Assembly (NCBI GenBank): GCA_007556525.1
Contig: SWJS01000002.1
Span: forward strand, 124,001-188,000
DNA from: Lysobacteraceae bacterium CU05-9
GTDB lineage: Bacteria > Pseudomonadota > Gammaproteobacteria > Xanthomonadales > Xanthomonadaceae
Direction of reading: 5' to 3'
DNA length: 64,000 bases
In this document: positions 1-64,000 of the stretch, in pieces
Position numbering within the stretch: position 1 is the stretch's first letter
Layout of the letters: every line of letters starts with the position of its first letter
Made by a program: the position numbers and the translations under genes
Notes under the pieces: model-generated
Seen by the model: only the letters and a program-made list of their open reading frames with translations
Told to the model about the DNA's origin: nothing
Database searches by the model: none

Positions 1-2190
1 GAAACCGAATGGCGTCAACGTGCGGTTGTATGCACCGCTGCGCGCGATGCCGGCTTTGAACAAGCGCGAGTGTGCCAGCAAGTTTGCCGTCATGAATGCG
101 CCGTACGAGTGACCACCGATCGCCATGCGATTGCGATCGCCGACCTTCATGTCCACTAACTTGTCGATGGCTGCTGCGGCGTCATCAACCAATTGCGTGA
201 TGTAGGTGTCGTTCGGTTCAGCGGTGCCTTCACCGACGATTGGGAATGACGGATTGTCGAGGACTGCGAAGCCACGCGCTAGGAATGGCAGCGGACCCCA
301 GTAGCTGATGTTGTTGAACGTGTACGGCGAACCGGTGACTTGGCCCGCGGCATCGGCAGACTTAAACTCTGCGGGATAAGCCCACATCAACACCGGCAAC
401 GGAGCGGACTTACCTGGTTCAAAACTTGGCGGCAAATACAACGTGCCCGACAACTTCACGCCATCCTTGCGCACGTAGTGAATCAATTCCTTGCGGACGT
501 TCGACAACTCAGGGAACGGATTGACGTTGTTGGTCAACGCACGCTCGACTTTGTAGGAAGCTTCGTCGGCGCCTGTTTTGACGACCAAAACATTCGACGG
601 CACCGTCACCGATTGGCGATTGATCAAGATCGTGCGCGCGTCGGGATCAAGCAATGCGACCGGTGCTTCGTAATACGGTGCTTGCGAACGGAACAGTCGT
701 TGCGTTTGCTGCGACTCAATGTCGACGCGATCGAGGAATGGACGGTTGCCCTCTTTCGATGCGCCAGTGCCGACGCGGAACATCGACTTGCCATCAGACG
801 AACGTGCCAAAACTGACTTACCCAACGGCCCCACCATCGTCATTTCAGAACCGGGGTTGTTGTAACTGTCTTCGCTGGAACGATCCGACAAAAGCTTCGG
901 CGCAACATTCGGTGCATCCGGCGCGATACGCCATTGCTTGATCTTGCGGTTTTTCCACCAGTACTCATTGAGCAATGCGAGTTGACCGTCGGACCAAGTG
1001 ATGCCGCGGTAACGCGAACCCAAACGGGCGAGTTCGCGTGGCGCTGTGGTGAATGGTGCGGATTGCATTTTGACAACATCACGCTCGGTGACTTCCTTCG
1101 CAGGATCACCACCATCGAGTGCTTCGGCCCACACCAATGTCGCCGGTGCATCGTTGCGCCAAGACACGTTACGGATGCCGGTGCGCACTGCGTCGTTGCC
1201 GGTTGGCAAACCTTCGATCAATGGAACTTGTGCAATTTGCTTGACCGTGTTGCCCTTCAAATCAATCACGGAAACTTCTTGCGGGAATGAGTTCGCGGAC
1301 ACGACGTACGAGAATGGACGTTGCAACTTCGTCACCAAAATCTCCTTCCCACCCGGCGCCACACTCGTGTTCCAGTAGAGGGCGGGCTTGCCGATTTTTT
1401 CGACGGAACCAGTCGACGCGTTTGCAATTGCGAGTTGCGTCGTCAAGTAATGTTCGAACAACTTCGCATCATCTTCGTTCGTCAACAAATCCTGATACGT
1501 CCGCAGTTGACGCACGCCGGCTTGCGCGTCGGTTTGCTGCATCACCGGACCACTTGGCGTTTGCGGCGCAGGCATGCGCACGTCATTGTTCGCACGCAAC
1601 GTCAGCAATAATCGCGACGAATCACCAAACCACTCATACCCCGAATCCACGACGCTGTTGAGCGAGACGTTCTTGAGTTGGGTGGCGGTTTGTGTTTTGG
1701 CATCCACAATCCATAGCGTGCTTGCACCACTCACGGGATCGACGTTGTTGAACGCGAGCTTCGATTGATCCGGCGACCACGACATCGTCGCGACATTCAA
1801 ATTCGCAGGCAGTCCCTTGATCGACAGCTTCTTCGCATTCGGGATGTCATACAGCGCAAGGCTCGGATAATACGAGAAGCGACTCGCGGAAAAATACTTC
1901 GGATGAATCCGCAATCCCGCCAACTTCAACTCAGGCTGCGCAACCACCGCAATGCTCGGCAAATCCGGCACATCCGCAATCACCGCCATCGTGCGCTTCG
2001 GACCCACGGAGAACATCGACGGGCGCGGTGCATCGACGATATCCTTGAGAACCTTCACCGGCTCCTGATATCCCGCCTCCTTCAGAACCTTCGCCGGCTC
2101 ATTCGCCGCCGCCTGATCCTGCGCGAAAACCGGTGTCGCCAGCAGCCCTAATGTCAGGAGTCCAACGGTCAAACTATGTCTAAGCACCAT
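1..2190 (-). CDS. S9-family serine peptidase, exported (C-terminus beyond window)
   Basis: Exported serine peptidase of the prolyl oligopeptidase family. 730 codons are visible and the gene runs off the left edge, so the catalytic Asp and His that should follow are not seen. The ATG at 2190 opens a signal peptide (about residues 1-20, likely cleaved after VFA). The middle region, to about residue 550, is consistent with a beta-propeller; the alpha/beta-hydrolase domain follows and carries GGHSYGAF with nucleophile Ser695. The sequence around the motif (MTANLLAHS) resembles the glutamyl-endopeptidase-like branch of S9; the specificity is inference. It is transcribed away from ahcY, with no obvious functional partner. 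Confidence 0.9.
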   Translation of the reverse strand, partial: MVLRHSLTVGLLTLGLLATPVFAQDQAAANEPAKVLKEAGYQEPVKVLKDIVDAPRPSMFSVGPKRTMAVIADVPDLPSIAVVAQPELKLAGLRIHPKYFSASRFSYYPSLALYDIPNAKKLSIKGLPANLNVATMSWSPDQSKLAFNNVDPVSGASTLWIVDAKTQTATQLKNVSLNSVVDSGYEWFGDSSRLLLTLRANNDVRMPAPQTPSGPVMQQTDAQAGVRQLRTYQDLLTNEDDAKLFEHYLTTQLAIANASTGSVEKIGKPALYWNTSVAPGGKEILVTKLQRPFSYVVSANSFPQEVSVIDLKGNTVKQIAQVPLIEGLPTGNDAVRTGIRNVSWRNDAPATLVWAEALDGGDPAKEVTERDVVKMQSAPFTTAPRELARLGSRYRGITWSDGQLALLNEYWWKNRKIKQWRIAPDAPNVAPKLLSDRSSEDSYNNPGSEMTMVGPLGKSVLARSSDGKSMFRVGTGASKEGNRPFLDRVDIESQQTQRLFRSQAPYYEAPVALLDPDARTILINRQSVTVPSNVLVVKTGADEASYKVERALTNNVNPFPELSNVRKELIHYVRKDGVKLSGTLYLPPSFEPGKSAPLPVLMWAYPAEFKSADAAGQVTGSPYTFNNISYWGPLPFLARGFAVLDNPSFPIVGEGTAEPNDTYITQLVDDAAAAIDKLVDMKVGDRNRMAIGGHSYGAFMTANLLAHSRLFKAGIARSGAYNRTLTPFGF

Positions 2191-2272
2191 GCGCGCCCCA
2201 AAAATGTTGTGTAACCTTCGATGTTACGTGACTGGCACTTGGTACACCTATGCCTAAAGTACCGTTAGGACT

Positions 2273-2515
2273 GCAGTTGGAGTTGGAGTTAGAGAAGTGA
2301 GTGGCGTGCGGCGAATTGAGGCTGGCTTGTCTCTTTCGGCCAACTTTCAAAGGTTGAATCTCTGTCCATGGACACAAGTTCAACCTTTGAAAAGTGGAAT
2401 TTTCGGCGCCCCGCGAAAACGCACAGCCGCCGCAGCCAACATACGACCGCGTCGGGTCGCCGCAGAGCGAGAGAGTGTGGAGATGCCCACTAAATCGTCT
2501 ACCTCTACTATACCT
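2273..2515. repeat. Hexamer-arm repeat pair flanking a 180-bp spacer (locus 1)
   Basis: The left arm (2273-2303) contains tandem GGAGTT/TTAGAG hexamers running into AGTGAGT. The right arm (2488-2514) is its inverted counterpart: CACTAAATCGTCTA followed by CCTCTA-type hexamers. The arms belong to a family seen at five other loci in this window. Here they bracket a 180-bp spacer containing the TGTCCATGGACA palindrome, and the right arm ends five bases before the ahcY -10 box, so it occupies the -35 region. Confidence 0.7.
2345..2392. repeat. TGTCCATGGACA palindrome, copy 1
   Basis: A 48-bp palindrome with perfect 14-bp outer arms (2345-2358 against 2379-2392) around the 12-bp self-complementary core TGTCCATGGACA (2363-2374). 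A second copy with the same core and related arms lies at 18929-18966; the sequence to the right (GTGGAATTTTCGGCGC against GTGAGATTTTCCGCGC) is also related, so this is a repeated element and not a chance hairpin. Confidence 0.75.
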
Positions 2516-2519
2516 GCTG

Positions 2520-2525
2520 TATAAT
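2520..2525 (+). promoter_or_regulatory. Promoter -10 box for the ahcY-metF operon
   Basis: A perfect TATAAT lies about ten bases before the first paired base of the SAH riboswitch, so transcription would start near 2532 and include the whole aptamer. No good -35 hexamer is seen at the expected distance; that position falls inside the right hexamer arm. Confidence 0.65.
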
Positions 2526-2532
2526 AGACCGC

Positions 2533-2624
2533 TGTCGAGGGGCGCTGCGATGTCCGGATTTTGAGTCCGTGCTGACACCAGGCTCGACACCCTGCCCATC
2601 AGAGGCAATCCAACGGCGCCCGTG
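2533..2624 (+). promoter_or_regulatory. S-adenosylhomocysteine (SAH) riboswitch
   Basis: The conserved strands of the SAH aptamer are all present. P1 is GTCGAG (2534-2539) with CTCGAC (2583-2588). The joining segment GGGCGCTGCGA is followed by a P2 stem-loop (TGTC 2551-2554 with GACA 2574-2577, inner CGGA/TCCG). A pseudoknot pairs GGGCGC (2540-2545) with GCGCCC (2616-2621). It precedes ahcY, the gene this class controls; known members switch expression on when SAH accumulates. The tail CCGTGA (2620-2625) can pair with TCACGG (2643-2648) over the ribosome binding site, which suggests translational control. Confidence 0.93.
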
Positions 2625-2657
2625 ACTGATTCCCACTTTCTTTCACGGAGCAAATAG

Positions 2658-4103
2658 ATGAACGCCCAAGTTAAGACTTTTTCGCAAGACGGCGATTACA
2701 AGATCGCTGATATCACCCTGGCCGATTGGGGCCGCAAGGAACTCGACATTGCTGAGCATGAAATGCCAGGTTTGATGTCGATCCGCAAGAAGTACGCAGC
2801 AGAACAATCCCTCAAGGGCGTCCGCGTCACGGGTTCGCTGCACATGACGATTCAAACCGGTGTTTTGATTGAGACGTTGGTTGACCTCGGCGCTGACGTG
2901 CGTTGGGCATCGTGCAATATTTTTTCGACGCAAGATCATGCGGCTGCAGCGATTGCGGCGGCTGGCGTTCCTGTGTTCGCCTGGAAGGGTGAGACGCTGG
3001 AAGAATATTGGGACTGCACCTTGGCTGCATTGTCGTTCCCGGACGGCAAGGGCGGTTTCCTCGGTCCGGAACTCGTCGTTGATGACGGCGGCGACGTCAC
3101 GTTGCTGATCCACAAGGGTTATGCGCTGGAAACGGCGGGTGACCGTTGGTGCGATACCCCATCGTCGAACCACGAAGAACAAGTCATCAAGAACTTGCTG
3201 AAGCGTGTCGAAAAGGAACGTCCTGGTTTTTGGACGACCGTTGTCCGTGACTGGAAGGGTGTTTCGGAAGAAACGACGACCGGCGTGCACCGTTTGTACC
3301 AGTTGTCGCAAGACGGCGAATTGCTGATTCCTGCGATCAACGTCAATGACTCGGTCACGAAGTCGAAGTTCGACAACTTGTACGGCTGCCGCGAATCGTT
3401 GGCTGACGGCCTGAAGCGCGCGATGGACGTCATGTTGGCCGGTAAGGTTGCAGTCGTCTGCGGTTACGGCGACGTTGGTAAGGGTTCGGCTCACTCGCTG
3501 CGCGCATACGGCGCACGCGTTGTCGTCACCGAAATCGATCCAATCAACGCACTGCAAGCTTCGATGGAAGGCTTCGAAGTGAACACCGTTGAAAGCACCT
3601 TGGGCCGCGGTGACATCTACGTCACGACGACGGGTAATAAGGATGTTTTGACGTTGGATCACATGCGTCAAATGAAGGACCAAGCGATCATCTGCAACAT
3701 CGGTCACTTCGACAACGAAATCCAAGTCGACGCTTTGAAGGAATCGGGCGCGACGCACTTGAACATCAAGCCACAAGTGGACAAGTTCACTTTTGACGGT
3801 GGTAACAGCGTGTTCCTGCTGGCTGAAGGTCGCCTGGTCAACCTCGGTTGCGCAACGGGACACCCAAGCTTCGTCATGTCGAACTCCTTCTCGAACCAAA
3901 CGCTTGCACAGATCGACCTGTGGAAGAACAAGGATACGTATGAGAAGAAGGTGTACATTTTGCCGAAGAAGCTCGACGAAGAAGTTGCACGTTTGCACCT
4001 GGAGAAGATCGGCGTCGTCCTGACCCGTCTGACTCCGGAACAAGCGGCGTATCTGGGTGTGGACATCGACGGTCCATACAAACCAGAACATTACCGTTAC
4101 TAA
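2658..4103 (+). CDS. ahcY: Adenosylhomocysteinase (SAH hydrolase)
   Basis: Hydrolyses S-adenosylhomocysteine to adenosine and homocysteine, relieving product inhibition of methyltransferases. The 481 residues match the usual bacterial form, which carries an insert relative to the archaeal type. The NAD-binding motif GYGDVGKG is at residues 269-276 and the C-terminus PYKPEHYRY is typical (C-terminal residues contact NAD in the tetramer). The start is fixed by ACGGAG seven bases upstream of the ATG and by alignment with the family. It is the first gene of an operon behind the SAH riboswitch, with metF 13 bases downstream, so one signal should control both homocysteine release and supply of methyl-tetrahydrofolate. 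Confidence 0.97.
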
Positions 4104-4116
4104 TCGGCGAATCGTC

Positions 4117-4944
4117 ATGAAGACACCGGTCAGTTTCGAGTTTTATCCGCCGAAGACTGACGAACAACGCGCGCAGCTCGACAGAACTGCGCAGCGTTTG
4201 GCACGGTTCAAGCCTGACTACGGCTCCTGCACCTTTGGTGCAGGTGGCTCGACTCAGTCGCACACACCACGCACGGTTCGTCACCTTCGTGAGAAGTTCG
4301 GCTACAACATTGCACCGCATTTAAGCTGCGTCGGTGGCACGCGTGATGAGTTCCGCACGCTGATCGCCGACTATCTCGATATGGGTTGCGATCGCATCGT
4401 GACCTTGCGCGGCGACATTCCTTCGGGAATGGGCGATCCGGGTGAGTTCAAGTACGCGATTGATTTGCTGAAATTTTTGCGTGAAGAATACGGCGATCAT
4501 TTTCACCTGCACGTAGCGGCTTATCCGGAAATCCATCCGCAAGCACGTAACGCGAAGCATGACCTGCAGAACTTTGCAGCGAAGGCGAAGGCGGGAGCGA
4601 CGTCGGCGATTACGCAGTATTTTTATAATGTGGATGCGTACTTCCGGTTTGTGGATGATGTCCAGAAAATGGGCGTCGACATTCCAATCATCGCGGGCAT
4701 CATGCCGATCTCGGATTTTCACAAGATCAAGCAGTTCTCGGCAATGTGCGGTTCGGAAATTCCACGTTGGATTTCTCAGCGCATGGATGCTTACGGTGAA
4801 GACATGGAAGCACAGCGCGATTTCGCAACGGAAATGGTTGCGGATCTGTGCCGTCGTTTGACGGAAGGTGGCGCACCGGGCTTCCATTTCTATACACTGA
4901 ATCTTGCCAAGCCAACCGTTCGCGTATTGGATCTTCTGGATTGA
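4117..4944 (+). CDS. metF: 5,10-methylenetetrahydrofolate reductase
   Basis: FAD-dependent reduction of methylene-THF to methyl-THF, the methyl donor for remethylating homocysteine. The 275-residue protein begins MKTPVSFEFYPPKT, the family's conserved N-terminal strand, and retains TLRGD and the FNVDAYFRF-type segment (here FYNVDAYFRF). An upstream in-frame codon lies inside ahcY, so the ATG 13 bases after ahcY is preferred. It lies in the same transcript as ahcY and therefore under the SAH riboswitch. The stop overlaps the putative TTG start of the next gene. Confidence 0.95.
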   Translation: MKTPVSFEFYPPKTDEQRAQLDRTAQRLARFKPDYGSCTFGAGGSTQSHTPRTVRHLREKFGYNIAPHLSCVGGTRDEFRTLIADYLDMGCDRIVTLRGDIPSGMGDPGEFKYAIDLLKFLREEYGDHFHLHVAAYPEIHPQARNAKHDLQNFAAKAKAGATSAITQYFYNVDAYFRFVDDVQKMGVDIPIIAGIMPISDFHKIKQFSAMCGSEIPRWISQRMDAYGEDMEAQRDFATEMVADLCRRLTEGGAPGFHFYTLNLAKPTVRVLDLLD

Positions 4945-5672
4945 TTTCAGGACGTTTCAAAATTTGTTTTGCAGCTTGGGCGATTGGGTTACTAATCGCC
5001 CAACCTGTTTATGGGCAGAACTATGCGCGCTACTGCGCACGCGATACCGACCAACTCGCGAATGACTTGACCAACGCGATCACTTCGCAAGACGAAAACT
5101 ACATCGCGACGTTGTATTACTGGGCGGGTTTCAGCAGCGAAACGGCTTATCGCAAGATGGATGACTTCATCAAAATGTCCCAGCGCACTCTGATCTCCGT
5201 CGATCCCATCGGCAGCGGCGTGTCCTACAAACCACGCACGCTCGTCGTTCGCTTCCTGACGGCGGGACTTGGATTTCTCAGTGCGCTGCCACCACCGCCT
5301 GTTGAAGACACACCCGAGATCGGACCTTACATCGAAGACAACGATCCGCGTGGCTTGGGTCGTTTGCCCGACTTGCCTCAGGATGACGTCTACGTAGCCG
5401 AGCCAACCGCACCGGATCCGTGGCTCGATACCGACAAAGCACTCGCCGAATCGCAACGTAAGGCCGAAGAGTTCGATCGCCAACTGCGCAAGGAACTCGA
5501 CGCAATGCAACAATCCGATGGTTGGGTGTCGTCGGTGGATGGCGGAGGTTTTGGCACCATTGCGAAAGCAATTCGCGTTGAACAGGAAGAAGGTCGCATT
5601 CGCGCGAAGAAGGTGTTCACGGTTTTCGGCGTCATCAAATATGAAGATTGCTACTGGTTGACGGGCGGTTAG
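4941..5672 (+). CDS. Secreted protein of unknown function, third gene of the ahcY-metF operon
   Basis: I do not recognise a family. The likely start is a TTG (4941) whose last bases overlap the metF stop (TTGA), giving 243 residues; the longer open frame reaching back into metF has no ribosome binding site. The N-terminus is a signal peptide (FAAWAIGLLIAQPVYGQ). The mature part has a helical N-terminal segment with alternating polar residues, a proline-rich acidic linker (LPPPPVEDTPEIGPYIEDN) and a charged helical stretch (about residues 160-190) before a C-terminus with CYWLTGG. Translational coupling to metF places it under the SAH riboswitch, but nothing ties it to one-carbon metabolism. 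Start and function are uncertain. Confidence 0.7.
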   Translation: MISGRFKICFAAWAIGLLIAQPVYGQNYARYCARDTDQLANDLTNAITSQDENYIATLYYWAGFSSETAYRKMDDFIKMSQRTLISVDPIGSGVSYKPRTLVVRFLTAGLGFLSALPPPPVEDTPEIGPYIEDNDPRGLGRLPDLPQDDVYVAEPTAPDPWLDTDKALAESQRKAEEFDRQLRKELDAMQQSDGWVSSVDGGGFGTIAKAIRVEQEEGRIRAKKVFTVFGVIKYEDCYWLTGG

Positions 5673-5680
5673 CATCAACT

Positions 5681-5689
5681 TGCTAAAAT
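5681..5689 (+). promoter_or_regulatory. ilvE promoter, extended -10
   Basis: TGCTAAAAT fits an extended -10 (TGnTAnAAT-like). A TTGACG hexamer lies at 5658-5663 but with a 20-base spacer, so the extended -10 probably carries the promoter. The predicted start is near 5696, about 23 bases before the ilvE ATG. Confidence 0.55.
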
Positions 5690-5718
5690 AGCCGCATCCT
5701 ATTGATGTGAGCGGCGCG

Positions 5719-6630
5719 ATGAATTACCCCGAGTGGATTTGGCAGAACGGCGAAGTCAAGAAATGGGCGGATGCCACGACGCATGTGATGTCGCATGTGG
5801 TGCATTATGGGTCGTCGGTTTTTGAAGGGATTCGCGCCTACGACACGCCGAAGGGTCCTGCCGTATTCCGCTTGACCGATCACATCAAACGCTTGCACGC
5901 CTCGGCCAAAATCTACGATTTCGAAATCCCCTACTCCACTGAAGAGTTGGTTTCGGTCTGTAAGGAAATGGTCCGCAAAAATGATTTGAAGGACGCCTAT
6001 CTTCGCCCGGTTGCTTATCGTGGTTTGGGTGGTTTTGGCTTGTCTGCCGAAACACCCATCGATGTCGTCGTCGCGACTTGGTACATGGGTGCATATCTGG
6101 GTGATGGCGTGCTCGAAGAAGGCATCGATGCGTGCGTATCATCGTGGCAACGTTTCGCACCGAACACGATTCCTGCAGGCGCGAAAGCCGGCGGCAATTA
6201 TCTCTCCGGCCAATTGGTCGCGCGTGAAGCACGTCGTCTCGGTTTCGGCGAAGGCATTGCGTTGGCCTCGACTGGTTTGCTCTCTGAAGGTGCCGGCGAA
6301 AACCTCTTCCTCATCTTCGACGGCGTGTTGAACACAACGCCGGTGAGCGCCGCGTTGCTCAACGGCATCACGCGCAACACGATCATCACCTTAGCGCGCG
6401 AGATGGGCCTCGAAGTCGTCGAACGCGATCTGCCGCGCGAGTACCTTTATTTGTGCGACGAATTGTTTATGTGCGGCACCGCTGCAGAAATCACGCCAAT
6501 CCGATCGGTGGATGGTCGTGTCGTCGGTACTGGTCGCGCCGGCGAAATCACGCGCAAGTTGCAGCAGGCTTACTTCGATTTAGTGAAGGGCAAATCGGAA
6601 GACAAGCACGGTTGGTTGGAATACGTCTGA
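5719..6630 (+). CDS. ilvE: Branched-chain amino acid aminotransferase (class IV, PLP)
   Basis: Transaminates the keto acids of valine, leucine and isoleucine with glutamate. From the ATG it has 303 residues, the normal length. HYGSSVFEGIRAY (29-41) is the class IV signature; the PLP lysine is Lys156 in AGAKAGGNYLSG. A GTG four codons upstream is an alternative start; the ATG is preferred because MNYPEWIWQNG matches the usual beginning. The gene is monocistronic: its own promoter precedes it, and a terminator hairpin sits 57 bases after the stop inside repeat locus 2. Confidence 0.95.
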   Translation: MNYPEWIWQNGEVKKWADATTHVMSHVVHYGSSVFEGIRAYDTPKGPAVFRLTDHIKRLHASAKIYDFEIPYSTEELVSVCKEMVRKNDLKDAYLRPVAYRGLGGFGLSAETPIDVVVATWYMGAYLGDGVLEEGIDACVSSWQRFAPNTIPAGAKAGGNYLSGQLVAREARRLGFGEGIALASTGLLSEGAGENLFLIFDGVLNTTPVSAALLNGITRNTIITLAREMGLEVVERDLPREYLYLCDELFMCGTAAEITPIRSVDGRVVGTGRAGEITRKLQQAYFDLVKGKSEDKHGWLEYV

Positions 6631-6687
6631 CACTCGCACTGCGATTGTTCGTGCTGAGTTGGAGTCGGAGTTAGAGGAGTGAGTAAT

Positions 6688-6709
6688 GGGCGCCATTGGC
6701 GCCCTTTTT
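6688..6709 (+). terminator. Intrinsic terminator after ilvE
   Basis: A perfect 7-bp stem, GGGCGCC (6688-6694) with GGCGCCC (6698-6704), loop ATT, followed by five T residues. It belongs to the GGCGCC hairpin type found with the hexamer arms elsewhere in the window. The T run overlaps the stop codon of the convergent small gene. Confidence 0.85.
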
Positions 6710-6959
6710 ATTTGCGTAACTTGTTGAAGATGTATCGGGATGCGAAAGCACTGCAAACAAGAGTCAGCGCATAGAGAAGCATCGTCATGACAAACGCAAC
6801 GCGTTCAGACGCGAATGAAATTGTGTCTGGACCGCGCGTCGGTCCGTCGATTGAGCCAGTCGTCAAACCAATGAAAAGCATCACACCGGAATATGCGGCA
6901 AGCAAACCTAAGATTAGTAAAGCGATGTAATGCGCTGGCTTTTCTGCTTTCATGCTCAT
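6708..6959 (-). CDS. Small two-helix membrane protein, unknown
   Basis: 83 residues with two clear hydrophobic helices: YIALLILGLLAAYSGVMLFIG (about residues 11-31) and FVMTMLLYALTLVCSAFA (about 55-72), joined by a polar loop containing TRGPDT. The C-terminus is basic (YIFNKLRK). I recognise no family. ATG codons at 6959 and 6953 are both possible starts. It is bracketed by the two arms of repeat locus 2 and converges on ilvE, ending inside the T run of the ilvE terminator. It is a plausible real gene because both helices are clean, but no motif supports a function. Confidence 0.65.
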   Translation of the reverse strand: MSMKAEKPAHYIALLILGLLAAYSGVMLFIGLTTGSIDGPTRGPDTISFASERVAFVMTMLLYALTLVCSAFASRYIFNKLRK

Positions 6960-7011
6960 AGTTCAGCAGTTTAAAGTTAGCGGGCTGTTACTAAACCGTC
7001 TAACTCTACCT

Positions 7012-8358
7012 CTAACTCGCCGTCGAAGACGGCCTCGTTTTGTGTGGATCAAAATACAACGAAGCCTCCACACCCTTCGGCGCATGTGGCAACACGGAGA
7101 CTTCCCAGCCGTACAACGCGCAAAGACGACGCACGATGGATAGGCCGATGCCGCCGCCGTGTGAGTGGCCGACGTGCGTGCCGCGGTAGCCGCGCTGGAA
7201 CAACTTCGACATGTCGTCGACGGAGAGACCTGGACCGGAATCGATGACACGCACGACGTCGCCTTCGAGGCGCACGACGACTTCACCTTCCGGCGTGTAC
7301 TTCACCGCGTTGCCGATGAGATTGCCGAGGGCGACGGAGACCGAGGATTCCGGTGCGTTGACGACGAGGCCGGGCTCGCCTTCGAAGCGGATGGTGACGT
7401 TTTTGCGGCCGATTTGTTCGCGGTGTGCATCAATCAATTGTTCGCACAACTTGGCGATGTCCACGGAACCCGTGCCGCGTTCGTTTCGTGAAAGCAGCAA
7501 CATCGAACTGATCAAGTCCGTACATTGTTGTTCGGAACGCTGGATGCGTTTGATGCGGGTCAATGTCCGCTCATCCAACGAAGGCGATGCCATCAATAAT
7601 TCGACGGCACCGCGGATGACTGCCAGCGGTGTGCGCAATTCATGGGAAACGTCCGCGTTGAATTCCTGATCGCGCTGCACGACTTCGCGCAGACGGTCGG
7701 AGTAATCGTCGAGTGCTTGTGCGAGCTGTCCCACTTCATCGTTCGGCACACGCTCGGTCTTGAACTTCATGTCGGGGTCGCGGCTGGATTTTTTGAGATC
7801 GGAAGCCAGCTCGGTCACCGGACGCAAAACCGTATTCGCCAGCCACCAACCGACGACCAAAGAAATGACTAAAGAAGCGCCTGCCAAACTCAGCAGCAAC
7901 ATCGTGACGCGGCGCTGGCGTTGAATCGCATCCGTCTGATCGGTGGCTACGAAAAACCAGTACTTCGGATCCTTGCGGACGGCGAGGCGGTAGTTGAAGC
8001 TTTTGCCGGAATCATCCAAGCCTTCGACGTTGTAAACGCCGTTGGGAAATTCCGTCCACTCAGGAAATGGAATTTTCTCCGGTTCACTCGACAGGAAACG
8101 ATACAGTTTGAGGTCGGTGATTTCGCCGAACTGCTTCTTTGGGTTTTTGTAAGAATCTTCAGCCGCGCGATCAAGGATGTTCGTGAGGTAGGTGGTGCGG
8201 TCAAGGTCGAGCATGCTACTGACTTTGTAAGTCGTGTAGATGAACGTCGAAACCAGCAATAGCGCCAGCAGCCCAAAGGCCAGGATCAGACGCGTCCGTA
8301 AGGTGCGCCTGAAGCGTGTTGCGGATGCTTTCCCCGTGGCCCTTGGAATGCTGGACAT
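7012..8358 (-). CDS. Sensor histidine kinase (ColS/VgrS-like)
   Basis: Membrane sensor kinase of 448 residues. TM1 is about residues 24-43 and TM2 about 152-174, enclosing a roughly 108-residue periplasmic domain; a HAMP segment (175-228) follows. The phosphoacceptor is His239 in SHELRTPL. The N box is LGNLIGNAVKYT (344-355), G1 DSGPGL (373-378) and G2 GGGIGLSI (401-408). The periplasmic loop contains a single E-x-x-E (Glu100-Trp-Thr-Glu103). It lies 19 bases downstream of its response regulator gene, so the pair is an operon. Its TAG stop lies within a hexamer repeat arm. The ColS/VgrS assignment rests mainly on the partner regulator. Confidence 0.92.
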   Translation of the reverse strand: MSSIPRATGKASATRFRRTLRTRLILAFGLLALLLVSTFIYTTYKVSSMLDLDRTTYLTNILDRAAEDSYKNPKKQFGEITDLKLYRFLSSEPEKIPFPEWTEFPNGVYNVEGLDDSGKSFNYRLAVRKDPKYWFFVATDQTDAIQRQRRVTMLLLSLAGASLVISLVVGWWLANTVLRPVTELASDLKKSSRDPDMKFKTERVPNDEVGQLAQALDDYSDRLREVVQRDQEFNADVSHELRTPLAVIRGAVELLMASPSLDERTLTRIKRIQRSEQQCTDLISSMLLLSRNERGTGSVDIAKLCEQLIDAHREQIGRKNVTIRFEGEPGLVVNAPESSVSVALGNLIGNAVKYTPEGEVVVRLEGDVVRVIDSGPGLSVDDMSKLFQRGYRGTHVGHSHGGGIGLSIVRRLCALYGWEVSVLPHAPKGVEASLYFDPHKTRPSSTAS

Positions 8359-8377
8359 TACGACCTAAGCAAAAACC

Positions 8378-9061
8378 TTACGCTTCCTGTTCCGGCAGCG
8401 CGATGCGGTAACCGATGCCGTGGCGCGTCTGGATCATCGCGTCCTTGAATGGCTTGTCGACCAGGGTACGCAGACCGTGGATGTGGACGCGCAAGCTGTC
8501 CGAATCCGGCAGTTCTTCGCCCCAGACGCGGGTTTCAATGTCCTGACGGGTAACGACCGCCGGCGAGGCTTCCATCAACGCCTGGAGGATCTTCAACGCG
8601 GTTGGGTTGAGCTGCAAAAGCTTGCCTTCTCGGCGGACTTCCAGCGTGTCGAGGTTGTACTCGAGATCGCCGACGGTGAGGACGCGGGTTTGCACGCCAC
8701 GGCCACGGCGTTGCAGGGCATTTAACCGCACTTCCACTTCCTGCAGCGCAAATGGCTTGATCAGGTAATCGTCAGCGCCGGAATCGAAGCCAGCGAGCTT
8801 ATTTTCGAGAGAGTCCCGTGCGGTGAGCATCAGGATCGGAGTCTGCTTGCGGGCTTCGTTACGAAGCTTCTTGGCCACTTCCAGGCCATCGAGACCTGGC
8901 AGGTTGAGATCGAGCACAATGGCGTCAAAATCGTGCACCACGGCGAGGTGCAGCCCGGTGATGCCGTCAGCCGCGAAATCGACCGTATGGCCACGTTCTT
9001 CCAGAAAATCGCCAAGGTTTGCCGCAATGTCTTGATTGTCTTCAATAACCAGAATGCGCAT
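8378..9061 (-). CDS. OmpR-family response regulator (ColR/VgrR-like)
   Basis: DNA-binding response regulator, 227 residues from the ATG at 9061, which has AGGAA six bases upstream; a longer frame adds ten unsupported residues. The receiver domain begins MRILVIEDNQDIAANL, with phosphoacceptor Asp in VLDLNLPG (about residue 51) and Lys in LIKPFAL (about 101). The C-terminal winged helix ends QTRHGIGYRIA. The text closely resembles what I recall of ColR/VgrR of Xanthomonas and Pseudomonas, which respond to metals and envelope stress; that is memory, not a search. It is the first gene of the pair with the kinase, and a repeated ATTTAACA motif precedes it. Confidence 0.93.
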   Translation of the reverse strand: MRILVIEDNQDIAANLGDFLEERGHTVDFAADGITGLHLAVVHDFDAIVLDLNLPGLDGLEVAKKLRNEARKQTPILMLTARDSLENKLAGFDSGADDYLIKPFALQEVEVRLNALQRRGRGVQTRVLTVGDLEYNLDTLEVRREGKLLQLNPTALKILQALMEASPAVVTRQDIETRVWGEELPDSDSLRVHIHGLRTLVDKPFKDAMIQTRHGIGYRIALPEQEA

Positions 9062-9088
9062 GGGGTTCCTTTTTTGTTTTTGTGGGTG

Positions 9089-9136
9089 CATTTAACAATA
9101 CGGCACTCATTTAACATTTGGAACCATTTGTTAAAT
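9089..9136 (-). promoter_or_regulatory. ATTTAACA repeat array upstream of the response regulator
   Basis: CATTTAACA occurs at 9089-9097 and again at 9108-9116 (direct repeat, 19-base period), with an inverted copy TGTTAAAT at 9129-9136. All three lie between the regulator's start codon (9061) and the upstream terminator, i.e. in the promoter region. Candidate operator, possibly autoregulatory. Confidence 0.5.
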
Positions 9137-9169
9137 AAAAAAACCCGGACGACCTGAGCCATCCGGGTT
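9137..9169 (-). terminator. Intrinsic terminator of the rimK operon
   Basis: AACCCGGA (9142-9149) pairs with TCCGGGTT (9162-9169); on the minus strand it is followed by seven T residues. It lies about 160 bases past the rimK stop; the intervening 9170-9329 holds no gene I can support. Confidence 0.85.
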
Positions 9170-9329
9170 CAAAAAGGCAATTTGCCCCGATACCCGCGCT
9201 ACGCGTGGCCGAAAATTCGGACTGACGGGCCGACTTTCCGGGGAATTCGTAGCGTGGAAGATCGAAGCTAATGGGGTCTCAATTAAAATTCTGTTAACGG
9301 CATTCTGAACGCCAATCTGAATGATCTAA

Positions 9330-10292
9330 CTATTTGATTATCTTGCGGTTTTTCTTGACTGCAGCCGTGCGTGTAGGAGTTTTCCGAACGAGGAAATGAC
9401 CTTTTTGCGCTGAACGGGCGGACGCCTTGTCGGTCACGTACTGGATGATCTCGCCGGCGATATCGAGACCCGATGCGGATTCGATTCCTTCGAGGCCAGG
9501 CGACGAATTCACCTCGAGAACCAGCGGTCCCCGTTTCGATCTGATTAAGTCTACACCCGCCACTTCGAGGCCCAAACTCTGTGCGGCGCGGATGGCCGTT
9601 TCCTTTTCTTCCTTGGTTGGCTTGATTCCCTTGGCAAAACCTCCGCGATGCAAATTCGAGCGGAAATCTCCCTTCGGAGCTTGGCGGCGCATGGCGGCAA
9701 CCACTTGATCGCCAATCACGAAGCAACGCAGATCAGCACCTTTCGCTTCTTCGATGAACTCCTGCACGAGGAAGTTCGCATACAAACCGCGCAACGCTTC
9801 AATCACGGACTTCGATGCGGACAACTTCTCCGTCAACATCACGCCGGCGCCTTGCGTGCCTTCCGTCAACTTGATGACGTGCGGCGGTGGTCCGAGCATT
9901 GAGAGCAAGTCGGCGGTGTCGTCGGGATTTTCGCCGAACACGGTCGTCGGCATGCCAATGCCCTGACCGCACAGCAACTGATGTGTCCGCAACTTATCGC
10001 GGGCGCGCAGAATATGCTCCGCCGGATTCGGGGTATACGATCCCATCATTTCAAACTGTGTCAGCACCGCAGTGCCGTAGCGCGTGATCGATGCACCGAT
10101 GCGTGGGATGACCACGTCGACGTTGCGGATGGCGCGACTTTTGTAATGGATTTGAATGCCATCATTCGCGATGCGCATGTAGCAACGCAGCGGATCCAGC
10201 ACCCGCACGATATGTCCCTGCTCGCGCGCCGCTTCCACCAAACGTCTCGTCGAATACAACCGCGTATTCCGCGACAAAATCACAATCTTCAT
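9330..10292 (-). CDS. rimK: RimK-family alpha-L-glutamate ligase
   Basis: ATP-grasp ligase that adds glutamate residues to the C-terminus of ribosomal protein S6. It has 320 residues, slightly longer than E. coli RimK (300), with an extra basic tail ([13 protein letters not shown]). The N-terminal domain starts [18 protein letters not shown]; the ATP-grasp core includes [34 protein letters not shown] and the metal-binding end [15 protein letters not shown]. Its ATG overlaps the stop of the upstream protease gene (ATGA), so the two are translationally coupled, and a terminator follows at 9137-9169. Confidence 0.95.
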
Positions 10293-10759
10293 TTCTCTTC
10301 CTCAATCCCATGTTGCACGGTGGTCGGCATCTCGCGTCCACACAGGAACGACTTCACCGGATCCACCGTAAATCTCTTGCGCATCGCTGTCCGTCCAAGC
10401 AACATCGGGAACGCCATCTTGCCGCGGTGACATAAATTCATTTCCACCTCGGCCTCAATCCCACCCAATACCAAGGGTGTCCTGATAAAAACTCTCTCAC
10501 TCATCTTGCCACCGGAGTCCCGCACACCACGCCGATCCACGATCTTCGCATGCGCCTCGATGACATCCGGGAATTGCGGACCCGTCACGATCTTAAATCC
10601 GACCCACGGCTCTCCCTGCTCGACGAACTGCCATTGGTCGTCCACGTGCAGCGCGGAAGTGCGCGCGCCCGTGTCCACTTTCACCATGATCGCGGGGATT
10701 TGCAGACCGGGAAGGCTGACCCATTCGCGCCAGCCGATCATTTTTTTGGGTAACGCCAT
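10289..10759 (-). CDS. Retropepsin-like ATP-dependent zinc protease family protein, RimK-associated
   Basis: 156 residues of the small aspartic-protease-like family usually annotated as ATP-dependent zinc protease. [32 protein letters not shown] contains the characteristic [10 protein letters not shown] segment, equivalent to the retropepsin D-T/S-G loop, and MLLGRTAM supplies the second conserved strand. Family members sit next to rimK; in Pseudomonas such a protein (RimB) was proposed to act on glutamylated substrates. Here it is the first gene of a two-gene operon overlapping rimK by four bases, which supports a role in S6 modification. The substrate is inference. Confidence 0.9.
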
Positions 10760-10775
10760 GCATCAACTCTTGTAG

Positions 10776-10813
10776 AAAAAAACTCGGCTCACCCCAATCA
10801 GCGGATGAGCCGA
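10776..10813 (-). terminator. Intrinsic terminator of the autotransporter gene
   Basis: On the minus strand CGGCTCA (10806-10812 complement) pairs with TGAGCCG (10785-10791 complement) around a 14-base loop and runs directly into seven T residues. It lies 63 bases after the esterase stop. Confidence 0.85.
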
Positions 10814-10875
10814 ATTCCATTTGCTTCGACCGAAGCGTTAACGATAACCGCTACACGCTAAAGCAATGTGACGGA

Positions 10876-12660
10876 TTAGAAACCGAACGTCGCGTAGACG
10901 GTTGCTTGCTGCGCGTCCTTCTCACCCAGACCTGCTGCCAAGCCAACGTCCGCCGCGAAACCGAGCACTTTGGTTTTCGCCCCGATGTTGATGACGGCGT
11001 AGTCACGGTCAAAAGCCGGTGCCGGCACTGCATAGCGAACGCCAGTGGTCATCGAAGTTGCATGCGCTTGCAGTGCGTCCTTCTTGAACTCACGGTTGTA
11101 CGCAATGCTCGCGTAAGGTGCCATGTGCGGCGTCAAGTTCATTTCCATCTTGTAGCCGATGCGACCGGCCAAAGACTTCGCGGTGACGTCGTCATACGAC
11201 AACGCCGTCGACAACGTTGGATCGGATTCGGTGTAGCCATCGGACTTCGCGCTTTGCGAAACGACGCTCAGGAATGGACCGTGCTTCAACGCACCCTCGC
11301 CCATCATGTAGCCGCCTTGCGCACCCACCGTGATGTTGCTGCCATCGCGTGAGCCGCTATGGATGCGCGTGACCGGACCGAGAGCGATCTTGCGATCAAC
11401 GTTTGCGCTGGTCTTCGAGTAGCTGACTTGCGCTGCGCCCCATGCACCGTTGCCTTCACCGTAGCGGAGGTATGCGCCGAGAGTTGTGTCCTTCTGGTCA
11501 AAATTACCCGCCGACTCACCAAACTTATTCGTTTGCTTGCCGAAACCAACGAACGGTCCGAACTTCAACATGTTGTCGCCGAATGTGCCACCGACCAGCA
11601 AGCCAACACCGTCGCTATTGAATTGCTTGCCGTGGTCGTAGCGGTTGAAATTACCGCGGACATCTGCCCAGACCTTCGAGCCGGAACCGGACGCGCCGAA
11701 CACGCGATCCGCACGCGAGGTACCGACATTCAATGCAGCCTTGCTGACCATTGCTTGTTGGTATGGGGCCGCAACCATTGAGTATGCGAGTTGCGCCATG
11801 ATCGTGTGCGTCTTGCCCGTTGGGTGGACGCCGTCAGCAAACAAATACGATTCCGATGCGCCAGGTGCAACGTAGTTTGCCGGTGCACATGTCAACGAGG
11901 ATGTCGCGCCGCAAGCCGTACCCGTTGTGTTGGTATAGCCAAAAGCCGCCGCATTCGCCTTCACTTCCCGCAGCAACGAGAAGGTGTCGACCGGAATGAT
12001 ATTGACGCCTGCTGCTTGTGCACCGGCAAGCAATGCTTGGTTATAGGACTGCGAACCACCGGTTGCCGCGCCAATCGTCGCAGCGCCACCGGCCAATGCG
12101 GTTGGCGTCATACCCAGATCAGGCAAGATTGGCAGCAAAATATACTGCGCACCCGCCGCCTTCAAGGTTGCAAGTGCGGTCACTTCGGATTGCACGGCAG
12201 CACCGATGGTTGCTTGCGCTGGTGCACCACCGAGAACGGCAAGCATGTCGTTACCGCCGGCCCATACCGAATACAAGGCGTTCGGATCGGCCTTACCGCC
12301 GTTCGCCTTCAAGTAATTCGAGACTTGCGTGGTCACCGAAGGAATCGGACCCAACGCACCGGTGACGTCAACGCCAGCGCGCGCACCGCCGACTGCATAG
12401 TTGCTGCCACCTTGATTCGATGGATTCAAATTGATGCCGTATTTCAAGGCAAGTTGCTCTGACCAAACCAAATAAGGGTTGGTGGTGAACTTGCCGACGA
12501 CTGCAGCACCGGAACCTGCTTGTTGAATCAATGCAGGACGGAAGTAACCGGAGTCAGTCAAGCTGTCACCAAAAAAAACGACGTTGCTGAATTGTTGCGC
12601 AGCTGCCGGCATCGCAGCGGTCATCAGCGCGGCGGCAATCAGGGTATGGCGGAGTTTCAT
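10876..12660 (-). CDS. Autotransporter GDSL-family lipase/esterase (EstA-like)
   Basis: Type Va autotransporter of 594 residues. The signal peptide (1-22, ends AAAQ) fixes the ATG at 12660; upstream in-frame codons would precede it and are rejected. The SGNH-hydrolase passenger has block I FFGDSLTDSG with nucleophile Ser33, block III GGNDML and block V DGVHPT (Asp and His). From about residue 325 a beta-barrel follows, with alternating strands and the terminal signature ending in Phe (ATVYATFGF). The passenger should be displayed on the outer membrane, as in Pseudomonas EstA. It stands alone between terminators, divergent from thiS. Confidence 0.94.
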   Translation of the reverse strand: MKLRHTLIAAALMTAAMPAAAQQFSNVVFFGDSLTDSGYFRPALIQQAGSGAAVVGKFTTNPYLVWSEQLALKYGINLNPSNQGGSNYAVGGARAGVDVTGALGPIPSVTTQVSNYLKANGGKADPNALYSVWAGGNDMLAVLGGAPAQATIGAAVQSEVTALATLKAAGAQYILLPILPDLGMTPTALAGGAATIGAATGGSQSYNQALLAGAQAAGVNIIPVDTFSLLREVKANAAAFGYTNTTGTACGATSSLTCAPANYVAPGASESYLFADGVHPTGKTHTIMAQLAYSMVAAPYQQAMVSKAALNVGTSRADRVFGASGSGSKVWADVRGNFNRYDHGKQFNSDGVGLLVGGTFGDNMLKFGPFVGFGKQTNKFGESAGNFDQKDTTLGAYLRYGEGNGAWGAAQVSYSKTSANVDRKIALGPVTRIHSGSRDGSNITVGAQGGYMMGEGALKHGPFLSVVSQSAKSDGYTESDPTLSTALSYDDVTAKSLAGRIGYKMEMNLTPHMAPYASIAYNREFKKDALQAHATSMTTGVRYAVPAPAFDRDYAVINIGAKTKVLGFAADVGLAAGLGEKDAQQATVYATFGF

Positions 12661-12807
12661 TGGGAAAGACCTCGAGGTCGTTTTTGACGAATATGTGAAT
12701 ACTATCGGAACACCTAGCGGGCTTGATTGCAAGGTGCATTGGTCATGCTGCGGTTTCCGTGCTTTTTGAACTTCACGCGCATGGGTGGTCATGCGAGAAT
12801 AGAGGGC

Positions 12808-13008
12808 ATGAAAGTGCAATTGAACGGCGACTGGCTCGAACTGAAATCCCCCTGCTCCGTCGCTGAGCTTCTGGACCGCCAGAACTTAACCGAACGACGC
12901 GTCGCGGTTGAGATTAACGGGGATATCATTCCGCGCAGTGAACACGCGAACCACTCCATCAACGACGGCGACCGCATCGAAATCGTGCATGCGCTGGGTG
13001 GTGGGTAA
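12808..13008 (+). CDS. thiS: Sulfur carrier protein ThiS
   Basis: Ubiquitin-like carrier whose C-terminal glycine is adenylated and thiocarboxylated to donate sulfur to the thiamin thiazole. It has 66 residues starting MKVQLNGDWLEL and ending HALGGG, with the required terminal Gly-Gly. The longer frame begins inside the divergent promoter region and is not supported. A GAGAAT -10-like sequence ends only seven bases before the ATG, so the mRNA may have almost no leader. thiG follows 26 bases later. Confidence 0.95.
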   Translation: MKVQLNGDWLELKSPCSVAELLDRQNLTERRVAVEINGDIIPRSEHANHSINDGDRIEIVHALGGG

Positions 13009-13034
13009 TTTTTGATTAATGGGACATCCCTACA

Positions 13035-13823
13035 TTGACTGACTCCAAAGACATTCTCAACATCGGCACCCGTTCGTTCCATTCGCGTTTGCTGACGGGG
13101 ACGGGCAAGTTCAAGGATCTCGACGAGACCCGCGCTGCAACATTGGCTGCCGGTGCACAGATCGTGACCGTGGCAATCCGCCGCACGAACATTGGCCAAA
13201 ATCCGGGCGAACCCAACTTGCTGGATGTTTTGCCGCCTAACGAGTTTACGTTGTTGCCGAACACTGCGGGTTGCTACACCTCCGACGATGCCGTGCGCAC
13301 TTGCCGCCTGGCGCGCGAGTTGCTCGATGGTCACAACTTGGTGAAGCTCGAAGTGCTGGGTGATCAACGCACGTTGTATCCCGACGTCGTCGCGACGCTG
13401 GACGCTGCCGAGAAGTTGGTCGCTGATGGTTTCGAAGTGATGGTCTATACGTCGGATGATCCGATTTTGGCTAAGCGCCTGGAAGAGATTGGCTGCGTTG
13501 CCGTGATGCCTCTGGCAGCGCCGATCGGTTCGGGCTTGGGTATCCAAAACAAATACAACCTCCTCGAAATCATCGAGAACGCAAACGTGCCAATCATTGT
13601 TGACGCAGGCGTGGGTACGGCATCCGATGCATCGATTGCGATGGAACTCGGTTGCGATGGCGTGCTGATGAATACGGCAATTGCCGGTGCGAAGGATCCG
13701 GTGATGATGGCGACCGCGATGCGTTATGCCGTTGAAGCGGGTCGCTTGGCTTTCCGCGCGGGTCGCATTCCACGTAAGCGTTACGCGAGTGCGTCGTCGC
13801 CTGTCGATGGTTTGATTGGTTGA
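13035..13823 (+). CDS. thiG: Thiazole synthase
   Basis: Assembles the thiazole phosphate of thiamin from deoxyxylulose phosphate, dehydroglycine and ThiS thiocarboxylate. It has 262 residues. The only sensible start is a TTG at 13035, giving [20 protein letters not shown], where family similarity begins; no in-frame ATG lies upstream, and the ribosome binding site is poor. LTGTGKF, the Schiff-base lysine region VKLEVLGD and the phosphate-binding [11 protein letters not shown] are visible. It is co-transcribed with thiS and probably trmB. No TPP riboswitch is seen ahead of the operon. Confidence 0.95.
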
Positions 13824-13827
13824 TTGA

Positions 13828-14553
13828 ATGAGCGAGTCGCATAAGCCATCGCAGCCTTATACGTCGACGGAAGGGCATCGCCCGATCCGCAGCTTCGTGT
13901 TGCGACAAGGTCGTTTCACTGAAGCGCAGCAACGTGCGTTTGAAGAACAATGGGCGCGATTCGGCATTGATTACACCGGTGCGCCGCGTGATTTGTCGGC
14001 AGTGTTTGGTAACTCGCAGGAACTTGTGCTTGAGATTGGTTTCGGCAACGGTGAAGCGTTGCGGTTCGCGGGTGGCAATGAGCCGACGCGTAACTTGATC
14101 GGGTTGGAAGTGCATGCACCGGGTGTTGGTCGCTTGTTGAATGCATTGGCGGAAGATGATCGTGCGAACGTGCGTGTCTATCATCATGATGCGGTTGAAG
14201 TGCTGACGAATGAAATCGCAGACGGATCGCTGGATGAAGTGCGGATATTTTTCCCGGATCCGTGGCATAAGAAGAGACACAACAAAAGACGTTTGGTGCA
14301 ACCCGACTTCGCGGAGTTGTTGGCGCGTAAGTTGAAGATCGGTGGTCTGCTGCATCTCGCGACCGATTGGGAACCGTATGCCGAACATATGTGGGATGTG
14401 CTGGATGCATCCGACAAATTTGCAAATCGCGCTGGACCAAGGGGCTTTGTTGAGCGTCCATCGTGGCGTCCGCAAACGCATTTCGAAACGCGCGGACAGA
14501 AGTTGGGTCACGGCGTCTGGGATTTGCTTTACGATCGCGTGCAGGACAGTTAG
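13828..14553 (+). CDS. trmB: tRNA (guanine-N7-)-methyltransferase
   Basis: SAM-dependent enzyme forming m7G46 in the tRNA variable loop; 241 residues. The N-terminal RSFVLRQGR (21-29) is conserved in the proteobacterial family. SAM motif I is LEIGFGNGE (69-77) and the catalytic region is [16 protein letters not shown] (about 140-155). It begins four bases after thiG, so it lies in the thi transcript; the SLC13 gene starts eight bases after its stop. The order thiS-thiG-trmB recurs in gammaproteobacteria. Confidence 0.96.
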
Positions 14554-14561
14554 CCTAAGGC

Positions 14562-16406
14562 ATGGATAGTCAACTCGCGCTGACGACGGATATGAAGCTT
14601 GCGCTTGCGCTTGTCTTCTTCACCAGCGTGATGTTCCTGATCGAGAAAGTGCGATCCGATGTGGTCGCACTTGTCGTTCTGGTGGTGCTCGGATTGACCG
14701 GGCTGGTTGCACCTGAAGAAATTTTCAACGGCTTCAGCTCCAACGCTGTGCTGTCGATCATGGCGACCATGATCATGGGCGCAGGTCTCGATCGTACCGG
14801 TGCATTGAACCGTGTCGCGGAGTGGATCTTGCATCGTGCGAAAGGCGACGACAGCAAATTGATGTTGCTGACAACGGGTCTTGCGGGTTTGCAATCAGCA
14901 GTCATGCAAAATCCATCCGTCATGGCGTTATACATGCCCGTCACTTCACGCATCACGGCATCCTCCGGTTTGACGATGAAGCGGATGTTGTTGCCGTTGG
15001 CTTGCGCGATCGTGACCGGTGGTGCGATCACGATGGTCGGTACATCGCCGTTGATCATGCTCAACGATTTGTTGCTGGCGGCGAACAGTAACTTGCCTTC
15101 GGGTGCGGCGACGATCAAGCCGTTGCAGATGTTTTCGACGTTGCCTGTGGGTCTTGCTTTGCTCGCATTGACGTTGGGATATTTCTATTGGCGCTTGCGT
15201 CGACTTGAAGCACAGAACCGTGTCGTCGGCGAAGACGTTACGCCAGTGCGCGCGCAGAGTTATTTCAGCAAGGTCTATGGCATCGATGGTGACTTGTATG
15301 AGTTGACCGTCACTGCGGATTCGCCTTTGGTCGGCATGAGTTTCGGTGAAGCGGAGATGATGCACGGCGCGCCGCGTTTGCTAGCGTTGAAAACCGAAAA
15401 GGACACCCGCGTTGCACCTGCTGCAGACACGCGCATCTGGACCGGCAGTGTCATCGGTGTGATGGGAACGCAACGGCAGGTGGCGGATTTTTCGCTCAAT
15501 AACATGTTGCGCATGAGCACGCGTTTGAAAGTGCTCGGTGATTTGTTCAATCCATCGCGTGCAGGTATTGCTGAAGCGGTCATTCCTCCGACGTCTACAT
15601 ACATTGGCAAGGATGCGCGTGAGCTTGGGTTGCGCCGTCAAGATGGTCTGAGCTTGCTGGCGATCAACCGCGACCGCAAAATCATCACCGACAACGTCAA
15701 GGATGAAGATATCCGCGCCGGCGACATGTTGGTGTTGCATGGTGTGTGGACGGATCTCGCGGACGTCGCGAAGAAGAAGGACCTCGTCGTCCTCACCGAT
15801 TATCCCAAGGCGATGCAACGTCCACATAAGTTGAAGATTGCGCTTGCGATTTTTGCGATTGCCATGTTGCTGGCATTGTCATCGCGTTTGCCGGTTTCGA
15901 TTGCGCTGATGACCGGTGTTGCCGGCATGTTGCTGACCGGCGTGATCAGCATCGACGAAGCGTATGCCTCGATTTCCTGGCGCACCATTTTCTTGATGGC
16001 GTGTTTGATTCCGTTGGGTTGGGCGATGGACTCGAGCGGCGCCGCTGCGTGGCTTGCAGGTCACTCGATTGAACAGCTGCCATCGGGGACACCGCCGTGG
16101 GTGATTCAGTTCCTGGTGGCTTTATTTACGATGTTTTTCTCGTTGGTAGTCGGTCATGTCAGCGCGACGATTATCATGGTGCCGATTGCGATCAACATCG
16201 CGTTGGCGTCCGGCGCGGGACCGGTTGTGTTCGCATTGACGACGGCGCTAGCCGCATCGAACAACTTCATGACGTCATCGAACCCGGTCATTTCGATGGC
16301 GATGGGTCCTGCAAATTACACGACCAAACAGTTATGGGCCGTCGGCGCACCACTCGGCTTCCTGTACCTGATCGTGGCACAGGCCGTGGTGAATTTACTC
16401 TTCTAA
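14562..16406 (+). CDS. SLC13/DASS-family transporter with two RCK_C domains
   Basis: Inner-membrane anion transporter of 614 residues. Two blocks of hydrophobic helices (about 10-215 and 420-612) flank a cytoplasmic insert that reads as two TrkA-C (RCK_C) domains, one around ELTVTADSPLVGMSFGEAEM and one around STYIGKDARELGLR. The helix-end motif SNNFMTSSNPVISM, like the SNT motifs of the family, lies near residue 570. The substrate (dicarboxylate, sulfate or other) cannot be read from sequence. ATG codons at 14562 and 14592 are both possible starts. Its end overlaps the convergent Rieske gene by 12 bases. Confidence 0.9.
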   Translation: MDSQLALTTDMKLALALVFFTSVMFLIEKVRSDVVALVVLVVLGLTGLVAPEEIFNGFSSNAVLSIMATMIMGAGLDRTGALNRVAEWILHRAKGDDSKLMLLTTGLAGLQSAVMQNPSVMALYMPVTSRITASSGLTMKRMLLPLACAIVTGGAITMVGTSPLIMLNDLLLAANSNLPSGAATIKPLQMFSTLPVGLALLALTLGYFYWRLRRLEAQNRVVGEDVTPVRAQSYFSKVYGIDGDLYELTVTADSPLVGMSFGEAEMMHGAPRLLALKTEKDTRVAPAADTRIWTGSVIGVMGTQRQVADFSLNNMLRMSTRLKVLGDLFNPSRAGIAEAVIPPTSTYIGKDARELGLRRQDGLSLLAINRDRKIITDNVKDEDIRAGDMLVLHGVWTDLADVAKKKDLVVLTDYPKAMQRPHKLKIALAIFAIAMLLALSSRLPVSIALMTGVAGMLLTGVISIDEAYASISWRTIFLMACLIPLGWAMDSSGAAAWLAGHSIEQLPSGTPPWVIQFLVALFTMFFSLVVGHVSATIIMVPIAINIALASGAGPVVFALTTALAASNNFMTSSNPVISMAMGPANYTTKQLWAVGAPLGFLYLIVAQAVVNLLF

Positions 16407-16724
16407 GTAGATGTAATCGCCTTCGACGCGAATTGGCACTGGCAGCAAACTCTCACCGCGGCATGGACCGGCAAGGCACTCGCCCTTCGCCATTTCGAAC
16501 GATGCACCGTGCGCCGCGCACACTAACAACTTCTCAGCACTGACGAGGAATTGCCCCGGCGCCCAATCCAACCGGCGGCCCGCATGTGGGCAAACGTTGA
16601 GATAGGCGGCGTAACCGTCGTCGGTCTTGCACACGATGATCGATGACGCGATGCCTTCGACGTCTCCTTCGCATTCAACCGCTTGCGCGTCCGGCCACTC
16701 TTTCAGGTCAAAAATCTGCTTCAC
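16395..16724 (-). CDS. Rieske [2Fe-2S] ferredoxin-like protein
   Basis: 109-residue stand-alone Rieske protein. The cluster ligands are Cys45-x-His47 (CPHAG) and Cys69-x2-His72 (CAAHG), with a 21-residue spacing that suits small soluble Rieske ferredoxins. It has no signal peptide or membrane helix, so it is cytosolic, perhaps an electron carrier for an oxygenase; no oxygenase is adjacent. It converges on the SLC13 gene, sharing 12 bases at the 3' ends, and is divergent from mscL. Confidence 0.93.
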   Translation of the reverse strand: MKQIFDLKEWPDAQAVECEGDVEGIASSIIVCKTDDGYAAYLNVCPHAGRRLDWAPGQFLVSAEKLLVCAAHGASFEMAKGECLAGPCRGESLLPVPIRVEGDYIYLEE

Positions 16725-16926
16725 TCAAAATCCTCCAACGTCAGATCACTTATGATGCCAGCAATTGGTTTTTTCGTCATTTCATACGAATGCGTGACGC
16801 AAGTCGCGTGAATTATGCGAGAATTCGCACAGCAGTGTTCGATAGGACTGGCAATCGCCGGTGGGTGCTGTAACTTTTTTAATTAACCCGCTCGGGTTGC
16901 ATAACTATTCTAAGGAGTTGTTTGAA

Positions 16927-17325
16927 ATGGGAATGATCTCTGAATTTAAGGAATTCATCGCCAAGGGTAACGTCGTCGACCTGGCGGTCGGTGTCGTGAT
17001 TGGTGCGGCTTTTGGCAAGATCGTGTCGGCTCTTGTCGATGGCATCATCATGCCGTTCATCGGCATGTTGACCGGTGGCGAAAGCGTTTCGGATTGGAAG
17101 CACGTGCTGTCGCCTGCCGTGATCGAAAACGGTAAGGAAATCGTTGCTGAAAATGCGATCAAGTACGGTGAGTTCCTGCAGTCGATCATCAACTTCCTGT
17201 TGATCGCGTTCGTGATCTTCATGTTCTTGAAGGCTTACAACCGTATGCGCGCTCCTGCGGCCGAAGAAGGTCCAGCAGAAGATACGTTGTTGCTGCGCGA
17301 AATCCGTGACAGCCTGAAGCGTTAA
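16927..17325 (+). CDS. mscL: Large-conductance mechanosensitive channel
   Basis: Pentameric channel that opens under membrane tension to release solutes during hypo-osmotic shock. It has 132 residues, typical length. FKEFIAKGNVVDLAVGVVIGAAFGKIV is the first helix and pore; the second is INFLLIAFVIFMFLKAYNRM. The C-terminal bundle ends LLREIRDSLKR. The start is decided by AAGGAG at 16911-16916 before the ATG; the longer upstream frame lacks a site. The 202-base divergent region from the Rieske gene contains a short palindrome AACCCG-CT-CGGGTT near 16880. Confidence 0.97.
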   Translation: MGMISEFKEFIAKGNVVDLAVGVVIGAAFGKIVSALVDGIIMPFIGMLTGGESVSDWKHVLSPAVIENGKEIVAENAIKYGEFLQSIINFLLIAFVIFMFLKAYNRMRAPAAEEGPAEDTLLLREIRDSLKR

Positions 17326-17382
17326 TCATTTCGGGTTGGATTGACGCGCGTTCGTCAAACCCCAACTTCTGACATGTTCCAG

Positions 17383-17416
17383 GAAACCCCCGGCTTGCTA
17401 TGCTGGGGGTTTCTTG
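17383..17416 (+). terminator. Intrinsic terminator of mscL
   Basis: GAAACCCCC (17383-17391) pairs with GGGGGTTTC (17405-17413), followed by TTGCTTT. It lies 57 bases after the mscL stop and just before the next gene's start. Confidence 0.85.
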
Positions 17417-17436
17417 CTTTGAGTGGAACCGTTTCT

Positions 17437-18864
17437 ATGTCCGTCGCATTGAAGTCCCGTCTCGCCAGTCTCGCTCTCGCCGTTGCGCTGGTCGATCCCA
17501 CCTCAGTTCTTGCAGCAGAGACGAAAATTCCCGCGGCATCAATCACCGTCGCTGAACAATTGCGCGACCGTGCGTTGAAGGACAACACGGGCTATGAAAT
17601 CGTTTCTTCGTTGACGACGGAAGTCGGTCCGCGTGAAGCCGGCGGTCCCAATGATCTCAAGGCCGTGGAATGGGCGAAGGCGAAATTCAAGGCATTGGGC
17701 TACGACAAAGTTTGGACGGAACCGGTGACTTTCCCGAAGTGGGTGCGTCATTCTGAGTCCGCCCGTGTGCTCGGCGCGAATGCGCAACCGTTGTACGTGA
17801 CGGCATTGGGTGGCAGTGCTGCGGGGGATGTCACGGGTGAAGTGGTGCGTTTTGAAAGTCTTGAAGCTTTGCAAAATGCGCCGGCGGATTCCTTGGTTGG
17901 CAAAATTGCATTCATTGATTTCGAAATGAAACCCTATCGCGACGGCCGTGATTACGGGAAGGGTTCTCGCATTCGCAATGGCGGTCCGGCTGCAGCGATG
18001 TCGAAAGGCGCGATTGGTTTTGTGATGCGCTCGGCGGGCACGGACTCGCATCGTTTCCCGCATACGGGCATGACGCGTTATCCGGCAGAAGGCACACCGA
18101 TTCCTGCCGCTGCCATGTCGACGGTGGATGCGGAGCAATTGACGCGTTTGTTGAAGCTCGGTCCGCAGCAAGTTCATTTGAAGCTCGATTGCGGGTGGGA
18201 TGGTGAGTTCACTTCGTACAACGTCGTTGGTGAAATCACTGGTCGCACGAAGCCGAAGGAATACGTGGTCATCGGCGGTCACTTGGATTCATGGGATCTC
18301 GGCACAGGCGCTGTCGATGACGGTGCAGGCGTCGCGATAACGATGGCTGCCGGTGCGTTGATCGGTCAGTTGCCGAAAGCCCCTGCCCGCACGATCCGCG
18401 TCATCGCGTTTGCGAACGAAGAGCAAGGTTTGGTCGGCGGCAAAGTTTATGCGGCGAATCATGTAGGTGGTCTGAAGAAGCATCAGATTGCGGCGGAAAG
18501 TGATTTCGGCGCGGGACGTATCTATGCGTTTGTCACTTCGGCTCCTCCATATGCCAAAAATGCCGAGAAGCAAATCCTCTCCGTCCTCGCTCCGTTAGGC
18601 ATCGATGGCGGTGACGGTACAGGCGGTCCAGGTCCGGATCTGATTCCATTCGCCGAGAAGGGTTTGGCGTGGGCATCGTTGCGTCAGGACGGCACGGATT
18701 ATTTCCATCTGCACCACACGCCGGATGACACGTTAGACAAAATCGAACCAGCCGCCTTGGCACAGAACGTCGCGGCGTATGCAGCGTTTGCTTACTTGGC
18801 TGCCGATGCCGAAGGTGACTTCGGCAGTGCGCCGAAGCCGGATGCTGCTTCCGGGAAGAAGTGA
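17437..18864 (+). CDS. M28-family zinc metallopeptidase, exported
   Basis: Exported aminopeptidase/carboxypeptidase of family M28, 475 residues from the ATG at 17437. The signal peptide is residues 1-27 (ends VLAAE). A PA-type insert lies at about 120-250. The two-zinc site is complete: GGHLDSWDLG with His282, VDDGAG, the catalytic glutamate in ANEEQGL, Asp in ESDFGAG, and the last histidine in YFHLHHTPDDT. Specificity is not readable. The longer upstream frame spans the mscL terminator and is rejected. The gene ends at the palindromic terminator shared with the convergent methyltransferase gene. Confidence 0.94.
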   Translation: MSVALKSRLASLALAVALVDPTSVLAAETKIPAASITVAEQLRDRALKDNTGYEIVSSLTTEVGPREAGGPNDLKAVEWAKAKFKALGYDKVWTEPVTFPKWVRHSESARVLGANAQPLYVTALGGSAAGDVTGEVVRFESLEALQNAPADSLVGKIAFIDFEMKPYRDGRDYGKGSRIRNGGPAAAMSKGAIGFVMRSAGTDSHRFPHTGMTRYPAEGTPIPAAAMSTVDAEQLTRLLKLGPQQVHLKLDCGWDGEFTSYNVVGEITGRTKPKEYVVIGGHLDSWDLGTGAVDDGAGVAITMAAGALIGQLPKAPARTIRVIAFANEEQGLVGGKVYAANHVGGLKKHQIAAESDFGAGRIYAFVTSAPPYAKNAEKQILSVLAPLGIDGGDGTGGPGPDLIPFAEKGLAWASLRQDGTDYFHLHHTPDDTLDKIEPAALAQNVAAYAAFAYLAADAEGDFGSAPKPDAASGKK

Positions 18865-18927
18865 TTTCGCGTCGTGCGCCGAAGCCCGATCTGGCATCCG
18901 GGGAAAAGTAAATTTGCGTAGCTTTTC

Positions 18928-18970
18928 AAAAGATGAACTTGTGTCCATGGACAGAAGTTCATCTTTTTTT
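18928..18970. terminator. TGTCCATGGACA palindrome, copy 2, acting as terminator
   Basis: Near-perfect 38-base palindrome (18929-18966): AAAGATGAACTT, G, TGTCCATGGACA, G, AAGTTCATCTTT; only one G-G mismatch per half. It is followed by four more T on the plus strand and has A residues on the other side, so it could stop transcription from both the M28 peptidase and the convergent methyltransferase gene. It shares core and arms with 2345-2392. Confidence 0.8.
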
Positions 18971-19010
18971 GAGGTGAGATTTTCCGCGCGTACGCCTTAG
19001 GCCTTTTGCC

Positions 19011-19832
19011 TTAAGCCTTCGGTCTCGCCGATTGCGCCAGCAACACCGCCGTCGCCGCAGACACGTTCAAACTCTCTACGGCACCGCTGCCTGGAATCGA
19101 GATCTGCTGGTCAGCGAGTTCCGCCAGCGAACGATCCATCCCCTCGCCTTCCGCGCCAATCATCCACACAACTCGTTCGGGCATGTCGACAGCAAACAAT
19201 GACTCGCCACCATCGACGACAGTCGCAAACACCGCGAACCCATTGCGCTTCAATACCGTGATGCCATCCAACGTCCGTTCCGGCAATCTCACCAACGACA
19301 CCGACTCCGCGCCACCTTCGGCAACACGCGCAGCAGCGCCCGACACGTTGATTGGATCGCGCGATGGAATTAATACAGCTGCGGCACCGAAGTGTGCACA
19401 GGAGCGCAGGATCGCGCCGAGGTTGTGCGGGTTGCCAACGCCATCGAGCCAGACCAAACACTGCGGACCCGCAGGCAACTCATCGAGAAAATCCTGCAAC
19501 GGCAATTCCGGCTGACGCAACACTTCTGCAACGACACCCTCGTGATGCTGGCTTTGCGCCAACTTCTGCAAGTCAGTTTCGTCGACGAGACGGTAGCCGA
19601 CTTTGTTTTCGACACACCACGCAAGCAACGGCTTCAACACTGACAACCGATCTTCCGTTAGATAAACCTTGCGGATGGCTTCAGGACGCTTTTCGAACAC
19701 CGCTTGGATCGCGTTCAATCCATACAAACGAACTTCATTGCGTGACGGACGCGCAGGCGCAGGTGAATCTGCGCGTGGCTTCGACGGTGCGCGAGGTGCG
19801 GCGGGTTTACGCGATTGCCATGGATTGTTCAT
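19011..19832 (-). CDS. SpoU/TrmH-family RNA 2'-O-methyltransferase (YfiF-like)
   Basis: SPOUT methyltransferase, 273 residues. A basic, proline/alanine-rich tail (1-32) precedes a substrate-binding domain (VRLYGLNAIQAVFEKRPEAIRKVYL), and the trefoil-knot catalytic domain has motif 1 NPHNLGAILRSCAHFGA, motif 2 MIGAEGEGM and motif 3 SIPGSGAVESLNVSAATAVLL. The RPEAI and SCAHFGA segments look closer to E. coli YfiF than to RlmB or TrmH, so I give no symbol; the RNA target is unknown. The ATG overlaps the stop of the RND permease gene (TGATG), so it is the third gene of that operon. Confidence 0.9.
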   Translation of the reverse strand: MNNPWQSRKPAAPRAPSKPRADSPAPARPSRNEVRLYGLNAIQAVFEKRPEAIRKVYLTEDRLSVLKPLLAWCVENKVGYRLVDETDLQKLAQSQHHEGVVAEVLRQPELPLQDFLDELPAGPQCLVWLDGVGNPHNLGAILRSCAHFGAAAVLIPSRDPINVSGAAARVAEGGAESVSLVRLPERTLDGITVLKRNGFAVFATVVDGGESLFAVDMPERVVWMIGAEGEGMDRSLAELADQQISIPGSGAVESLNVSAATAVLLAQSARPKA

Positions 19833-22800
19833 CAGGGTTCCGTCATTGGTGCGTTGATCGTATCAACGGGCGCCGTATTGATCTCGAGACGGTCGATTTC
19901 CTTCGTGATCGTCTGCGGAGATTTCGTGAAGCGTGCCAACAAATTGTAGAACACCGGCACCACGAACAGCGACAGCAACGTCGAGAATGCCACACCAAAA
20001 ACAATCACGATGCCAATCGTCTGCCGGCTCGCAGAACCGGGACCGCCGGCGAGAATCAAAGGCACGGCGCCAACGGCCGTTGCAATCGATGTCATGAGGA
20101 TCGGACGCAGACGTACCGTTGAAGACTCAATGATCGCCTGAAGAATCGTGCGTCCCTCATCGCGTAATTGGTTGGCGAATTCGACGATGAGAATGCCGTT
20201 TTTGGCGGCTAGACCTACGAGCATCACGATACCGATTTGGCTGAAAAGATTCAGCGAGCCGCCGCTCAACCACAGCCCGATCAACGCGCCGAGCACGCCG
20301 AGTGGAACAGTCAGCATGATGACAAATGGATGCACGAAGCTTTCGAATTGCGCGGCAAGCACGAGATAAACGATCAGCAGCGCGAGTGCGAACGTGATCA
20401 TGACGGTGCTGCCCGCTGCATTGAATTCGCGTGACTCGCCCTTCCAGTCGATCTGTGCTTGCGGCGGCAAAACTTCACGCACCAACTCGTTCAAGTCATT
20501 GACCGCTTGACCCATTGGATAGCCCGGCGCGAGACTTGCGCTGATGGTGATCGCACGCAGACGGTTGAATCGGTTGAACGTCATTGGCTCCGCGGTATTC
20601 CGCATCGTGACCAAATTGCTCAGGGGAATCATCTGGCCAGTTTTCGAACGGACTTGGATTTGCTCGAGATCGCTTGGCTGCAAACGCTCGTCCCGCATCG
20701 CCTGCAAGATCACGTCGTACTCTTCACCCGACTGCACAAAAGTCGTCACTCGCTGACCGCCCAGCATCGCTTCCAACGCTTGACCGATCGCGGATTGACT
20801 AACACCGAGATCAGCTGCACGCTTGGGATCCACGGCGACCCGCAACTGCGGCAACGTTTCCTTGTAGTCGGAATCAGGGCCAACAATGTTGGGATTGTCC
20901 TTCAAGCGATCCAGAATGACGTCGCGCCATTGCGTGAGTTGCGCGTAATCAGGACCTTGCAAAACGAGCTGCAGTGGCTGACCACGCGTACGAACCAAAC
21001 CACCGCCGACTTGTGGTCGCGCTTGCACGCCACGCAATCCTGAGAGTTCCTTGCGCAAACTATCTGCGACGTCTTGCGTGGATTTTTCACGGTCGCGCCA
21101 GGAGTTGAGGAACACCATGATGCGTCCGACACTCATGTCGCCACCACCGCCACCGAAGCCACCGGGCACGCGCGGATTGTAGCGGACGATGTCTTTATCA
21201 GGTCCCGTGTACTTGGCGAGAATGTGCTCTGCTTCCTGCACTTGCTTCACGGTGTAATCAAAGCCCGCGCCTTCCGGTGCGTTCAACACAACACTGAAGC
21301 TTCCGCGATCTTCCGCGGGCGCCAATTCGCTTGGGACGATTTTCATCAAGCCCCACACTGCGGAAAATGCAAGCAGCATCGCGATACCAAACAACCATGC
21401 GTGGGAGATGACGCGGGAGAGTATGGCGGTGTATTTTTTGGTAATCCAATCCACGCCCTTGTTGAATTGGCGGACGATCCGAATGGACTTCTCTTCGGAA
21501 TGCGGTCGCACGAGTTTCGAAGACATCATCGGCGTCAGCGTCAACGCGATCAATGCGGAGATCGCAACGGCACCTGCCATCGCCACCGACAACTCACGGA
21601 ACAGACGACCCGTGTTGCCCTCCATGAAACCAACCGGCAAAAACACCGCCACCAACACCGCCGTCGTCGCAATGACCGCAAACGCAACCTGTTTCGTGCC
21701 GCGAGTCGCCGCCAGCAAACGGGGCTCACCTAAGTCGGCGCGACGTTGAATGTTTTCGAGAACGACAATCGCATCATCGACCACCAACCCGATACAGAGA
21801 ATCAACGCGAGCAACGTCAATAAGTTGATCGAGAATCCGAACACGTACAAAGGAATGAACGCCGCGATCAAACAGATCGGAACCGTCACGGCAGGAATCA
21901 ACGCCGCACGCCATGAACCAAGGAACAGCCAGATCACGATCAAAACCAGCACGATCGCTTCACCCAACGTCCAGTACACGCGCTCGACCGCCGCTTCAAT
22001 GAACTGCGTAGTGTCGAATGCGACGAAGATCTTCATGCCCGGTGGCAACGTCGGCTGGATTTGTTCGGCGGCATCGCGTGCAGCGCGCGCGACGTCGAGG
22101 CTGTTGGCGGTGGAGGTTTTGACAATGCCGATACCAATGTTCGGCTCGCCATTGGATTTGTAATATGCGCGGCGTTCTGCAGTGGTCAGCTCAACCTTCG
22201 CCACATCGCCTAGCCGCACGACGTAACCATCGTCGCCCTTCTTCAACGGCATTTGCGAAAAATCTTCAGCGCTTCGGTAATTGCGCTCAACGCGGATCGC
22301 AAAGTCGCGCTCGGCGGATTCAATTTGACCGGCGGGAAGCTCGACGTTTTCGGCGCGTAATGCAGCGGAGACATCCGAGATCGTAATGCCACGCGCAGCC
22401 ATCTGATCGCGATTCAACCACACGCGCATCGCATAACGTTGCTGACCACCGATCATCACCGATGCAACACCGTCAATGGATGAAAGTCGATCGACAATGT
22501 AACGGTCCGCGTAATCCGTAAGATGCAACGAATCCATGTTGGTCGAACTCATGTTCAACCAGAGGATCGGATCCGAGTCACTTTCAACTTTCGAAATTTG
22601 CGGTGGATCCGTTTCTTCCGGCAAACGACCGGCAACTCGGCTGATGGCACCACGCACGTCGTTCGCCGCCGCTTCAATGTCACGGCTCAAACTGAATTCG
22701 ATACTGACCGAAGCGCGCCCTTGCTGGCTGCGCGATTCAATTGTGTTGACGCCTTCGATGCCGGACAGTGCATCTTCAAGGACTTGCGTCACGCGTGTTT

Positions 22801-22978
22801 CAACAACGGCCGCGGATGCCCCTGGATAGGAAACGGATGCAGAGACAATCGGTGGATCAATCGCCGGCAGTTCACGCAACGTCAAACGCGAAAACGCCAT
22901 CACCCCCAGCACGATAATCAGCAAACTCATCACGGTCGCAAAAACCGGACGGCGAATGCTGATATCCGAAAGCATCAT
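19832..22978 (-). CDS. RND efflux transporter permease (HAE1 family)
   Basis: Inner-membrane proton-driven efflux pump of 1048 residues, the full length for the family, with the usual two repeats of six helices and two large periplasmic loops. The N-terminus is SDISIRRPVFATVMSLLIIV. The proton-relay acidic pair is intact in GLVVDDAIVVLENIQRR (about residues 400-416). Closest in style to MexF/TriC-like hydrophobic-compound exporters, but substrates are not readable. Two ATG codons (22978, 22975) compete; both overlap the stop of the adaptor gene. No outer-membrane channel gene is in the operon, so a TolC-type partner must be elsewhere. Confidence 0.96.
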   Translation of the reverse strand: MMLSDISIRRPVFATVMSLLIIVLGVMAFSRLTLRELPAIDPPIVSASVSYPGASAAVVETRVTQVLEDALSGIEGVNTIESRSQQGRASVSIEFSLSRDIEAAANDVRGAISRVAGRLPEETDPPQISKVESDSDPILWLNMSSTNMDSLHLTDYADRYIVDRLSSIDGVASVMIGGQQRYAMRVWLNRDQMAARGITISDVSAALRAENVELPAGQIESAERDFAIRVERNYRSAEDFSQMPLKKGDDGYVVRLGDVAKVELTTAERRAYYKSNGEPNIGIGIVKTSTANSLDVARAARDAAEQIQPTLPPGMKIFVAFDTTQFIEAAVERVYWTLGEAIVLVLIVIWLFLGSWRAALIPAVTVPICLIAAFIPLYVFGFSINLLTLLALILCIGLVVDDAIVVLENIQRRADLGEPRLLAATRGTKQVAFAVIATTAVLVAVFLPVGFMEGNTGRLFRELSVAMAGAVAISALIALTLTPMMSSKLVRPHSEEKSIRIVRQFNKGVDWITKKYTAILSRVISHAWLFGIAMLLAFSAVWGLMKIVPSELAPAEDRGSFSVVLNAPEGAGFDYTVKQVQEAEHILAKYTGPDKDIVRYNPRVPGGFGGGGGDMSVGRIMVFLNSWRDREKSTQDVADSLRKELSGLRGVQARPQVGGGLVRTRGQPLQLVLQGPDYAQLTQWRDVILDRLKDNPNIVGPDSDYKETLPQLRVAVDPKRAADLGVSQSAIGQALEAMLGGQRVTTFVQSGEEYDVILQAMRDERLQPSDLEQIQVRSKTGQMIPLSNLVTMRNTAEPMTFNRFNRLRAITISASLAPGYPMGQAVNDLNELVREVLPPQAQIDWKGESREFNAAGSTVMITFALALLIVYLVLAAQFESFVHPFVIMLTVPLGVLGALIGLWLSGGSLNLFSQIGIVMLVGLAAKNGILIVEFANQLRDEGRTILQAIIESSTVRLRPILMTSIATAVGAVPLILAGGPGSASRQTIGIVIVFGVAFSTLLSLFVVPVFYNLLARFTKSPQTITKEIDRLEINTAPVDTINAPMTEP

Positions 22979-24090
22979 TGCGCAACGGCCTCGGCGACCG
23001 GTGCCTTACCACCAGGGACATAAGGGGCAGGTTTAATCGTGCTGCCTTCCGTCATCTTGCCGACACCATCGACGACGATTTTGTCACCCGCCATCAATCC
23101 ATTCTTGATCTCGACTAAACCGTTTTGGCGATCACCCAGCTCAACTCGCACGGATGACACTTTATTTTCGGCGCCTACACGGAACACGGAACTATCCGCA
23201 CCGTTCTGAACGACTGCAATTTCCGGCACGCTCAACGTGTTTCGCGTTTGCTGCGCGATATTCACTGTCAAAAGCATCCCCGGCCGTAATTCCATTCCCG
23301 GATTCGCAAACCTCGCCCGCACCGTGCCGGCACGCGATGTCGGATCAACACGCGTCGCCAAATTCGTGATCGTGCCGTTGAATGGTTTATCAGCGAATGC
23401 TTGGCTCGTTGCGACGACGCTCTGTCCAGGGCGAACCAAAGGCAACTGCACTTCAGGCACCGGAAAGTCAACGAAAACTTGCGAAATATCATCAAGCGTT
23501 GCGATCTCGGTACCCGGCGTAATCAACGCACCCGGCGAGATGTTACGCAATCCAAGCACACCCGCGAACGGCGCCCTTATGACGCGATCACTCAAATTTG
23601 CACGGATCGTGCTCACGCGTGCCTTCGCTACTTCCAACGCCGCACGCTGAGTATCAAGTTGCGCCGCCGACACGTATTGATCTTTCGCCAACGCCGCGTA
23701 ACGGTTATACAGCGCCTGCGCTTCACGCAACTGCGCCTGAGCCTCGGCCATCGATGCGTCCTGTTGCTGACCCGTCAGCGTTACCAATGGCGTACCACGG
23801 CGAACAAACTGCCCGCTCGAGAAATGCACGCGTGATACCGTTTCGCTGACTTTCGCGGCAACGGTCACCGATTCATTCGCAACGACGGTTCCAAGCGCGT
23901 TCAATCGATCCGTCCATTCGCTGTTACCAACTTCCAAAACAGTCACTGCGACAGGTCGATTGCGGTCGCCACCGCCACCAGGGCCGCCCTTGCCTGCACC
24001 GCCTTTCGCATCCTCCTTGCCACCGGAACATCCGACGATGAGAGCGACTGAAAAAACCCCAACAACAACGTGACGAATAAATGGACTCAT
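22975..24090 (-). CDS. RND efflux periplasmic adaptor lipoprotein
   Basis: Membrane fusion protein linking the permease to an outer-membrane channel. From ATG 24090 it has 371 residues. The lipoprotein signal ends ALIVGC, so the mature N-terminal Cys is lipidated; a glycine-rich linker (GGAGKGGPGGGG) follows. Then come the lipoyl half-motif VAAKVSETVSRVHFSSGQFVRRG, a helical hairpin (about 115-165), the second lipoyl half around IRAPFAGVLGLRNISPGALI, and beta-barrel/MP domains. A TTG three codons upstream is less likely. A TATAAT ends only eight bases before the ATG. First gene of the operon. Confidence 0.94.
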   Translation of the reverse strand: MSPFIRHVVVGVFSVALIVGCSGGKEDAKGGAGKGGPGGGGDRNRPVAVTVLEVGNSEWTDRLNALGTVVANESVTVAAKVSETVSRVHFSSGQFVRRGTPLVTLTGQQQDASMAEAQAQLREAQALYNRYAALAKDQYVSAAQLDTQRAALEVAKARVSTIRANLSDRVIRAPFAGVLGLRNISPGALITPGTEIATLDDISQVFVDFPVPEVQLPLVRPGQSVVATSQAFADKPFNGTITNLATRVDPTSRAGTVRARFANPGMELRPGMLLTVNIAQQTRNTLSVPEIAVVQNGADSSVFRVGAENKVSSVRVELGDRQNGLVEIKNGLMAGDKIVVDGVGKMTEGSTIKPAPYVPGGKAPVAEAVAQ

Positions 24091-24098
24091 AGAGGGCA

Positions 24099-24104
24099 AT
24101 TATA
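24099..24104 (-). promoter_or_regulatory. Promoter -10 of the RND operon, close to the start codon
   Basis: On the minus strand a perfect TATAAT ends eight bases before the adaptor ATG at 24090. A TGAC-containing hexamer (ATGACC) lies 16 bases upstream as a possible -35. Transcription would start within about three bases of the ATG, giving a leaderless mRNA. Confidence 0.55.
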
Positions 24105-24177
24105 GGGGGCTTTTCGTAAGGGTCATCTCAATGTCAACGCACCGATGCCCCAAACGTTGACCGCGCGCGCAAACAGA

Positions 24178-24201
24178 AACGCCGATCTTTCGACCGGCGT
24201 T
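24178..24201 (-). terminator. Terminator-like hairpin after fba
   Basis: AACGCCG (24178-24184) pairs with CGGCGTT (24195-24201); on the minus strand it is followed by TCTGTTT, a weak U tract. It lies 25 bases past the fba stop. Confidence 0.65.
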
Positions 24202-24226
24202 CCAATTCGTGTAATGCGTGGAGGAA

Positions 24227-25231
24227 TTAACCTTCCCACTCACCCAACGATGCGAGACCGTTCGCACGTGCACGTGCGTAAACAGCTTCCTGTGCAGCAC
24301 CGACGTTTGCGTTCATGTCTTCCGACCACTTCTTCAGCGCAGCCGATTGCATTGCGCGACCGTACGAGAACGTCAGCGGCCAAGGTTGCTCGCCCATCGA
24401 GTTGATGGCATTCAAGTGAGCCGTTGCCTTCTCATCCGATTGACCACCGCTCAGGAACACGATGCCAGCAAGCGTAGCAGGAACGGTTGCACGCAAGCAG
24501 TGCAGCGTTGCACCGGCAACTTCTTCCACCGGTGCTTGATCAGGACACGTCGAGCCCGAAATAACCATCGAAGCCTTCAGCACGCAACCTTCCATCATCA
24601 CGTTGTGTTCGCGCAATGCGTTGAACAACGACAACAGAGTTGCTTCCGTCACGTCGTAGCACGTATCGATGTCATGATCGCCATCCATCAAAACTTCCGG
24701 CTCAACCATCGGCACCAAACCTTGCTCTTGGCACAGCGCTGCATAGCGGGCCAAAGCGTGCGAGTTCGCGTCGATCGCTGCTTGCGATGGAGCGTCTTCG
24801 CTGATGTTGATCACAGCGCGCCACTTCGCAAAGCGTGCACCGAGCTTGTAGTACTCAGCCAAACGATCACGCAGACCGTCCAGACCGTCGGTCACAACTT
24901 CACCTGGGAAGCCAGCCAATGGAACCGTGCCCTTGTCGACCTTGATGCCCGGAATCACGCCGGAATCCATCATGACCTTGGCAAAAGGAGAGCCATCCTT
25001 CGTCGACTGACGCAGGGTTTCGTCAAACAAAATTGCGCCCGAAACGTGATCGCTCAGGTTCGGCGTGGTCAGCAGCATTTCACGGTAAGCGCGGCGGTTC
25101 TCTTCCGTGCACTCAATGTTGACGCCGTCAAAACGCTTCTGAATGGTGCCCGTCGATTCATCAATCGCGATGATGCCCTTACCAGGTGCCACCATCGCCA
25201 AAGCGGTTTCCGCCAGTTGCTCGATACTCAT
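24227..25231 (-). CDS. Fructose-bisphosphate aldolase, class I
   Basis: Cleaves fructose 1,6-bisphosphate through a Schiff base on lysine, without metal. It has 334 residues and is of the eukaryote-like class I type known in Xanthomonas relatives, not the zinc class II enzyme of most gammaproteobacteria. AIDESTGTIQKRF (22-34) and the Schiff-base Lys219 in CVLKASMVISG are intact; FLSGGQSDEKATAHLNA is the phosphate-binding region. The start has AAGGAAA upstream of the ATG. It has its own promoter (TATAAT at 25295-25300) and a hairpin after the stop, so it is probably transcribed separately from pyk. Confidence 0.96.
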   Translation of the reverse strand: MSIEQLAETALAMVAPGKGIIAIDESTGTIQKRFDGVNIECTEENRRAYREMLLTTPNLSDHVSGAILFDETLRQSTKDGSPFAKVMMDSGVIPGIKVDKGTVPLAGFPGEVVTDGLDGLRDRLAEYYKLGARFAKWRAVINISEDAPSQAAIDANSHALARYAALCQEQGLVPMVEPEVLMDGDHDIDTCYDVTEATLLSLFNALREHNVMMEGCVLKASMVISGSTCPDQAPVEEVAGATLHCLRATVPATLAGIVFLSGGQSDEKATAHLNAINSMGEQPWPLTFSYGRAMQSAALKKWSEDMNANVGAAQEAVYARARANGLASLGEWEG

Positions 25232-25294
25232 GTAGGTACTTTTCCTTCGTAATCTGCCGAAATTGGTCTAAACGCATAAAAATTGCGCCGCAAT

Positions 25295-25300
25295 ATTATA
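25295..25300 (-). promoter_or_regulatory. fba promoter -10 box
   Basis: A perfect TATAAT on the minus strand, 63 bases upstream of the fba ATG, preceded at the usual distance by a poor -35 (TGGCAA). The leader ends in a good AAGGAAA ribosome binding site. Confidence 0.6.
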
Positions 25301-25387
25301 CCCTGCATAGGAATGCATTGCCATCCGCGTTTTACGAAAAATGTCTCTAAAATCAATGATTTCCGACGAATTCAGCCGTGAGAACGT

Positions 25388-26860
25388 TTACAGCGAAGCC
25401 AAGCCCACCGCCTTGCCGTCCAAGCCGACTTGAAGCAGTCGCAATGTGTTCGTCCCACCGCGGCGGTCCATTTCGTCGCCGTTCGTCACGATGATCTGAT
25501 CGCCGACGTTGAGGTAGCCGAGGTCGAACAGCTGCTTCGTGGCGAAGCGGGTCGCCTCGCGGGCGGAGATGCCGCGGTAATCGAATTTCACCGGCTGGAC
25601 ATCGCGCATCAAGGTCATGCGGCGGCGGGCGGCATCGTAGCCTGACATTGCAAAGATGTTGGCGGTGGAGCGGTAGCGCGAAAGGAAGCGCGCGGTGCCA
25701 CCGGTGTCCGTCATCGCGACGATCGCGCGCACGTTGATGTGCTCACTGAGGAACATCGCGGCCATGGCGATGGCTTGGTCGGCGCGTTTGAGATCGCGCT
25801 TGGCTTTCTCGAAGTTAGTTTCGTTATGGAATTGGCGTTCTGCACCGAGGCAGATCCGCGCCATCGCTTCGACGGACTTCACGGGGTATGCGCCCGCGGC
25901 ACTTTCCTGCGACAACATCACCGCATCGGTTCCGTCGATGACCGCGTTCGCAACGTCGAGCACTTCCGCACGCGTTGGAATCGGCGATTCCACCATCGAC
26001 TGCAACATCTGAGTTGCCGTGATGACGATGCGCGATTGGTCGAGGGCTTCGCGGATGATCTTCTTCTGGAGACCGGGCAATTCTGCGTCACCGATTTCGA
26101 CGCCGAGATCGCCACGCGCGACCATGACGACATCGGAAGCACCGACGATTTCAACCAAGTTCTCGATGGCTTCTGCGCGTTCGATTTTCGAAACCATGTG
26201 CGCATCCGAACCGAACGACTGCGCGACACGGCGCGCCTCATTCATGTCCTCTGCATTACGGCAAAAACTCACCGCGATGAAGTCCGCCTTGATTTGCGCC
26301 GCGACGCCAATGAGTTCCTTGTCCTTCTCCGTCAGCGCACCCAGTGACAAACCGCCACCGAGCTTGTTCAAACCCTTGCGGTTGCTCAACACGCCATTAT
26401 TCTGCACGGTTGTGTGAATCGTGTCGCCATCAACGCGATCAACGAGCAACTGCATCATGCCGTCATCGAGCAACAGCAGATCACCGGGCTTCACGTCCTG
26501 CGGCAAACCGAGGTAGCTCACACCAACTTGAGTTTCGTCACCCGGCGGTGCGTCTTCGCGCGCGACCAACGCAAACTTATCGCCGGCATTGAGCATCACT
26601 TTGTTATCAGCAAACGTTTCGATGCGGATTTTCGGACCTGGCAAATCGCACAGGATACCAACTTCCTTACCAACACGTTCCGCAGCAGCACGCAGTGCTT
26701 CAGCGCGCGCGATTTGACCCGACGGATCACCATGCGAAAAATTCAACCGCACCACATCCACACCGGCACGCAGCAAATCATCGAGCACACCCGGTGCATC
26801 GGTTGCAGGACCTAAGGTTGCAAGAATCTTTGTACGGCGGGCGACGGGTTGGTCATTCAT
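25388..26860 (-). CDS. pyk: Pyruvate kinase
   Basis: Makes pyruvate and ATP from phosphoenolpyruvate. It has 490 residues and is closer in length to the PykA (type II) form. The N-terminal RRTKILATLGPATD, VRLNFSHGDP, the catalytic-site VSKIERAEAIENL, VARGDLGVEI and TATQMLQSM are all present. The C-terminal domain ends with NTLRLLQVGLDGKAVGLASL. It starts at the ATG at 26860, with GGAG twelve bases upstream inside the long hairpin between pgk and pyk. It follows pgk by 83 bases on the same strand and is likely co-transcribed. Confidence 0.96.
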   Translation of the reverse strand: MNDQPVARRTKILATLGPATDAPGVLDDLLRAGVDVVRLNFSHGDPSGQIARAEALRAAAERVGKEVGILCDLPGPKIRIETFADNKVMLNAGDKFALVAREDAPPGDETQVGVSYLGLPQDVKPGDLLLLDDGMMQLLVDRVDGDTIHTTVQNNGVLSNRKGLNKLGGGLSLGALTEKDKELIGVAAQIKADFIAVSFCRNAEDMNEARRVAQSFGSDAHMVSKIERAEAIENLVEIVGASDVVMVARGDLGVEIGDAELPGLQKKIIREALDQSRIVITATQMLQSMVESPIPTRAEVLDVANAVIDGTDAVMLSQESAAGAYPVKSVEAMARICLGAERQFHNETNFEKAKRDLKRADQAIAMAAMFLSEHINVRAIVAMTDTGGTARFLSRYRSTANIFAMSGYDAARRRMTLMRDVQPVKFDYRGISAREATRFATKQLFDLGYLNVGDQIIVTNGDEMDRRGGTNTLRLLQVGLDGKAVGLASL

Positions 26861-26863
26861 GAC

Positions 26864-26915
26864 GGCGGTTACTCCAGGTGAATATCAAAAACTATCACCT
26901 CCCAATGTAACCGCC
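26864..26915 (-). promoter_or_regulatory. RBS-sequestering hairpin between pgk and pyk
   Basis: Two-tier stem in the pyk leader. The outer 9 bp pair GGCGGTTAC (26864-26872) with GTAACCGCC (26907-26915) and the inner 6 bp pair AGGTGA (26876-26881) with TCACCT (26895-26900), on plus-strand coordinates. On the minus-strand mRNA the pyk GGAG lies at the junction within this structure, three bases before the ATG end of the stem. There is no U tract, so it is not a simple terminator. It may tune pyk translation or mark an RNA processing site. Confidence 0.6.
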
Positions 26916-26943
26916 ATTTGAATACGATTGCGTTACAGAGCGA

Positions 26944-28119
26944 TTATCCGCCGCGTTTCGTCAACGCGGCGACGGCAGGAAGAGTCTTTCCTTCCAGAAA
27001 TTCCAGGAACGCGCCGCCACCGGTCGAGATGTACGAGACATCATCGGCGATGCCATATTTGTCGACCGCCGCCAACGTATCGCCACCGCCGGCAATCGAG
27101 AATGCCTTCGACGACGCGATCGCACGCGCCATCGCTTCCGTGCCCTTACCAAAGGCATCAAACTCGAACACACCAACTGGACCGTTCCACACGACGGTGC
27201 CTGCCTTCTTGATGAGCTCCGCGTAAATTGCAGCCGTCTCCGGTCCAATGTCGAGAATCATGTCGTCGTCACCGACCGCATCAACAGCCTTAATCGTCGC
27301 GACAGCATCCGCCGCGAACTTGTCAGCCACAACCACATCAACCGGCAAAGGAATCGAAGCGCCACGTGCATTCGCGTCCGCCATGATTTTGCGCGCGGTA
27401 TCGAGCAAATCCATTTCGACCAACGACTTGCCGACGTTGTAACCCTGCGCCGCAATAAACGTATTCGCGATGCCACCACCGACAATCAGCTGATCAACTT
27501 TGCTCACCAGCGAGCCAAGCAATTCCAACTTCGTCGAAACCTTCGAGCCGGCAACGATCGCAAGCATTGGACGTGCAGGATCTTTCAACGCCTTATCCAA
27601 AGCATCCAACTCCGCCATCAACAACGGACCACCGGCAGCGACCGAGGCCTTCAACAACGCACCATGCGTCGAAGCTTGCGCGCGGTGCGCCGTACCGAAC
27701 GCGTCCATGACATACACATCGCACAACGCGGCGTACTTCGAGGACAACGCTTCATCGTCCTTGCCTTCGCCAACATTCATGCGGCAATTTTCGAGAAGCT
27801 TCACTTGACCCGGTTCGATGGACACGCCATCGACCCAATCCTTGACCAACTCAACATCAGTGCCAAGCAATTCACTCAAGCGTGCAGCGACTGGCGCCAA
27901 CGAATCCGCTTCACTCCATGTGCCTTCCGTTGGACGACCCAAGTGCGACGTCACCATGACTGCGGCGCCCTTCGACAAAGCTTCCCGAATTGTTGGAAGA
28001 CTGGCAGTGATGCGCTGCTCGGATGTGATGCGACCATTTTCGATTGGCACATTCAAATCCTGGCGGATGAGAACACGCTTTCCTTTCAGATCCAGATCAC
28101 TCATGCGAACAATGGCCAT
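26944..28119 (-). CDS. pgk: Phosphoglycerate kinase
   Basis: Transfers phosphate from 1,3-bisphosphoglycerate to ADP; 391 residues. The start at 28119 ([23 protein letters not shown]) is fixed by AAGGAG eight bases upstream; the longer frame is rejected. RQDLNVP (substrate-binding), [16 protein letters not shown] and [11 protein letters not shown] (nucleotide-binding) are intact. It heads the pgk-pyk pair and is divergent from tpx across 163 bases. Confidence 0.97.
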
Positions 28120-28282
28120 GCCAAAAACTCCTTCAATCAACGGACGCGCGTGGGCGCAAATGCAGTTATTTTAAGCCACATTGAACGGACAAGTTAAAAG
28201 TTCCTTAATTACGTCACGCTGTTAACGTGCGCTTTGGGATAATTATGATTAACTCTTATCGCAAACCAAGGAAGTGAGAATC

Positions 28283-28786
28283 ATGTCTACCGTTACCCTG
28301 CAAGGAAACAACGTCCAAGTCGATGGAACGCTCAAGAATGTCGGCGACACTGTCGCGGACTTCGAATTGGTCGGCGCGGACTTGCAACCGATCAAGCTCA
28401 GCGACTTCGCGGGCAAGAAGAAAGTGCTGAATATTTTCCCAAGTGTTGATACCGGCGTGTGTGCGACTTCGGTGCGTAAGTTCAACGAATCCGCGGCGGG
28501 TCTCGATAACACCGTCGTGATTGGCATGTCGAATGATTTGCCGTTTGCGCAGGCACGTTTTTGCGGTGCTGAAGGCATTGAGAATGTCAAAATGGGATCG
28601 CTGATGCGCAACTCGTCGCTCAAGAAAGATCTCGGTGTTGATATCGCCGATGGTCCTTTGGCGGGTTTGGCTGCACGTGCAGTCATCGTGCTCGATGAAA
28701 ACAACAAGGTGCTGCATTCCGAACTCGTTCCGGAAATCACCAACGAACCCGACTACGCGGCAGCGCTCGCTGCGGCCGGTCAATGA
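28283..28786 (+). CDS. tpx: Thiol peroxidase (Tpx type)
   Basis: Periplasmic/cytosolic atypical two-cysteine peroxiredoxin that reduces hydrogen peroxide and lipid hydroperoxides with thioredoxin. 167 residues from the ATG at 28283, which has AAGGAA upstream; a GTG three codons earlier is less likely. Peroxidatic Cys60 is in [15 protein letters not shown] and resolving Cys94 in ARFCGAEG, the Tpx spacing. It is transcribed divergently from pgk. A GATAAT at 28238-28243 is a candidate -10. Confidence 0.96.
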
Positions 28787-28810
28787 TTTGAAAGTTTGAG
28801 GTAATTACGT

Positions 28811-29170
28811 ATGAAGTCTGTTTTTTTCGCAGTGGCACTGGGTGCTTTGACCATCGTTGGCGCAACTGAAGCGCAAGCGCAATCCGTGCGGTTCAAGGGC
28901 GAGACGTCCGGCTCCCGTGAGTTGCAAATTGCAACGATGCAGAAGCTAGCATCCGTCTACACGCCTGCGACCAAATGCGCGAAAATGGATCTCGTCGAGC
29001 CTCATATCATTGCAATGCAACCACAGCTCGGCAAGGACAAGAAGCCGAACGGCAACTTCCGTATCAAGGAGCGTTGGGATGCAACGGGTTGCGGCAAGAA
29101 GACTTCATGGGATGTGATCTACACGCCGCAGAATAAAGGCACGAAGATCGACATCACCAAGTCAAAGTAA
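28811..29170 (+). CDS. Small exported protein of unknown function
   Basis: 119 residues with a signal peptide (MKSVFFAVALGALTIVGATEAQAQ). The mature part is basic, with two cysteines (KCAKMDL and GCGKKTS) that could form a disulfide, and ends DVIYTPQNKGTKIDITKSK. I recognise no family. It begins 24 bases after tpx and ends just before a strong terminator, so it is likely transcribed with tpx; a role in the same stress response is only a guess. Confidence 0.75.
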   Translation: MKSVFFAVALGALTIVGATEAQAQSVRFKGETSGSRELQIATMQKLASVYTPATKCAKMDLVEPHIIAMQPQLGKDKKPNGNFRIKERWDATGCGKKTSWDVIYTPQNKGTKIDITKSK

Positions 29171-29175
29171 ACGAA

Positions 29176-29209
29176 AAAGGCGAGTTCAAATGAACTCGCC
29201 TTTCTTCTT
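29176..29209. terminator. Bidirectional terminator between convergent genes
   Basis: GGCGAGTTCA (29179-29188) pairs with TGAACTCGCC (29191-29200). TTTCTTCTT follows on the plus strand and AAAAA precedes, giving T residues on the minus strand. It serves the tpx transcript and the convergent DUF4019 gene. Confidence 0.88.
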
Positions 29210-29226
29210 AAAGCCTTGCGACAGAT

Positions 29227-29736
29227 TTAGCGCGCCGGTGCGGCCGATGGTTGCGGCGGCACTGGGTTCGCGAAATAACCTGCGATGTTCCAATTGTTCG
29301 GCGTGCCTTCGTGCAAAACGACGAGTTCCACGTTGGCACCGCTGTTCGCAAACATCGTTTGATACTGGACGGCCATGTAACGGCCCTTCGGCGCGTTCGC
29401 TTCCGTTGGTGGATTGACCGGACCTGCGCCAACGATCTGGCGACCCTTGACTGCACCGTTCTTCGATTGGAACGTGCCGATGACTTGGTCAAACTTCTGC
29501 GTGCCCAGGCTCTTCTTGAACTCCGCCGAAGTCATACCCAAGGCTTGCGCAAACTGCTTGTTGTCCAACGCAGTCACGAAGGAATTAGCTTTCGGCACTG
29601 TTGCGTCCAGTGCTGCCTTCAAAGCAGGATCAATTTGCTGCTGTTGCTGTGCCTGAGGCTGAGCTTGCTGTGCCATCGCGAACGCAGGAACCAAAGCGAG
29701 ACCTGCAATCAATGCGACTTTCGAAAAGGGTACCAT
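29227..29736 (-). CDS. DUF4019-like exported protein
   Basis: 169 residues from ATG 29736, which has GGAG upstream; a longer frame adds 13 residues before the signal peptide and is rejected. The signal peptide ends AFAMAQQ and is followed by a glutamine-rich linker (QAQPQAQQQQQ). The mature domain contains LDNKQFAQALGMTSAEFKKSL, GRQIVGAGPVNPPTEANAPKGRYMAVQYQT and NWNIAGYF, which fit the DUF4019 pattern of a small periplasmic alpha/beta domain. No function is known. The tail NPVPPQPSAAPAR is disordered. Confidence 0.8.
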   Translation of the reverse strand: MVPFSKVALIAGLALVPAFAMAQQAQPQAQQQQQIDPALKAALDATVPKANSFVTALDNKQFAQALGMTSAEFKKSLGTQKFDQVIGTFQSKNGAVKGRQIVGAGPVNPPTEANAPKGRYMAVQYQTMFANSGANVELVVLHEGTPNNWNIAGYFANPVPPQPSAAPAR

Positions 29737-29842
29737 CAAAAAAACTCCGGTTTCAATTCGTGCGCGAATCGGCACACATGCTTCCGATTATAGGGATATT
29801 TCGCCAAATCTATCACGGTTCGGCGAAACGATTGCCTTACAT

Positions 29843-30274
29843 TCAGCCTTCGACAATTTCCGGGTGGAAAATCAATTCAGCTTGTCCGGAATCGTGAACG
29901 AGAATGACCGCATTTTGTGCAAATTCGACACAAAGCTGCGTGGCTTCCTCACGGTCCATGGGATGAACAAAAAACCCATCTTCACGCCAACTCTGATCTT
30001 GCGCTTCACCGTAGGCGCCGAGTAAATTTTTGCCTCGACTCAACAGCTTCTCCGCAAACTGATCATTCGCACGATGGTTGATCGCGAACGGACGCTCTTC
30101 GCCGAACGGATTCCAAGCCGTCGCAATGACACCGGAGACGCCGCGGATCTGACGCTGCAACCGTGGATTGAACGAGCACGCCCCATCCATCGGCACATCC
30201 GTATGACCCTCAGGATCTTCGATTACGTAACGCGCTTCGCGGTACGAACGCAAAATTTCTTCTGACAATTTCAT
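29843..30274 (-). CDS. DUF3293 domain protein
   Basis: 143-residue soluble protein. VIATAWNPFGEERPFAINHRAN and EDGFFVHPMDREEATQLCVEFAQNAVI match the DUF3293 pattern as I recall it (a T-A-W/Y-N-P strand followed by paired helices). Function unknown. Its start overlaps the truncated haemoglobin stop by four bases, so the two are translationally coupled. Confidence 0.8.
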   Translation of the reverse strand: MKLSEEILRSYREARYVIEDPEGHTDVPMDGACSFNPRLQRQIRGVSGVIATAWNPFGEERPFAINHRANDQFAEKLLSRGKNLLGAYGEAQDQSWREDGFFVHPMDREEATQLCVEFAQNAVILVHDSGQAELIFHPEIVEG

Positions 30275-30681
30275 TGGATCACCGGCACTCCCAAGTTACG
30301 TCCCCCGTGCGCCCCACTCAGTCCCAGTCCATAACTCAAACTGCGACCGATGCGAGTTGCGTACATCTGCATTTCTTCCGCGGATTCCGCGTCAAGAATC
30401 TCGTTACTTGTATCTTTCCATAACTCGAGCCATTGATCAAAATGTTCGAACTGAATGCCCTTCCCGTGATGTTCACGCATCGGATTGCCGCGATACGTCT
30501 GCGACTTCAGCGCCACTGACGACCAGAACGAAACCAGCAAACGCTTATGCTCCGGCCAATCATGCACCGCTGCATTGAACACCGGCCCAAGCGTCGGATG
30601 CACTTGAATGCGATCGTAAAAAACATCCACCAACTTGGTGATCGACTCCATCGACAGGGGAAGCTTGTGTTGCGTGTCCAT
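30271..30681 (-). CDS. Group III truncated haemoglobin
   Basis: Small haem protein with the two-over-two fold, 136 residues from ATG 30681 (MDTQHKLPLS). Group III features are FYDRIQVHPTLGPVFN, WPEHKRLLVSFWSSV, YRGNPMREHHGKG and the proximal histidine in FEHFDQWLELW. Group III members are linked to nitric oxide or reactive-oxygen handling, but the role is often unknown. It is the first gene of a two-gene operon with the DUF3293 protein. Confidence 0.92.
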   Translation of the reverse strand: MDTQHKLPLSMESITKLVDVFYDRIQVHPTLGPVFNAAVHDWPEHKRLLVSFWSSVALKSQTYRGNPMREHHGKGIQFEHFDQWLELWKDTSNEILDAESAEEMQMYATRIGRSLSYGLGLSGAHGGRNLGVPVIQ

Positions 30682-30754
30682 GATTCGTTTTTGCAAAAAT
30701 CCAATAAATAGGTATCTCAAATACCATTTTAAACAATTTGCGCCGGTAGATGCG

Positions 30755-30780
30755 AAAACGGTCGCCTCGCAGCGACCGTT
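30755..30780 (-). terminator. Terminator after gap
   Basis: AACGGTCGC (30757-30765) pairs with GCGACCGTT (30772-30780), loop CTCGCA without its first base; on the minus strand it runs into TTTTCG. It lies 25 bases past the gap stop. The U tract is short. Confidence 0.7.
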
Positions 30781-30804
30781 CTCTTCATCAAAGCATCGCT
30801 GCGA

Positions 30805-31848
<1,044 letters not shown>

Positions 31849-31902
31849 TTAACCGATTACAACTTTCGGCACTGTGCCCCACTCGCCATATCCAGTAGTC
31901 TT

Positions 31903-32709
31903 ATGCCTATGAAACCGTTTACAACTCTGCTTTTGTTTTTCTCCCTTTTCGTTTTTCCCATTTCTTCTGCTTTTGCTTGGGGCGGACAAGGTCACCGCAT
32001 GGTCGCGCAACTTGCGCAGGAGCAACTGACGCCGCGCGCATTGGCGCAGGTGAATGATCTTTTGAAAGGCGAAAAAACACCGACGATGGCCGGCGTCGCC
32101 AGCTGGGCGGATGAACTGCGGGATACCGATGCGGCTCTTTATCGCAAGACGGCGAAAATGCATTACATCAACTCCGGTGAAGATGGCTGCATCTATTTCC
32201 CTGCGACTGCATGTAAGGACGGCGAGTGCGTCGTTGCAGCGTTGACGAATTATTCGCGGGTTTTGGCGGATCCACGTGCAACACGTGAAGCCCGAACTGA
32301 AGCGTTGAAGTTTGTCATCCACTTCGCCGGTGATGTCTACCAACCTTTGCATGCCGGCAACGCGAAGGATAAGGGCGGCAATGATATCCAGCTCCGTTAC
32401 AACAACGAAGGCACGAACTTGCATCGATTGTGGGACAGCGGGATGTTTTATTACGAACATCTGAGCGATGAGGAATATCTCAATCGCTTACGTCCGCTAC
32501 AGGCGCAGCTGATCGCGCTGGATGACATGCACAAGAATTCCGCTTATTGGGCGCAACAATCCTGCCGCATCACACAGGCTCCGGATTTCTATCCTGTGAC
32601 TTCCCAGCTGATGCCGGAGTACATCCAACGCTGGCGTCCGGTTGCGGAGATGCAAGTGGTGCTTGCCGCGCAACAGCTTGCAGACATCCTGAATCGCGTC
32701 TTGCGATAA
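31903..32709 (+). CDS. S1/P1-family zinc nuclease, exported
   Basis: Secreted or periplasmic single-strand-specific nuclease/3'-nucleotidase of 268 residues. The signal peptide ends SSAFA so that the mature protein starts with Trp26, the N-terminal residue that coordinates zinc in nuclease P1; GHRMVAQ, FAGDVYQPLHAG and NLHRLWDSG supply the remaining metal ligands. A disulfide is possible from CIYFPATACKDGEC. Starts at 31903 or 31909. Such enzymes scavenge nucleotides; a nucleoside hydrolase is encoded 20 kb away. It ends six bases from the convergent phosphatase-like gene. Confidence 0.93.
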   Translation: MPMKPFTTLLLFFSLFVFPISSAFAWGGQGHRMVAQLAQEQLTPRALAQVNDLLKGEKTPTMAGVASWADELRDTDAALYRKTAKMHYINSGEDGCIYFPATACKDGECVVAALTNYSRVLADPRATREARTEALKFVIHFAGDVYQPLHAGNAKDKGGNDIQLRYNNEGTNLHRLWDSGMFYYEHLSDEEYLNRLRPLQAQLIALDDMHKNSAYWAQQSCRITQAPDFYPVTSQLMPEYIQRWRPVAEMQVVLAAQQLADILNRVLR

Positions 32710-32715
32710 CGACTG

Positions 32716-33441
32716 TTATTTGTCAGCAGCCGTCTGAATCGGGCGGTCGTGCAAGATCGCATCGACAATCGGCGTGAGGGTGTTGAGCCCTGCTCTCTTG
32801 CCGAACTCGAGCGCGTCCTTTGGTGACAATTTGCCTTCGCGGTGTGCGGCAATCGCCAGGAGTGCGCCGGCTCGGTCACCGGTTGAGCAGTGAACCAAAA
32901 CACCTCCACGTGCGCCACGCAACGTATCCCACAGCTTATGGGCGTTGGACGGCGTCAGGTTGCTGTGATCACCGACAGGAATCTCCACGTAATTCAGACC
33001 AGCCGAGCGAACTTCGCTACCTTCATCGCGCAATCCAAGTTCACCGGCTGGACGCAGGTTGATCACCGTTTTCACGCCGGCGTCCGCGACATTTTTCCAA
33101 GCTTGTGGCATCGGCTGTCCCGAGGTCATCAGTGCCAACGTTGGGCGCTTTAGATTCGGCAAAAACTGCCGCAGTCTCTCATCCAACGTCGAAATGTTGT
33201 AGACGGGATTTGTCGGCAAATACGTCGTGGTGCGAGTTGGTTCTTTCAGGTCGGACACGCGCACTGGCGTCGTCGACGTCTGAGGCACGACTGGCGCGTC
33301 GTTCACTGTCGGCGTTTGCGGCACAACGGGTGCATCCTTCACGGGCGGCATTGCGCTGACTGGCGCTGAAGTTTGAGCCAAAACCGGCGCTGCCAGCGCG
33401 CAAAACATGGAAGCAACGAGGACTTGTGAAGCTTTCGTCAT
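32716..33441 (-). CDS. Exported protein-tyrosine-phosphatase-like protein (DUF442-like)
   Basis: 241 residues with a signal peptide (ends PVLAQ), then a proline-rich linker holding an imperfect duplicate, VKDAPVVPQTPT and VNDAPVVPQTST (34-57). The catalytic domain has AGVKTVINLRPAGE (121-134) and the P-loop-like VHCSTGDRAG with Cys185 and Arg190. The spacing is Cys-x4-Arg, one shorter than the classical x5; I recall similar short loops in DUF442/BLH-type phosphatase-like proteins. Activity is therefore uncertain. Periplasmic location is inferred from the signal peptide. Confidence 0.85.
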   Translation of the reverse strand: MTKASQVLVASMFCALAAPVLAQTSAPVSAMPPVKDAPVVPQTPTVNDAPVVPQTSTTPVRVSDLKEPTRTTTYLPTNPVYNISTLDERLRQFLPNLKRPTLALMTSGQPMPQAWKNVADAGVKTVINLRPAGELGLRDEGSEVRSAGLNYVEIPVGDHSNLTPSNAHKLWDTLRGARGGVLVHCSTGDRAGALLAIAAHREGKLSPKDALEFGKRAGLNTLTPIVDAILHDRPIQTAADK

Positions 33442-33505
33442 TTTTTCTGAATCAGTGATTTGTCATCCTCGGACATCTTGCCATATTGCTGCTGAACAAT
33501 TTTTC

Positions 33506-34252
33506 ATGAATTTGATGGAAATTCTGCTCGCACTTGCGTTTCTGCTCGTCGCAATTCTTTATTCGTCCGTGGGTCACGCGGGCGGCACGGGTTACCTGAC
33601 TTCCATGGCACTGCTGGGCTTCTCGCCCGAGAGCATGAAACCAACGGCAATCGTGTTGAATATCGTGGTCGGCGCGATCGGACTTTTCCGTTTCGCCAGC
33701 GCAGGTCACATCAAGCTGCGTAACGTCCTGCCATTCGCGATCGCATCCATTCCGGCCGTGTACTTCGCGACCAAAATGCACTTTACTGCACCGAGCTACG
33801 CGCTTGTACTCGGCATTCTCATCATGATCGGTGCGATTGGCATGTTCGCTCAGGCTGAGCGCGCGGATACTTTAGATGCACGCGCGGCGGTCAACAAGAT
33901 GCCGATGCTCGCCGCAATATTTGCGGGCGGTTGCATTGGACTTTTCAGTGCGATGACGGGTACCGGTGGCGCGGTGATTTTGACGCCGCTGATTTTGCTG
34001 GCTGGATGGATGCCCACGCGTGAAGCGTTCGGAACGTCCGTGGTCATCGTGTGGCTGAATTCGCTGCTGGCATTTTGGATGTTGGAGGCTCCAACTTATC
34101 CGTCGCAATTGCCGTACTGGGCGATCATCGTCGCGATCGGTGCGTTGATCGGAACGCAACTGGGCATTCGGGTCCTGTCGACCCGAACGCTGCGTTGGAT
34201 GGTTGGCGCCGTGATGGTCATCGGCGCCGCACGTCTGTTGTTACTCGGTTAG
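33506..34252 (+). CDS. TSUP-family permease (TauE/SafE)
   Basis: 248-residue inner-membrane protein with about eight hydrophobic helices. [27 protein letters not shown] (about 23-49) and [17 protein letters not shown] (about 152-168) are the two repeat signatures of the sulfite/sulfoacetate exporter family. The substrate is not readable. The ATG at 33506 is preferred over an upstream frame that lies within the divergent promoter. The stop overlaps the convergent tkt stop by four bases. Confidence 0.9.
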
Positions 34253-36237
34253 AGCTTGTTCGCCGCTTCGACGACCTTGTCGACGGTAAAGCCAAATGCG
34301 TCAAACAGTTGATCCGCCGGCGCCGACGCACCGTAACGCGTCATACCGATCGTTGCACCGTCGAAGCCAACGTACTTCGCCCAGAAATCTGCGGTGCCTG
34401 CTTCAATTGCGAGGCGCTTGCGGACATTCTTCGGCAACACGGATTCGCGATACGCTTCGTCCTGGCGATCGAACACATTCGTCGATGGCATCGAAACAAC
34501 GCGAACCTTATCACCGAGTTGCGCGGCGGCATCCATGGCGAGTCCGACTTCCGAACCTGTCGCAATCAAAATGATTTCCGGCGCACCGTTCGAATCCTTC
34601 AGCACATAACCACCGCGCGCGATGTCGCTCAGTTGTTGCGAGGTGCGTGGTTGGTGGGGTAGATTTTGGCGAGAGAAAATCAAGCACGACGGACCATCCT
34701 TGCGCTCGATACCTGCTTGCCACGACACGGCGGATTCCACCGCGTCGCACGGACGCCAGACGTCGTTGTTCGGGATGTAACGCAGCGATGCGAGATGTTC
34801 GATCGGTTGGTGCGTTGGACCGTCTTCGCCCAAACCAATCGAGTCGTGCGTGTAGACGTGAATCGCACGTGCGCCCATCAGCGCGGACATGCGTACTGCG
34901 TTACGCGCGTAATCGCTGAACACCAGGAATGTCGCGTCGTATGGAATGAAACCACCATGCAACGCGAGACCATTGCTGATCGCCGTCATCGCAAATTCGC
35001 GCACGCCGTAGTAGATGTAGTTCGCGTTTGCCGCATCGCTGTTGACGGACTGGCTGCCCTTCCACAACGTGAGATTGGAGTGTGCCAAGTCAGCCGAACC
35101 GCCCATCAATTCCGGCAGCAACGGCGCGAAATGTTCGATCGCCATTTGCGAGGCTTTGCGCGATGCGACAACTGGACCTTCTTCCTGCAACTTCGCAGCG
35201 TAGGCATTCGCGTCGTCATTGAAGTTCGCCGGCAAGTCACCCTTGATACGACGTGCAAGTTCTGCACCTTCTTCCGGGAATGCTTGCGTGTAAGCGTTCA
35301 GTGCAGCATCCCAATCAGATTGTTGTTTCGCGTGACCTTCAGCGTCGCGCCAGCCGTCATAGATCGCGTCAGGAATTTCGAAAGGACCATACGTCCAGCC
35401 GAGCGCTTCGCGCGTCTTCGTCACTTCTTCTGCACCGAGCGGTGCACCGTGCGACGATTCCTTGCCGGCCTTGTTCGGCGAGCCAAAACCAATCGTCGTC
35501 CGCGTACAAATCAGCACTGGCTTGTCGGTGACCTTCAGCGCCGCATCAATCGCATTCTTGATCGCATCGGCATCATGACCATCGACACCACGAATCACAT
35601 GCCAACCGTAAGCTTCGAAACGGCCCGGCGTATCGTCCGTAAACCAACCTTCAACGTTGCCGTCGATCGAGATGTGGTTATCGTCCCAAAACGCAACCAG
35701 CTTATTCAGTCCCCACGTTCCCGCGAGCGAAGCGGCTTCATGGGAGATGCCTTCCATCAAGCAACCGTCACCCATGAACACCCAGGTGCGGTGATCAATG
35801 ATGTCGTGACCATCCTTATTGAAACGGTTGGCAAGGACCTTCTCAGCCAACGCAAAACCCACCGCATTCGCGAAACCTTGACCCAATGGACCGGTCGTCG
35901 TTTCAATGCCGTGAGTAACAAAATTCTCAGGGTGACCCGGTGTCTTCGAACCGAGCTGACGGAAATTCTTTAACTCTTCCAGCGGCAAATCGTAGCCACT
36001 CAAATGCAGCAACGAGTACAGCAACATCGAGCCGTGACCATTCGACAAAACGAAACGGTCGCGGTTAAACCAATCGGGATTCGCCGGGTTGTGCTTCAGG
36101 TAATCGGTCCACAGGACCTGTGCAATATCTGCCATGCCCATGGGCGCGCCGGGATGCCCGGAGTTGGCCTGCTGGACGGCATCGATGGAAAGGAAGCGGA
36201 TGGCATTGGCTAATTCGCGGCGACTTGGGTTCGACAT
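34249..36237 (-). CDS. tkt: Transketolase
   Basis: Thiamin-diphosphate enzyme moving two-carbon units between sugar phosphates; 662 residues from ATG 36237. [18 protein letters not shown] and [16 protein letters not shown] mark the N-terminus. The ThDP-binding [13 protein letters not shown] and the C-terminal [11 protein letters not shown] are intact. The longer frame reaches through a terminator hairpin and is rejected. It links the glycolytic block to ribose phosphate supply. It follows the bat operon on the same strand but is separated from it by a terminator. Confidence 0.96.
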
Positions 36238-36255
36238 GGAGATCTCTTGGGCTGC

Positions 36256-36293
36256 AAAAAAAGAAGCTGTCAACGCATCGGCACTGACAGCTT
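36256..36293 (-). terminator. Intrinsic terminator of the moxR-bat operon
   Basis: AAGCTGTCA (36264-36272) pairs perfectly with TGACAGCTT (36285-36293); on the minus strand it continues into CTTTTTTT. It lies between the last gene of the operon (stop 36314) and tkt. Confidence 0.9.
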
Positions 36294-36313
36294 TCCATTT
36301 TCGCACGTTTGGA

Positions 36314-36634
36314 TTATTCGCGCCCCTTGTCTGGTGGATACAAGGGCGGTAATTTCGACGCTTTTCGCGTTTCCGGCTTGCGCCAGCGAGGTCCCGTGGC
36401 GAAAACACGGCGCATTTCATTTGTGACATCGGTCTGTTTCGTGGACGTCCAGCGCGACCGGTGCCAATAAGCCAGGACTTTCGCCTGTTCGGGATCATCG
36501 AGTTGCGCGATGACATCATCAAGGTTGCGGGCTTTGTTTGGCGCCGCCTTGATCAACGCCTGTTCAATCGCATTCGCATCCTGCTCGAGGATTTCCGACC
36601 AATCGTTCTGTTTTCGGGCACGTTTCCAGATCAT
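36314..36634 (-). CDS. Small basic protein at the end of the bat operon, unknown
   Basis: 106 residues, hydrophilic, no signal peptide or membrane helix. It has an acidic helical middle ([31 protein letters not shown]) and a very basic C-terminus ([22 protein letters not shown]). I recognise no family. The ATG overlaps the stop of the vWA-TPR gene (ATGA), so it is the last, translationally coupled gene of the operon, in the place where BatD is found in fuller versions. It is not BatD. Confidence 0.75.
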
Positions 36635-38256
36635 GGCGTACCACCTTGTTGCGAGAGGCGGCGAATGTATTCGAGATAAAACTTCGCGCGCAACAATCCA
36701 CCCGGATCATCTTCGACCTTTCGCAGGTCTTCGTTGAGTTTGCCGCGTGCAACCTTCTCATCCGGCGTGTAATGCTTGCCGGTTAGTGGGTTGATCTCGT
36801 CTTTTTTCTTCTCGGCGTCTTTCTTCTGCGCTTCGCGGCGTTGACGCTCCAGCTCTTCGCGCGCCTTGCGCTCTTGATCGCGCTTACGTTGCTGCGCTTC
36901 CTGTTGCTTGCGCAACTCTTCGGCGCTCGACTTCTGTCCTTGTTTGGTCGACGGTTTCTCAGCGGGCTTGTTGAACGAATTGACTTGCGACTTCAACGCG
37001 GCTTCAACGAGAGCCTTATTGATCTTGGCATCCGTATTCTTCGGATTGCCGGCGATCGCCTGATCGTAAGCCTTGATGGCTTCGCTGTACTTACCCATTT
37101 TCGCGAGCGAATTTGCAAAGTTGTAGCGATGTTGCGGTGTCACCAAAGGCTCATACAACTGCGCCGCAGTTTCGTAGTCGCCGGCTTTATATGCGGCATC
37201 GGCCTTTTGGGCTTGAATGGCATTTTGTTGTTGTTGCGTACGCCACGCGGTTGCCGACGGCACGCCCTGTGCGACTGCAGTCGACGGTGCAAACATCGGG
37301 ATCAACGCGAACACAAGTACCACCGCAGCTGCTTGGCGTCGGCGAAACGCGAATAAGCCAAGCAGAAGGATGATTGGAATCAGCCAAAACCCATTGTCCT
37401 GCCTCACGAATCCGTTGCGGATGTTGAGCATGCGGTTACTGGATTTCGCAGACGCGGTGGTGTCGAGCGCGAGTTGCTTCAGATCGCTGTCATTGGCCGT
37501 GACCGTGGCGTAAGTTCCGCCACCCGCGTTTGCAACGGCTTCCATCGCACTGGTGTTGAGCGAACCATTCGCGCCCACACCCGACACGGACACAACGAAT
37601 CCCTGCGCGCGAGCACGACGTGCAGCACTGACGGCAGCGTCATCCGCATCGGTCGCCAGCAACCAAATCACCCCACTGGATTGACCATCGCGACGCATCA
37701 AGTCAACGGCGTAGTCGATGGCGGCGGCTGGATTTTTGCCATTACGTGGCATCACTTCCGGCGACAACTGATCGAGAAATACCGAAGCGTTTCGTGCATC
37801 TTCCGTCATCGGCGTCACAGTGAAAGGCTGCTCGGTGTACGCGATGAAGCCAAGCGTGCCTTCCCACTTCGACATGACTGCGGCCATTTTCTGATGCATG
37901 ACCAACAACCGCGAAGGTTGAATGTCATTCGACAAAACATCCGACGACATTTCCGCCGCCACGACAATCACGCCACCGCGCTCCCACAATGGCTGTTCGG
38001 ACTGGCGGAAACTTGGACCTGCCAATGCAACGATGGTCACCGCGAGCAAGCACGACATCCACACTACTGCGGCGATACCGCGAGTGGCTTTGGGCTTTTC
38101 GAGTAATGCATCCTGCAAATGCGGATCCACATACTGGGTCCACACGCTCGGTGCGCGCGCGGAACGCAACATCAACCATGCGATGACGGGAATGATGGCA
38201 AGCAACAGCAGCCACATCGGACGCAGAAACAAAAACGGTGCCGGATCGAAATTCAT
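36631..38256 (-). CDS. BatB-like vWA protein fused to TPR (BatB/BatC type)
   Basis: 541-residue membrane protein. TM helices lie near 13-30, 62-80 and about 290-320, with a von Willebrand A domain at about 92-280 between them. The MIDAS is degenerate: where BatA has Asp-x-Ser-x-Ser this reads Glu102-Met-Ser104-Ser-Asp106. After the third helix come TPR-like repeats (AYKAGDYETAAQLYEPL, LAKMGKYSEAIKAYDQAIAGNPKN) and a long, highly charged region (KKDAEKKKDE) near 460-500. Overlaps of four bases link it to BatA upstream and the small gene downstream. Confidence 0.9.
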   Translation of the reverse strand: MNFDPAPFLFLRPMWLLLLAIIPVIAWLMLRSARAPSVWTQYVDPHLQDALLEKPKATRGIAAVVWMSCLLAVTIVALAGPSFRQSEQPLWERGGVIVVAAEMSSDVLSNDIQPSRLLVMHQKMAAVMSKWEGTLGFIAYTEQPFTVTPMTEDARNASVFLDQLSPEVMPRNGKNPAAAIDYAVDLMRRDGQSSGVIWLLATDADDAAVSAARRARAQGFVVSVSGVGANGSLNTSAMEAVANAGGGTYATVTANDSDLKQLALDTTASAKSSNRMLNIRNGFVRQDNGFWLIPIILLLGLFAFRRRQAAAVVLVFALIPMFAPSTAVAQGVPSATAWRTQQQQNAIQAQKADAAYKAGDYETAAQLYEPLVTPQHRYNFANSLAKMGKYSEAIKAYDQAIAGNPKNTDAKINKALVEAALKSQVNSFNKPAEKPSTKQGQKSSAEELRKQQEAQQRKRDQERKAREELERQRREAQKKDAEKKKDEINPLTGKHYTPDEKVARGKLNEDLRKVEDDPGGLLRAKFYLEYIRRLSQQGGTP

Positions 38257-39272
38257 GCAATCCTCCGTTTCAGCAAACCGTTCAACAGGAATGCAGACAG
38301 CGCGAAACCGAAGGCGAGCGACAACGGCCAGTAGTACAAGCTGATGACCGGACGGACGGTTTTCGTTTGACGCGTGATGGGTTCGAGGCGTTGAATGTCG
38401 TTGTAGATATTGAGCAATTCCTGCGTCTCACGTGCACGATAGAACTTGCCGTTCGTTGCCTTCGCCATGCGTTGCAACGCCGCTTCATCAATGTCGACTT
38501 GCTGGCCGCCAATTGGAATTCGGAAGCCAAACAAAGTCAGGGATGGATCGTCGCCGAAACCGATGGTGTAGATTTTGACACCCGCCCTTGCAGCAATGTC
38601 GGCCGCTTCGTCGGGCGTCAAACGTCCTGCCGTCGTGTAACCATCCGTCAGCAAAATCACGACTTTCTGCGGGACATTTTCCTCATCCAAGCGCTTGACT
38701 GCCAGTGCAATCGCATCACCGATGGACGTCGCCGGACCGGCCATCGAATGCGCGGTGCTCGCGAGTTGTTCGTTGACGGTTTTCAGGTCGCGCGTGAGTG
38801 GCGTCATGACATAGGCATTCGTGCCAAAAACAACCAACCCAATCCGATCGCCCTCGCGCTGATTTAGGAACTCACCCAACACGGCTTTCGCAGCGGTCAA
38901 ACGGTCTACATGCTCTGCACCGACGATCATGTCTTCGGAGCTCATGCTTGCTGAGAGGTCCAACACCATCATCAAGTCTCGGCCCAACGCAGGCGGATTC
39001 ACCGGCGGTCCGTAGACGCGTGGCAATGCTGCGGCAACACACAGGCACGCCCATGCAAGCCAGGCCAACAAGCCAGGCCCTTTCCCTTTGCCGAGCGAAA
39101 ATCCGCTCTGTACGTTTTTGACTTCTTCATATGGCACACGCAACGCAGCGACGCGCGCCTTCGCAGCCGGTACGAGTAAATACACAAGCAACGGCAGTGG
39201 AATCAGCCACAGCAGTTGTGGCAATTCAAACGTGATGTCGCGCCAGTTCGGCAGCCAAAACGCCTCAAACAT
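38253..39272 (-). CDS. BatA-like von Willebrand factor A protein
   Basis: 339-residue inner-membrane protein. TM helices lie at about 21-36, 66-84 and near the C-terminus (LYYWPLSLAFGFALSAFLLNGLL), with a vWA domain between. The MIDAS is intact, Asp105-Leu-Ser107-Ala-Ser109 in VLDLSASMS, with the later Thr and Asp in LLTDGYTTAG. Such proteins work with MoxR ATPases, probably on envelope or metal-enzyme assembly. It overlaps DUF4381 upstream by eight bases and BatB downstream by four. Confidence 0.92.
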   Translation of the reverse strand: MFEAFWLPNWRDITFELPQLLWLIPLPLLVYLLVPAAKARVAALRVPYEEVKNVQSGFSLGKGKGPGLLAWLAWACLCVAAALPRVYGPPVNPPALGRDLMMVLDLSASMSSEDMIVGAEHVDRLTAAKAVLGEFLNQREGDRIGLVVFGTNAYVMTPLTRDLKTVNEQLASTAHSMAGPATSIGDAIALAVKRLDEENVPQKVVILLTDGYTTAGRLTPDEAADIAARAGVKIYTIGFGDDPSLTLFGFRIPIGGQQVDIDEAALQRMAKATNGKFYRARETQELLNIYNDIQRLEPITRQTKTVRPVISLYYWPLSLAFGFALSAFLLNGLLKRRIA

Positions 39273-39726
39273 CGCGCACCCACTTCACGAAACGATCCCT
39301 GGCAATGTTTTGTAACGCATCGGCTTGCATCGGATCAACATTGCGACGGAAGCCACCATCGAGGAGCAGTTCGCCCATGACACCGTTAAATGGTTGACCC
39401 TTCATGCCCTTGTTCAGAACGCCCAACCACTCCGCGCCTTGCAGCTGCTCAACGTCCTTGTGTTTCGTTCTCGCGGCACGCCTCAGCAACTCCGACATCC
39501 GCCCGATGCGTTCTGCCTCTGTCGCACCTTGCGCAACGTCATCATCAAAAAACGCCCGCACTCTCGCAACTCTCGCCTTTTCCTTCCGACGCCACCATGC
39601 AACCAGCAGCGCGCACAGCAGCACGGCGATGATCACGCCCCACCAACCCGGCGCAAGCGGCCACCACGGAACCGAATCCGTCGCGTGAATCGAGCGCAAT
39701 GGCAAATTGACTTCCGCCAAAATCAT
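39265..39726 (-). CDS. DUF4381 membrane protein of the bat operon
   Basis: 153 residues from ATG 39726, which shares its A with the DUF58 stop (TGATG). One TM helix (WWGVIIAVLLCALLVAWW, about 26-43) follows a short proline-rich periplasmic start (SVPWWPLAPGWW), then a cytoplasmic helical domain with ELLRRAARTKHKDVEQLQGAEWL and LLLDGGFRRNVD. This is the pattern of DUF4381, a regular member of MoxR-DUF58-vWA operons. Biochemical role unknown. Confidence 0.88.
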   Translation of the reverse strand: MILAEVNLPLRSIHATDSVPWWPLAPGWWGVIIAVLLCALLVAWWRRKEKARVARVRAFFDDDVAQGATEAERIGRMSELLRRAARTKHKDVEQLQGAEWLGVLNKGMKGQPFNGVMGELLLDGGFRRNVDPMQADALQNIARDRFVKWVRDV

Positions 39727-40640
39727 CACGCCACCATGGACGGCACACGTCCCAGTAGATCCATCCACGCATCGCTGTCATCAGCAGTCGATAACGCGTA
39801 GAAACGCACACCCCGACTTTGCAGGCGTGTCCGTGCTTCCTCAATCGGCGCAGCGAACTGCTCATCCCAAGCGTCAACGGTACTCTCAGCGTCCAAGTTC
39901 AAATTGACGCGTTGACCCCCAACATTGAATGCCACTTCGCGATGCGGCGGCGCGATCTCCAATGGATCCGTTAGCGCTAACACAATGACTTCACTGTGCT
40001 GTGCCAATGCCGACCAATTCACCAGAGGTATCGCCGCGATGCTTCGTGTATCTGCCAGAACAATGACGCGAGTACCTGGTTTCGCCACACGAATCGCATG
40101 CGCGATCGCCATCTCCAAACCCAAATCATCTTGAGGTGGTTCCGAGTACCAACGTCGCAACGCATCGAGCACACGCAACACTCCGCGCGTCCCGCTCGCT
40201 GGCTTCACCGGTTCTTCGCGAACGCTGCCACGCAAAGCGGCAACACGGTCACCATCGCGCAACGCTTGCCACACTGCGAGTGCACCGGCACGCGCCGCTT
40301 GCACCGACTTGTATCGCACACGCGTCCCAAAATACATCCGCTTCGACGTATCCGCTACCAACAACGTCAAACGTTCGCGTTCGGCTTGAAACACCTTCGT
40401 GTGTGCCTTGCCAGTTCGCGCCGTGATTCGCCAGTCCATGTGCCGCGCATCATCACCATGCTGATATTCACGGGACTCTGCGTACTCCATTCCGCGCCCA
40501 CGCAACGGCGACAGCGACGGACCGGACACACTGTGCCGACCACGCTTCGCTGGCTCGCGACGCAGGACAACCTCCCGCATGGAAATCAATTCCGCGAGCT
40601 CGGGCGTCATGCCATTGGGTTGGTTCAATGCTTCAGGCAT
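39726..40640 (-). CDS. DUF58 domain protein
   Basis: 304-residue cytoplasmic protein. The family signature is present: GRGMEYAESREYQHGDDARHMDWR (about 49-72, containing the conserved DxxRxxDW) and TKVFQAERERLTLLVADTS. DUF58 proteins are obligate neighbours of MoxR ATPases and have a vWA-like fold. It starts 16 bases after moxR and is coupled to DUF4381 at its stop. Confidence 0.93.
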   Translation of the reverse strand: MPEALNQPNGMTPELAELISMREVVLRREPAKRGRHSVSGPSLSPLRGRGMEYAESREYQHGDDARHMDWRITARTGKAHTKVFQAERERLTLLVADTSKRMYFGTRVRYKSVQAARAGALAVWQALRDGDRVAALRGSVREEPVKPASGTRGVLRVLDALRRWYSEPPQDDLGLEMAIAHAIRVAKPGTRVIVLADTRSIAAIPLVNWSALAQHSEVIVLALTDPLEIAPPHREVAFNVGGQRVNLNLDAESTVDAWDEQFAAPIEEARTRLQSRGVRFYALSTADDSDAWMDLLGRVPSMVA

Positions 40641-40656
40641 TCAAACGAACTCGCCG

Positions 40657-41691
40657 TTACGGCAGCGGAACAGCTTTCAAAATTTCCTTCACCAGGCGCT
40701 CGCCATCCCAGCCTTCAGCCGTCGCTTCATAACTTGGCAAAACACGGTGCCTCAACACATCCACGGCCACCGCACGAACGTCATCCGGCGTCACGAAGTC
40801 ACGCCCCTGCAGCCACGCATACGAACGCGCACAACGCTCCAATGCGATCGTGCCACGCGGGCTCGCGCCCCACGCGATGCGACGCTTCAAGGACTCGTCG
40901 TAACGCTCCGCAGTACGCGAAGCATGCACAATCTCAATGAGATAGCGCTCTACAACATCCGAGAGATGAATGTTCAAAACTTCCTGCCGCGCACGCATCA
41001 CATCCTCTTCGCTCAAGTGGATGCCGGTGTCACCACGCGGTGCGCCCGACGCTTGCTCGGCCTTCGCACGGTCACGCGCAATTTTCAAAATATCCGTTTC
41101 CGTCGATGCATCCGGATATCCAATGACAACGTGCATCAGGAAGCGATCGAGTTGTGCTTCCGGCAGCGGGAACGTACCTTCCTGCTCAATCGGATTTTGC
41201 GTTGCCATCACGAGGAACAATTGCGGCAACCCATACGTCTTGCCACCGACCGAAACCTGACGCTCACCCATCGCTTCCAACAATGCCGATTGCACCTTGG
41301 CGGGCGCACGGTTGATTTCGTCGGCAAGCAACAACGGATGGAACAACGGGCCGGCGATAAATTCGAAGCGACCTTCCTGCGGACGCCAGACGTCCGTTCC
41401 CGTCAAATCCGCGGGCAGCAAATCCGGCGTGAACTGGATACGCGCAAACTGCGCTTCCAGCCGCGACGCCAGCGCGCGGATGGCCGTCGTTTTGGCAAGA
41501 CCTGGCGCACCTTCAACCAGCAAATGTCCATCTGACAAAAGCGCAATCAACAGCCGCTCAACCAGATGCGACTGACCGACGATCTCCTGCGACAAGGCAT
41601 CCTTGAGGCGCAAGAACCGGTCATGCAGTCTGCCGATGCCCGGCTTCTCGGTCGTCACCGGCTGAAAGATGTTCGAAGATGTGGTTTCCAT
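40657..41691 (-). CDS. MoxR-family AAA+ ATPase
   Basis: Chaperone-like AAA+ ATPase, 344 residues from ATG 41691; a TTG seven codons upstream is less likely. Walker A is GAPGLAKTT (61-69), Walker B LLADEINRAPAKVQSALLEAM, sensor 1 ATQNP, and a C-terminal lid with WGASPRGTIALERCARSYA. First gene of a six-gene operon (MoxR, DUF58, DUF4381, BatA, BatB/TPR, small protein) ending at 36256. The preceding pilQ stop is 70 bases away, so read-through from the pilus operon cannot be excluded. Confidence 0.95.
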   Translation of the reverse strand: METTSSNIFQPVTTEKPGIGRLHDRFLRLKDALSQEIVGQSHLVERLLIALLSDGHLLVEGAPGLAKTTAIRALASRLEAQFARIQFTPDLLPADLTGTDVWRPQEGRFEFIAGPLFHPLLLADEINRAPAKVQSALLEAMGERQVSVGGKTYGLPQLFLVMATQNPIEQEGTFPLPEAQLDRFLMHVVIGYPDASTETDILKIARDRAKAEQASGAPRGDTGIHLSEEDVMRARQEVLNIHLSDVVERYLIEIVHASRTAERYDESLKRRIAWGASPRGTIALERCARSYAWLQGRDFVTPDDVRAVAVDVLRHRVLPSYEATAEGWDGERLVKEILKAVPLP

Positions 41692-41761
41692 AGACTCAAA
41701 TTGCGCAAACAAACAGTGTTCATTATGACAACCTGAATGTTAATTCGAGCTGGAATGAGCC

Positions 41762-43096
41762 CTACTGAGCGTTGGCTTTTGCATTATCGTTCAGCTTCGC
41801 AACACCCTTCAGAATGGTCGGCGTCAGGAAAATCAGCAATTCTGCTTTTTGCTTCACTTGATGGGATTTGCGAAACAGGTGTTTGAGCAATGGAATATCG
41901 CCCAGGTACGGGACCTTGTTGACGTCATCCTGATCAATGAATTCCTGCACACCGCCGATCACCAACGTCTGCCCGTCCTCCATCAGCACCGCCGTAGTCA
42001 CTTCGCGCTTGTTGATTTGCGGAATGTCTCCGACGCTTGTTTGCACGTAACCGTCGAGTTCGTCTTTTTTCAATTCCAATGCCAAAAACACGTGCCCATC
42101 CTGCGTGATCGTCGGCGTGACGGACAACTCCAACAGCGCTTGCTTAAAGGCGACGTTCGGCGTGGGATTGGCATTGCTGTGATTTTGTAAGGTGACATAG
42201 CCAACTTCACGCCCCTGGGCGATGCGTGCCGTGCGTTGATTCGTCGTAATGATGCGCGGCTGCGAAATGATCTGCCCTAGTCCATTGGTTTGCATCGCCT
42301 GCAGTTCGACATCCAGCAAGTTTCCAGCGGTCAGCAGCGTTCCCGCAATGGAGCCGGATGGGTTCGTCAAAGACAGTGCCGACATCAACCCACTTTGCAG
42401 CTTCGAGCGGTCCGCGAGATTCTCGGCGTTCGTTGCCAAGTTGCCGCTCAACGCAAAATTCTGCGTCGCACGGCTGAGCCCAAACTTCGCACCGATCTCC
42501 TTCGCGAACCGATCATTCGCCACGACGATGCGCGCTTCAATGATGACTTGCTGTGCGGGAACATCCAGCGCCTTGATCAGGGATTCGAGTTGGTTGATTT
42601 TGTCGGGGGTATCACTCACCACCAGCGCGTTATTTCTTTCATCTGCAAAAATCCTTCCCCGCGTACTCAGAAACGCGCCGCCGGAGTTCGCATCGGTGCT
42701 GCTCAAGGACCCTGCACCACGCGACTCACTGATGCCTTTGAAGATCGCCGCGGCGCTGTGATACTGCACCGGAAAAATCCGCGTCACGAATCCCGCATCG
42801 TCCAATGGCGCGGCAGCGTTCGCCGGCGCCACCCAAAGCACGCTTCCTTGCTGCTGCAATGTGAGACCGCGTGCTTTGACGACGACATCGAGCGCTTCAC
42901 GCCATGGCACGTTACGAAGGCTCAGACTCGTGGAGCCAGTGACGGAATCCGCCAGCGCAACATTCACGCCCGCCTCCTTCGCAATCAATTGCAGTGCAAT
43001 ACGAACGGGAATGTCTTGGGCTTCGATCGACACGTTTTGCGCGAAACCTACACGCGGAAGCGACAGCAGCACAATGAGAAATAACCAGCGAATCAT
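41762..43096 (-). CDS. pilQ: Type IV pilus secretin PilQ, short form
   Basis: Outer-membrane secretin through which the pilus passes. It has 444 residues with a signal peptide (ends VGFAQ), then an STN/N0 domain (about 28-92: LQLIAKEAGVNVALADSVTG, VPWREALDVVVKARGL), one N1 domain (RNNALVVSDTPDKINQLESLIKALD) and the secretin core ending NKVPYLGDIPLLKHLFR and ELLIFLTPTIL. PilQ of related bacteria is usually 600 residues or more because AMIN peptidoglycan-binding domains precede N0; none is present here. It overlaps the PilO/P gene by four bases. Confidence 0.93.
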   Translation of the reverse strand: MIRWLFLIVLLSLPRVGFAQNVSIEAQDIPVRIALQLIAKEAGVNVALADSVTGSTSLSLRNVPWREALDVVVKARGLTLQQQGSVLWVAPANAAAPLDDAGFVTRIFPVQYHSAAAIFKGISESRGAGSLSSTDANSGGAFLSTRGRIFADERNNALVVSDTPDKINQLESLIKALDVPAQQVIIEARIVVANDRFAKEIGAKFGLSRATQNFALSGNLATNAENLADRSKLQSGLMSALSLTNPSGSIAGTLLTAGNLLDVELQAMQTNGLGQIISQPRIITTNQRTARIAQGREVGYVTLQNHSNANPTPNVAFKQALLELSVTPTITQDGHVFLALELKKDELDGYVQTSVGDIPQINKREVTTAVLMEDGQTLVIGGVQEFIDQDDVNKVPYLGDIPLLKHLFRKSHQVKQKAELLIFLTPTILKGVAKLNDNAKANAQ

Positions 43097-43989
43097 GGCG
43101 CACGCTCGATGATATGAGGCGCGAGACTTACGGTGGTTCCACCGGCAAGTAACCGATTGCCGGACACCTGCGTCACCAGCCGGCGTTCCCGTCCAATGAC
43201 ATCGCCGATGCGAATCACATAGAGTGATTTCGCTCCCGCCATGACGAGCGCACGCGGTTGCGCGGGACCTAACGTACCGACCATTCGCAAATTAGCAATG
43301 GGCCAATCAGTAACGGCAGGTCGTGGCCAACTGTCTTCGCTCGGCAATGACGGCTCGGCAGCCATCAGCGGCAGTGGAACTTGAGCGACATCCGCCACGA
43401 GTGAAGTGAAAGGATTTCGCCCGATGATTGCTGCGTGAGAATCCGCGCTTGGCAGTGCGGATTCGATTGGTTTTTCGATACGTTCGAGTTGACCTGTCCA
43501 ATTCAACTCGCCATCGCGCGATTCGATGCGGAGCGACTTCCAGCGTAGCAACGGCAAGCTTGGATTCTGGCTGACGCCGGCAATCCATGACTCCAGTCGA
43601 GCGAAGGTTCCTTCGCCTTCAATGCTAACGCCGCCATCGCCTTCTGAGACGTCCACATCGGGTGTCGAAGATTCAAAGGCGGCATCAACGGCTTCCACGG
43701 ACATCGGATCGACCTTGCCGCTGCGCAACCTCTGCAACTCCTGGGATCGCACGCTATCCGAAGAAATCAGATTCGACTGCGAGATCAACTGTGCATTGAG
43801 ATCGCTTTGCGTTGCGCGCGTCGTTTTCAAATCAGTCCATTCGGGAAGCAACAGAAGCAATCCGGCAACGACGGTGCAGATGAAGATCAATGCGGCAATC
43901 AAAATAATCTGTGCCCGTCGTGGCCATGCCTCGGGTTCAGTCCACGATGCATCACCCAGGAATCGTGTGCGGAGATCGGATAGGGTCAT
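43093..43989 (-). CDS. PilO-PilP fusion protein of the type IV pilus alignment complex
   Basis: 298 residues that appear to join two normally separate proteins. Residues 1-49 have a cytoplasmic start and a TM helix (about 27-49). They are followed by a coiled-coil stretch (50-90) and a small alpha/beta domain (about 100-172), the layout of PilO. After a linker comes a PilP-like C-terminal domain: RNPF (191-194), LRMVGTL (234-240), VIRIGDVIG (258-266). No lipobox remains for the PilP part, and no other pilO or pilP gene lies in the operon. The gene is coupled by four-base overlaps to pilN and pilQ. Confidence 0.85.
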   Translation of the reverse strand: MTLSDLRTRFLGDASWTEPEAWPRRAQIILIAALIFICTVVAGLLLLLPEWTDLKTTRATQSDLNAQLISQSNLISSDSVRSQELQRLRSGKVDPMSVEAVDAAFESSTPDVDVSEGDGGVSIEGEGTFARLESWIAGVSQNPSLPLLRWKSLRIESRDGELNWTGQLERIEKPIESALPSADSHAAIIGRNPFTSLVADVAQVPLPLMAAEPSLPSEDSWPRPAVTDWPIANLRMVGTLGPAQPRALVMAGAKSLYVIRIGDVIGRERRLVTQVSGNRLLAGGTTVSLAPHIIERAP

Positions 43990-44540
43990 TTTTTCTTCTT
44001 CGCCTTAGGCTTAATCAGGAACTGAAATTCCTTGAGTTTCGCGTCACTCGCCGCGACCGTGGGAGATGCCGCCGGCCAACCTCGCGCCTTGAGCCCGCGG
44101 ACGAAGTCGACTGCAAGCGACTTGCTCTTCGTCGAACCCTTGACCTCAATCACCTCGCCATTGATTTCAATGGATGACAGTGCAATGCCGGTGACCGCTT
44201 GCGCTGACAGATCCCGCAATAGATGCAAGACACGCAGATGTGAATCGCGCGCCGAAGGCTCGAGCAACGCAAACCCCTTCCAACGCGCAATTTCGTTAAC
44301 GGTTAGCTGCGCCGCGGTGGCACGACGCTGATTGGACGCGATCTGCGCGCGCACGGAATTCAACTCGAGCTCCGCGCTTGCACGCATGCGCTGCAACTGA
44401 AACATTGCCATGCCGACCACCAACAGGGCAACAACAACTCCAACCGCGAGATGCCGAAACAAACGCATCCGTTGCGCACGGGCAGCGCTGTCACGCCACG
44501 GCAGCATGTTGACGGTTGTCGGGAACTCCACGCTCATCAT
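43986..44540 (-). CDS. pilN: Type IV pilus assembly protein PilN
   Basis: 184-residue bitopic inner-membrane protein. The short cytoplasmic N-terminus carries VNMLPWR (10-16), the motif by which PilN docks into PilM. The TM helix is about 29-48, followed by a coiled coil (50-85) and a ferredoxin-like periplasmic domain ending in a lysine run (KPKAKKKK). Start and stop overlap pilM and the PilO/P gene by four bases each. Confidence 0.92.
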   Translation of the reverse strand: MMSVEFPTTVNMLPWRDSAARAQRMRLFRHLAVGVVVALLVVGMAMFQLQRMRASAELELNSVRAQIASNQRRATAAQLTVNEIARWKGFALLEPSARDSHLRVLHLLRDLSAQAVTGIALSSIEINGEVIEVKGSTKSKSLAVDFVRGLKARGWPAASPTVAASDAKLKEFQFLIKPKAKKKK

Positions 44541-45535
44541 GCAAACCCTCGTTTCGCCAAACTCAACGCGACGAATAAACGGGAAGCGACATCGCTCAGC
44601 TCGACTGGATTCACGGAGGAATCGACTTGGACTTGATCCTCAACGCGCCAACGTGAAACGGGTAAGCCCATCCAGTCGGCAATCTCCGTCACGCATCGCT
44701 CGTCGTTGCTCAAACCACCGGTGACTTGCAGCCGATCCAGATGTTCAATCCCGGTATGCCGATAAAACGCCTGAGATAAACTCCGCACGCACTCAATTAA
44801 CGGACCATGCGCCGCCTCATCTCCAAAGATGTTGCAGCTTGGCGATGGCCACGATTGTTCACGGTGGAACACCACTTCATCGCGCCGGATCACCGACATC
44901 GAAATGCCGCTGGCACCAATATCGAACATGGCAGTCACCGCAGATCCATCGCCGTTGTAATGGGGCTGCGGCGGTGACTCGACGCCAAAGCGCGACGTCA
45001 AACCTTCCACATCCACGATTTCCGGCTCCCAACCTGCGCGTCGGAAGCACGTTGCAAACCGCTGCACATCCTTCGATCGGGCTGCGACCAGCAGCAACTC
45101 ACGCATTTCTGTACCCATGACCGCCTCTCCCAAGTAAGCAATATCCACGGACACCTCCAGATCGGGATCGCGGATCAACGTGCGTGCCTCGCGATGAGCC
45201 AACGCGAGCACCTTGCGCGACTCCATCGCCTTCTCGACACGCAGGACCTTGTACTGAACGGCACCGTCGGCAATCGCCGTGACGACGGGGACGCGTCCGA
45301 AGCCCAGTCGCTTGCGGAGTGCGGCGAGACGTTCAGTGAGCCGAGCGTAATCCTGGATCTCACCTTCGATGACGACGCCGGCGGGCAGTGGCTCAACCGC
45401 GAAACGGCGCAGTACGAACTCCCCGCCGACGCGCGCGAGCTCGAGGAGCTTGATCGCTGACTGCCCCACTTCGATGCCAATGCGCACGCCTGCGGGCAAC
45501 TCCCGGACCGCAGCCCGCGCCAAAATCGACTTCAT
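44537..45535 (-). CDS. pilM: Type IV pilus assembly protein PilM
   Basis: Actin-like cytoplasmic ATPase-fold protein that binds the PilN tail; 332 residues from ATG 45535, which has GGGAGGGAGT upstream. The longer frame extends into the divergent promoter region of mrcA and is rejected. VRIGIEVGQSAIKLLEL (phosphate-1 loop), AMFDIGASGISMSVI (phosphate-2) and VTGGLSND (adenosine loop) are visible. First gene of pilM-pilN-pilO/P-pilQ. Divergence from the PBP1A gene is the conserved context in Pseudomonas and Xanthomonas. Confidence 0.93.
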   Translation of the reverse strand: MKSILARAAVRELPAGVRIGIEVGQSAIKLLELARVGGEFVLRRFAVEPLPAGVVIEGEIQDYARLTERLAALRKRLGFGRVPVVTAIADGAVQYKVLRVEKAMESRKVLALAHREARTLIRDPDLEVSVDIAYLGEAVMGTEMRELLLVAARSKDVQRFATCFRRAGWEPEIVDVEGLTSRFGVESPPQPHYNGDGSAVTAMFDIGASGISMSVIRRDEVVFHREQSWPSPSCNIFGDEAAHGPLIECVRSLSQAFYRHTGIEHLDRLQVTGGLSNDERCVTEIADWMGLPVSRWRVEDQVQVDSSVNPVELSDVASRLFVALSLAKRGFA

Positions 45536-45674
45536 CACACTCCCTCCCAACTGTGACTTCAATCTTGAACCGCACCCCCAGCGGCGAATATCGGAAAAAG
45601 CCGTGGTGTCGTGTCGGAAAAATTGGTTTTTGTGTAGTCCTTCACGGAACGCAAATGAAAGCGGCGGAGTCTCG

Positions 45675-45680
45675 TATAAT
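45675..45680 (+). promoter_or_regulatory. mrcA promoter -10, close to the start codon
   Basis: A perfect TATAAT ends 15 bases before the inferred TTG start at 45696. Transcription would begin near 45687, leaving a leader of about nine bases with no ribosome binding site. No convincing -35 is seen. Confidence 0.55.
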
Positions 45681-45695
45681 CGAAAAGTTACTGCA

Positions 45696-48335
45696 TTGGA
45701 TTTGAAACACTTGAAACTTCCGACCAACAAGAAGCTGCGCTGGGCACTCTACGCGATTGCGGGAATGGGGCTGGCGGTGATTTTGGGCATTGCGGCCGTG
45801 CTGCTGTTCCTGACGCCGAAGTTGCCGGACGCATCGGCACTGCGCGAAATGCAACTGGAAGAGCCGATGTATGTCTATTCGGTCGATGGTAAGTTGATGA
45901 GCCTGTACGGCGAGGGCCGTCGCTATCCGGTTGATATCAAAAATGTGCCGGACAAGCTCAAGCAAGCGTTCATTTCGATTGAAGACCAGAATTTTTATAA
46001 GCATCCGGGCATTGATGCCAAGGGTATCGGTCGCGCCGTTTGGTTGTTGCTGACGACGAGTGATGACCGCGTGCCAGGTGGTTCGACGATTACGCAACAG
46101 GTCGTGCGCCAGGTGTTCCTCACCAACGATTACAGCTACTCGCGCAAGTTGTCAGAAATTTTCCTCGCGCTGAAGATCGAACGCGAACTCAGCAAGGATG
46201 AGATTTTTGAAATCTACTTGAATAAGAGCTTCTTCGGCAATCGTGCGTACGGTGTGGGTGCGGCTGCGGAATTTTATTACGGCAAAAAACTCAACGAACT
46301 CACCCTCGACGAAATGGCTTCGCTCGCCGGTGTGCCGAAGTTCCCATCGACGGGTAACCCGCTCGACAATCCGGAGCGTGCAAAGATCCGCCGCGACTAT
46401 ATTCTCGAGCGCATGAACGCGTTGGGCTACATCTCCACAGCCGAGATGCAACAGGCGCAGAACGCGCCAATGCACGCCACGCCGCATGAACGCAAGATTG
46501 AAGTCTATGCGCCATACGTTGCCGAGATGGTGCGTCAGGAAATGATCCAGCGCTACGGCAAGGAAGCACTCACCAAGGGGCTCCACATCACGACAACCGT
46601 TGATCCTGAGCTGCAAGCTGCCTCGGATCGCGCAGTGACCGCAGGTCTCGACCTTTATCAAATCCGTCATGGTTGGCAAGGCGCATCGAAGAAATTTGAT
46701 CTACCCAAGGACGAGGAAGTCGTCGAAACCGCTGAGCGTTTAAAGGATTACTTCCCGCAGAACACAATGGTCCCGGGGATTGTCCTGAGCACCGCCGGCG
46801 GCAAGGTGTCGATCGTTTTGAAAAATGGCAAGACAACATCGATCGGCCCTGGTCAAGGCTGGCGTGGGGCGAATCCTGCCGGTCAGTTGAAGCGCGGCGA
46901 CCTGGCATACCTGCGTCCTCAACGTGACTCAAGCGGCAAGGTCATCAATCCCGATAATCCGCGCTACACCCTCGGCCAGATTCCGAAGGCGCAAGCCGCA
47001 TTGATTTCGATCGATTCGATGACCGGCGAAATCCGTGCGCTCACCGGCGGCTACAGCTTCGAAGGCAACAAGTTCAACCGCGCCACGCAGGCGAAACGTC
47101 AACCAGGCTCTTCGTTTAAGCCGTTTGTTTATGCAGCGGCGTTGGAGCGCGGCATGAACCCAGGCTCCATCGTGCAAGATGCGCCATTGACACTGCGCAT
47201 GGGTAACGGCAAAGTCTGGCGTCCGCAAAACGACGGCGGCGGCTTCTCCGGTCCGATTCGCATTCGTGATGCGCTGGTTCGCTCGAAGAACTTGGTCTCG
47301 ATCCGCTTGCTCAAAACGATCGGCATTGATTACGCGATCAAATATATTTCGTATTTTGGCTTCGACCCGAAAACCATTCCCCGTAACCTCACGATGGCGC
47401 TCGGCACCGCAGACCTACCTCCATTGAAAGTGACGGAAGGTTTCGCGGCATTCAACAATGGTGGCTTCCACGTCACGCCGTGGTTCATCTCGGAAGTGCG
47501 CGATCGCGAAGGCACGGTCATGTACCGACATAAGCCAGCGGTGGCGTGCCCATCTTGCGACTCTGGCTTGGGTAACGGATTGAATACGCCGGCGCCGACG
47601 AGCTATGTGGTGGATGGGTTTAATTTTGGACCGTTAAAGAAAGAAGAGCCGAAGGCGGATTCCAAGACTGCATCGAAGGACGGCAAGGACGCGAAGAAGG
47701 GTGAAGAGTCGACGAAGGTGGAAATGCCGGAAGGCTTCGATCCGAAAACCGCAACGGTTGCACCCCGCGCAATGGATCCGCGGGTTGCATATCAGCTGAA
47801 CTCGATGATGCGTGACGTTGTGTTGCGCGGTACTGCGACCGCAGCACGTGCATTGAATCGCACGGATGTCGGTGGCAAGACGGGCTCAACGAACGAACAC
47901 CGGGATGCTTGGTTTGCGGGTTTTGGCGGCAAGTACACGACAGTCGTTTGGGTTGGTCGCGATGACTTCAAACCATTGGGCCGCGGTGAATACGGTGGCG
48001 CGGCGGCGCTGCCAATTTGGATTAACTACATGCGCGCTGCGTTGAAAGATCAGCCAGTCAAGAAACTTGAAGTACCGAAGGGTATGACGAAGGTTGCGCA
48101 AAGTGGCGCACGGATGTCGTCGGTTGGCGATGACGCTGCCGGTGAATGGGTCAAGGACGAAGACCTGGATTACAGCGACTTCTACGTCGACTTCGGTGAC
48201 AAGGTTCCGGAGAAGACGACAGCCAAGCCGAAGAGTACATCCGCGGCTCCGGTTTCAACTCAACCGGTTGAAGCGAAACCTGAAGAAGCGCCAAAGGAAG
48301 AGAAAAAGCCCGAAGAACAATTCGAGACTTTCTAA
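45696..48335 (+). CDS. mrcA: Penicillin-binding protein 1A, bifunctional
   Basis: Peptidoglycan glycosyltransferase/transpeptidase. The frame is open for 988 codons, but the upstream part overlaps pilM antisense; no ATG lies near the membrane segment, so a TTG at 45696 (879 residues, MDLKHLKLPTNKKLRW) is the best start. TM is about 17-40. The GT51 domain has catalytic Glu96 in EDQNFYKHPG and GGSTITQQ. The transpeptidase has Ser472 in SSFK, the SKN-equivalent RSKNLVS, and KTGST near residue 728. The tail is lysine/glutamate/proline-rich. A terminator follows. Confidence 0.93.
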   Translation: MDLKHLKLPTNKKLRWALYAIAGMGLAVILGIAAVLLFLTPKLPDASALREMQLEEPMYVYSVDGKLMSLYGEGRRYPVDIKNVPDKLKQAFISIEDQNFYKHPGIDAKGIGRAVWLLLTTSDDRVPGGSTITQQVVRQVFLTNDYSYSRKLSEIFLALKIERELSKDEIFEIYLNKSFFGNRAYGVGAAAEFYYGKKLNELTLDEMASLAGVPKFPSTGNPLDNPERAKIRRDYILERMNALGYISTAEMQQAQNAPMHATPHERKIEVYAPYVAEMVRQEMIQRYGKEALTKGLHITTTVDPELQAASDRAVTAGLDLYQIRHGWQGASKKFDLPKDEEVVETAERLKDYFPQNTMVPGIVLSTAGGKVSIVLKNGKTTSIGPGQGWRGANPAGQLKRGDLAYLRPQRDSSGKVINPDNPRYTLGQIPKAQAALISIDSMTGEIRALTGGYSFEGNKFNRATQAKRQPGSSFKPFVYAAALERGMNPGSIVQDAPLTLRMGNGKVWRPQNDGGGFSGPIRIRDALVRSKNLVSIRLLKTIGIDYAIKYISYFGFDPKTIPRNLTMALGTADLPPLKVTEGFAAFNNGGFHVTPWFISEVRDREGTVMYRHKPAVACPSCDSGLGNGLNTPAPTSYVVDGFNFGPLKKEEPKADSKTASKDGKDAKKGEESTKVEMPEGFDPKTATVAPRAMDPRVAYQLNSMMRDVVLRGTATAARALNRTDVGGKTGSTNEHRDAWFAGFGGKYTTVVWVGRDDFKPLGRGEYGGAAALPIWINYMRAALKDQPVKKLEVPKGMTKVAQSGARMSSVGDDAAGEWVKDEDLDYSDFYVDFGDKVPEKTTAKPKSTSAAPVSTQPVEAKPEEAPKEEKKPEEQFETF

Positions 48336-48356
48336 AACAGATCATGCTATGTTGAC

Positions 48357-48391
48357 GGGGTCGGTGCACTTTGCATCGGCCCCTTTTGTTT
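48357..48391 (+). terminator. Intrinsic terminator of mrcA
   Basis: GGGGTCGGTGCA (48357-48368) pairs with TGCATCGGCCCC (48372-48383, one G-T pair), loop CTT, followed by TTTTGTTTT. It is 21 bases after the stop. Confidence 0.9.
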
Positions 48392-48445
48392 TGCGGCGTT
48401 GATGCGCCGATCGCAATCGGGTTGTGCAGCCACGCGAGGATTACC

Positions 48446-49096
48446 ATGCCCCACGCCAGACAGCACGCTATCCAACATTCGCAGGCGCGAACGCGCGAAC
48501 GTCGCCATCGATTGGCCCACGAAGCTGCGAAGATCATTGCACAGGGTGGAACGCGGGATTTTTTGCAAGCTAAGCAGAAGGCCGCGGAGCGCCTCGGCAT
48601 CTTCGACGACGCCTCCCTGCCCCGCAACCGTGAGATCGAAGAAGCGTTGCGTGAGTATCAACGCTTATTCGTGCCGGACCAGGACGACGCGTTACGTGTG
48701 CGCCGCGAAGCATCGGTTGAAGCGTTGCAGTTTTTCTCGGCGTTTTCTCCGCGTTTGGTTGGCGCCGTGTTAGATGGCACGGCTGACTCGCGCTCGCCGG
48801 TGACGTTACATGTCCACACGGACGAGAACGAAGCGGTCGATCGTTGGCTCACGCAAAACAACATCGCCTACGATGTCCGCACGCGCCGCATCCGCCTCGA
48901 CCGTCATCGCGATTCCGATGTCACTTGCTATGTGTTCGACGCCGATGGTTTGCGTTTCGAAGTGATCGCGTTGCCTTATGCGGTGTTGCGGCAGGCGCCG
49001 TTGTCGCCGGTGGATGAGAGGCCGATGAAGCGCGCGAATCTAGCGCAGGTTGAGGGGATGTTGACGGAGTCTGAGATCGCCGATTACCTACGTTGA
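48446..49096 (+). CDS. Nucleotidyltransferase-fold-like conserved protein
   Basis: 216 residues from ATG 48446, which has GAGGA upstream; the longer frame crosses the mrcA terminator and is rejected. The N-terminal helical part (AHEAAKIIAQGGTRDFLQAKQKAAERLG, PRNREIEEALREYQRLF) is followed by an alpha/beta domain with PRLVGAVLDGTADSRSPVTLHVHTDE, which resembles a nucleotidyltransferase G-S motif region, and ends QAPLSPVDERPMKRA. Similar proteins are common in pseudomonads and xanthomonads and lack an assigned function. Its TGA stop is the first codon-overlap with a hexamer repeat arm. Confidence 0.82.
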   Translation: MPHARQHAIQHSQARTRERRHRLAHEAAKIIAQGGTRDFLQAKQKAAERLGIFDDASLPRNREIEEALREYQRLFVPDQDDALRVRREASVEALQFFSAFSPRLVGAVLDGTADSRSPVTLHVHTDENEAVDRWLTQNNIAYDVRTRRIRLDRHRDSDVTCYVFDADGLRFEVIALPYAVLRQAPLSPVDERPMKRANLAQVEGMLTESEIADYLR

Positions 49097-49173
49097 GTTA
49101 GAGGTAGAGGTAGACGATTGAGTGAAAGCCGCTGCGCGAGCGGTCTCACTGGTTTAACTCAGACTCCAACTGG
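49094..49173. repeat. Hexamer-arm repeat pair around a hairpin (locus 3)
   Basis: The left arm (49094-49125) has GTTAGAG/GTAGAG hexamers, TAGACGATTGAGTGA. The central hairpin is CCGCT-GCGCG-AGCGG (49129-49143). The right arm (49146-49173) begins TCACTGGTTTAACTC. It sits between two convergent genes and supplies stop codons to both: TGA of the NTase-like gene in the left arm and TAA of chrA in the right arm, where it also encodes the last ChrA residues (SWSLS). Confidence 0.75.
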
Positions 49174-50290
49174 CGATGGCGCAGAGTGTGACGATCAAAA
49201 TCGGTGATGTTCGCATCAGCTGCAGCATCAGAAATGCCACCAGTGCAATTACGCCGTCGTGCATGTTGACGAGTGCAGTCTTTGCGACGGGATTGACCCA
49301 TGCGGCAGCGAGGATGCCGACGACTGCGGCGTTGACGTAGTTGAGGATGGTGCGGGAGGTGACGTTGTTTTTGAGGGAATCCCACATTGGAAGAACGCCC
49401 GCAAGCAAAAGGAATGACGCGAGGAAGATCGCCAGCGTTGCCAGCAATGCGAATTGCCAACCGCCGATTTGCGCGCCGAGATACGTCGCAAACGTAAAGA
49501 GCGGACCTGGCAATGCTTGGGCAATGCCGTAGCCGGCGAGGAAGTCGTTCGCGCTGATCCAACCTTTGGCGACCGTTTGCGTTTCAAGCAGCGGCAACAC
49601 GACATGCCCACCCCCGAACACCAACGCACCCGTCCGATAAAACCCACTGAACATCTCGAGGGATTTCGTGTGCGCGAACAATGGCAGTGCGATCAACAGT
49701 CCAAAGAATATTGCGAGATAGCCAAAGCGCGGTTTGGCGAAAGTTGCAGGGGTTCTTTTTGGCGAACGCATCCAACCGTAAAGTGCCGCCGCGCCGATCA
49801 CGATCAGTTGCATCATCGACTCTGGGATGATCAGTAGCAACGCCGCGATGACGACCGCAATAATCCGTCGCTCCCAATCCGGGCAAAGCGATTGCGACAT
49901 ACCGACAACGGCGTGGGCGACGATGGCGACTGCGGCGATTTTAAGTCCGTGCACGACACCGCTCGATGCCCAGTCCGGGTACTGAAGTAACAGTGCAGCC
50001 GCTGCAAACATGATCAACGCCGATGGCAAAGTGAAACCGAGCCACGCGGCCAATGCGCCTTTCACTCCCGCGAACCGATAGCCGATTCCCATGCCAACCT
50101 GACTGCTCGCCGGTCCCGGCAAAAACTGACACAACCCCGCCAAGTCCGCATACTCCGCTTCAGTCATCCAGCCGCGTTTGGTCACGAACTCCGTGCGGAA
50201 ATAACCGAGGTGCGCGATGGGACCGCCGAAGGATGTGCAGCCAAGCCGAAGGAACGTCCAGAACAATGAGGTAGTCGATGTAGTGCGCAT
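49154..50290 (-). CDS. chrA: Chromate ion transporter, CHR family
   Basis: 378-residue inner-membrane protein of the long (two-domain) CHR family, with about ten hydrophobic helices. The duplicated signatures are FGGPIAHLGYFR with GLCQFLPGPASSQ in the N-terminal half and FGGGHVVLPLL with GIAQALPGPLFTF in the C-terminal half. Family members export chromate, but many have unproven substrates. The ATG at 50290 is preferred over a GTG six codons earlier. Its 3' end is built from the right arm of repeat locus 3. Repeat locus 4 lies just upstream, so the gene is flanked by repeats. Confidence 0.93.
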   Translation of the reverse strand: MRTTSTTSLFWTFLRLGCTSFGGPIAHLGYFRTEFVTKRGWMTEAEYADLAGLCQFLPGPASSQVGMGIGYRFAGVKGALAAWLGFTLPSALIMFAAAALLLQYPDWASSGVVHGLKIAAVAIVAHAVVGMSQSLCPDWERRIIAVVIAALLLIIPESMMQLIVIGAAALYGWMRSPKRTPATFAKPRFGYLAIFFGLLIALPLFAHTKSLEMFSGFYRTGALVFGGGHVVLPLLETQTVAKGWISANDFLAGYGIAQALPGPLFTFATYLGAQIGGWQFALLATLAIFLASFLLLAGVLPMWDSLKNNVTSRTILNYVNAAVVGILAAAWVNPVAKTALVNMHDGVIALVAFLMLQLMRTSPILIVTLCAIASWSLS

Positions 50291-50334
50291 TTTGGAACAC
50301 TCTCGCACGAATTGCGTTTCACTTTCCAGCGCAC

Positions 50335-50399
50335 AAAAAAACGGAGCGCCAATGGTGCCCCGTGCTTTGACTCACTCGTCTAACTCTAACTATTACTTG
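50335..50399 (-). terminator. gltA terminator with single hexamer arm (repeat locus 4)
   Basis: The arm (50372-50399) reads TCACTCGTCTAACTCTAACT on the plus strand and contains the TAA stop of gltA. The hairpin ACGG-A-GCGCC-AAT-GGTGC-C-CCGT (50341-50363) follows, and on the minus strand runs into seven T residues (50341-50335). No matching left arm is found; chrA begins 45 bases further left. Confidence 0.85.
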
Positions 50400-51682
50400 C
50401 GCTTATCAACAGCGACGTAGTCGCGCGTTGTTGCGCCCGTATAGATTTGACGCGGACGACCGATCTTGTTTTCCGGATCCAACTGTTGTTCCAGCCAATG
50501 CGCAACCCAACCCGCGGTGCGGCCGATTGCGAACATCACAGTGAACATTTCGACTGGAATACCCAGAGCCTTGTAGATCAGGCCCGAGTAGAAATCGACG
50601 TTCGGATACAGCTTGCGTTGGATGAAGTACTCGTCGCTCAATGCGGCTTCTTCGAGCTTCACTGCAACGTCGAGCAATGGATCGCTGACCTTCAACTGAG
50701 CGAGAACTTCGTGCGTCATCTTGCGAACCAACGCAGCGCGTGGATCGTAGTTCTTGTAAACGCGGTGACCGAAGCCCATCAAGCGGAAGCCCGATTCCTT
50801 GTTCTTCGCCTTCTCGACAGCCGACTTCACGTTCTCAGGCGTGCCGATTTCCTTCAGCATCTTCAGAACGGCTTCGTTCGCACCACCGTGGGCAGGTCCC
50901 CACAATGCAGCGACGCCCGACGCAACGGAGGCATACGGATTCGCGCCGGTGGAGCCGACGAGACGGACGGTGGATGTCGACGCATTTTGCTCATGGTCCG
51001 CATGCAAAATCAGCAGCAAATCCAATGCCTTCGCCGCAACCGGATCCAGCTCAAACGGCTCCGAAGGAACTTCGCGCAGCATGGTCAGGAAGCGGGATGC
51101 GTAGTCGAGGTCGTTACGCGGGTAGCTCTTCGGGAAGCCGATCGAATGACGGTACGAAGCAGCCGCGATCGTTGGAACCTTCGCGATCAAACGGATCGCA
51201 GCCAGGCGGCGTTGTTCCGGATCTTCGAGATCCAATTGGTTGTGATAGATGCCGGACAGCGCGCCGAGCATCGAGATCAACATTGCCATCGGGTGACCGT
51301 CGTGCATGAAGCCCTTGATCACCGAATTTGCGGACTCATGCACCATCGTGTGATGCGTGATTTCGCTTTCGAATGCCGAAAATTCCGTTGCGGTCGGCAG
51401 CTCGCCGTGCATCAACAGGTAAGCGACTTCGAGGAAGTTCGAATGTTCGGCGAGTTGTTCGATCGGATAACCGCGATAAAGCAAAATACCTTCGTCGCCA
51501 TCGATGTACGTGATCGCGGACTTGCACGATGCCGTGGCGGTGAAGCCAGGGTCGTACGTGAACATGCCGGTTTCTTTCGGCAGTTTCGCGATATCAATGC
51601 AGTCTGCGCCAACGGATGGCGAGAGAACTGGCAGCTCGACGGACTTGTCGCCGGCGGTGAGGGTTGCGGTCTTATCGGACAC
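50393..51682 (-). CDS. gltA: Citrate synthase, type II
   Basis: Condenses oxaloacetate and acetyl-CoA; 429 residues, the length of the hexameric, NADH-sensitive gram-negative type. The start is a GTG at 51682, decided by AGGAG six bases upstream. [22 protein letters not shown] marks the N-terminus; catalytic histidines lie in [10 protein letters not shown] and [14 protein letters not shown], and the catalytic Asp follows near NVDFYSG. Monocistronic, with its terminator in repeat locus 4. Confidence 0.97.
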
Positions 51683-51748
51683 GTTGACTCCTAGGAAATG
51701 AGTACTTTTTGCAATGCACCATTATCGCATATTCGCAGGTGTACGGAC

Positions 51749-51777
51749 AAAAAAAGACCGCTAAAACTAGCGGTCTT
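51749..51777 (-). terminator. Intrinsic terminator of rpmE2
   Basis: AGACCGCTA (51755-51763) pairs perfectly with TAGCGGTCT (51768-51776); on the minus strand it runs into TTTTTTTG. It is 33 bases after the rpmE2 stop. Confidence 0.92.
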
Positions 51778-51809
51778 CTTCGAATTACATCCGGAACAGC
51801 GGAAGTTGA

Positions 51810-52061
51810 TTACTTGCCGTAACGCTTACGGAACTTATCAACGCGGCCGGTTGTATCAACGATCGAGTGCTTGCCCGTGTAGAACGGATGCGACGCCGAC
51901 GAGATATCAACCTTAACGAGTGGGTACTCGTTGCCGTCTTCCCACTTGATCGTTTCCTTAGCCGAGGCGGCCAGGTTCGAACGAGTCAGGAAGGAGAAGT
52001 CCGTGGTCACATCTTGGAACACAACTTCGCGGTATTCGGGATGGATGCCTTCTTTTGCCAT
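51810..52061 (-). CDS. rpmE2: Ribosomal protein L31, type B (zinc-independent)
   Basis: 83 residues from ATG 52061 ([17 protein letters not shown]). The cysteines that bind zinc in type A L31 are absent, so this is the C-minus paralogue, often induced under zinc limitation in place of RpmE. The insertion typical of type B ([27 protein letters not shown]) is present. No clear Zur palindrome is visible upstream in 52062-52144. Confidence 0.95.
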
Positions 52062-52144
52062 GGCAAACACCAATCATTAAAGGGGAAAGTCGGATATTGT
52101 AGCCCGACTATTGAGTCCGTGCAAGGTTTTTGTGCAAAAACTCG

Positions 52145-53086
52145 TTATCCCGCCCCCAGCGCCCGTTTCACGCGGTCATAGAAGGCATTTCGGTCGATAT
52201 CCAGCACAATCCGGGCGTTGTCGGGCTTGCCGGTCTGGCGATTCCAGTCCACCAAAGTCGTCCCGCGGGCGTGCGCACCCTGCGTTTCGATGACCAGTGG
52301 GCGGTCTTCTGACTTCGTCACCGAGCTCGGCTCCAAAACCGCCATCATCGCGAGCGAATCTGCCGAATGCCAATCCTTGTCGCCGCGTAAACCACGTGCC
52401 CAATCGCGCGTCTTGCGTGAGATCGAGTTATAGAACTTGGCGCGTTCGGAATTTTGCAGACACCACTGATCGATTTCATCGTGCGGCAAACCATGGGCAA
52501 CCGTCGCTTCCCAGTCAACGACTTCCGTCATTGGAAATCCGCTGAACACGACGTGCGCCGCTTCGGGATCGAAGTGGATATTGAACTCCGCCGCATGCGT
52601 GATGTTGCCATGACCGGTCACTGCACCACCCATCACGATGAAACGCTTAATGCGCGACGGCAATGTTGGATCGAGCTTCAATGCGAGCGCAACGTTCGTC
52701 AATGGACCTAACGCAACAAACGTCAACTCATTCGCATGCTCGTGCGAGAGACGGATGATCGCGAGCGCAGCGTGTTCGTCTTCTGCTTTGCGCGTTGATT
52801 TGTCGTAACCGGTATCACCAAAGCCATCGGCGCCATGCACGTCCGCAGCATCGACGGATGGAAACACGAACGGCTCCGCACACCCCGCAAAAACAGGAAC
52901 ATCCTCACGCCCACACACATCCAGCAACTTCAACGCGTTGTTGACGGTGTGGTTCAAACCAACGTTGCCGGCAGCGATCGTCAACCCGACGACTTGCACG
53001 GACTCTTCATTCAGCGCCATCAAAATCGCGAGCGCATCATCGACACCCGGATCAGTGTCAATCAGTAATGGAATTTTGTTCGTCAT
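52145..53086 (-). CDS. Nucleoside hydrolase (IU-NH family)
   Basis: Hydrolyses ribonucleosides to base and ribose; 313 residues. The calcium-binding aspartate cluster DTDPGVDDA (10-18) and the mid-protein FVALGPLTNVALAL, FIVMGGAV and AEFNIHFDPEAAH are intact. The base-binding C-terminal region includes WHSADSLAM. Substrate preference (purine, pyrimidine or both) is not readable. It is nine bases downstream of the recG-containing strand's end but transcribed from its own side, following recG on the same strand. Confidence 0.94.
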   Translation of the reverse strand: MTNKIPLLIDTDPGVDDALAILMALNEESVQVVGLTIAAGNVGLNHTVNNALKLLDVCGREDVPVFAGCAEPFVFPSVDAADVHGADGFGDTGYDKSTRKAEDEHAALAIIRLSHEHANELTFVALGPLTNVALALKLDPTLPSRIKRFIVMGGAVTGHGNITHAAEFNIHFDPEAAHVVFSGFPMTEVVDWEATVAHGLPHDEIDQWCLQNSERAKFYNSISRKTRDWARGLRGDKDWHSADSLAMMAVLEPSSVTKSEDRPLVIETQGAHARGTTLVDWNRQTGKPDNARIVLDIDRNAFYDRVKRALGAG

Positions 53087-53095
53087 TTCAACATT

Positions 53096-55165
53096 CTAAA
53101 CTTCGACGTAGCGAAGTGCATGGCCGATCCAGCGCTTCAGCAACTTCTCAACGGTGCCCGCGTCTTTCGCCATGAGATCCTGCGCGACCTTCTGGACCGC
53201 CGGCAACAAATGCGAATCGCGCATCAAATCCGCAAATCTGAAACTGGTAATGCCCGTTTGACGTGTGCCGAGAATTTCGCCGGGGCCGCGTAGTTCGAGA
53301 TCTTTTTGGGCGATGACAAAACCATCATTCGTATCCCGCATCGTCTGCAATCGTTGCTTCGCAATCTGCCCGAGTGGTTCGCGGTACAGCAGCAAGCAAT
53401 CGCTGACGGCGCTGCCCCGCCCGACTCTTCCGCGCAGTTGATGCAGCTGTGCGAGACCTAGACGTTCCGCATTTTCGATGATCATGAGTGACGCGTTCGG
53501 GACATCCACACCCACTTCGATGACTGTTGTCGCAACGAGTACATCCAATTCGTGATTTTTGAAAGCCGCCATGATGCGTTGCTTCTCGGCAGGTTTAAGC
53601 CTTCCGTGAATCAGACCGACGCGCTGTTTGGGTAGGTGTTTCGTGAGGTATTCGTGCGTGGCTTCCGCGGCTTGCGCTTCGATCTCTTCGTTTTCTTCGA
53701 TGAGTGTGCAAACCCAATACGCTTGCCGCCCTTCGCTGCATGCCATCGCGATGCGCTCGATAAGTTGATCGCGCTTGCTCGAGTTCACGACGAATGTTCT
53801 TACCGGTGTGCGTCCGGGTGGTAGCTCATCAATCGCACTCACATCGAGGTCTGCGTATGCGGTCATCGCAAGCGTACGTGGAATGGGGGTCGCCGTCATG
53901 ACGAGTTGGTGCGCAGTGAACTGCCCTTGCTCACCTTTGTCGCGCAATGCGAGGCGTTGATGCACACCGAAGCGATGCTGCTCATCCACGACGACCAATG
54001 CGAGATCATGGAACGCAACATGCGATTGCATCAACGCATGCGTTCCAACGATGACCTGTGCAGAGCCGCTCGCGATTTCCTCGAGAACACTCGTGCGCGC
54101 TTTACCAGTCACTTTGCCAACGAGCCATGCAACGTTAATGCCCAACGGTTCCAGCCACAACTTGAAATTATTGAGGTGTTGTTCCGCGAGTAATTCTGTC
54201 GGCGCCATCACCGCAACTTGCTGACCGTTCGCAACGGCAAGCAGTGCACTGAGGGCAGCCACGATGGTTTTGCCGGAGCCAACGTCACCTTGCACAAGAC
54301 GCAGCATCGGAGTTTGCGTTGCGAGGTCGCGCGCGATATCCGTGAGCACGCGGTCCTGTGCGTTGGTCAGGGTGTATGGCAAAGAGGTGCGCAGGTTCTT
54401 CAGCAATGCAGGGTCACGTAAGGAATGCGCCTTGCGCTGCTGGTGAGCGAGACGTTGTTGTCTTAGGCTCAACTGATGCGCCAGTAATTCCTCAAACGCC
54501 AAACGTTGTTGCGCAGGATGGGAGCCATCCTTCAACGCATTCAAGTCCGTGCCGACGGGAGGCTGATGCACAAGCAACAATGCATCGCGCAAACTCGGTA
54601 ACGACAAGTGGGCAACGACATCCGCAGGCAACAACTCCAACGATTCATCGCGCGGCATCTGCAGCAATGCCTCATGCACCATCTTGCGCAGAGTCGGCGC
54701 GCCAACACCTTCAATCGCGGGATAAACGGGGTCGAGGCGATCACTCAGTTCAACGACTTCACCGGCACGCAGCAAGCGATACGTTGGGTGCACCATCTCG
54801 AAACCGCTGAAACCCTGTCGAGCCTGACCGAACAATACGATGTTCGAACCGTTGCGGAATGATGCAGCCTGTTGCGAAGTGAAATGAAAAAACGTCAACG
54901 TCAGCGCATTGCCATCGTCATCTTCGACGAGCACACGCAGGATTCTCCGGCCACGAAACAAAACATCCGCCGCAACGACACGTCCCTGCACCTGCACGGT
55001 CAGACCATGCTGCAACGAACGAAACTGCGTTAGACGCGTGCGGTCTTCGTAGGAACGCGGCAGGAAAAACCACAGATCCTCAATGCTCTCGATCCCGGCT
55101 TGGTTGAGCTTCCCGAGAACTTTGGGGCCAACGCCCCGCAGGGCGCTTAGCGTGCCCTTGGGCAT
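53096..55165 (-). CDS. recG: ATP-dependent DNA helicase RecG
   Basis: Branch-migrating helicase that regresses stalled forks and processes R-loops and Holliday junctions; 689 residues. The N-terminal wedge/OB domain occupies about 55-150. Walker A is GDVGSGKT (near residue 295), motif II is DEQHRFG, and motif VI lies around QLRGRVGRG. The C-terminal TRG motif region includes ELRGPGEILGTRQTG. It follows ridA by six bases in the spoT-ridA-recG operon, a standard arrangement. Confidence 0.97.
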   Translation of the reverse strand: MPKGTLSALRGVGPKVLGKLNQAGIESIEDLWFFLPRSYEDRTRLTQFRSLQHGLTVQVQGRVVAADVLFRGRRILRVLVEDDDGNALTLTFFHFTSQQAASFRNGSNIVLFGQARQGFSGFEMVHPTYRLLRAGEVVELSDRLDPVYPAIEGVGAPTLRKMVHEALLQMPRDESLELLPADVVAHLSLPSLRDALLLVHQPPVGTDLNALKDGSHPAQQRLAFEELLAHQLSLRQQRLAHQQRKAHSLRDPALLKNLRTSLPYTLTNAQDRVLTDIARDLATQTPMLRLVQGDVGSGKTIVAALSALLAVANGQQVAVMAPTELLAEQHLNNFKLWLEPLGINVAWLVGKVTGKARTSVLEEIASGSAQVIVGTHALMQSHVAFHDLALVVVDEQHRFGVHQRLALRDKGEQGQFTAHQLVMTATPIPRTLAMTAYADLDVSAIDELPPGRTPVRTFVVNSSKRDQLIERIAMACSEGRQAYWVCTLIEENEEIEAQAAEATHEYLTKHLPKQRVGLIHGRLKPAEKQRIMAAFKNHELDVLVATTVIEVGVDVPNASLMIIENAERLGLAQLHQLRGRVGRGSAVSDCLLLYREPLGQIAKQRLQTMRDTNDGFVIAQKDLELRGPGEILGTRQTGITSFRFADLMRDSHLLPAVQKVAQDLMAKDAGTVEKLLKRWIGHALRYVEV

Positions 55166-55171
55166 CGTCGC

Positions 55172-55555
55172 TTAATCCAGATGCAGGATGCCATCGACTT
55201 CAACTTTCACACCGCGAGGCAGTGCGGAGACTTCCACGGTCGTGCGCGTTGGGTATGGCTTTTTGAAAAATTCTGCCATCACCGCATTCACTGCAGCGAA
55301 GTCGTTGAGGTCGGTGAGGAACAAACCGATTTTGACCGCGCTATCAATCGTGCCACCCGCACCGACGCAAATTGCTTCGAAGTTCTGGAATGCACAACGC
55401 GCTTGCGCCGTCACATCACCTTCAATCACCAGCATCGATTCCGGGACCAACGGTGTGCAACCGGAAACAAAAACCATGTCGCCTACTTTGACAGCTTGCG
55501 AGTAAGGACCGATGGCGGCCGGTGCATTTTCGGTATGGATGATTTCACGTGCCAT
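55172..55555 (-). CDS. ridA: RidA family reactive intermediate/imine deaminase
   Basis: Trimeric enzyme that hydrolyses reactive enamine/imine intermediates released by PLP enzymes. 127 residues beginning AREIIHTENAPAAIGPYSQAV. The substrate arginine lies in PYPTRTTVEVSALP, with the usual glutamate near the C-terminus (VEVDGILHLD). It sits two bases after spoT and six before recG, the classic location. Confidence 0.95.
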   Translation of the reverse strand: MAREIIHTENAPAAIGPYSQAVKVGDMVFVSGCTPLVPESMLVIEGDVTAQARCAFQNFEAICVGAGGTIDSAVKIGLFLTDLNDFAAVNAVMAEFFKKPYPTRTTVEVSALPRGVKVEVDGILHLD

Positions 55556-55557
55556 GA

Positions 55558-57735
55558 TTAAATTCGACTCACTCCAAGGACAACTTTCAGACGGCGAAGC
55601 CTGCGCATCACGTCACCCAAATGGGACAGGCTGCGAACTTCGATATTCACGCGCAAAACGCCGACTTGCGTATCACGCTCAATGTATTCCACGCGGTCAA
55701 TGTTCGATTCCGCTTCTGCAATCGCGGCGGCAACTTGCGCCAACGCACCCTGACGGTTGTCGAGCTCCATGCGGATCGATGCAATGTAATCACCGGTGAC
55801 CTTGCGCGCCCAACCGACATTGATCCAGCGCTCCGGATGCTTGCGGTATTCCGCCACGTTCGAGCACTCCAGGCGATGCACGACGATACCCTTGCCCGAT
55901 GTGTGGAAGCCCATGATCTCGTCTCCCGGCACTGCGTTGCAGCAGTTCGAGAAACTGATGACGTTGCGTTCCGTGCCATCAATCAACAACAGCTCTCGGT
56001 TGACCTTCCGCTCTTCCGGCGCGCCCGGTGATGCCGACTTCTCAACGAGCAATGGCGCAACAAGGGAGGGCAAACGGTTGCCCAATGCAATTTCGGCGAG
56101 AAGGTTCTCGAGCCGTTGCATCTTATTCTCCTGCAAATAAGCTTCCAGCGTCGCCGCCGGAATCTTGTCAATCGAAGAACCCAATTGCTCCAGCGCACGG
56201 TCGAGCATGCGATGACCGATCTCAATCGCATCCTCATGCTCCAATTGCTTCAGCTGCTGCCGGATGGATGCACGCGCCTTGCCCGTCACCACAAACTCCA
56301 GCCATTGTGGCTTCGGCGTTGACGATGGGGTCGTTACGATTTCGACCCGATCGCCGTTATCCAATTGCGTTCTCAGCGGCGACAGCTTGCCATTGATGCG
56401 CGCCGTTACGGCGTGATTGCCGACGTCGGTATGAACCATGTACGCGAAGTCCAGCGCAGTCGCATTGCGTGGCAGGGACAAAATATCCCCCTTCGGCGAA
56501 AAGACATAGACCTCTTCCTGAAAGAGATCAATCTTCACATTCTCATAAAATTCCAGCGACGAACGGTTCTGCGCCTGATGATCGGACATCAGCGACGAAA
56601 TCCAGTTCCTCGCACGCATCTCCGCAGAGCTCTGCTGCGCGCCACCGGACTTGTAGGTCCAATGCGCCGCGATGCCCTTCTCCGCAACGAGATCCATTTC
56701 CTCGGTGCGGATCTGCACTTCAACATGCGCGCCATAAGGCCCGAACAAAACCGTATGCAACGATTGATAGCCGTTGCCCTTCGGAATCGCAATGAAGTCA
56801 CGGAATCGCGTATCAACCGGCTTGTAAACGGAATGCACAACGCCTAACGCGTGATAGCAATCCGCCACCGAACGCATGACAAGGCGAAAACCGAAAACAT
56901 CCATCACCTGCGCAAACGTCTTCGACTCCGCTTTCATCTTCGTGTAGATGCTCCACGGCGACTTCACGCGGGAGATCAAACGGTGCTGCAATTTCTCGCG
57001 TGCCAAGCGCTGCGCCAGCTCTGCTTCAATCTGCACCATCGATTCACGGCGCACAACTGGCTGCGCACGGATGCGCTTGCTCAACACGGCATGACGCCAC
57101 GGATACATCGCCTTGAAGCCAAGATCCTGCAGCTCCGACTTCAGCATGTTCATGCCGAGCCGTTGCGCAATCGGCGCATAAACGTCGAGTGTTTCCTTCG
57201 CGATGCGTTGCCGCGCTTCCGCACTCTGCGCACCTAACGTCCGCATGTTGTGCAAACGATCGGCGAGCTTAATCAAAATCACCCGCAAGTCTTCCGCAAT
57301 CGCGAGCATCATCTTGCGGAAGCTCTCCGCATCCGCTTCACGGCGATCCTTGAATTGCAGCTTGTCGAGCTTCGTCACACCTTCAACGATGTTCGCAACA
57401 TCATCGCCAAACTCACGCGACAGATCATCATGCGTGATCGGCGTATCTTCAATGGTGTCGTGCAAAATCGCCGCAATCAAACTATCCGCGTCGAGCCCTT
57501 GCTCGGCCAAAATCTTCGCCACCGCCACCGGATGCGTAATGTACGGCTCACCCGACTTGCGCATCTGTCCCACATGCGCCGCCGCTCCAATCTCATATGC
57601 GCGACGCAATTTCTTCAGCCCTTCGGCATCAAGATACTTCGCGGTCTGCTCCAATTCCAAAACATAATCCGGCACATCACCACTCGTCGGTGGCAACGGT
57701 ACGTTTGTTCGGACAATGGGCTCGATCGAGGTCAT
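55558..57735 (-). CDS. spoT: Bifunctional (p)ppGpp synthetase/hydrolase SpoT
   Basis: Makes and degrades the alarmone (p)ppGpp. It has 725 residues: hydrolase HD domain with His92-Asp93 and Glu96-Asp97 in LHDTIEDT (intact, so hydrolase activity is expected, unlike RelA), synthetase domain from about 240 (SRVKSPWSIYTKM, GVVHSVYKPV), TGS domain (VYVFSPKGDILSLPRNATALDFAY) and C-terminal ACT. In most relatives rpoZ lies directly upstream; here a 256-base repeat region with a terminator separates them, so spoT probably has its own promoter. Confidence 0.96.
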   Translation of the reverse strand: MTSIEPIVRTNVPLPPTSGDVPDYVLELEQTAKYLDAEGLKKLRRAYEIGAAAHVGQMRKSGEPYITHPVAVAKILAEQGLDADSLIAAILHDTIEDTPITHDDLSREFGDDVANIVEGVTKLDKLQFKDRREADAESFRKMMLAIAEDLRVILIKLADRLHNMRTLGAQSAEARQRIAKETLDVYAPIAQRLGMNMLKSELQDLGFKAMYPWRHAVLSKRIRAQPVVRRESMVQIEAELAQRLAREKLQHRLISRVKSPWSIYTKMKAESKTFAQVMDVFGFRLVMRSVADCYHALGVVHSVYKPVDTRFRDFIAIPKGNGYQSLHTVLFGPYGAHVEVQIRTEEMDLVAEKGIAAHWTYKSGGAQQSSAEMRARNWISSLMSDHQAQNRSSLEFYENVKIDLFQEEVYVFSPKGDILSLPRNATALDFAYMVHTDVGNHAVTARINGKLSPLRTQLDNGDRVEIVTTPSSTPKPQWLEFVVTGKARASIRQQLKQLEHEDAIEIGHRMLDRALEQLGSSIDKIPAATLEAYLQENKMQRLENLLAEIALGNRLPSLVAPLLVEKSASPGAPEERKVNRELLLIDGTERNVISFSNCCNAVPGDEIMGFHTSGKGIVVHRLECSNVAEYRKHPERWINVGWARKVTGDYIASIRMELDNRQGALAQVAAAIAEAESNIDRVEYIERDTQVGVLRVNIEVRSLSHLGDVMRRLRRLKVVLGVSRI

Positions 57736-57800
57736 ATCACTTAACTTTAACAGCAGACATTGGTATAGGACTAGCCTCTCGCCTCTACTGTCATCTTCGC

Positions 57801-57983
57801 TGGAGGTAGAGGTAGAGGTAGACGATTGAGTGAAAGCGCGCCGGTGGCGCGAATAAAAGCGGCGCCTGTTGGCGCCGGATACTCACTGGTCTAACTCAAA
57901 CTAATACCCACAGCGCAGCCATAAAAGAAACGGCGCCCATCGGGCGCCGCATCACTCAATCGTCTAACTCTAACTATAACTGG
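57801..57983. repeat. Three-arm, three-hairpin repeat cluster between rpoZ and spoT (locus 5)
   Basis: The left arm (57801-57832) has four GTAGAG-like hexamers then TAGACGATTGAGTGA. Hairpins follow at 57837-57851 (CGCGCC-GGT-GGCGCG) and 57860-57877 (CGGCGCC-TGTT-GGCGCCG), then a right arm (57880-57907, TCACTGGTCTAACTC). A third hairpin (57931-57949) and another right arm (57952-57982, TCACTCAATCGTCTAACTC) complete the cluster. The arms are mutual inverted repeats. Confidence 0.8.
57921..57949 (-). terminator. Intrinsic terminator of rpoZ
   Basis: CGGCGCCC (57931-57938) pairs with GGGCGCCG (57942-57949); on the minus strand it is followed by TTTCTTTTAT. With its arm it is almost identical to the reverse complement of the pepQ terminator at 63890-63953. 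Confidence 0.88.
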
Positions 57984-57991
57984 GTGCGACG

Positions 57992-58291
57992 TTAGTCGTC
58001 ACCCTTCGCCAGATCTTCATCAGACACGAGCTCAGCCGCCTTCCACTCGATCGCTTCACGGTCGCGGCGTTCGCGCTCGGCCTTCTCGACCTGGTTGATG
58101 TAATCTTCGTTGACCAGACGGTCAGCAATTTCGCGCAGCGCAAGCACGGTTGGCTTGTCCTTCGTTTCGCGGTTGTCGAGCATCGGCTCAACACCGTTCG
58201 CCAGTTGACGGGCGCGCTTGGCTGCCATCATCACCAGTTCGAAACGGTTGTCGACGACTTCGAGGCAATCTTCTACGGTAATACGTGCCAT
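57992..58291 (-). CDS. rpoZ: RNA polymerase omega subunit
   Basis: Smallest core subunit; supports beta' folding and part of the ppGpp site. 99 residues beginning [30 protein letters not shown], with [25 protein letters not shown], and an acidic tail. It lies between gmk (112 bases upstream) and the repeat cluster; the TAA stop is nine bases from the repeat arm. Confidence 0.96.
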
Positions 58292-58402
58292 AAGGATCCT
58301 GCTGGATGTCCAGCGTCAAAAAATTCGTGGGAACTGGTAATTTTCCGCAAAAATGCGCGACTTGTCAACGAAAATCGTGATTTTAGCAATTAAATCAATG
58401 AC

Positions 58403-59020
58403 TTACTCGCCAGAGAGCAGCTCAGAAATCAGGGGTTGATGGCGGGCGACCTGCTGTTCGCGGCGCAGGCGGGAGGCCGTGAAAATCGAGCACATCTCAT
58501 CGACGGCCACCGCGAAGTGTTCGTTGACGATCAGGTAATCGAATTCGCCGTAATGCGACATCTCGTCACGGGCGGCGGCGAGGCGTTGCGCGATTACGTC
58601 TTCCGAATCCTGACCGCGGTTGCGCATGCGCAACTCCAACGCATCACGCGATGGCGGGAGGATGAAGATGGAGATGGCACCGGGCATTTTCGACCGGACT
58701 TGGCGTGCACCTTGCCAATCAATTTCCAACAGGACATCGCGGCCGGATGCCAGCTGCGGTTCAACGGATTGCTTTGCCGTGCCCTTGAAATCACCGTGAA
58801 CTACGGCATATTCGAAAAAATCCCCATCATCAATCATCGACTCAAACGTTGCCTTGTCGACGAAGTTGTAATGCTCCGCATGACGTTCGCCCGGTCGCGG
58901 CTGGCGCGACGTAAACGAAATGGACAACGCAATTTTCGGATCGCGTGCGAGCGCCGCGTTAACGACGCTGGACTTACCGGCGCCCGATGGTGCCGCAACG
59001 ATGAAGAGGGTTCCGCGCAT
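58403..59020 (-). CDS. gmk: Guanylate kinase
   Basis: Phosphorylates GMP to GDP; 205 residues. The P-loop is APSGAGKSS (10-18). The GMP-binding region includes SISFTSRQPRPGE and DFFEYAVVHG, and the lid is RMRNRGQDSEDVIAQRL. First recognisable gene of the gmk-rpoZ-spoT series on this strand, preceded by yicC on the same strand 54 bases away. Confidence 0.97.
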   Translation of the reverse strand: MRGTLFIVAAPSGAGKSSVVNAALARDPKIALSISFTSRQPRPGERHAEHYNFVDKATFESMIDDGDFFEYAVVHGDFKGTAKQSVEPQLASGRDVLLEIDWQGARQVRSKMPGAISIFILPPSRDALELRMRNRGQDSEDVIAQRLAAARDEMSHYGEFDYLIVNEHFAVAVDEMCSIFTASRLRREQQVARHQPLISELLSGE

Positions 59021-59073
59021 GGGAAGATTTTTTCGGAAGCTACTGATTGATTACAGTAACCGAAAATCCGTGG

Positions 59074-59934
59074 TTATTCGATGTTTTGGATCTGTTCGCG
59101 GATCTGGTCGATCAGAACTTTCAGCTCCACGCTGGCGTTACCCGTGCGCGAATCGACCGACTTTGAGCCCAGTGTATTCGCTTCGCGATTGAATTCCTGC
59201 AGCAAAAAATCCATCCGCCGCCCCACCGCCTCATCCAACGCAACCACGCGGCGTGCCTCGGCAATATGCGAATCCAGGCGATCCAATTCTTCATCCACAT
59301 CCAGCTTGGTCAACGCAATCACGAGTTCCTGCTCGATGCGTTGCGGATCGATCGTGACATCAACATCGCCGAGTCGTTTCATCAGTCGTGCACGTTGCGC
59401 TTCACGGATCGCAGGGATCCAGCTGCGTGCATCCTTCGCGATCGCTTCGATGCCGTCAAGGCGCGTCACGATGACATCCTTCAACTTTGCGCCTTCGCGT
59501 TGACGGGCCTCGATGAAAGCATCAACCGTCTTACGAACGAGATCGAGAACGGCTTTCTGCAAACCTTCTGAATCAACTTCCTGCGATGCCATGACGCCCG
59601 GCAACGTGAGCAAGCGCGCGAATTCAACATTGAGGTTCGGGAATTGGCTGTTCGCGTTCTGGGCGGCCTTCGCATATTCCGCGAGCACTTGTTGATTGAT
59701 GCTCAGCGACTCTTCGCCTTCGCCACGGCGAAGACGCATGTTCACTTCGACTTTGCCGCGCGTGACTTTCGCTTGAACGAGTTGGCGGATTGCCGGCTCG
59801 AATTGGCGGATCTCGTCGGGCGAGCGGATGCTCAATTCAAGGTGACGCGAGTTGACCGAACGGACTTCGCATGTGACTTGCCCCCACGGCGTTGTGGTGG
59901 CGGCGTTGGCATAGCCGGTCATGCTCTTGATCAT
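59074..59934 (-). CDS. yicC: YicC family protein (putative endoribonuclease)
   Basis: 286 residues from ATG 59934, giving the conserved MIKSMTGYA N-terminus; the longer frame is rejected. VRSVNSRHLEL and the C-terminal FLLQEFNREANTLGSKS are family signatures. E. coli YicC has been reported to promote sRNA degradation as an endoribonuclease; transfer of that role is inference. Together with gmk it follows a common gammaproteobacterial arrangement, divergent from rph. Confidence 0.94.
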   Translation of the reverse strand: MIKSMTGYANAATTTPWGQVTCEVRSVNSRHLELSIRSPDEIRQFEPAIRQLVQAKVTRGKVEVNMRLRRGEGEESLSINQQVLAEYAKAAQNANSQFPNLNVEFARLLTLPGVMASQEVDSEGLQKAVLDLVRKTVDAFIEARQREGAKLKDVIVTRLDGIEAIAKDARSWIPAIREAQRARLMKRLGDVDVTIDPQRIEQELVIALTKLDVDEELDRLDSHIAEARRVVALDEAVGRRMDFLLQEFNREANTLGSKSVDSRTGNASVELKVLIDQIREQIQNIE

Positions 59935-60018
59935 TTTGGCCTTGGATAACCCGCAAAAAGGAAAGGAATGGCTCAATGGTAAACTTTGGACACGTCTTTT
60001 GGAACGTTCATTACAAAC

Positions 60019-60750
60019 ATGTCTACCCCATCACCCCGCCCGAGTGGCCGTGATCCGTCGCAACTTCGCGAAGTTTCGATTCAACGTGGTTTTACCAAGC
60101 ATGCCGCCGGTTCGGTGCTGATTTCGTTCGGTGATACGCGCGTTCTCTGCACAGCGTCGATTGAGAATCGTGTGCCCGGATTTTTGCGTGGTACTGGCGA
60201 AGGTTGGGTCACTGCAGAATATGGGATGTTGCCTGGCGCGACGAACACCCGCTTTGAGCGTGAAGCTGCGAAGGGCAAGCAAGGCGGTCGTACGTTGGAG
60301 ATTCAACGATTGATTGGTCGCTCGTTGCGTGCGTGCATCGACCGTTCGGCGTTGGGCGAGCGCACGATTACTTTGGACTGTGATGTTTTGCAGGCCGATG
60401 GTGGAACTCGAACTGCTGCAATTACCGGTGCTTACGTTGCGCTGGTGGATGCGATCAATGTGTTGCTCGCGCGTGGCGATATCAAAAAGAATCCATTGTT
60501 CGGCGCCGTCGCCGCAGTATCTGTAGGTGTGTTCAATGGTGTGCCTGTTTTGGATCTCGATTACGCAGAAGATTCCAATTGCGATACCGATATGAATGTC
60601 GTGATGAATGACGGTGGTGGTTTCATTGAAGTGCAAGGCACTGCCGAAGGGCATGCATTCCGTCGCGATGAATTGAATGCATTGATGGATCTTGCCGAGA
60701 ATGGCATCACGCAATTGCTCGCCGCACAAAACGAGGCACTCGGTCGATGA
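60019..60750 (+). CDS. rph: Ribonuclease PH
   Basis: Phosphorolytic 3'-5' exonuclease trimming tRNA precursors; 243 residues from ATG 60019, with a Pro/Ser-rich start ([18 protein letters not shown]). [31 protein letters not shown] and [16 protein letters not shown] (phosphate site) are intact, and the frame is complete. The longer upstream frame is unsupported. It is divergent from yicC and overlaps rdgB by four bases. Confidence 0.97.
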
Positions 60751-61349
60751 AGGTCGTCATTGCCAGTTCCAATAAAGGCAAAATCCGGGAGTTCGAAGAA
60801 TTGCTCGCCGACTTGCCATGGACCGTTGTTCCGCAGACTGAGTTGAATGTCAGTGACATCGACGAGACGGGTTTGACGTTTGTTGAGAATGCGATCTTGA
60901 AAGCGCGCCACGCGTGCGAAGTCACCGGCTTACCTGCGATCGCCGACGATTCCGGTTTGTGTGTGGCTGCGTTAGGTGGTGCACCGGGTTTGTATTCGGC
61001 ACGTTACGCCGGCACGCACGGTGATGCGAAAGCGAACATGGCAAAGCTGCAAGGTGAATTGTTGAAGTTGGGTGATGTACCGAGGGATGCGTTTTTTATC
61101 TCGGTGATTGCATTCCTGCAAAGCGCCGATGATCCGGCACCGATCGTGGTCGAAGGTCGTTGGCATGGACGCGTCATTGATGAGCAACGGGGTGATGGTG
61201 GCTTTGGCTACGATCCGATGTTCCTTGATCCGAACTTCAACTTGACGGCCGCAGAGATTGATCCCGACGTCAAAAATGCCATCTCGCACCGCGGTCGCGC
61301 CATGCGCTTGCTCCGCGAGCATTTGAGCCCGTCGCCACGATTGGCATAA
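60747..61349 (+). CDS. rdgB: XTP/dITP pyrophosphatase (RdgB/HAM1)
   Basis: House-cleaning enzyme that removes deaminated purine nucleotides; 200 residues. [17 protein letters not shown] (4-20) is the nucleotide-binding start. [44 protein letters not shown] and ISHRGRAM are the remaining signatures. Its ATG overlaps the rph stop (ATGA). Part of the rph-rdgB-hemW operon seen in many proteobacteria. Confidence 0.97.
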
Positions 61350-61362
61350 CGACTTGGACTTG

Positions 61363-62508
61363 ATGACGCCACCGCTGTCGCTATACGTCCACATTCCCTG
61401 GTGCGTGCGCAAGTGTCCTTACTGCGATTTCAATTCGCATGAGGGCCGTGGTACATTGCCGTTCGAAGAATACGTTGCGGCATTGATCCGCGATCTCGAA
61501 CAGGACTTGCCTTTGGTTTGGGGACGCGTGGTGCATTCGGTTTTCTTTGGCGGTGGAACGCCATCGTTGATGCCGCCCGAATTCATCGATTCTTTCCTTC
61601 AGCAAGCTTCTGCGCGCATGCGTTTCGCACCGGATTGCGAAATCACGATGGAGACGAATCCCGGCACCGCAGAACATGGTCGCTTCGAACATTACTTAGC
61701 AGCCGGCGTGAACCGTTTGAGCTTCGGCGTGCAGTCGTTTGATGATGCGGTGCTCGCCAAGCTCGGGCGGATCCATGGTTCGCAGGAAGCGCGCAATGCC
61801 GTTCGCATGGCGCAGGATGCTGGCTTCTCAAATATCAACCTCGACTTGATGTATGCCCTGCCCGATCAGACGTTGGACATGGCGTTGTTTGATGTGGCAT
61901 CGGCAGTCGAGTTGTCACCGACACATATCTCGCACTACCAGCTGACGATGGAACCGAATACGGTGTTTTTCGCGAAGCCACCGTCCGGTTTGCCCGACGA
62001 TGATTCGTCATGGGATATCCAAGTGGAGTGCCAAAAAGCCCTCGCCTCCGCCGGCTATCTGCAATACGAGACTTCCGCATATGCACGCGATGGCAAACGC
62101 TGCGAACATAACTTGAACTACTGGCGCTACGGCGATTATCTCGGCATCGGTGCGGGTGCTCACGGCAAAATCACCATGGGCGCCACGCAGGAAATCATCC
62201 GCCGCTGGAAGGTCAAGCATCCGCGCACGTTCATGGAGACTGCCGGCACGATCCCCTGTATCGGTGGCGACGATGTGATTGAGCCGTCGCGTCGTCCGTT
62301 CGAGTTCATGATGAATGCGCTGCGGTTGAACGATGGTTTTGGCTTGAATATGTTTGAATTGCGCACTGGCTTATCGCGCGATGTGATCATGCCGCAGCTC
62401 AATGAGGCGCTGGCGAAGGGCTTCATTTCACTCACGGATAACGAATGGGTTAAGCCCACGGATCTCGGTCGTCAATTTACGAATGACGTCATGACGTTGT
62501 TTTTGTAA
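61363..62508 (+). CDS. hemW: Radical SAM haem chaperone HemW
   Basis: Binds haem and a 4Fe-4S cluster; related to but not an active coproporphyrinogen oxidase. 381 residues from ATG 61363; a TTG three codons earlier is an alternative. LYVHIPWCVRKCPYCDF has the Cys-x3-Cys-x2-Cys motif without the extra Cys of HemN (the position after CDF is Asn), which supports HemW. FFGGGTPSLM, ETNPGT, RLSFGVQSF and LDLMYALPDQT are typical. It follows rdgB by 13 bases. Confidence 0.93.
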   Translation: MTPPLSLYVHIPWCVRKCPYCDFNSHEGRGTLPFEEYVAALIRDLEQDLPLVWGRVVHSVFFGGGTPSLMPPEFIDSFLQQASARMRFAPDCEITMETNPGTAEHGRFEHYLAAGVNRLSFGVQSFDDAVLAKLGRIHGSQEARNAVRMAQDAGFSNINLDLMYALPDQTLDMALFDVASAVELSPTHISHYQLTMEPNTVFFAKPPSGLPDDDSSWDIQVECQKALASAGYLQYETSAYARDGKRCEHNLNYWRYGDYLGIGAGAHGKITMGATQEIIRRWKVKHPRTFMETAGTIPCIGGDDVIEPSRRPFEFMMNALRLNDGFGLNMFELRTGLSRDVIMPQLNEALAKGFISLTDNEWVKPTDLGRQFTNDVMTLFL

Positions 62509-62554
62509 ATCTGCCAAAATGGTGAAATCACGCGTTGACGCAAGGTTTCCCCAA

Positions 62555-63886
62555 ATGTCCCTCGATTCCACTCTCGCCGCCGAATATCCCGCTCACATCG
62601 CTGAAGTCAGCAAACGCGCCACCGTTGCGCTCGAACGTGGGGGCTTCGATCATCTGGTCATCCCGTCCGGCGTTTTGCGCTATCAAGTGTTTGATGATCG
62701 CGACTATGCGTTCGCGGTGAATCCGAATTTCAAATATTGGGTACCGATCACCAACGCGCCGAGTTCGTGGATCGTATTTACGCCGGGCTCGAAGCCCAAG
62801 TTGATTTTCATGCAGCCGCATGATTACTGGCATTCGGTACCGCAAGATCCATCCGGTTATTGGGTTGATCAATTCGACATCGTGATCATTCGCGAAGCCG
62901 ACGAAGCGTTGAAGCATCTCCCATCATCGGGCAAGCTCGCGATCCTTGGTGAAGAAAATTCGGCGTTGGGTTCCTTCGTCCCAAACAACCCTGCGCCTGT
63001 TCTGGATTACCTCGACTACCACCGCCATTCCAAAACCCCTTACGAAATTACGATGATGCGTGAAGCCACGCGCATCGGCGTGTTGGGCCACCTCGCTGCC
63101 GAGAAAGCATTCCGCGAAGGCAAGTCGGAGTTTGCAATCCATCTCGCGTATCAGGAAGCAACGCAGCAAGAACCATTCGATCTGCCGTACATGAACATCA
63201 TTGGCTTGAATGAGAATGGTGCAGTTTTGCACTATACCAACCGTGCGCGCACTGCCCCACCAAAGTTGCTGTCGTTCCTGATTGATGCGGGCGCGTCGTT
63301 CGGCGGTTACGCATCCGACATCACACGCACTTACTCGTACGTGCAGGATGAGTTCCAAGCGATGGTCGATGCGGTGGACAAAGCGGAGCTGGAATTGTGC
63401 GCGATGGTTGTACCAGGTGTAGATTACAAGGAAATCCACATGGCGACGCACATGGAAATGTCGCAGATCCTTAACGACTTCGGCGTGATTACTTGCTCGC
63501 CGGAAGCGGCGTTGGCGGGGCGGATTAGCAATGCGTTTTTCCCGCATGGCATTGGTCACCCGATTGGCTTGCAGGTGCACGACGTTGCCGGCTTCCATGC
63601 TGCGGATACCGGCGGTCGCATCGAGCGTCCGGTTGGTCAGCCATACTTGCGCTTGACGCGTGAACTGATGGAAAACTCCGTCGTCACCATCGAGCCTGGC
63701 ATCTACTTCATTCAAATGTTGCTCGACGAAGTGCGCGCGACGGATGCAACCAAGGACGTCAACTGGGATCGCGTGGCTGAATTCATGCCTTATGGCGGCA
63801 TCCGCATTGAGGACAACGTGGTGGCACGCTCGAGCAGCGCGCCCTTGAATCTCACGCGTGAGGAGTTTGCGAAAGCGCGCTCTTGA
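62555..63886 (+). CDS. pepQ: Xaa-Pro dipeptidase (M24 family)
   Basis: Dinuclear-metal prolidase; 443 residues from ATG 62555, exactly the length of E. coli PepQ, with AAGG upstream. The longer frame adds 12 residues without support. Metal ligands are visible: Asp in DAGASFGGYASDITRTYSY (two), His in FPHGIGHPIGLQVHD, Glu in EPGIYF and Glu in GGIRIEDN. Such enzymes also hydrolyse some organophosphate esters. Followed three bases later by repeat locus 6 and its terminator. Confidence 0.96.
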   Translation: MSLDSTLAAEYPAHIAEVSKRATVALERGGFDHLVIPSGVLRYQVFDDRDYAFAVNPNFKYWVPITNAPSSWIVFTPGSKPKLIFMQPHDYWHSVPQDPSGYWVDQFDIVIIREADEALKHLPSSGKLAILGEENSALGSFVPNNPAPVLDYLDYHRHSKTPYEITMMREATRIGVLGHLAAEKAFREGKSEFAIHLAYQEATQQEPFDLPYMNIIGLNENGAVLHYTNRARTAPPKLLSFLIDAGASFGGYASDITRTYSYVQDEFQAMVDAVDKAELELCAMVVPGVDYKEIHMATHMEMSQILNDFGVITCSPEAALAGRISNAFFPHGIGHPIGLQVHDVAGFHAADTGGRIERPVGQPYLRLTRELMENSVVTIEPGIYFIQMLLDEVRATDATKDVNWDRVAEFMPYGGIRIEDNVVARSSSAPLNLTREEFAKARS

Positions 63887-63889
63887 GCA

Positions 63890-64000
63890 CTAGTTATAGT
63901 TAGAGTTAGACGCTGTAGTGATGCGGCGCCCGATGGGCGCCGTTTCTCTTTTTGCGCCATTCGGCGCGCTTTCACTAAACCGTCTACCTATACCTCTACC
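63890..64000. repeat. Hexamer-arm repeat pair with two hairpins (locus 6, continues past window)
   Basis: The left arm (63890-63920) has GTTATAGTTAGAGTTAGACG then TAGTGA. Hairpins are at 63924-63942 and 63954-63967 (GCGCC-ATTC-GGCGC). The right arm starts at TCACTAAACCGTCTA (63972) and its CTACCT/CTATAC hexamers run to the window edge. The left arm begins four bases after the pepQ stop. Confidence 0.8.
63924..63953 (+). terminator. Intrinsic terminator of pepQ
   Basis: CGGCGCCC (63924-63931) pairs with GGGCGCCG (63935-63942), loop GAT, followed by TTTCTCTTTTT. Confidence 0.9.

Follow-up and report, generated by a model that had tools for sequence, protein, structure and literature searches.

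The window analysed here is the whole stretch of 64,000 nucleotides from position 124,001 to 188,000 of its contig, in a genome of 2.347 Mb assembled in 15 contigs. At 49097-49170 it contains a compact inverted dimer, situated between an open reading frame on the forward strand that ends in TGA (49094-49096) and the chromate transporter gene chrA on the reverse strand. The first half of the dimer is a forward-strand type A arm (49097-49126; three hexamers at 49097-49114 and a box at 49115-49126), and the second is a reverse-strand type B arm (49141-49170; box at 49141-49152, hexamers at 49153-49170); between the arms lies a core at 49127-49140, a hairpin in the predicted fold, and the pair spacing is 37. 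The type B arm contains the chrA stop, a reverse-strand TAA at 49154-49156 within the innermost unit of the array, and encodes the end of the ChrA protein, SWSLS, as an earlier, sequence-only reading of this DNA had described. The same reading had placed the TGA of the facing gene inside the type A arm; this stop is flush with the arm and adjoins its array, and only its final A is a base of the arm consensus. The open reading frame concerned had been called NTase-like, a label for which we found no Pfam match.

All stops named by that reading were checked base by base in the window sequence, and those of chrA, gltA and a histidine kinase gene do lie inside hexamer arrays. The TAA of gltA (50393-50395) is contained in a degenerate third unit, GTAATA, of a single reverse-strand arm 3' of the gene (50367-50396, array 50379-50396), after which comes a hairpin with a T run resembling an intrinsic terminator at about 50334-50363. 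The TAG of the kinase gene (7012-7014) falls in the outer unit of a reverse-strand type A arm (6987-7016, array 6999-7016). On the forward strand, a type B arm (6658-6687) is found 27 bases past the stop of an aminotransferase reading frame (5719-6630), next to a terminator-like hairpin at about 6688-6711. A larger dimer at 57805-57907 comprises a forward type A arm (57805-57834), two hairpins and a reverse type B arm (57878-57907). Two further type A arms, each followed by a terminator-like hairpin, lie 11 bases past the rpoZ stop at 57992-57994 (arm 57951-57980, reverse strand) and 6 bases past pepQ, which ends at 63886 (arm 63893-63922, forward strand); the claim that both of these stops are within nine bases of an arm is correct for pepQ and incorrect for rpoZ. 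The reverse-strand partner of the pepQ arm (63971-64000) ends at the window edge and is whole in a stretch fetched separately (L044). Pfam supports the identification of ChrA as a chromate transporter, GltA as citrate synthase, RpoZ (Rpb6) and PepQ.

The divergent spacer upstream of ahcY (2658-4103) harbours another pair, comprising a forward type B arm (2276-2305) and a weak reverse type A arm with a score of 14 (2486-2515). Directly after this pair and just 5' of ahcY is an SAH riboswitch (RF01057, 2531-2628), the sole match of an Rfam scan at gathering cut-offs. At 2345-2394 and 18922-18967 there is another palindromic repeat, roughly 46 bases long (AAAGGTTGAA...TGTCCATGGACA...TTCAACCTTT), whose copies are 82-87% alike; a similar sequence comes after the minus-strand arm in L042, another fetched stretch, near 6470.

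Genome-wide, the pattern GAGKTAGACNRTTNAGTGA has 77 sites at up to two mismatches, against none in a reversed control, and the pattern GAGTTAGANNAGTGAGT has 45 sites at up to one mismatch, against one in the control. The window and 53 stretches fetched around pattern sites, 355,139 bases together, were scanned with two weight matrices; these stretches were chosen as arm-bearing, and arms elsewhere that match no pattern would escape. The 355 kb contain 121 distinct arms, 75 of type A and 46 of type B, and the reversed sequences contain none at the same threshold. Two of 97 regular-expression hits fall outside this set, one at window position 50268 (the chrA start) and the other inside a gene (L069, 2478). 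Contigs C1 and C11 start with a nearly identical arm pair at the same coordinates (1-400 of L031 and of L057), and both pairs are included in the count; this likeness makes it probable that a single longer repeat has a copy at each of the two contig ends.

The 30-base arm follows a simple plan, in which an A and three hexamers, such as GTTAGA, GGTAGA and GGTAGA (the 18-base array), are followed by a 12-base box that ends in approximately AGTGA. A type A arm reads approximately AGTTAGAGGTAGAGGTAGAC(G/T)ATT(T/G)AGTGA and a type B arm approximately AGTTGGAGTCGGAGTTAGAGGAGTGAGT. The sequence-only reading had supposed that the array grows by hexamers while keeping the reading frame. The unit count is fixed: exactly three perfect units are present in 63 of the 75 type A arms and four in one, while three are present in 35 of the 46 type B arms under a looser definition of the unit. 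These counts refute a growing microsatellite in this genome.

Most arms (92 of 121) are organised as 46 head-to-head pairs with the arms outside, neighbours being defined as lying no more than 400 bases apart; at this distance there are no tail-to-tail neighbours and three in the same direction. Pair spacings are concentrated at 27-39 and 53-58, with a tail reaching 341, and the cores mostly contain one hairpin in the short class or two in the 53-58 class, while a few have none. Inner hairpins were judged by eye in the predicted folds of 36 close pairs, most of which have one, and there is none in the folds of some compact pairs (for example, L066 2428 and L071 1705). Near-identical core modules recur at unrelated loci, such as TGCCGCAGGCGCTCTTGCGCGC (L063) and TGCCGCAGGCGCTATTGCGCGC (L065). 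In 26 of these 36 folds, at least 12 of the outermost 18 bases are paired with the opposite side of the element. Across 46 pairs (the window and L031-L129), the left arm of an element does not match its right arm any better than it matches shuffled partners, and when arm types are treated separately the resemblance between the two is lower than for shuffled partners. This absence of co-variation counts against an RNA stem between the arms that is kept by selection, and the pairing across the element looks like a by-product of common descent. Long perfect palindromes may be avoided, or the two ends may have separate identities.

Gene ends were taken from a codon-usage ORF caller made for this analysis, and a scripted test found none of the 121 arms inside a called gene. 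The gene end that an arm faces is a 3' end in 82 cases and a 5' end in 37, two arms without a called outside neighbour being omitted from the distance counts. Thirty of the 82 overlap or abut the stop. If D denotes the distance in bases between the stop and the end of the 18-base array, a flush stop having D=18, there are 14 arms at D=18, eight at D=17, none at D=19 and eight below 17. A further 52 lie beyond D 18, of which the 28 at D 19-34 amount to 1.75 per position; against that density, the 22 arms at D 17-18 have a Poisson probability of 3e-11. The sequence-only reading had called for a genome-wide tally of arm-to-stop distances against shuffled positions. In the tally made here a stop coincides with the outer array edge (D 17-18) in 22 of 119 arms (18.5%) as against 0.45% of 20,000 random intergenic placements, and a stop is 1-30 bases away for 54 of the 119 as against 7.5% of such placements. 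The overlap of arms with stop codons is real and far beyond chance.

Random placement of elements within their own spacers gives a simulated mean of 10.7 flush cases, and none of 5000 runs reached the 21 observed; a cruder formula, which treats tightly filled spacers as flush at both ends, expects 15.6. Where 20 or more bases are free (57 elements), six are flush against 1.2 expected (P 0.0009), so that nearly filled spacers account for much of the flush class. Element pairs for which both neighbours are known lie between convergent genes in 21 of 44 cases; among all 211 spacers of the same stretches that measure 40 bases or more, with or without an element, 39 are convergent (Fisher P 1e-4). 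Unidirectional elements are closer to the 3' end in 29 of 35 cases, and three pairs lie between divergent genes.

Sorted by D modulo 3, 37 arms leave a remainder of 0, 29 of 2 and 16 of 1, and it is in this last frame that the array spells TAG. Among the flush stops there are 11 TGA, six TAA and five TAG; among 263 better-scoring complete genes the corresponding numbers are 105 TGA, 125 TAA and 33 TAG. TGA also directly precedes the array in 13 of the 37 arms that face 5' ends, whereas about 8% of A bases in these sequences are preceded by TG, and either TGA or TAA precedes 14 of the 37. This excess indicates that TGA GTTAGA tends to be the sequence of the element's own outer end, which makes that end a natural stop cassette in two frames, with TGA in one and TAG in another. 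Since the element end often carries TGA, a flush TGA borne by the element and a native one are told apart only by the protein ends of relatives.

We compared such protein ends for several genes. ChrA, with SWSLS-TAA encoded by the arm, was set against eight relatives, from distant organisms by their titles, at 42-51% identity and, for one fragment (L095), 73%; seven relatives extend 2-11 residues further. The stop of GalE is the TAG of an arm; each of its 13 closest relatives, out of 29 fetched, exceeds it in length, by 1-58 residues. The histidine kinase, which likewise stops at the TAG of its arm, is longer than 17 of 21 compared relatives (the closest 21 of 29 fetched; one, L235, has a stop in its aligned tail, making its length meaningless). 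GltA ends in DKRK-TAA, while 25 of 28 readable relatives end in R one residue earlier and 27 of the 28 use TGA; a further relative, L120, runs off its contig end. For IspG, which is flush with its arm, 27 of 29 relatives are longer, the difference being a few variable residues. Comparison with relatives, which the sequence-only reading had proposed for chrA, gltA and the kinase, shows the tails of ChrA, GalE and the kinase to differ where the arm begins, and that of GltA by a single residue. RpoD is the opposite case, of the kind that this reading had said would refute its view: the protein ends in FLDVE-TGA with the arm immediately after, and the stop codon has the same position in 29 of 29 loci read from relatives without the repeat.

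An NCBIfam scan of 20 proteins at flush or overlapping arms gave no match for three, and several reach the end of their profile: RpoD (630/631), IspG (363/364), and proteins called Dcp-like (680/681), Rep-like (666/668), CysJ-like (597/597), RlmI-like (396/396) and Dpp5-like (654/655) because their scores are under the curated NCBIfam cut-off. The GalE match stops at 327/332 and that of TtcA at 272/295, with ten residues past the match. These full-length ends and the relatives together indicate that the element mostly occupies true gene ends, and on these comparisons it rewrites weakly conserved C-terminal tails while leaving conserved ones intact. The suggestion that it inserts at or defines 3' ends holds as regards position at 3' ends, overlap with stops well beyond chance and, in some genes, the supply of the stop and the final residues (SWSLS in ChrA, about one residue in GalE, the kinase and GltA); that it defines gene ends as a rule is not supported. 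Two tandem genes of L038 (389-2575 and 2847-4946, the second being Dcp-like) have C-termini that are alike, with arms flush with a TAG and a TAA respectively.

Terminator-like hairpins, in a simple hairpin-plus-T scan, occur within 90 bases past 40 of the 67 arms that lie no more than 60 bases from a stop, and in seven of 67 singly shuffled copies. Of 191 genes that lack an arm, 60 have such a hairpin no more than 120 bases from the stop (Fisher P 7e-5 against the arm set). The element contributes part of this signal itself, through its hairpin and the TTTCACT after it.

Among 395 genomes of the same family, a search with the GAGKTAGACNRTTNAGTGA pattern found the 77 sites of the own genome and one or two matches in each of 28 of the 394 others; among the matches listed in other genomes, all are at two mismatches, and the reversed control likewise matches scattered genomes once or twice. 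A previous sample of 80 genomes, own included, had given 1-3 matches in eight of 79 others. By these pattern counts the element is absent from the 394 other genomes, bar one or two chance-like matches. One arm pattern had no exact match in viral contigs. A RAYT-type transposase (PF01797, Y1_Tnp) was searched for in the own genome with no candidate; the search found this domain in E. coli and in relatives, with 41 of 59 other genomes searched having one. Nor did 36 close pairs reveal a target-site duplication, as at offsets 0-6 and lengths 2-5 no case had P of 0.05 or less against shuffled partners, and with unequal offsets no match of at least four bases was found in three or more pairs. The target-site duplication expected of a classical MITE with a DDE transposase was not found in those pairs. 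No empty site is visible, because no other genome with the arm family was found, and in the absence of PF01797 and of target-site duplication, mobility is inferred only from the dispersed near-identical cores.

Given the anatomy, the copy number, the restriction to one genome in the sample, the 3'-end position and the stop overlap, all directly observed, we think it probable that the family represents genome-specific REP/REPIN-like dimers that spread as a non-autonomous mobile element and were sieved to gene ends. The unit is a 30-base arm with a short GC hairpin, two units usually standing head to head with the arms outside, and the family would have spread by means of a transposase since lost from the genome. 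Its copies survive almost only outside coding sequence. The outer end often starts with TGA, with TAG in another frame, so that a copy that landed on a gene's stop or its final codons would still end translation at once; such immediate termination, and selection against other positions within genes, would have left copies flush with stops. The order in the RNA would then be gene, stop, arm and hairpin, and in many cases the hairpin would be, or enclose, an intrinsic terminator. The excess at exact stops is greater than selection and random insertion readily give, which leaves room for target choice. We offer only tentatively, and as rather improbable, the stronger proposal that the end combines a built-in stop cassette with stop-codon targeting, which would permit harmless colonisation of gene ends, even that of the essential rpoD.

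Target choice could also act alone, if a mobile element took stop codons (T-G/A-A) as its insertion target and were not sieved by selection. The 22 arms at D 17-18, beside none at D=19 and 1.75 per position at D 19-34, speak for this, as do the six flush elements against 1.2 expected where at least 20 bases are free and the TGA or TAA before 14 of the 37 5'-facing arms. However, where an arm faces no gene end, a preceding TGA is equally explained as part of the element end, target-site duplication was not found and 52 of the 82 3'-facing arms lie beyond D 18, and we consider target choice by itself unlikely. A non-mobile 3'-UTR or terminator module, evolved in place and selected for RNA processing, termination or ribosome release, would suit the order of gene, stop, arm and terminator, the terminator-like hairpins at 40 of 67 arm-bearing 3' ends compared with 60 of 191 without an arm, and the 29 of 35 unidirectional elements closer to the 3' end. 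It is nonetheless improbable, since 37 arms face 5' ends, three pairs lie between divergent genes, unrelated loci share near-identical cores, none of the 394 other genomes has more than two matches, and the two arms of an element pair no better than arms matched at random. A simple hexamer microsatellite expanding at gene ends would account for the hexamer periodicity, but the number of units is held at three (in 63 of 75 type A arms and, by the looser unit, 35 of 46 of type B) and a conserved box follows, which makes this explanation scarcely credible.

Compared with known systems, the dimers that we regard as probably mobile and sieved most resemble REP sequences; a likeness to integron attC core sites, as we presume these to be arranged, was set aside because the motif order seemed reversed. 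A literature search by sequence letters gave no description of the arm family, the matches listed being on unrelated subjects by title, and in the literature searched no family is described that has a triple-hexamer arm, lacks a RAYT and is aligned with stops at single-base level. The triple-hexamer family looks new.

The closest precedent is in the account of GTAG-tagged REPs by Di Nocera (2013; PMC3733652), which describes intergenic repeats composed of a short tag and a palindrome, arranged as head-to-head dimers and located close to 3' ends between convergent or unidirectional genes. REP termini that provide stop codons are already in print there, P. entomophila being among the organisms covered, and the phenomenon of supplying or adjoining stops is on such precedents known in kind. 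The two share a short stem-loop after the tag (here in most close pairs), inverted dimers, high copy number, extragenic location and a 3'-end position with stop overlap. They differ in that the tag here is an 18-base triple hexamer with a 12-base box, so that the stem comes after some 30 bases of arm and not after four; that type A arms have GGTAG units while those of type B are mostly GTTAG, not GTAG; and that no RAYT is encoded. CGTC-tagged REPs, in the same source, are mostly head-to-head dimers without a dedicated transposase, with CCA-like tails and stems of 8-9 bp; here the arm-box junction, read as its complement, is TCGTCTA, a likeness that extends to four letters only.

REPINs and BIMEs associated with RAYTs (PMC2817692; see also PMC3116915) have two inverted repeat units around a short variable core and are dispersed in the genome, and REPs close to or immediately past the rayt stop codon are noted as well (PMC2817692). 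Inverted units, short variable cores and dispersed loci are alike here, although the own genome has no Y1_Tnp protein. For E. coli, REPs up to 15 nt past stops are discussed in a section that cites earlier work for lowered translation at less than 16 nt (PMC12306157); both kinds come shortly after stops, but here the 30-base arm separates the stop from the first GC hairpin. Since its tag differs and no RAYT was found, the family is not put forward as a strict member of the GTAG REPs. It offers a REP-like repeat with a fixed triple-hexamer tag in a RAYT-less genome, a single-base view of how a dispersed repeat can occupy exact gene ends, and a clear-cut case in which to ask if REP-like elements arrive there through target choice or selection. 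By analogy, it is best filed as a REP/REPIN-like element that would work like a GTAG REP dimer.
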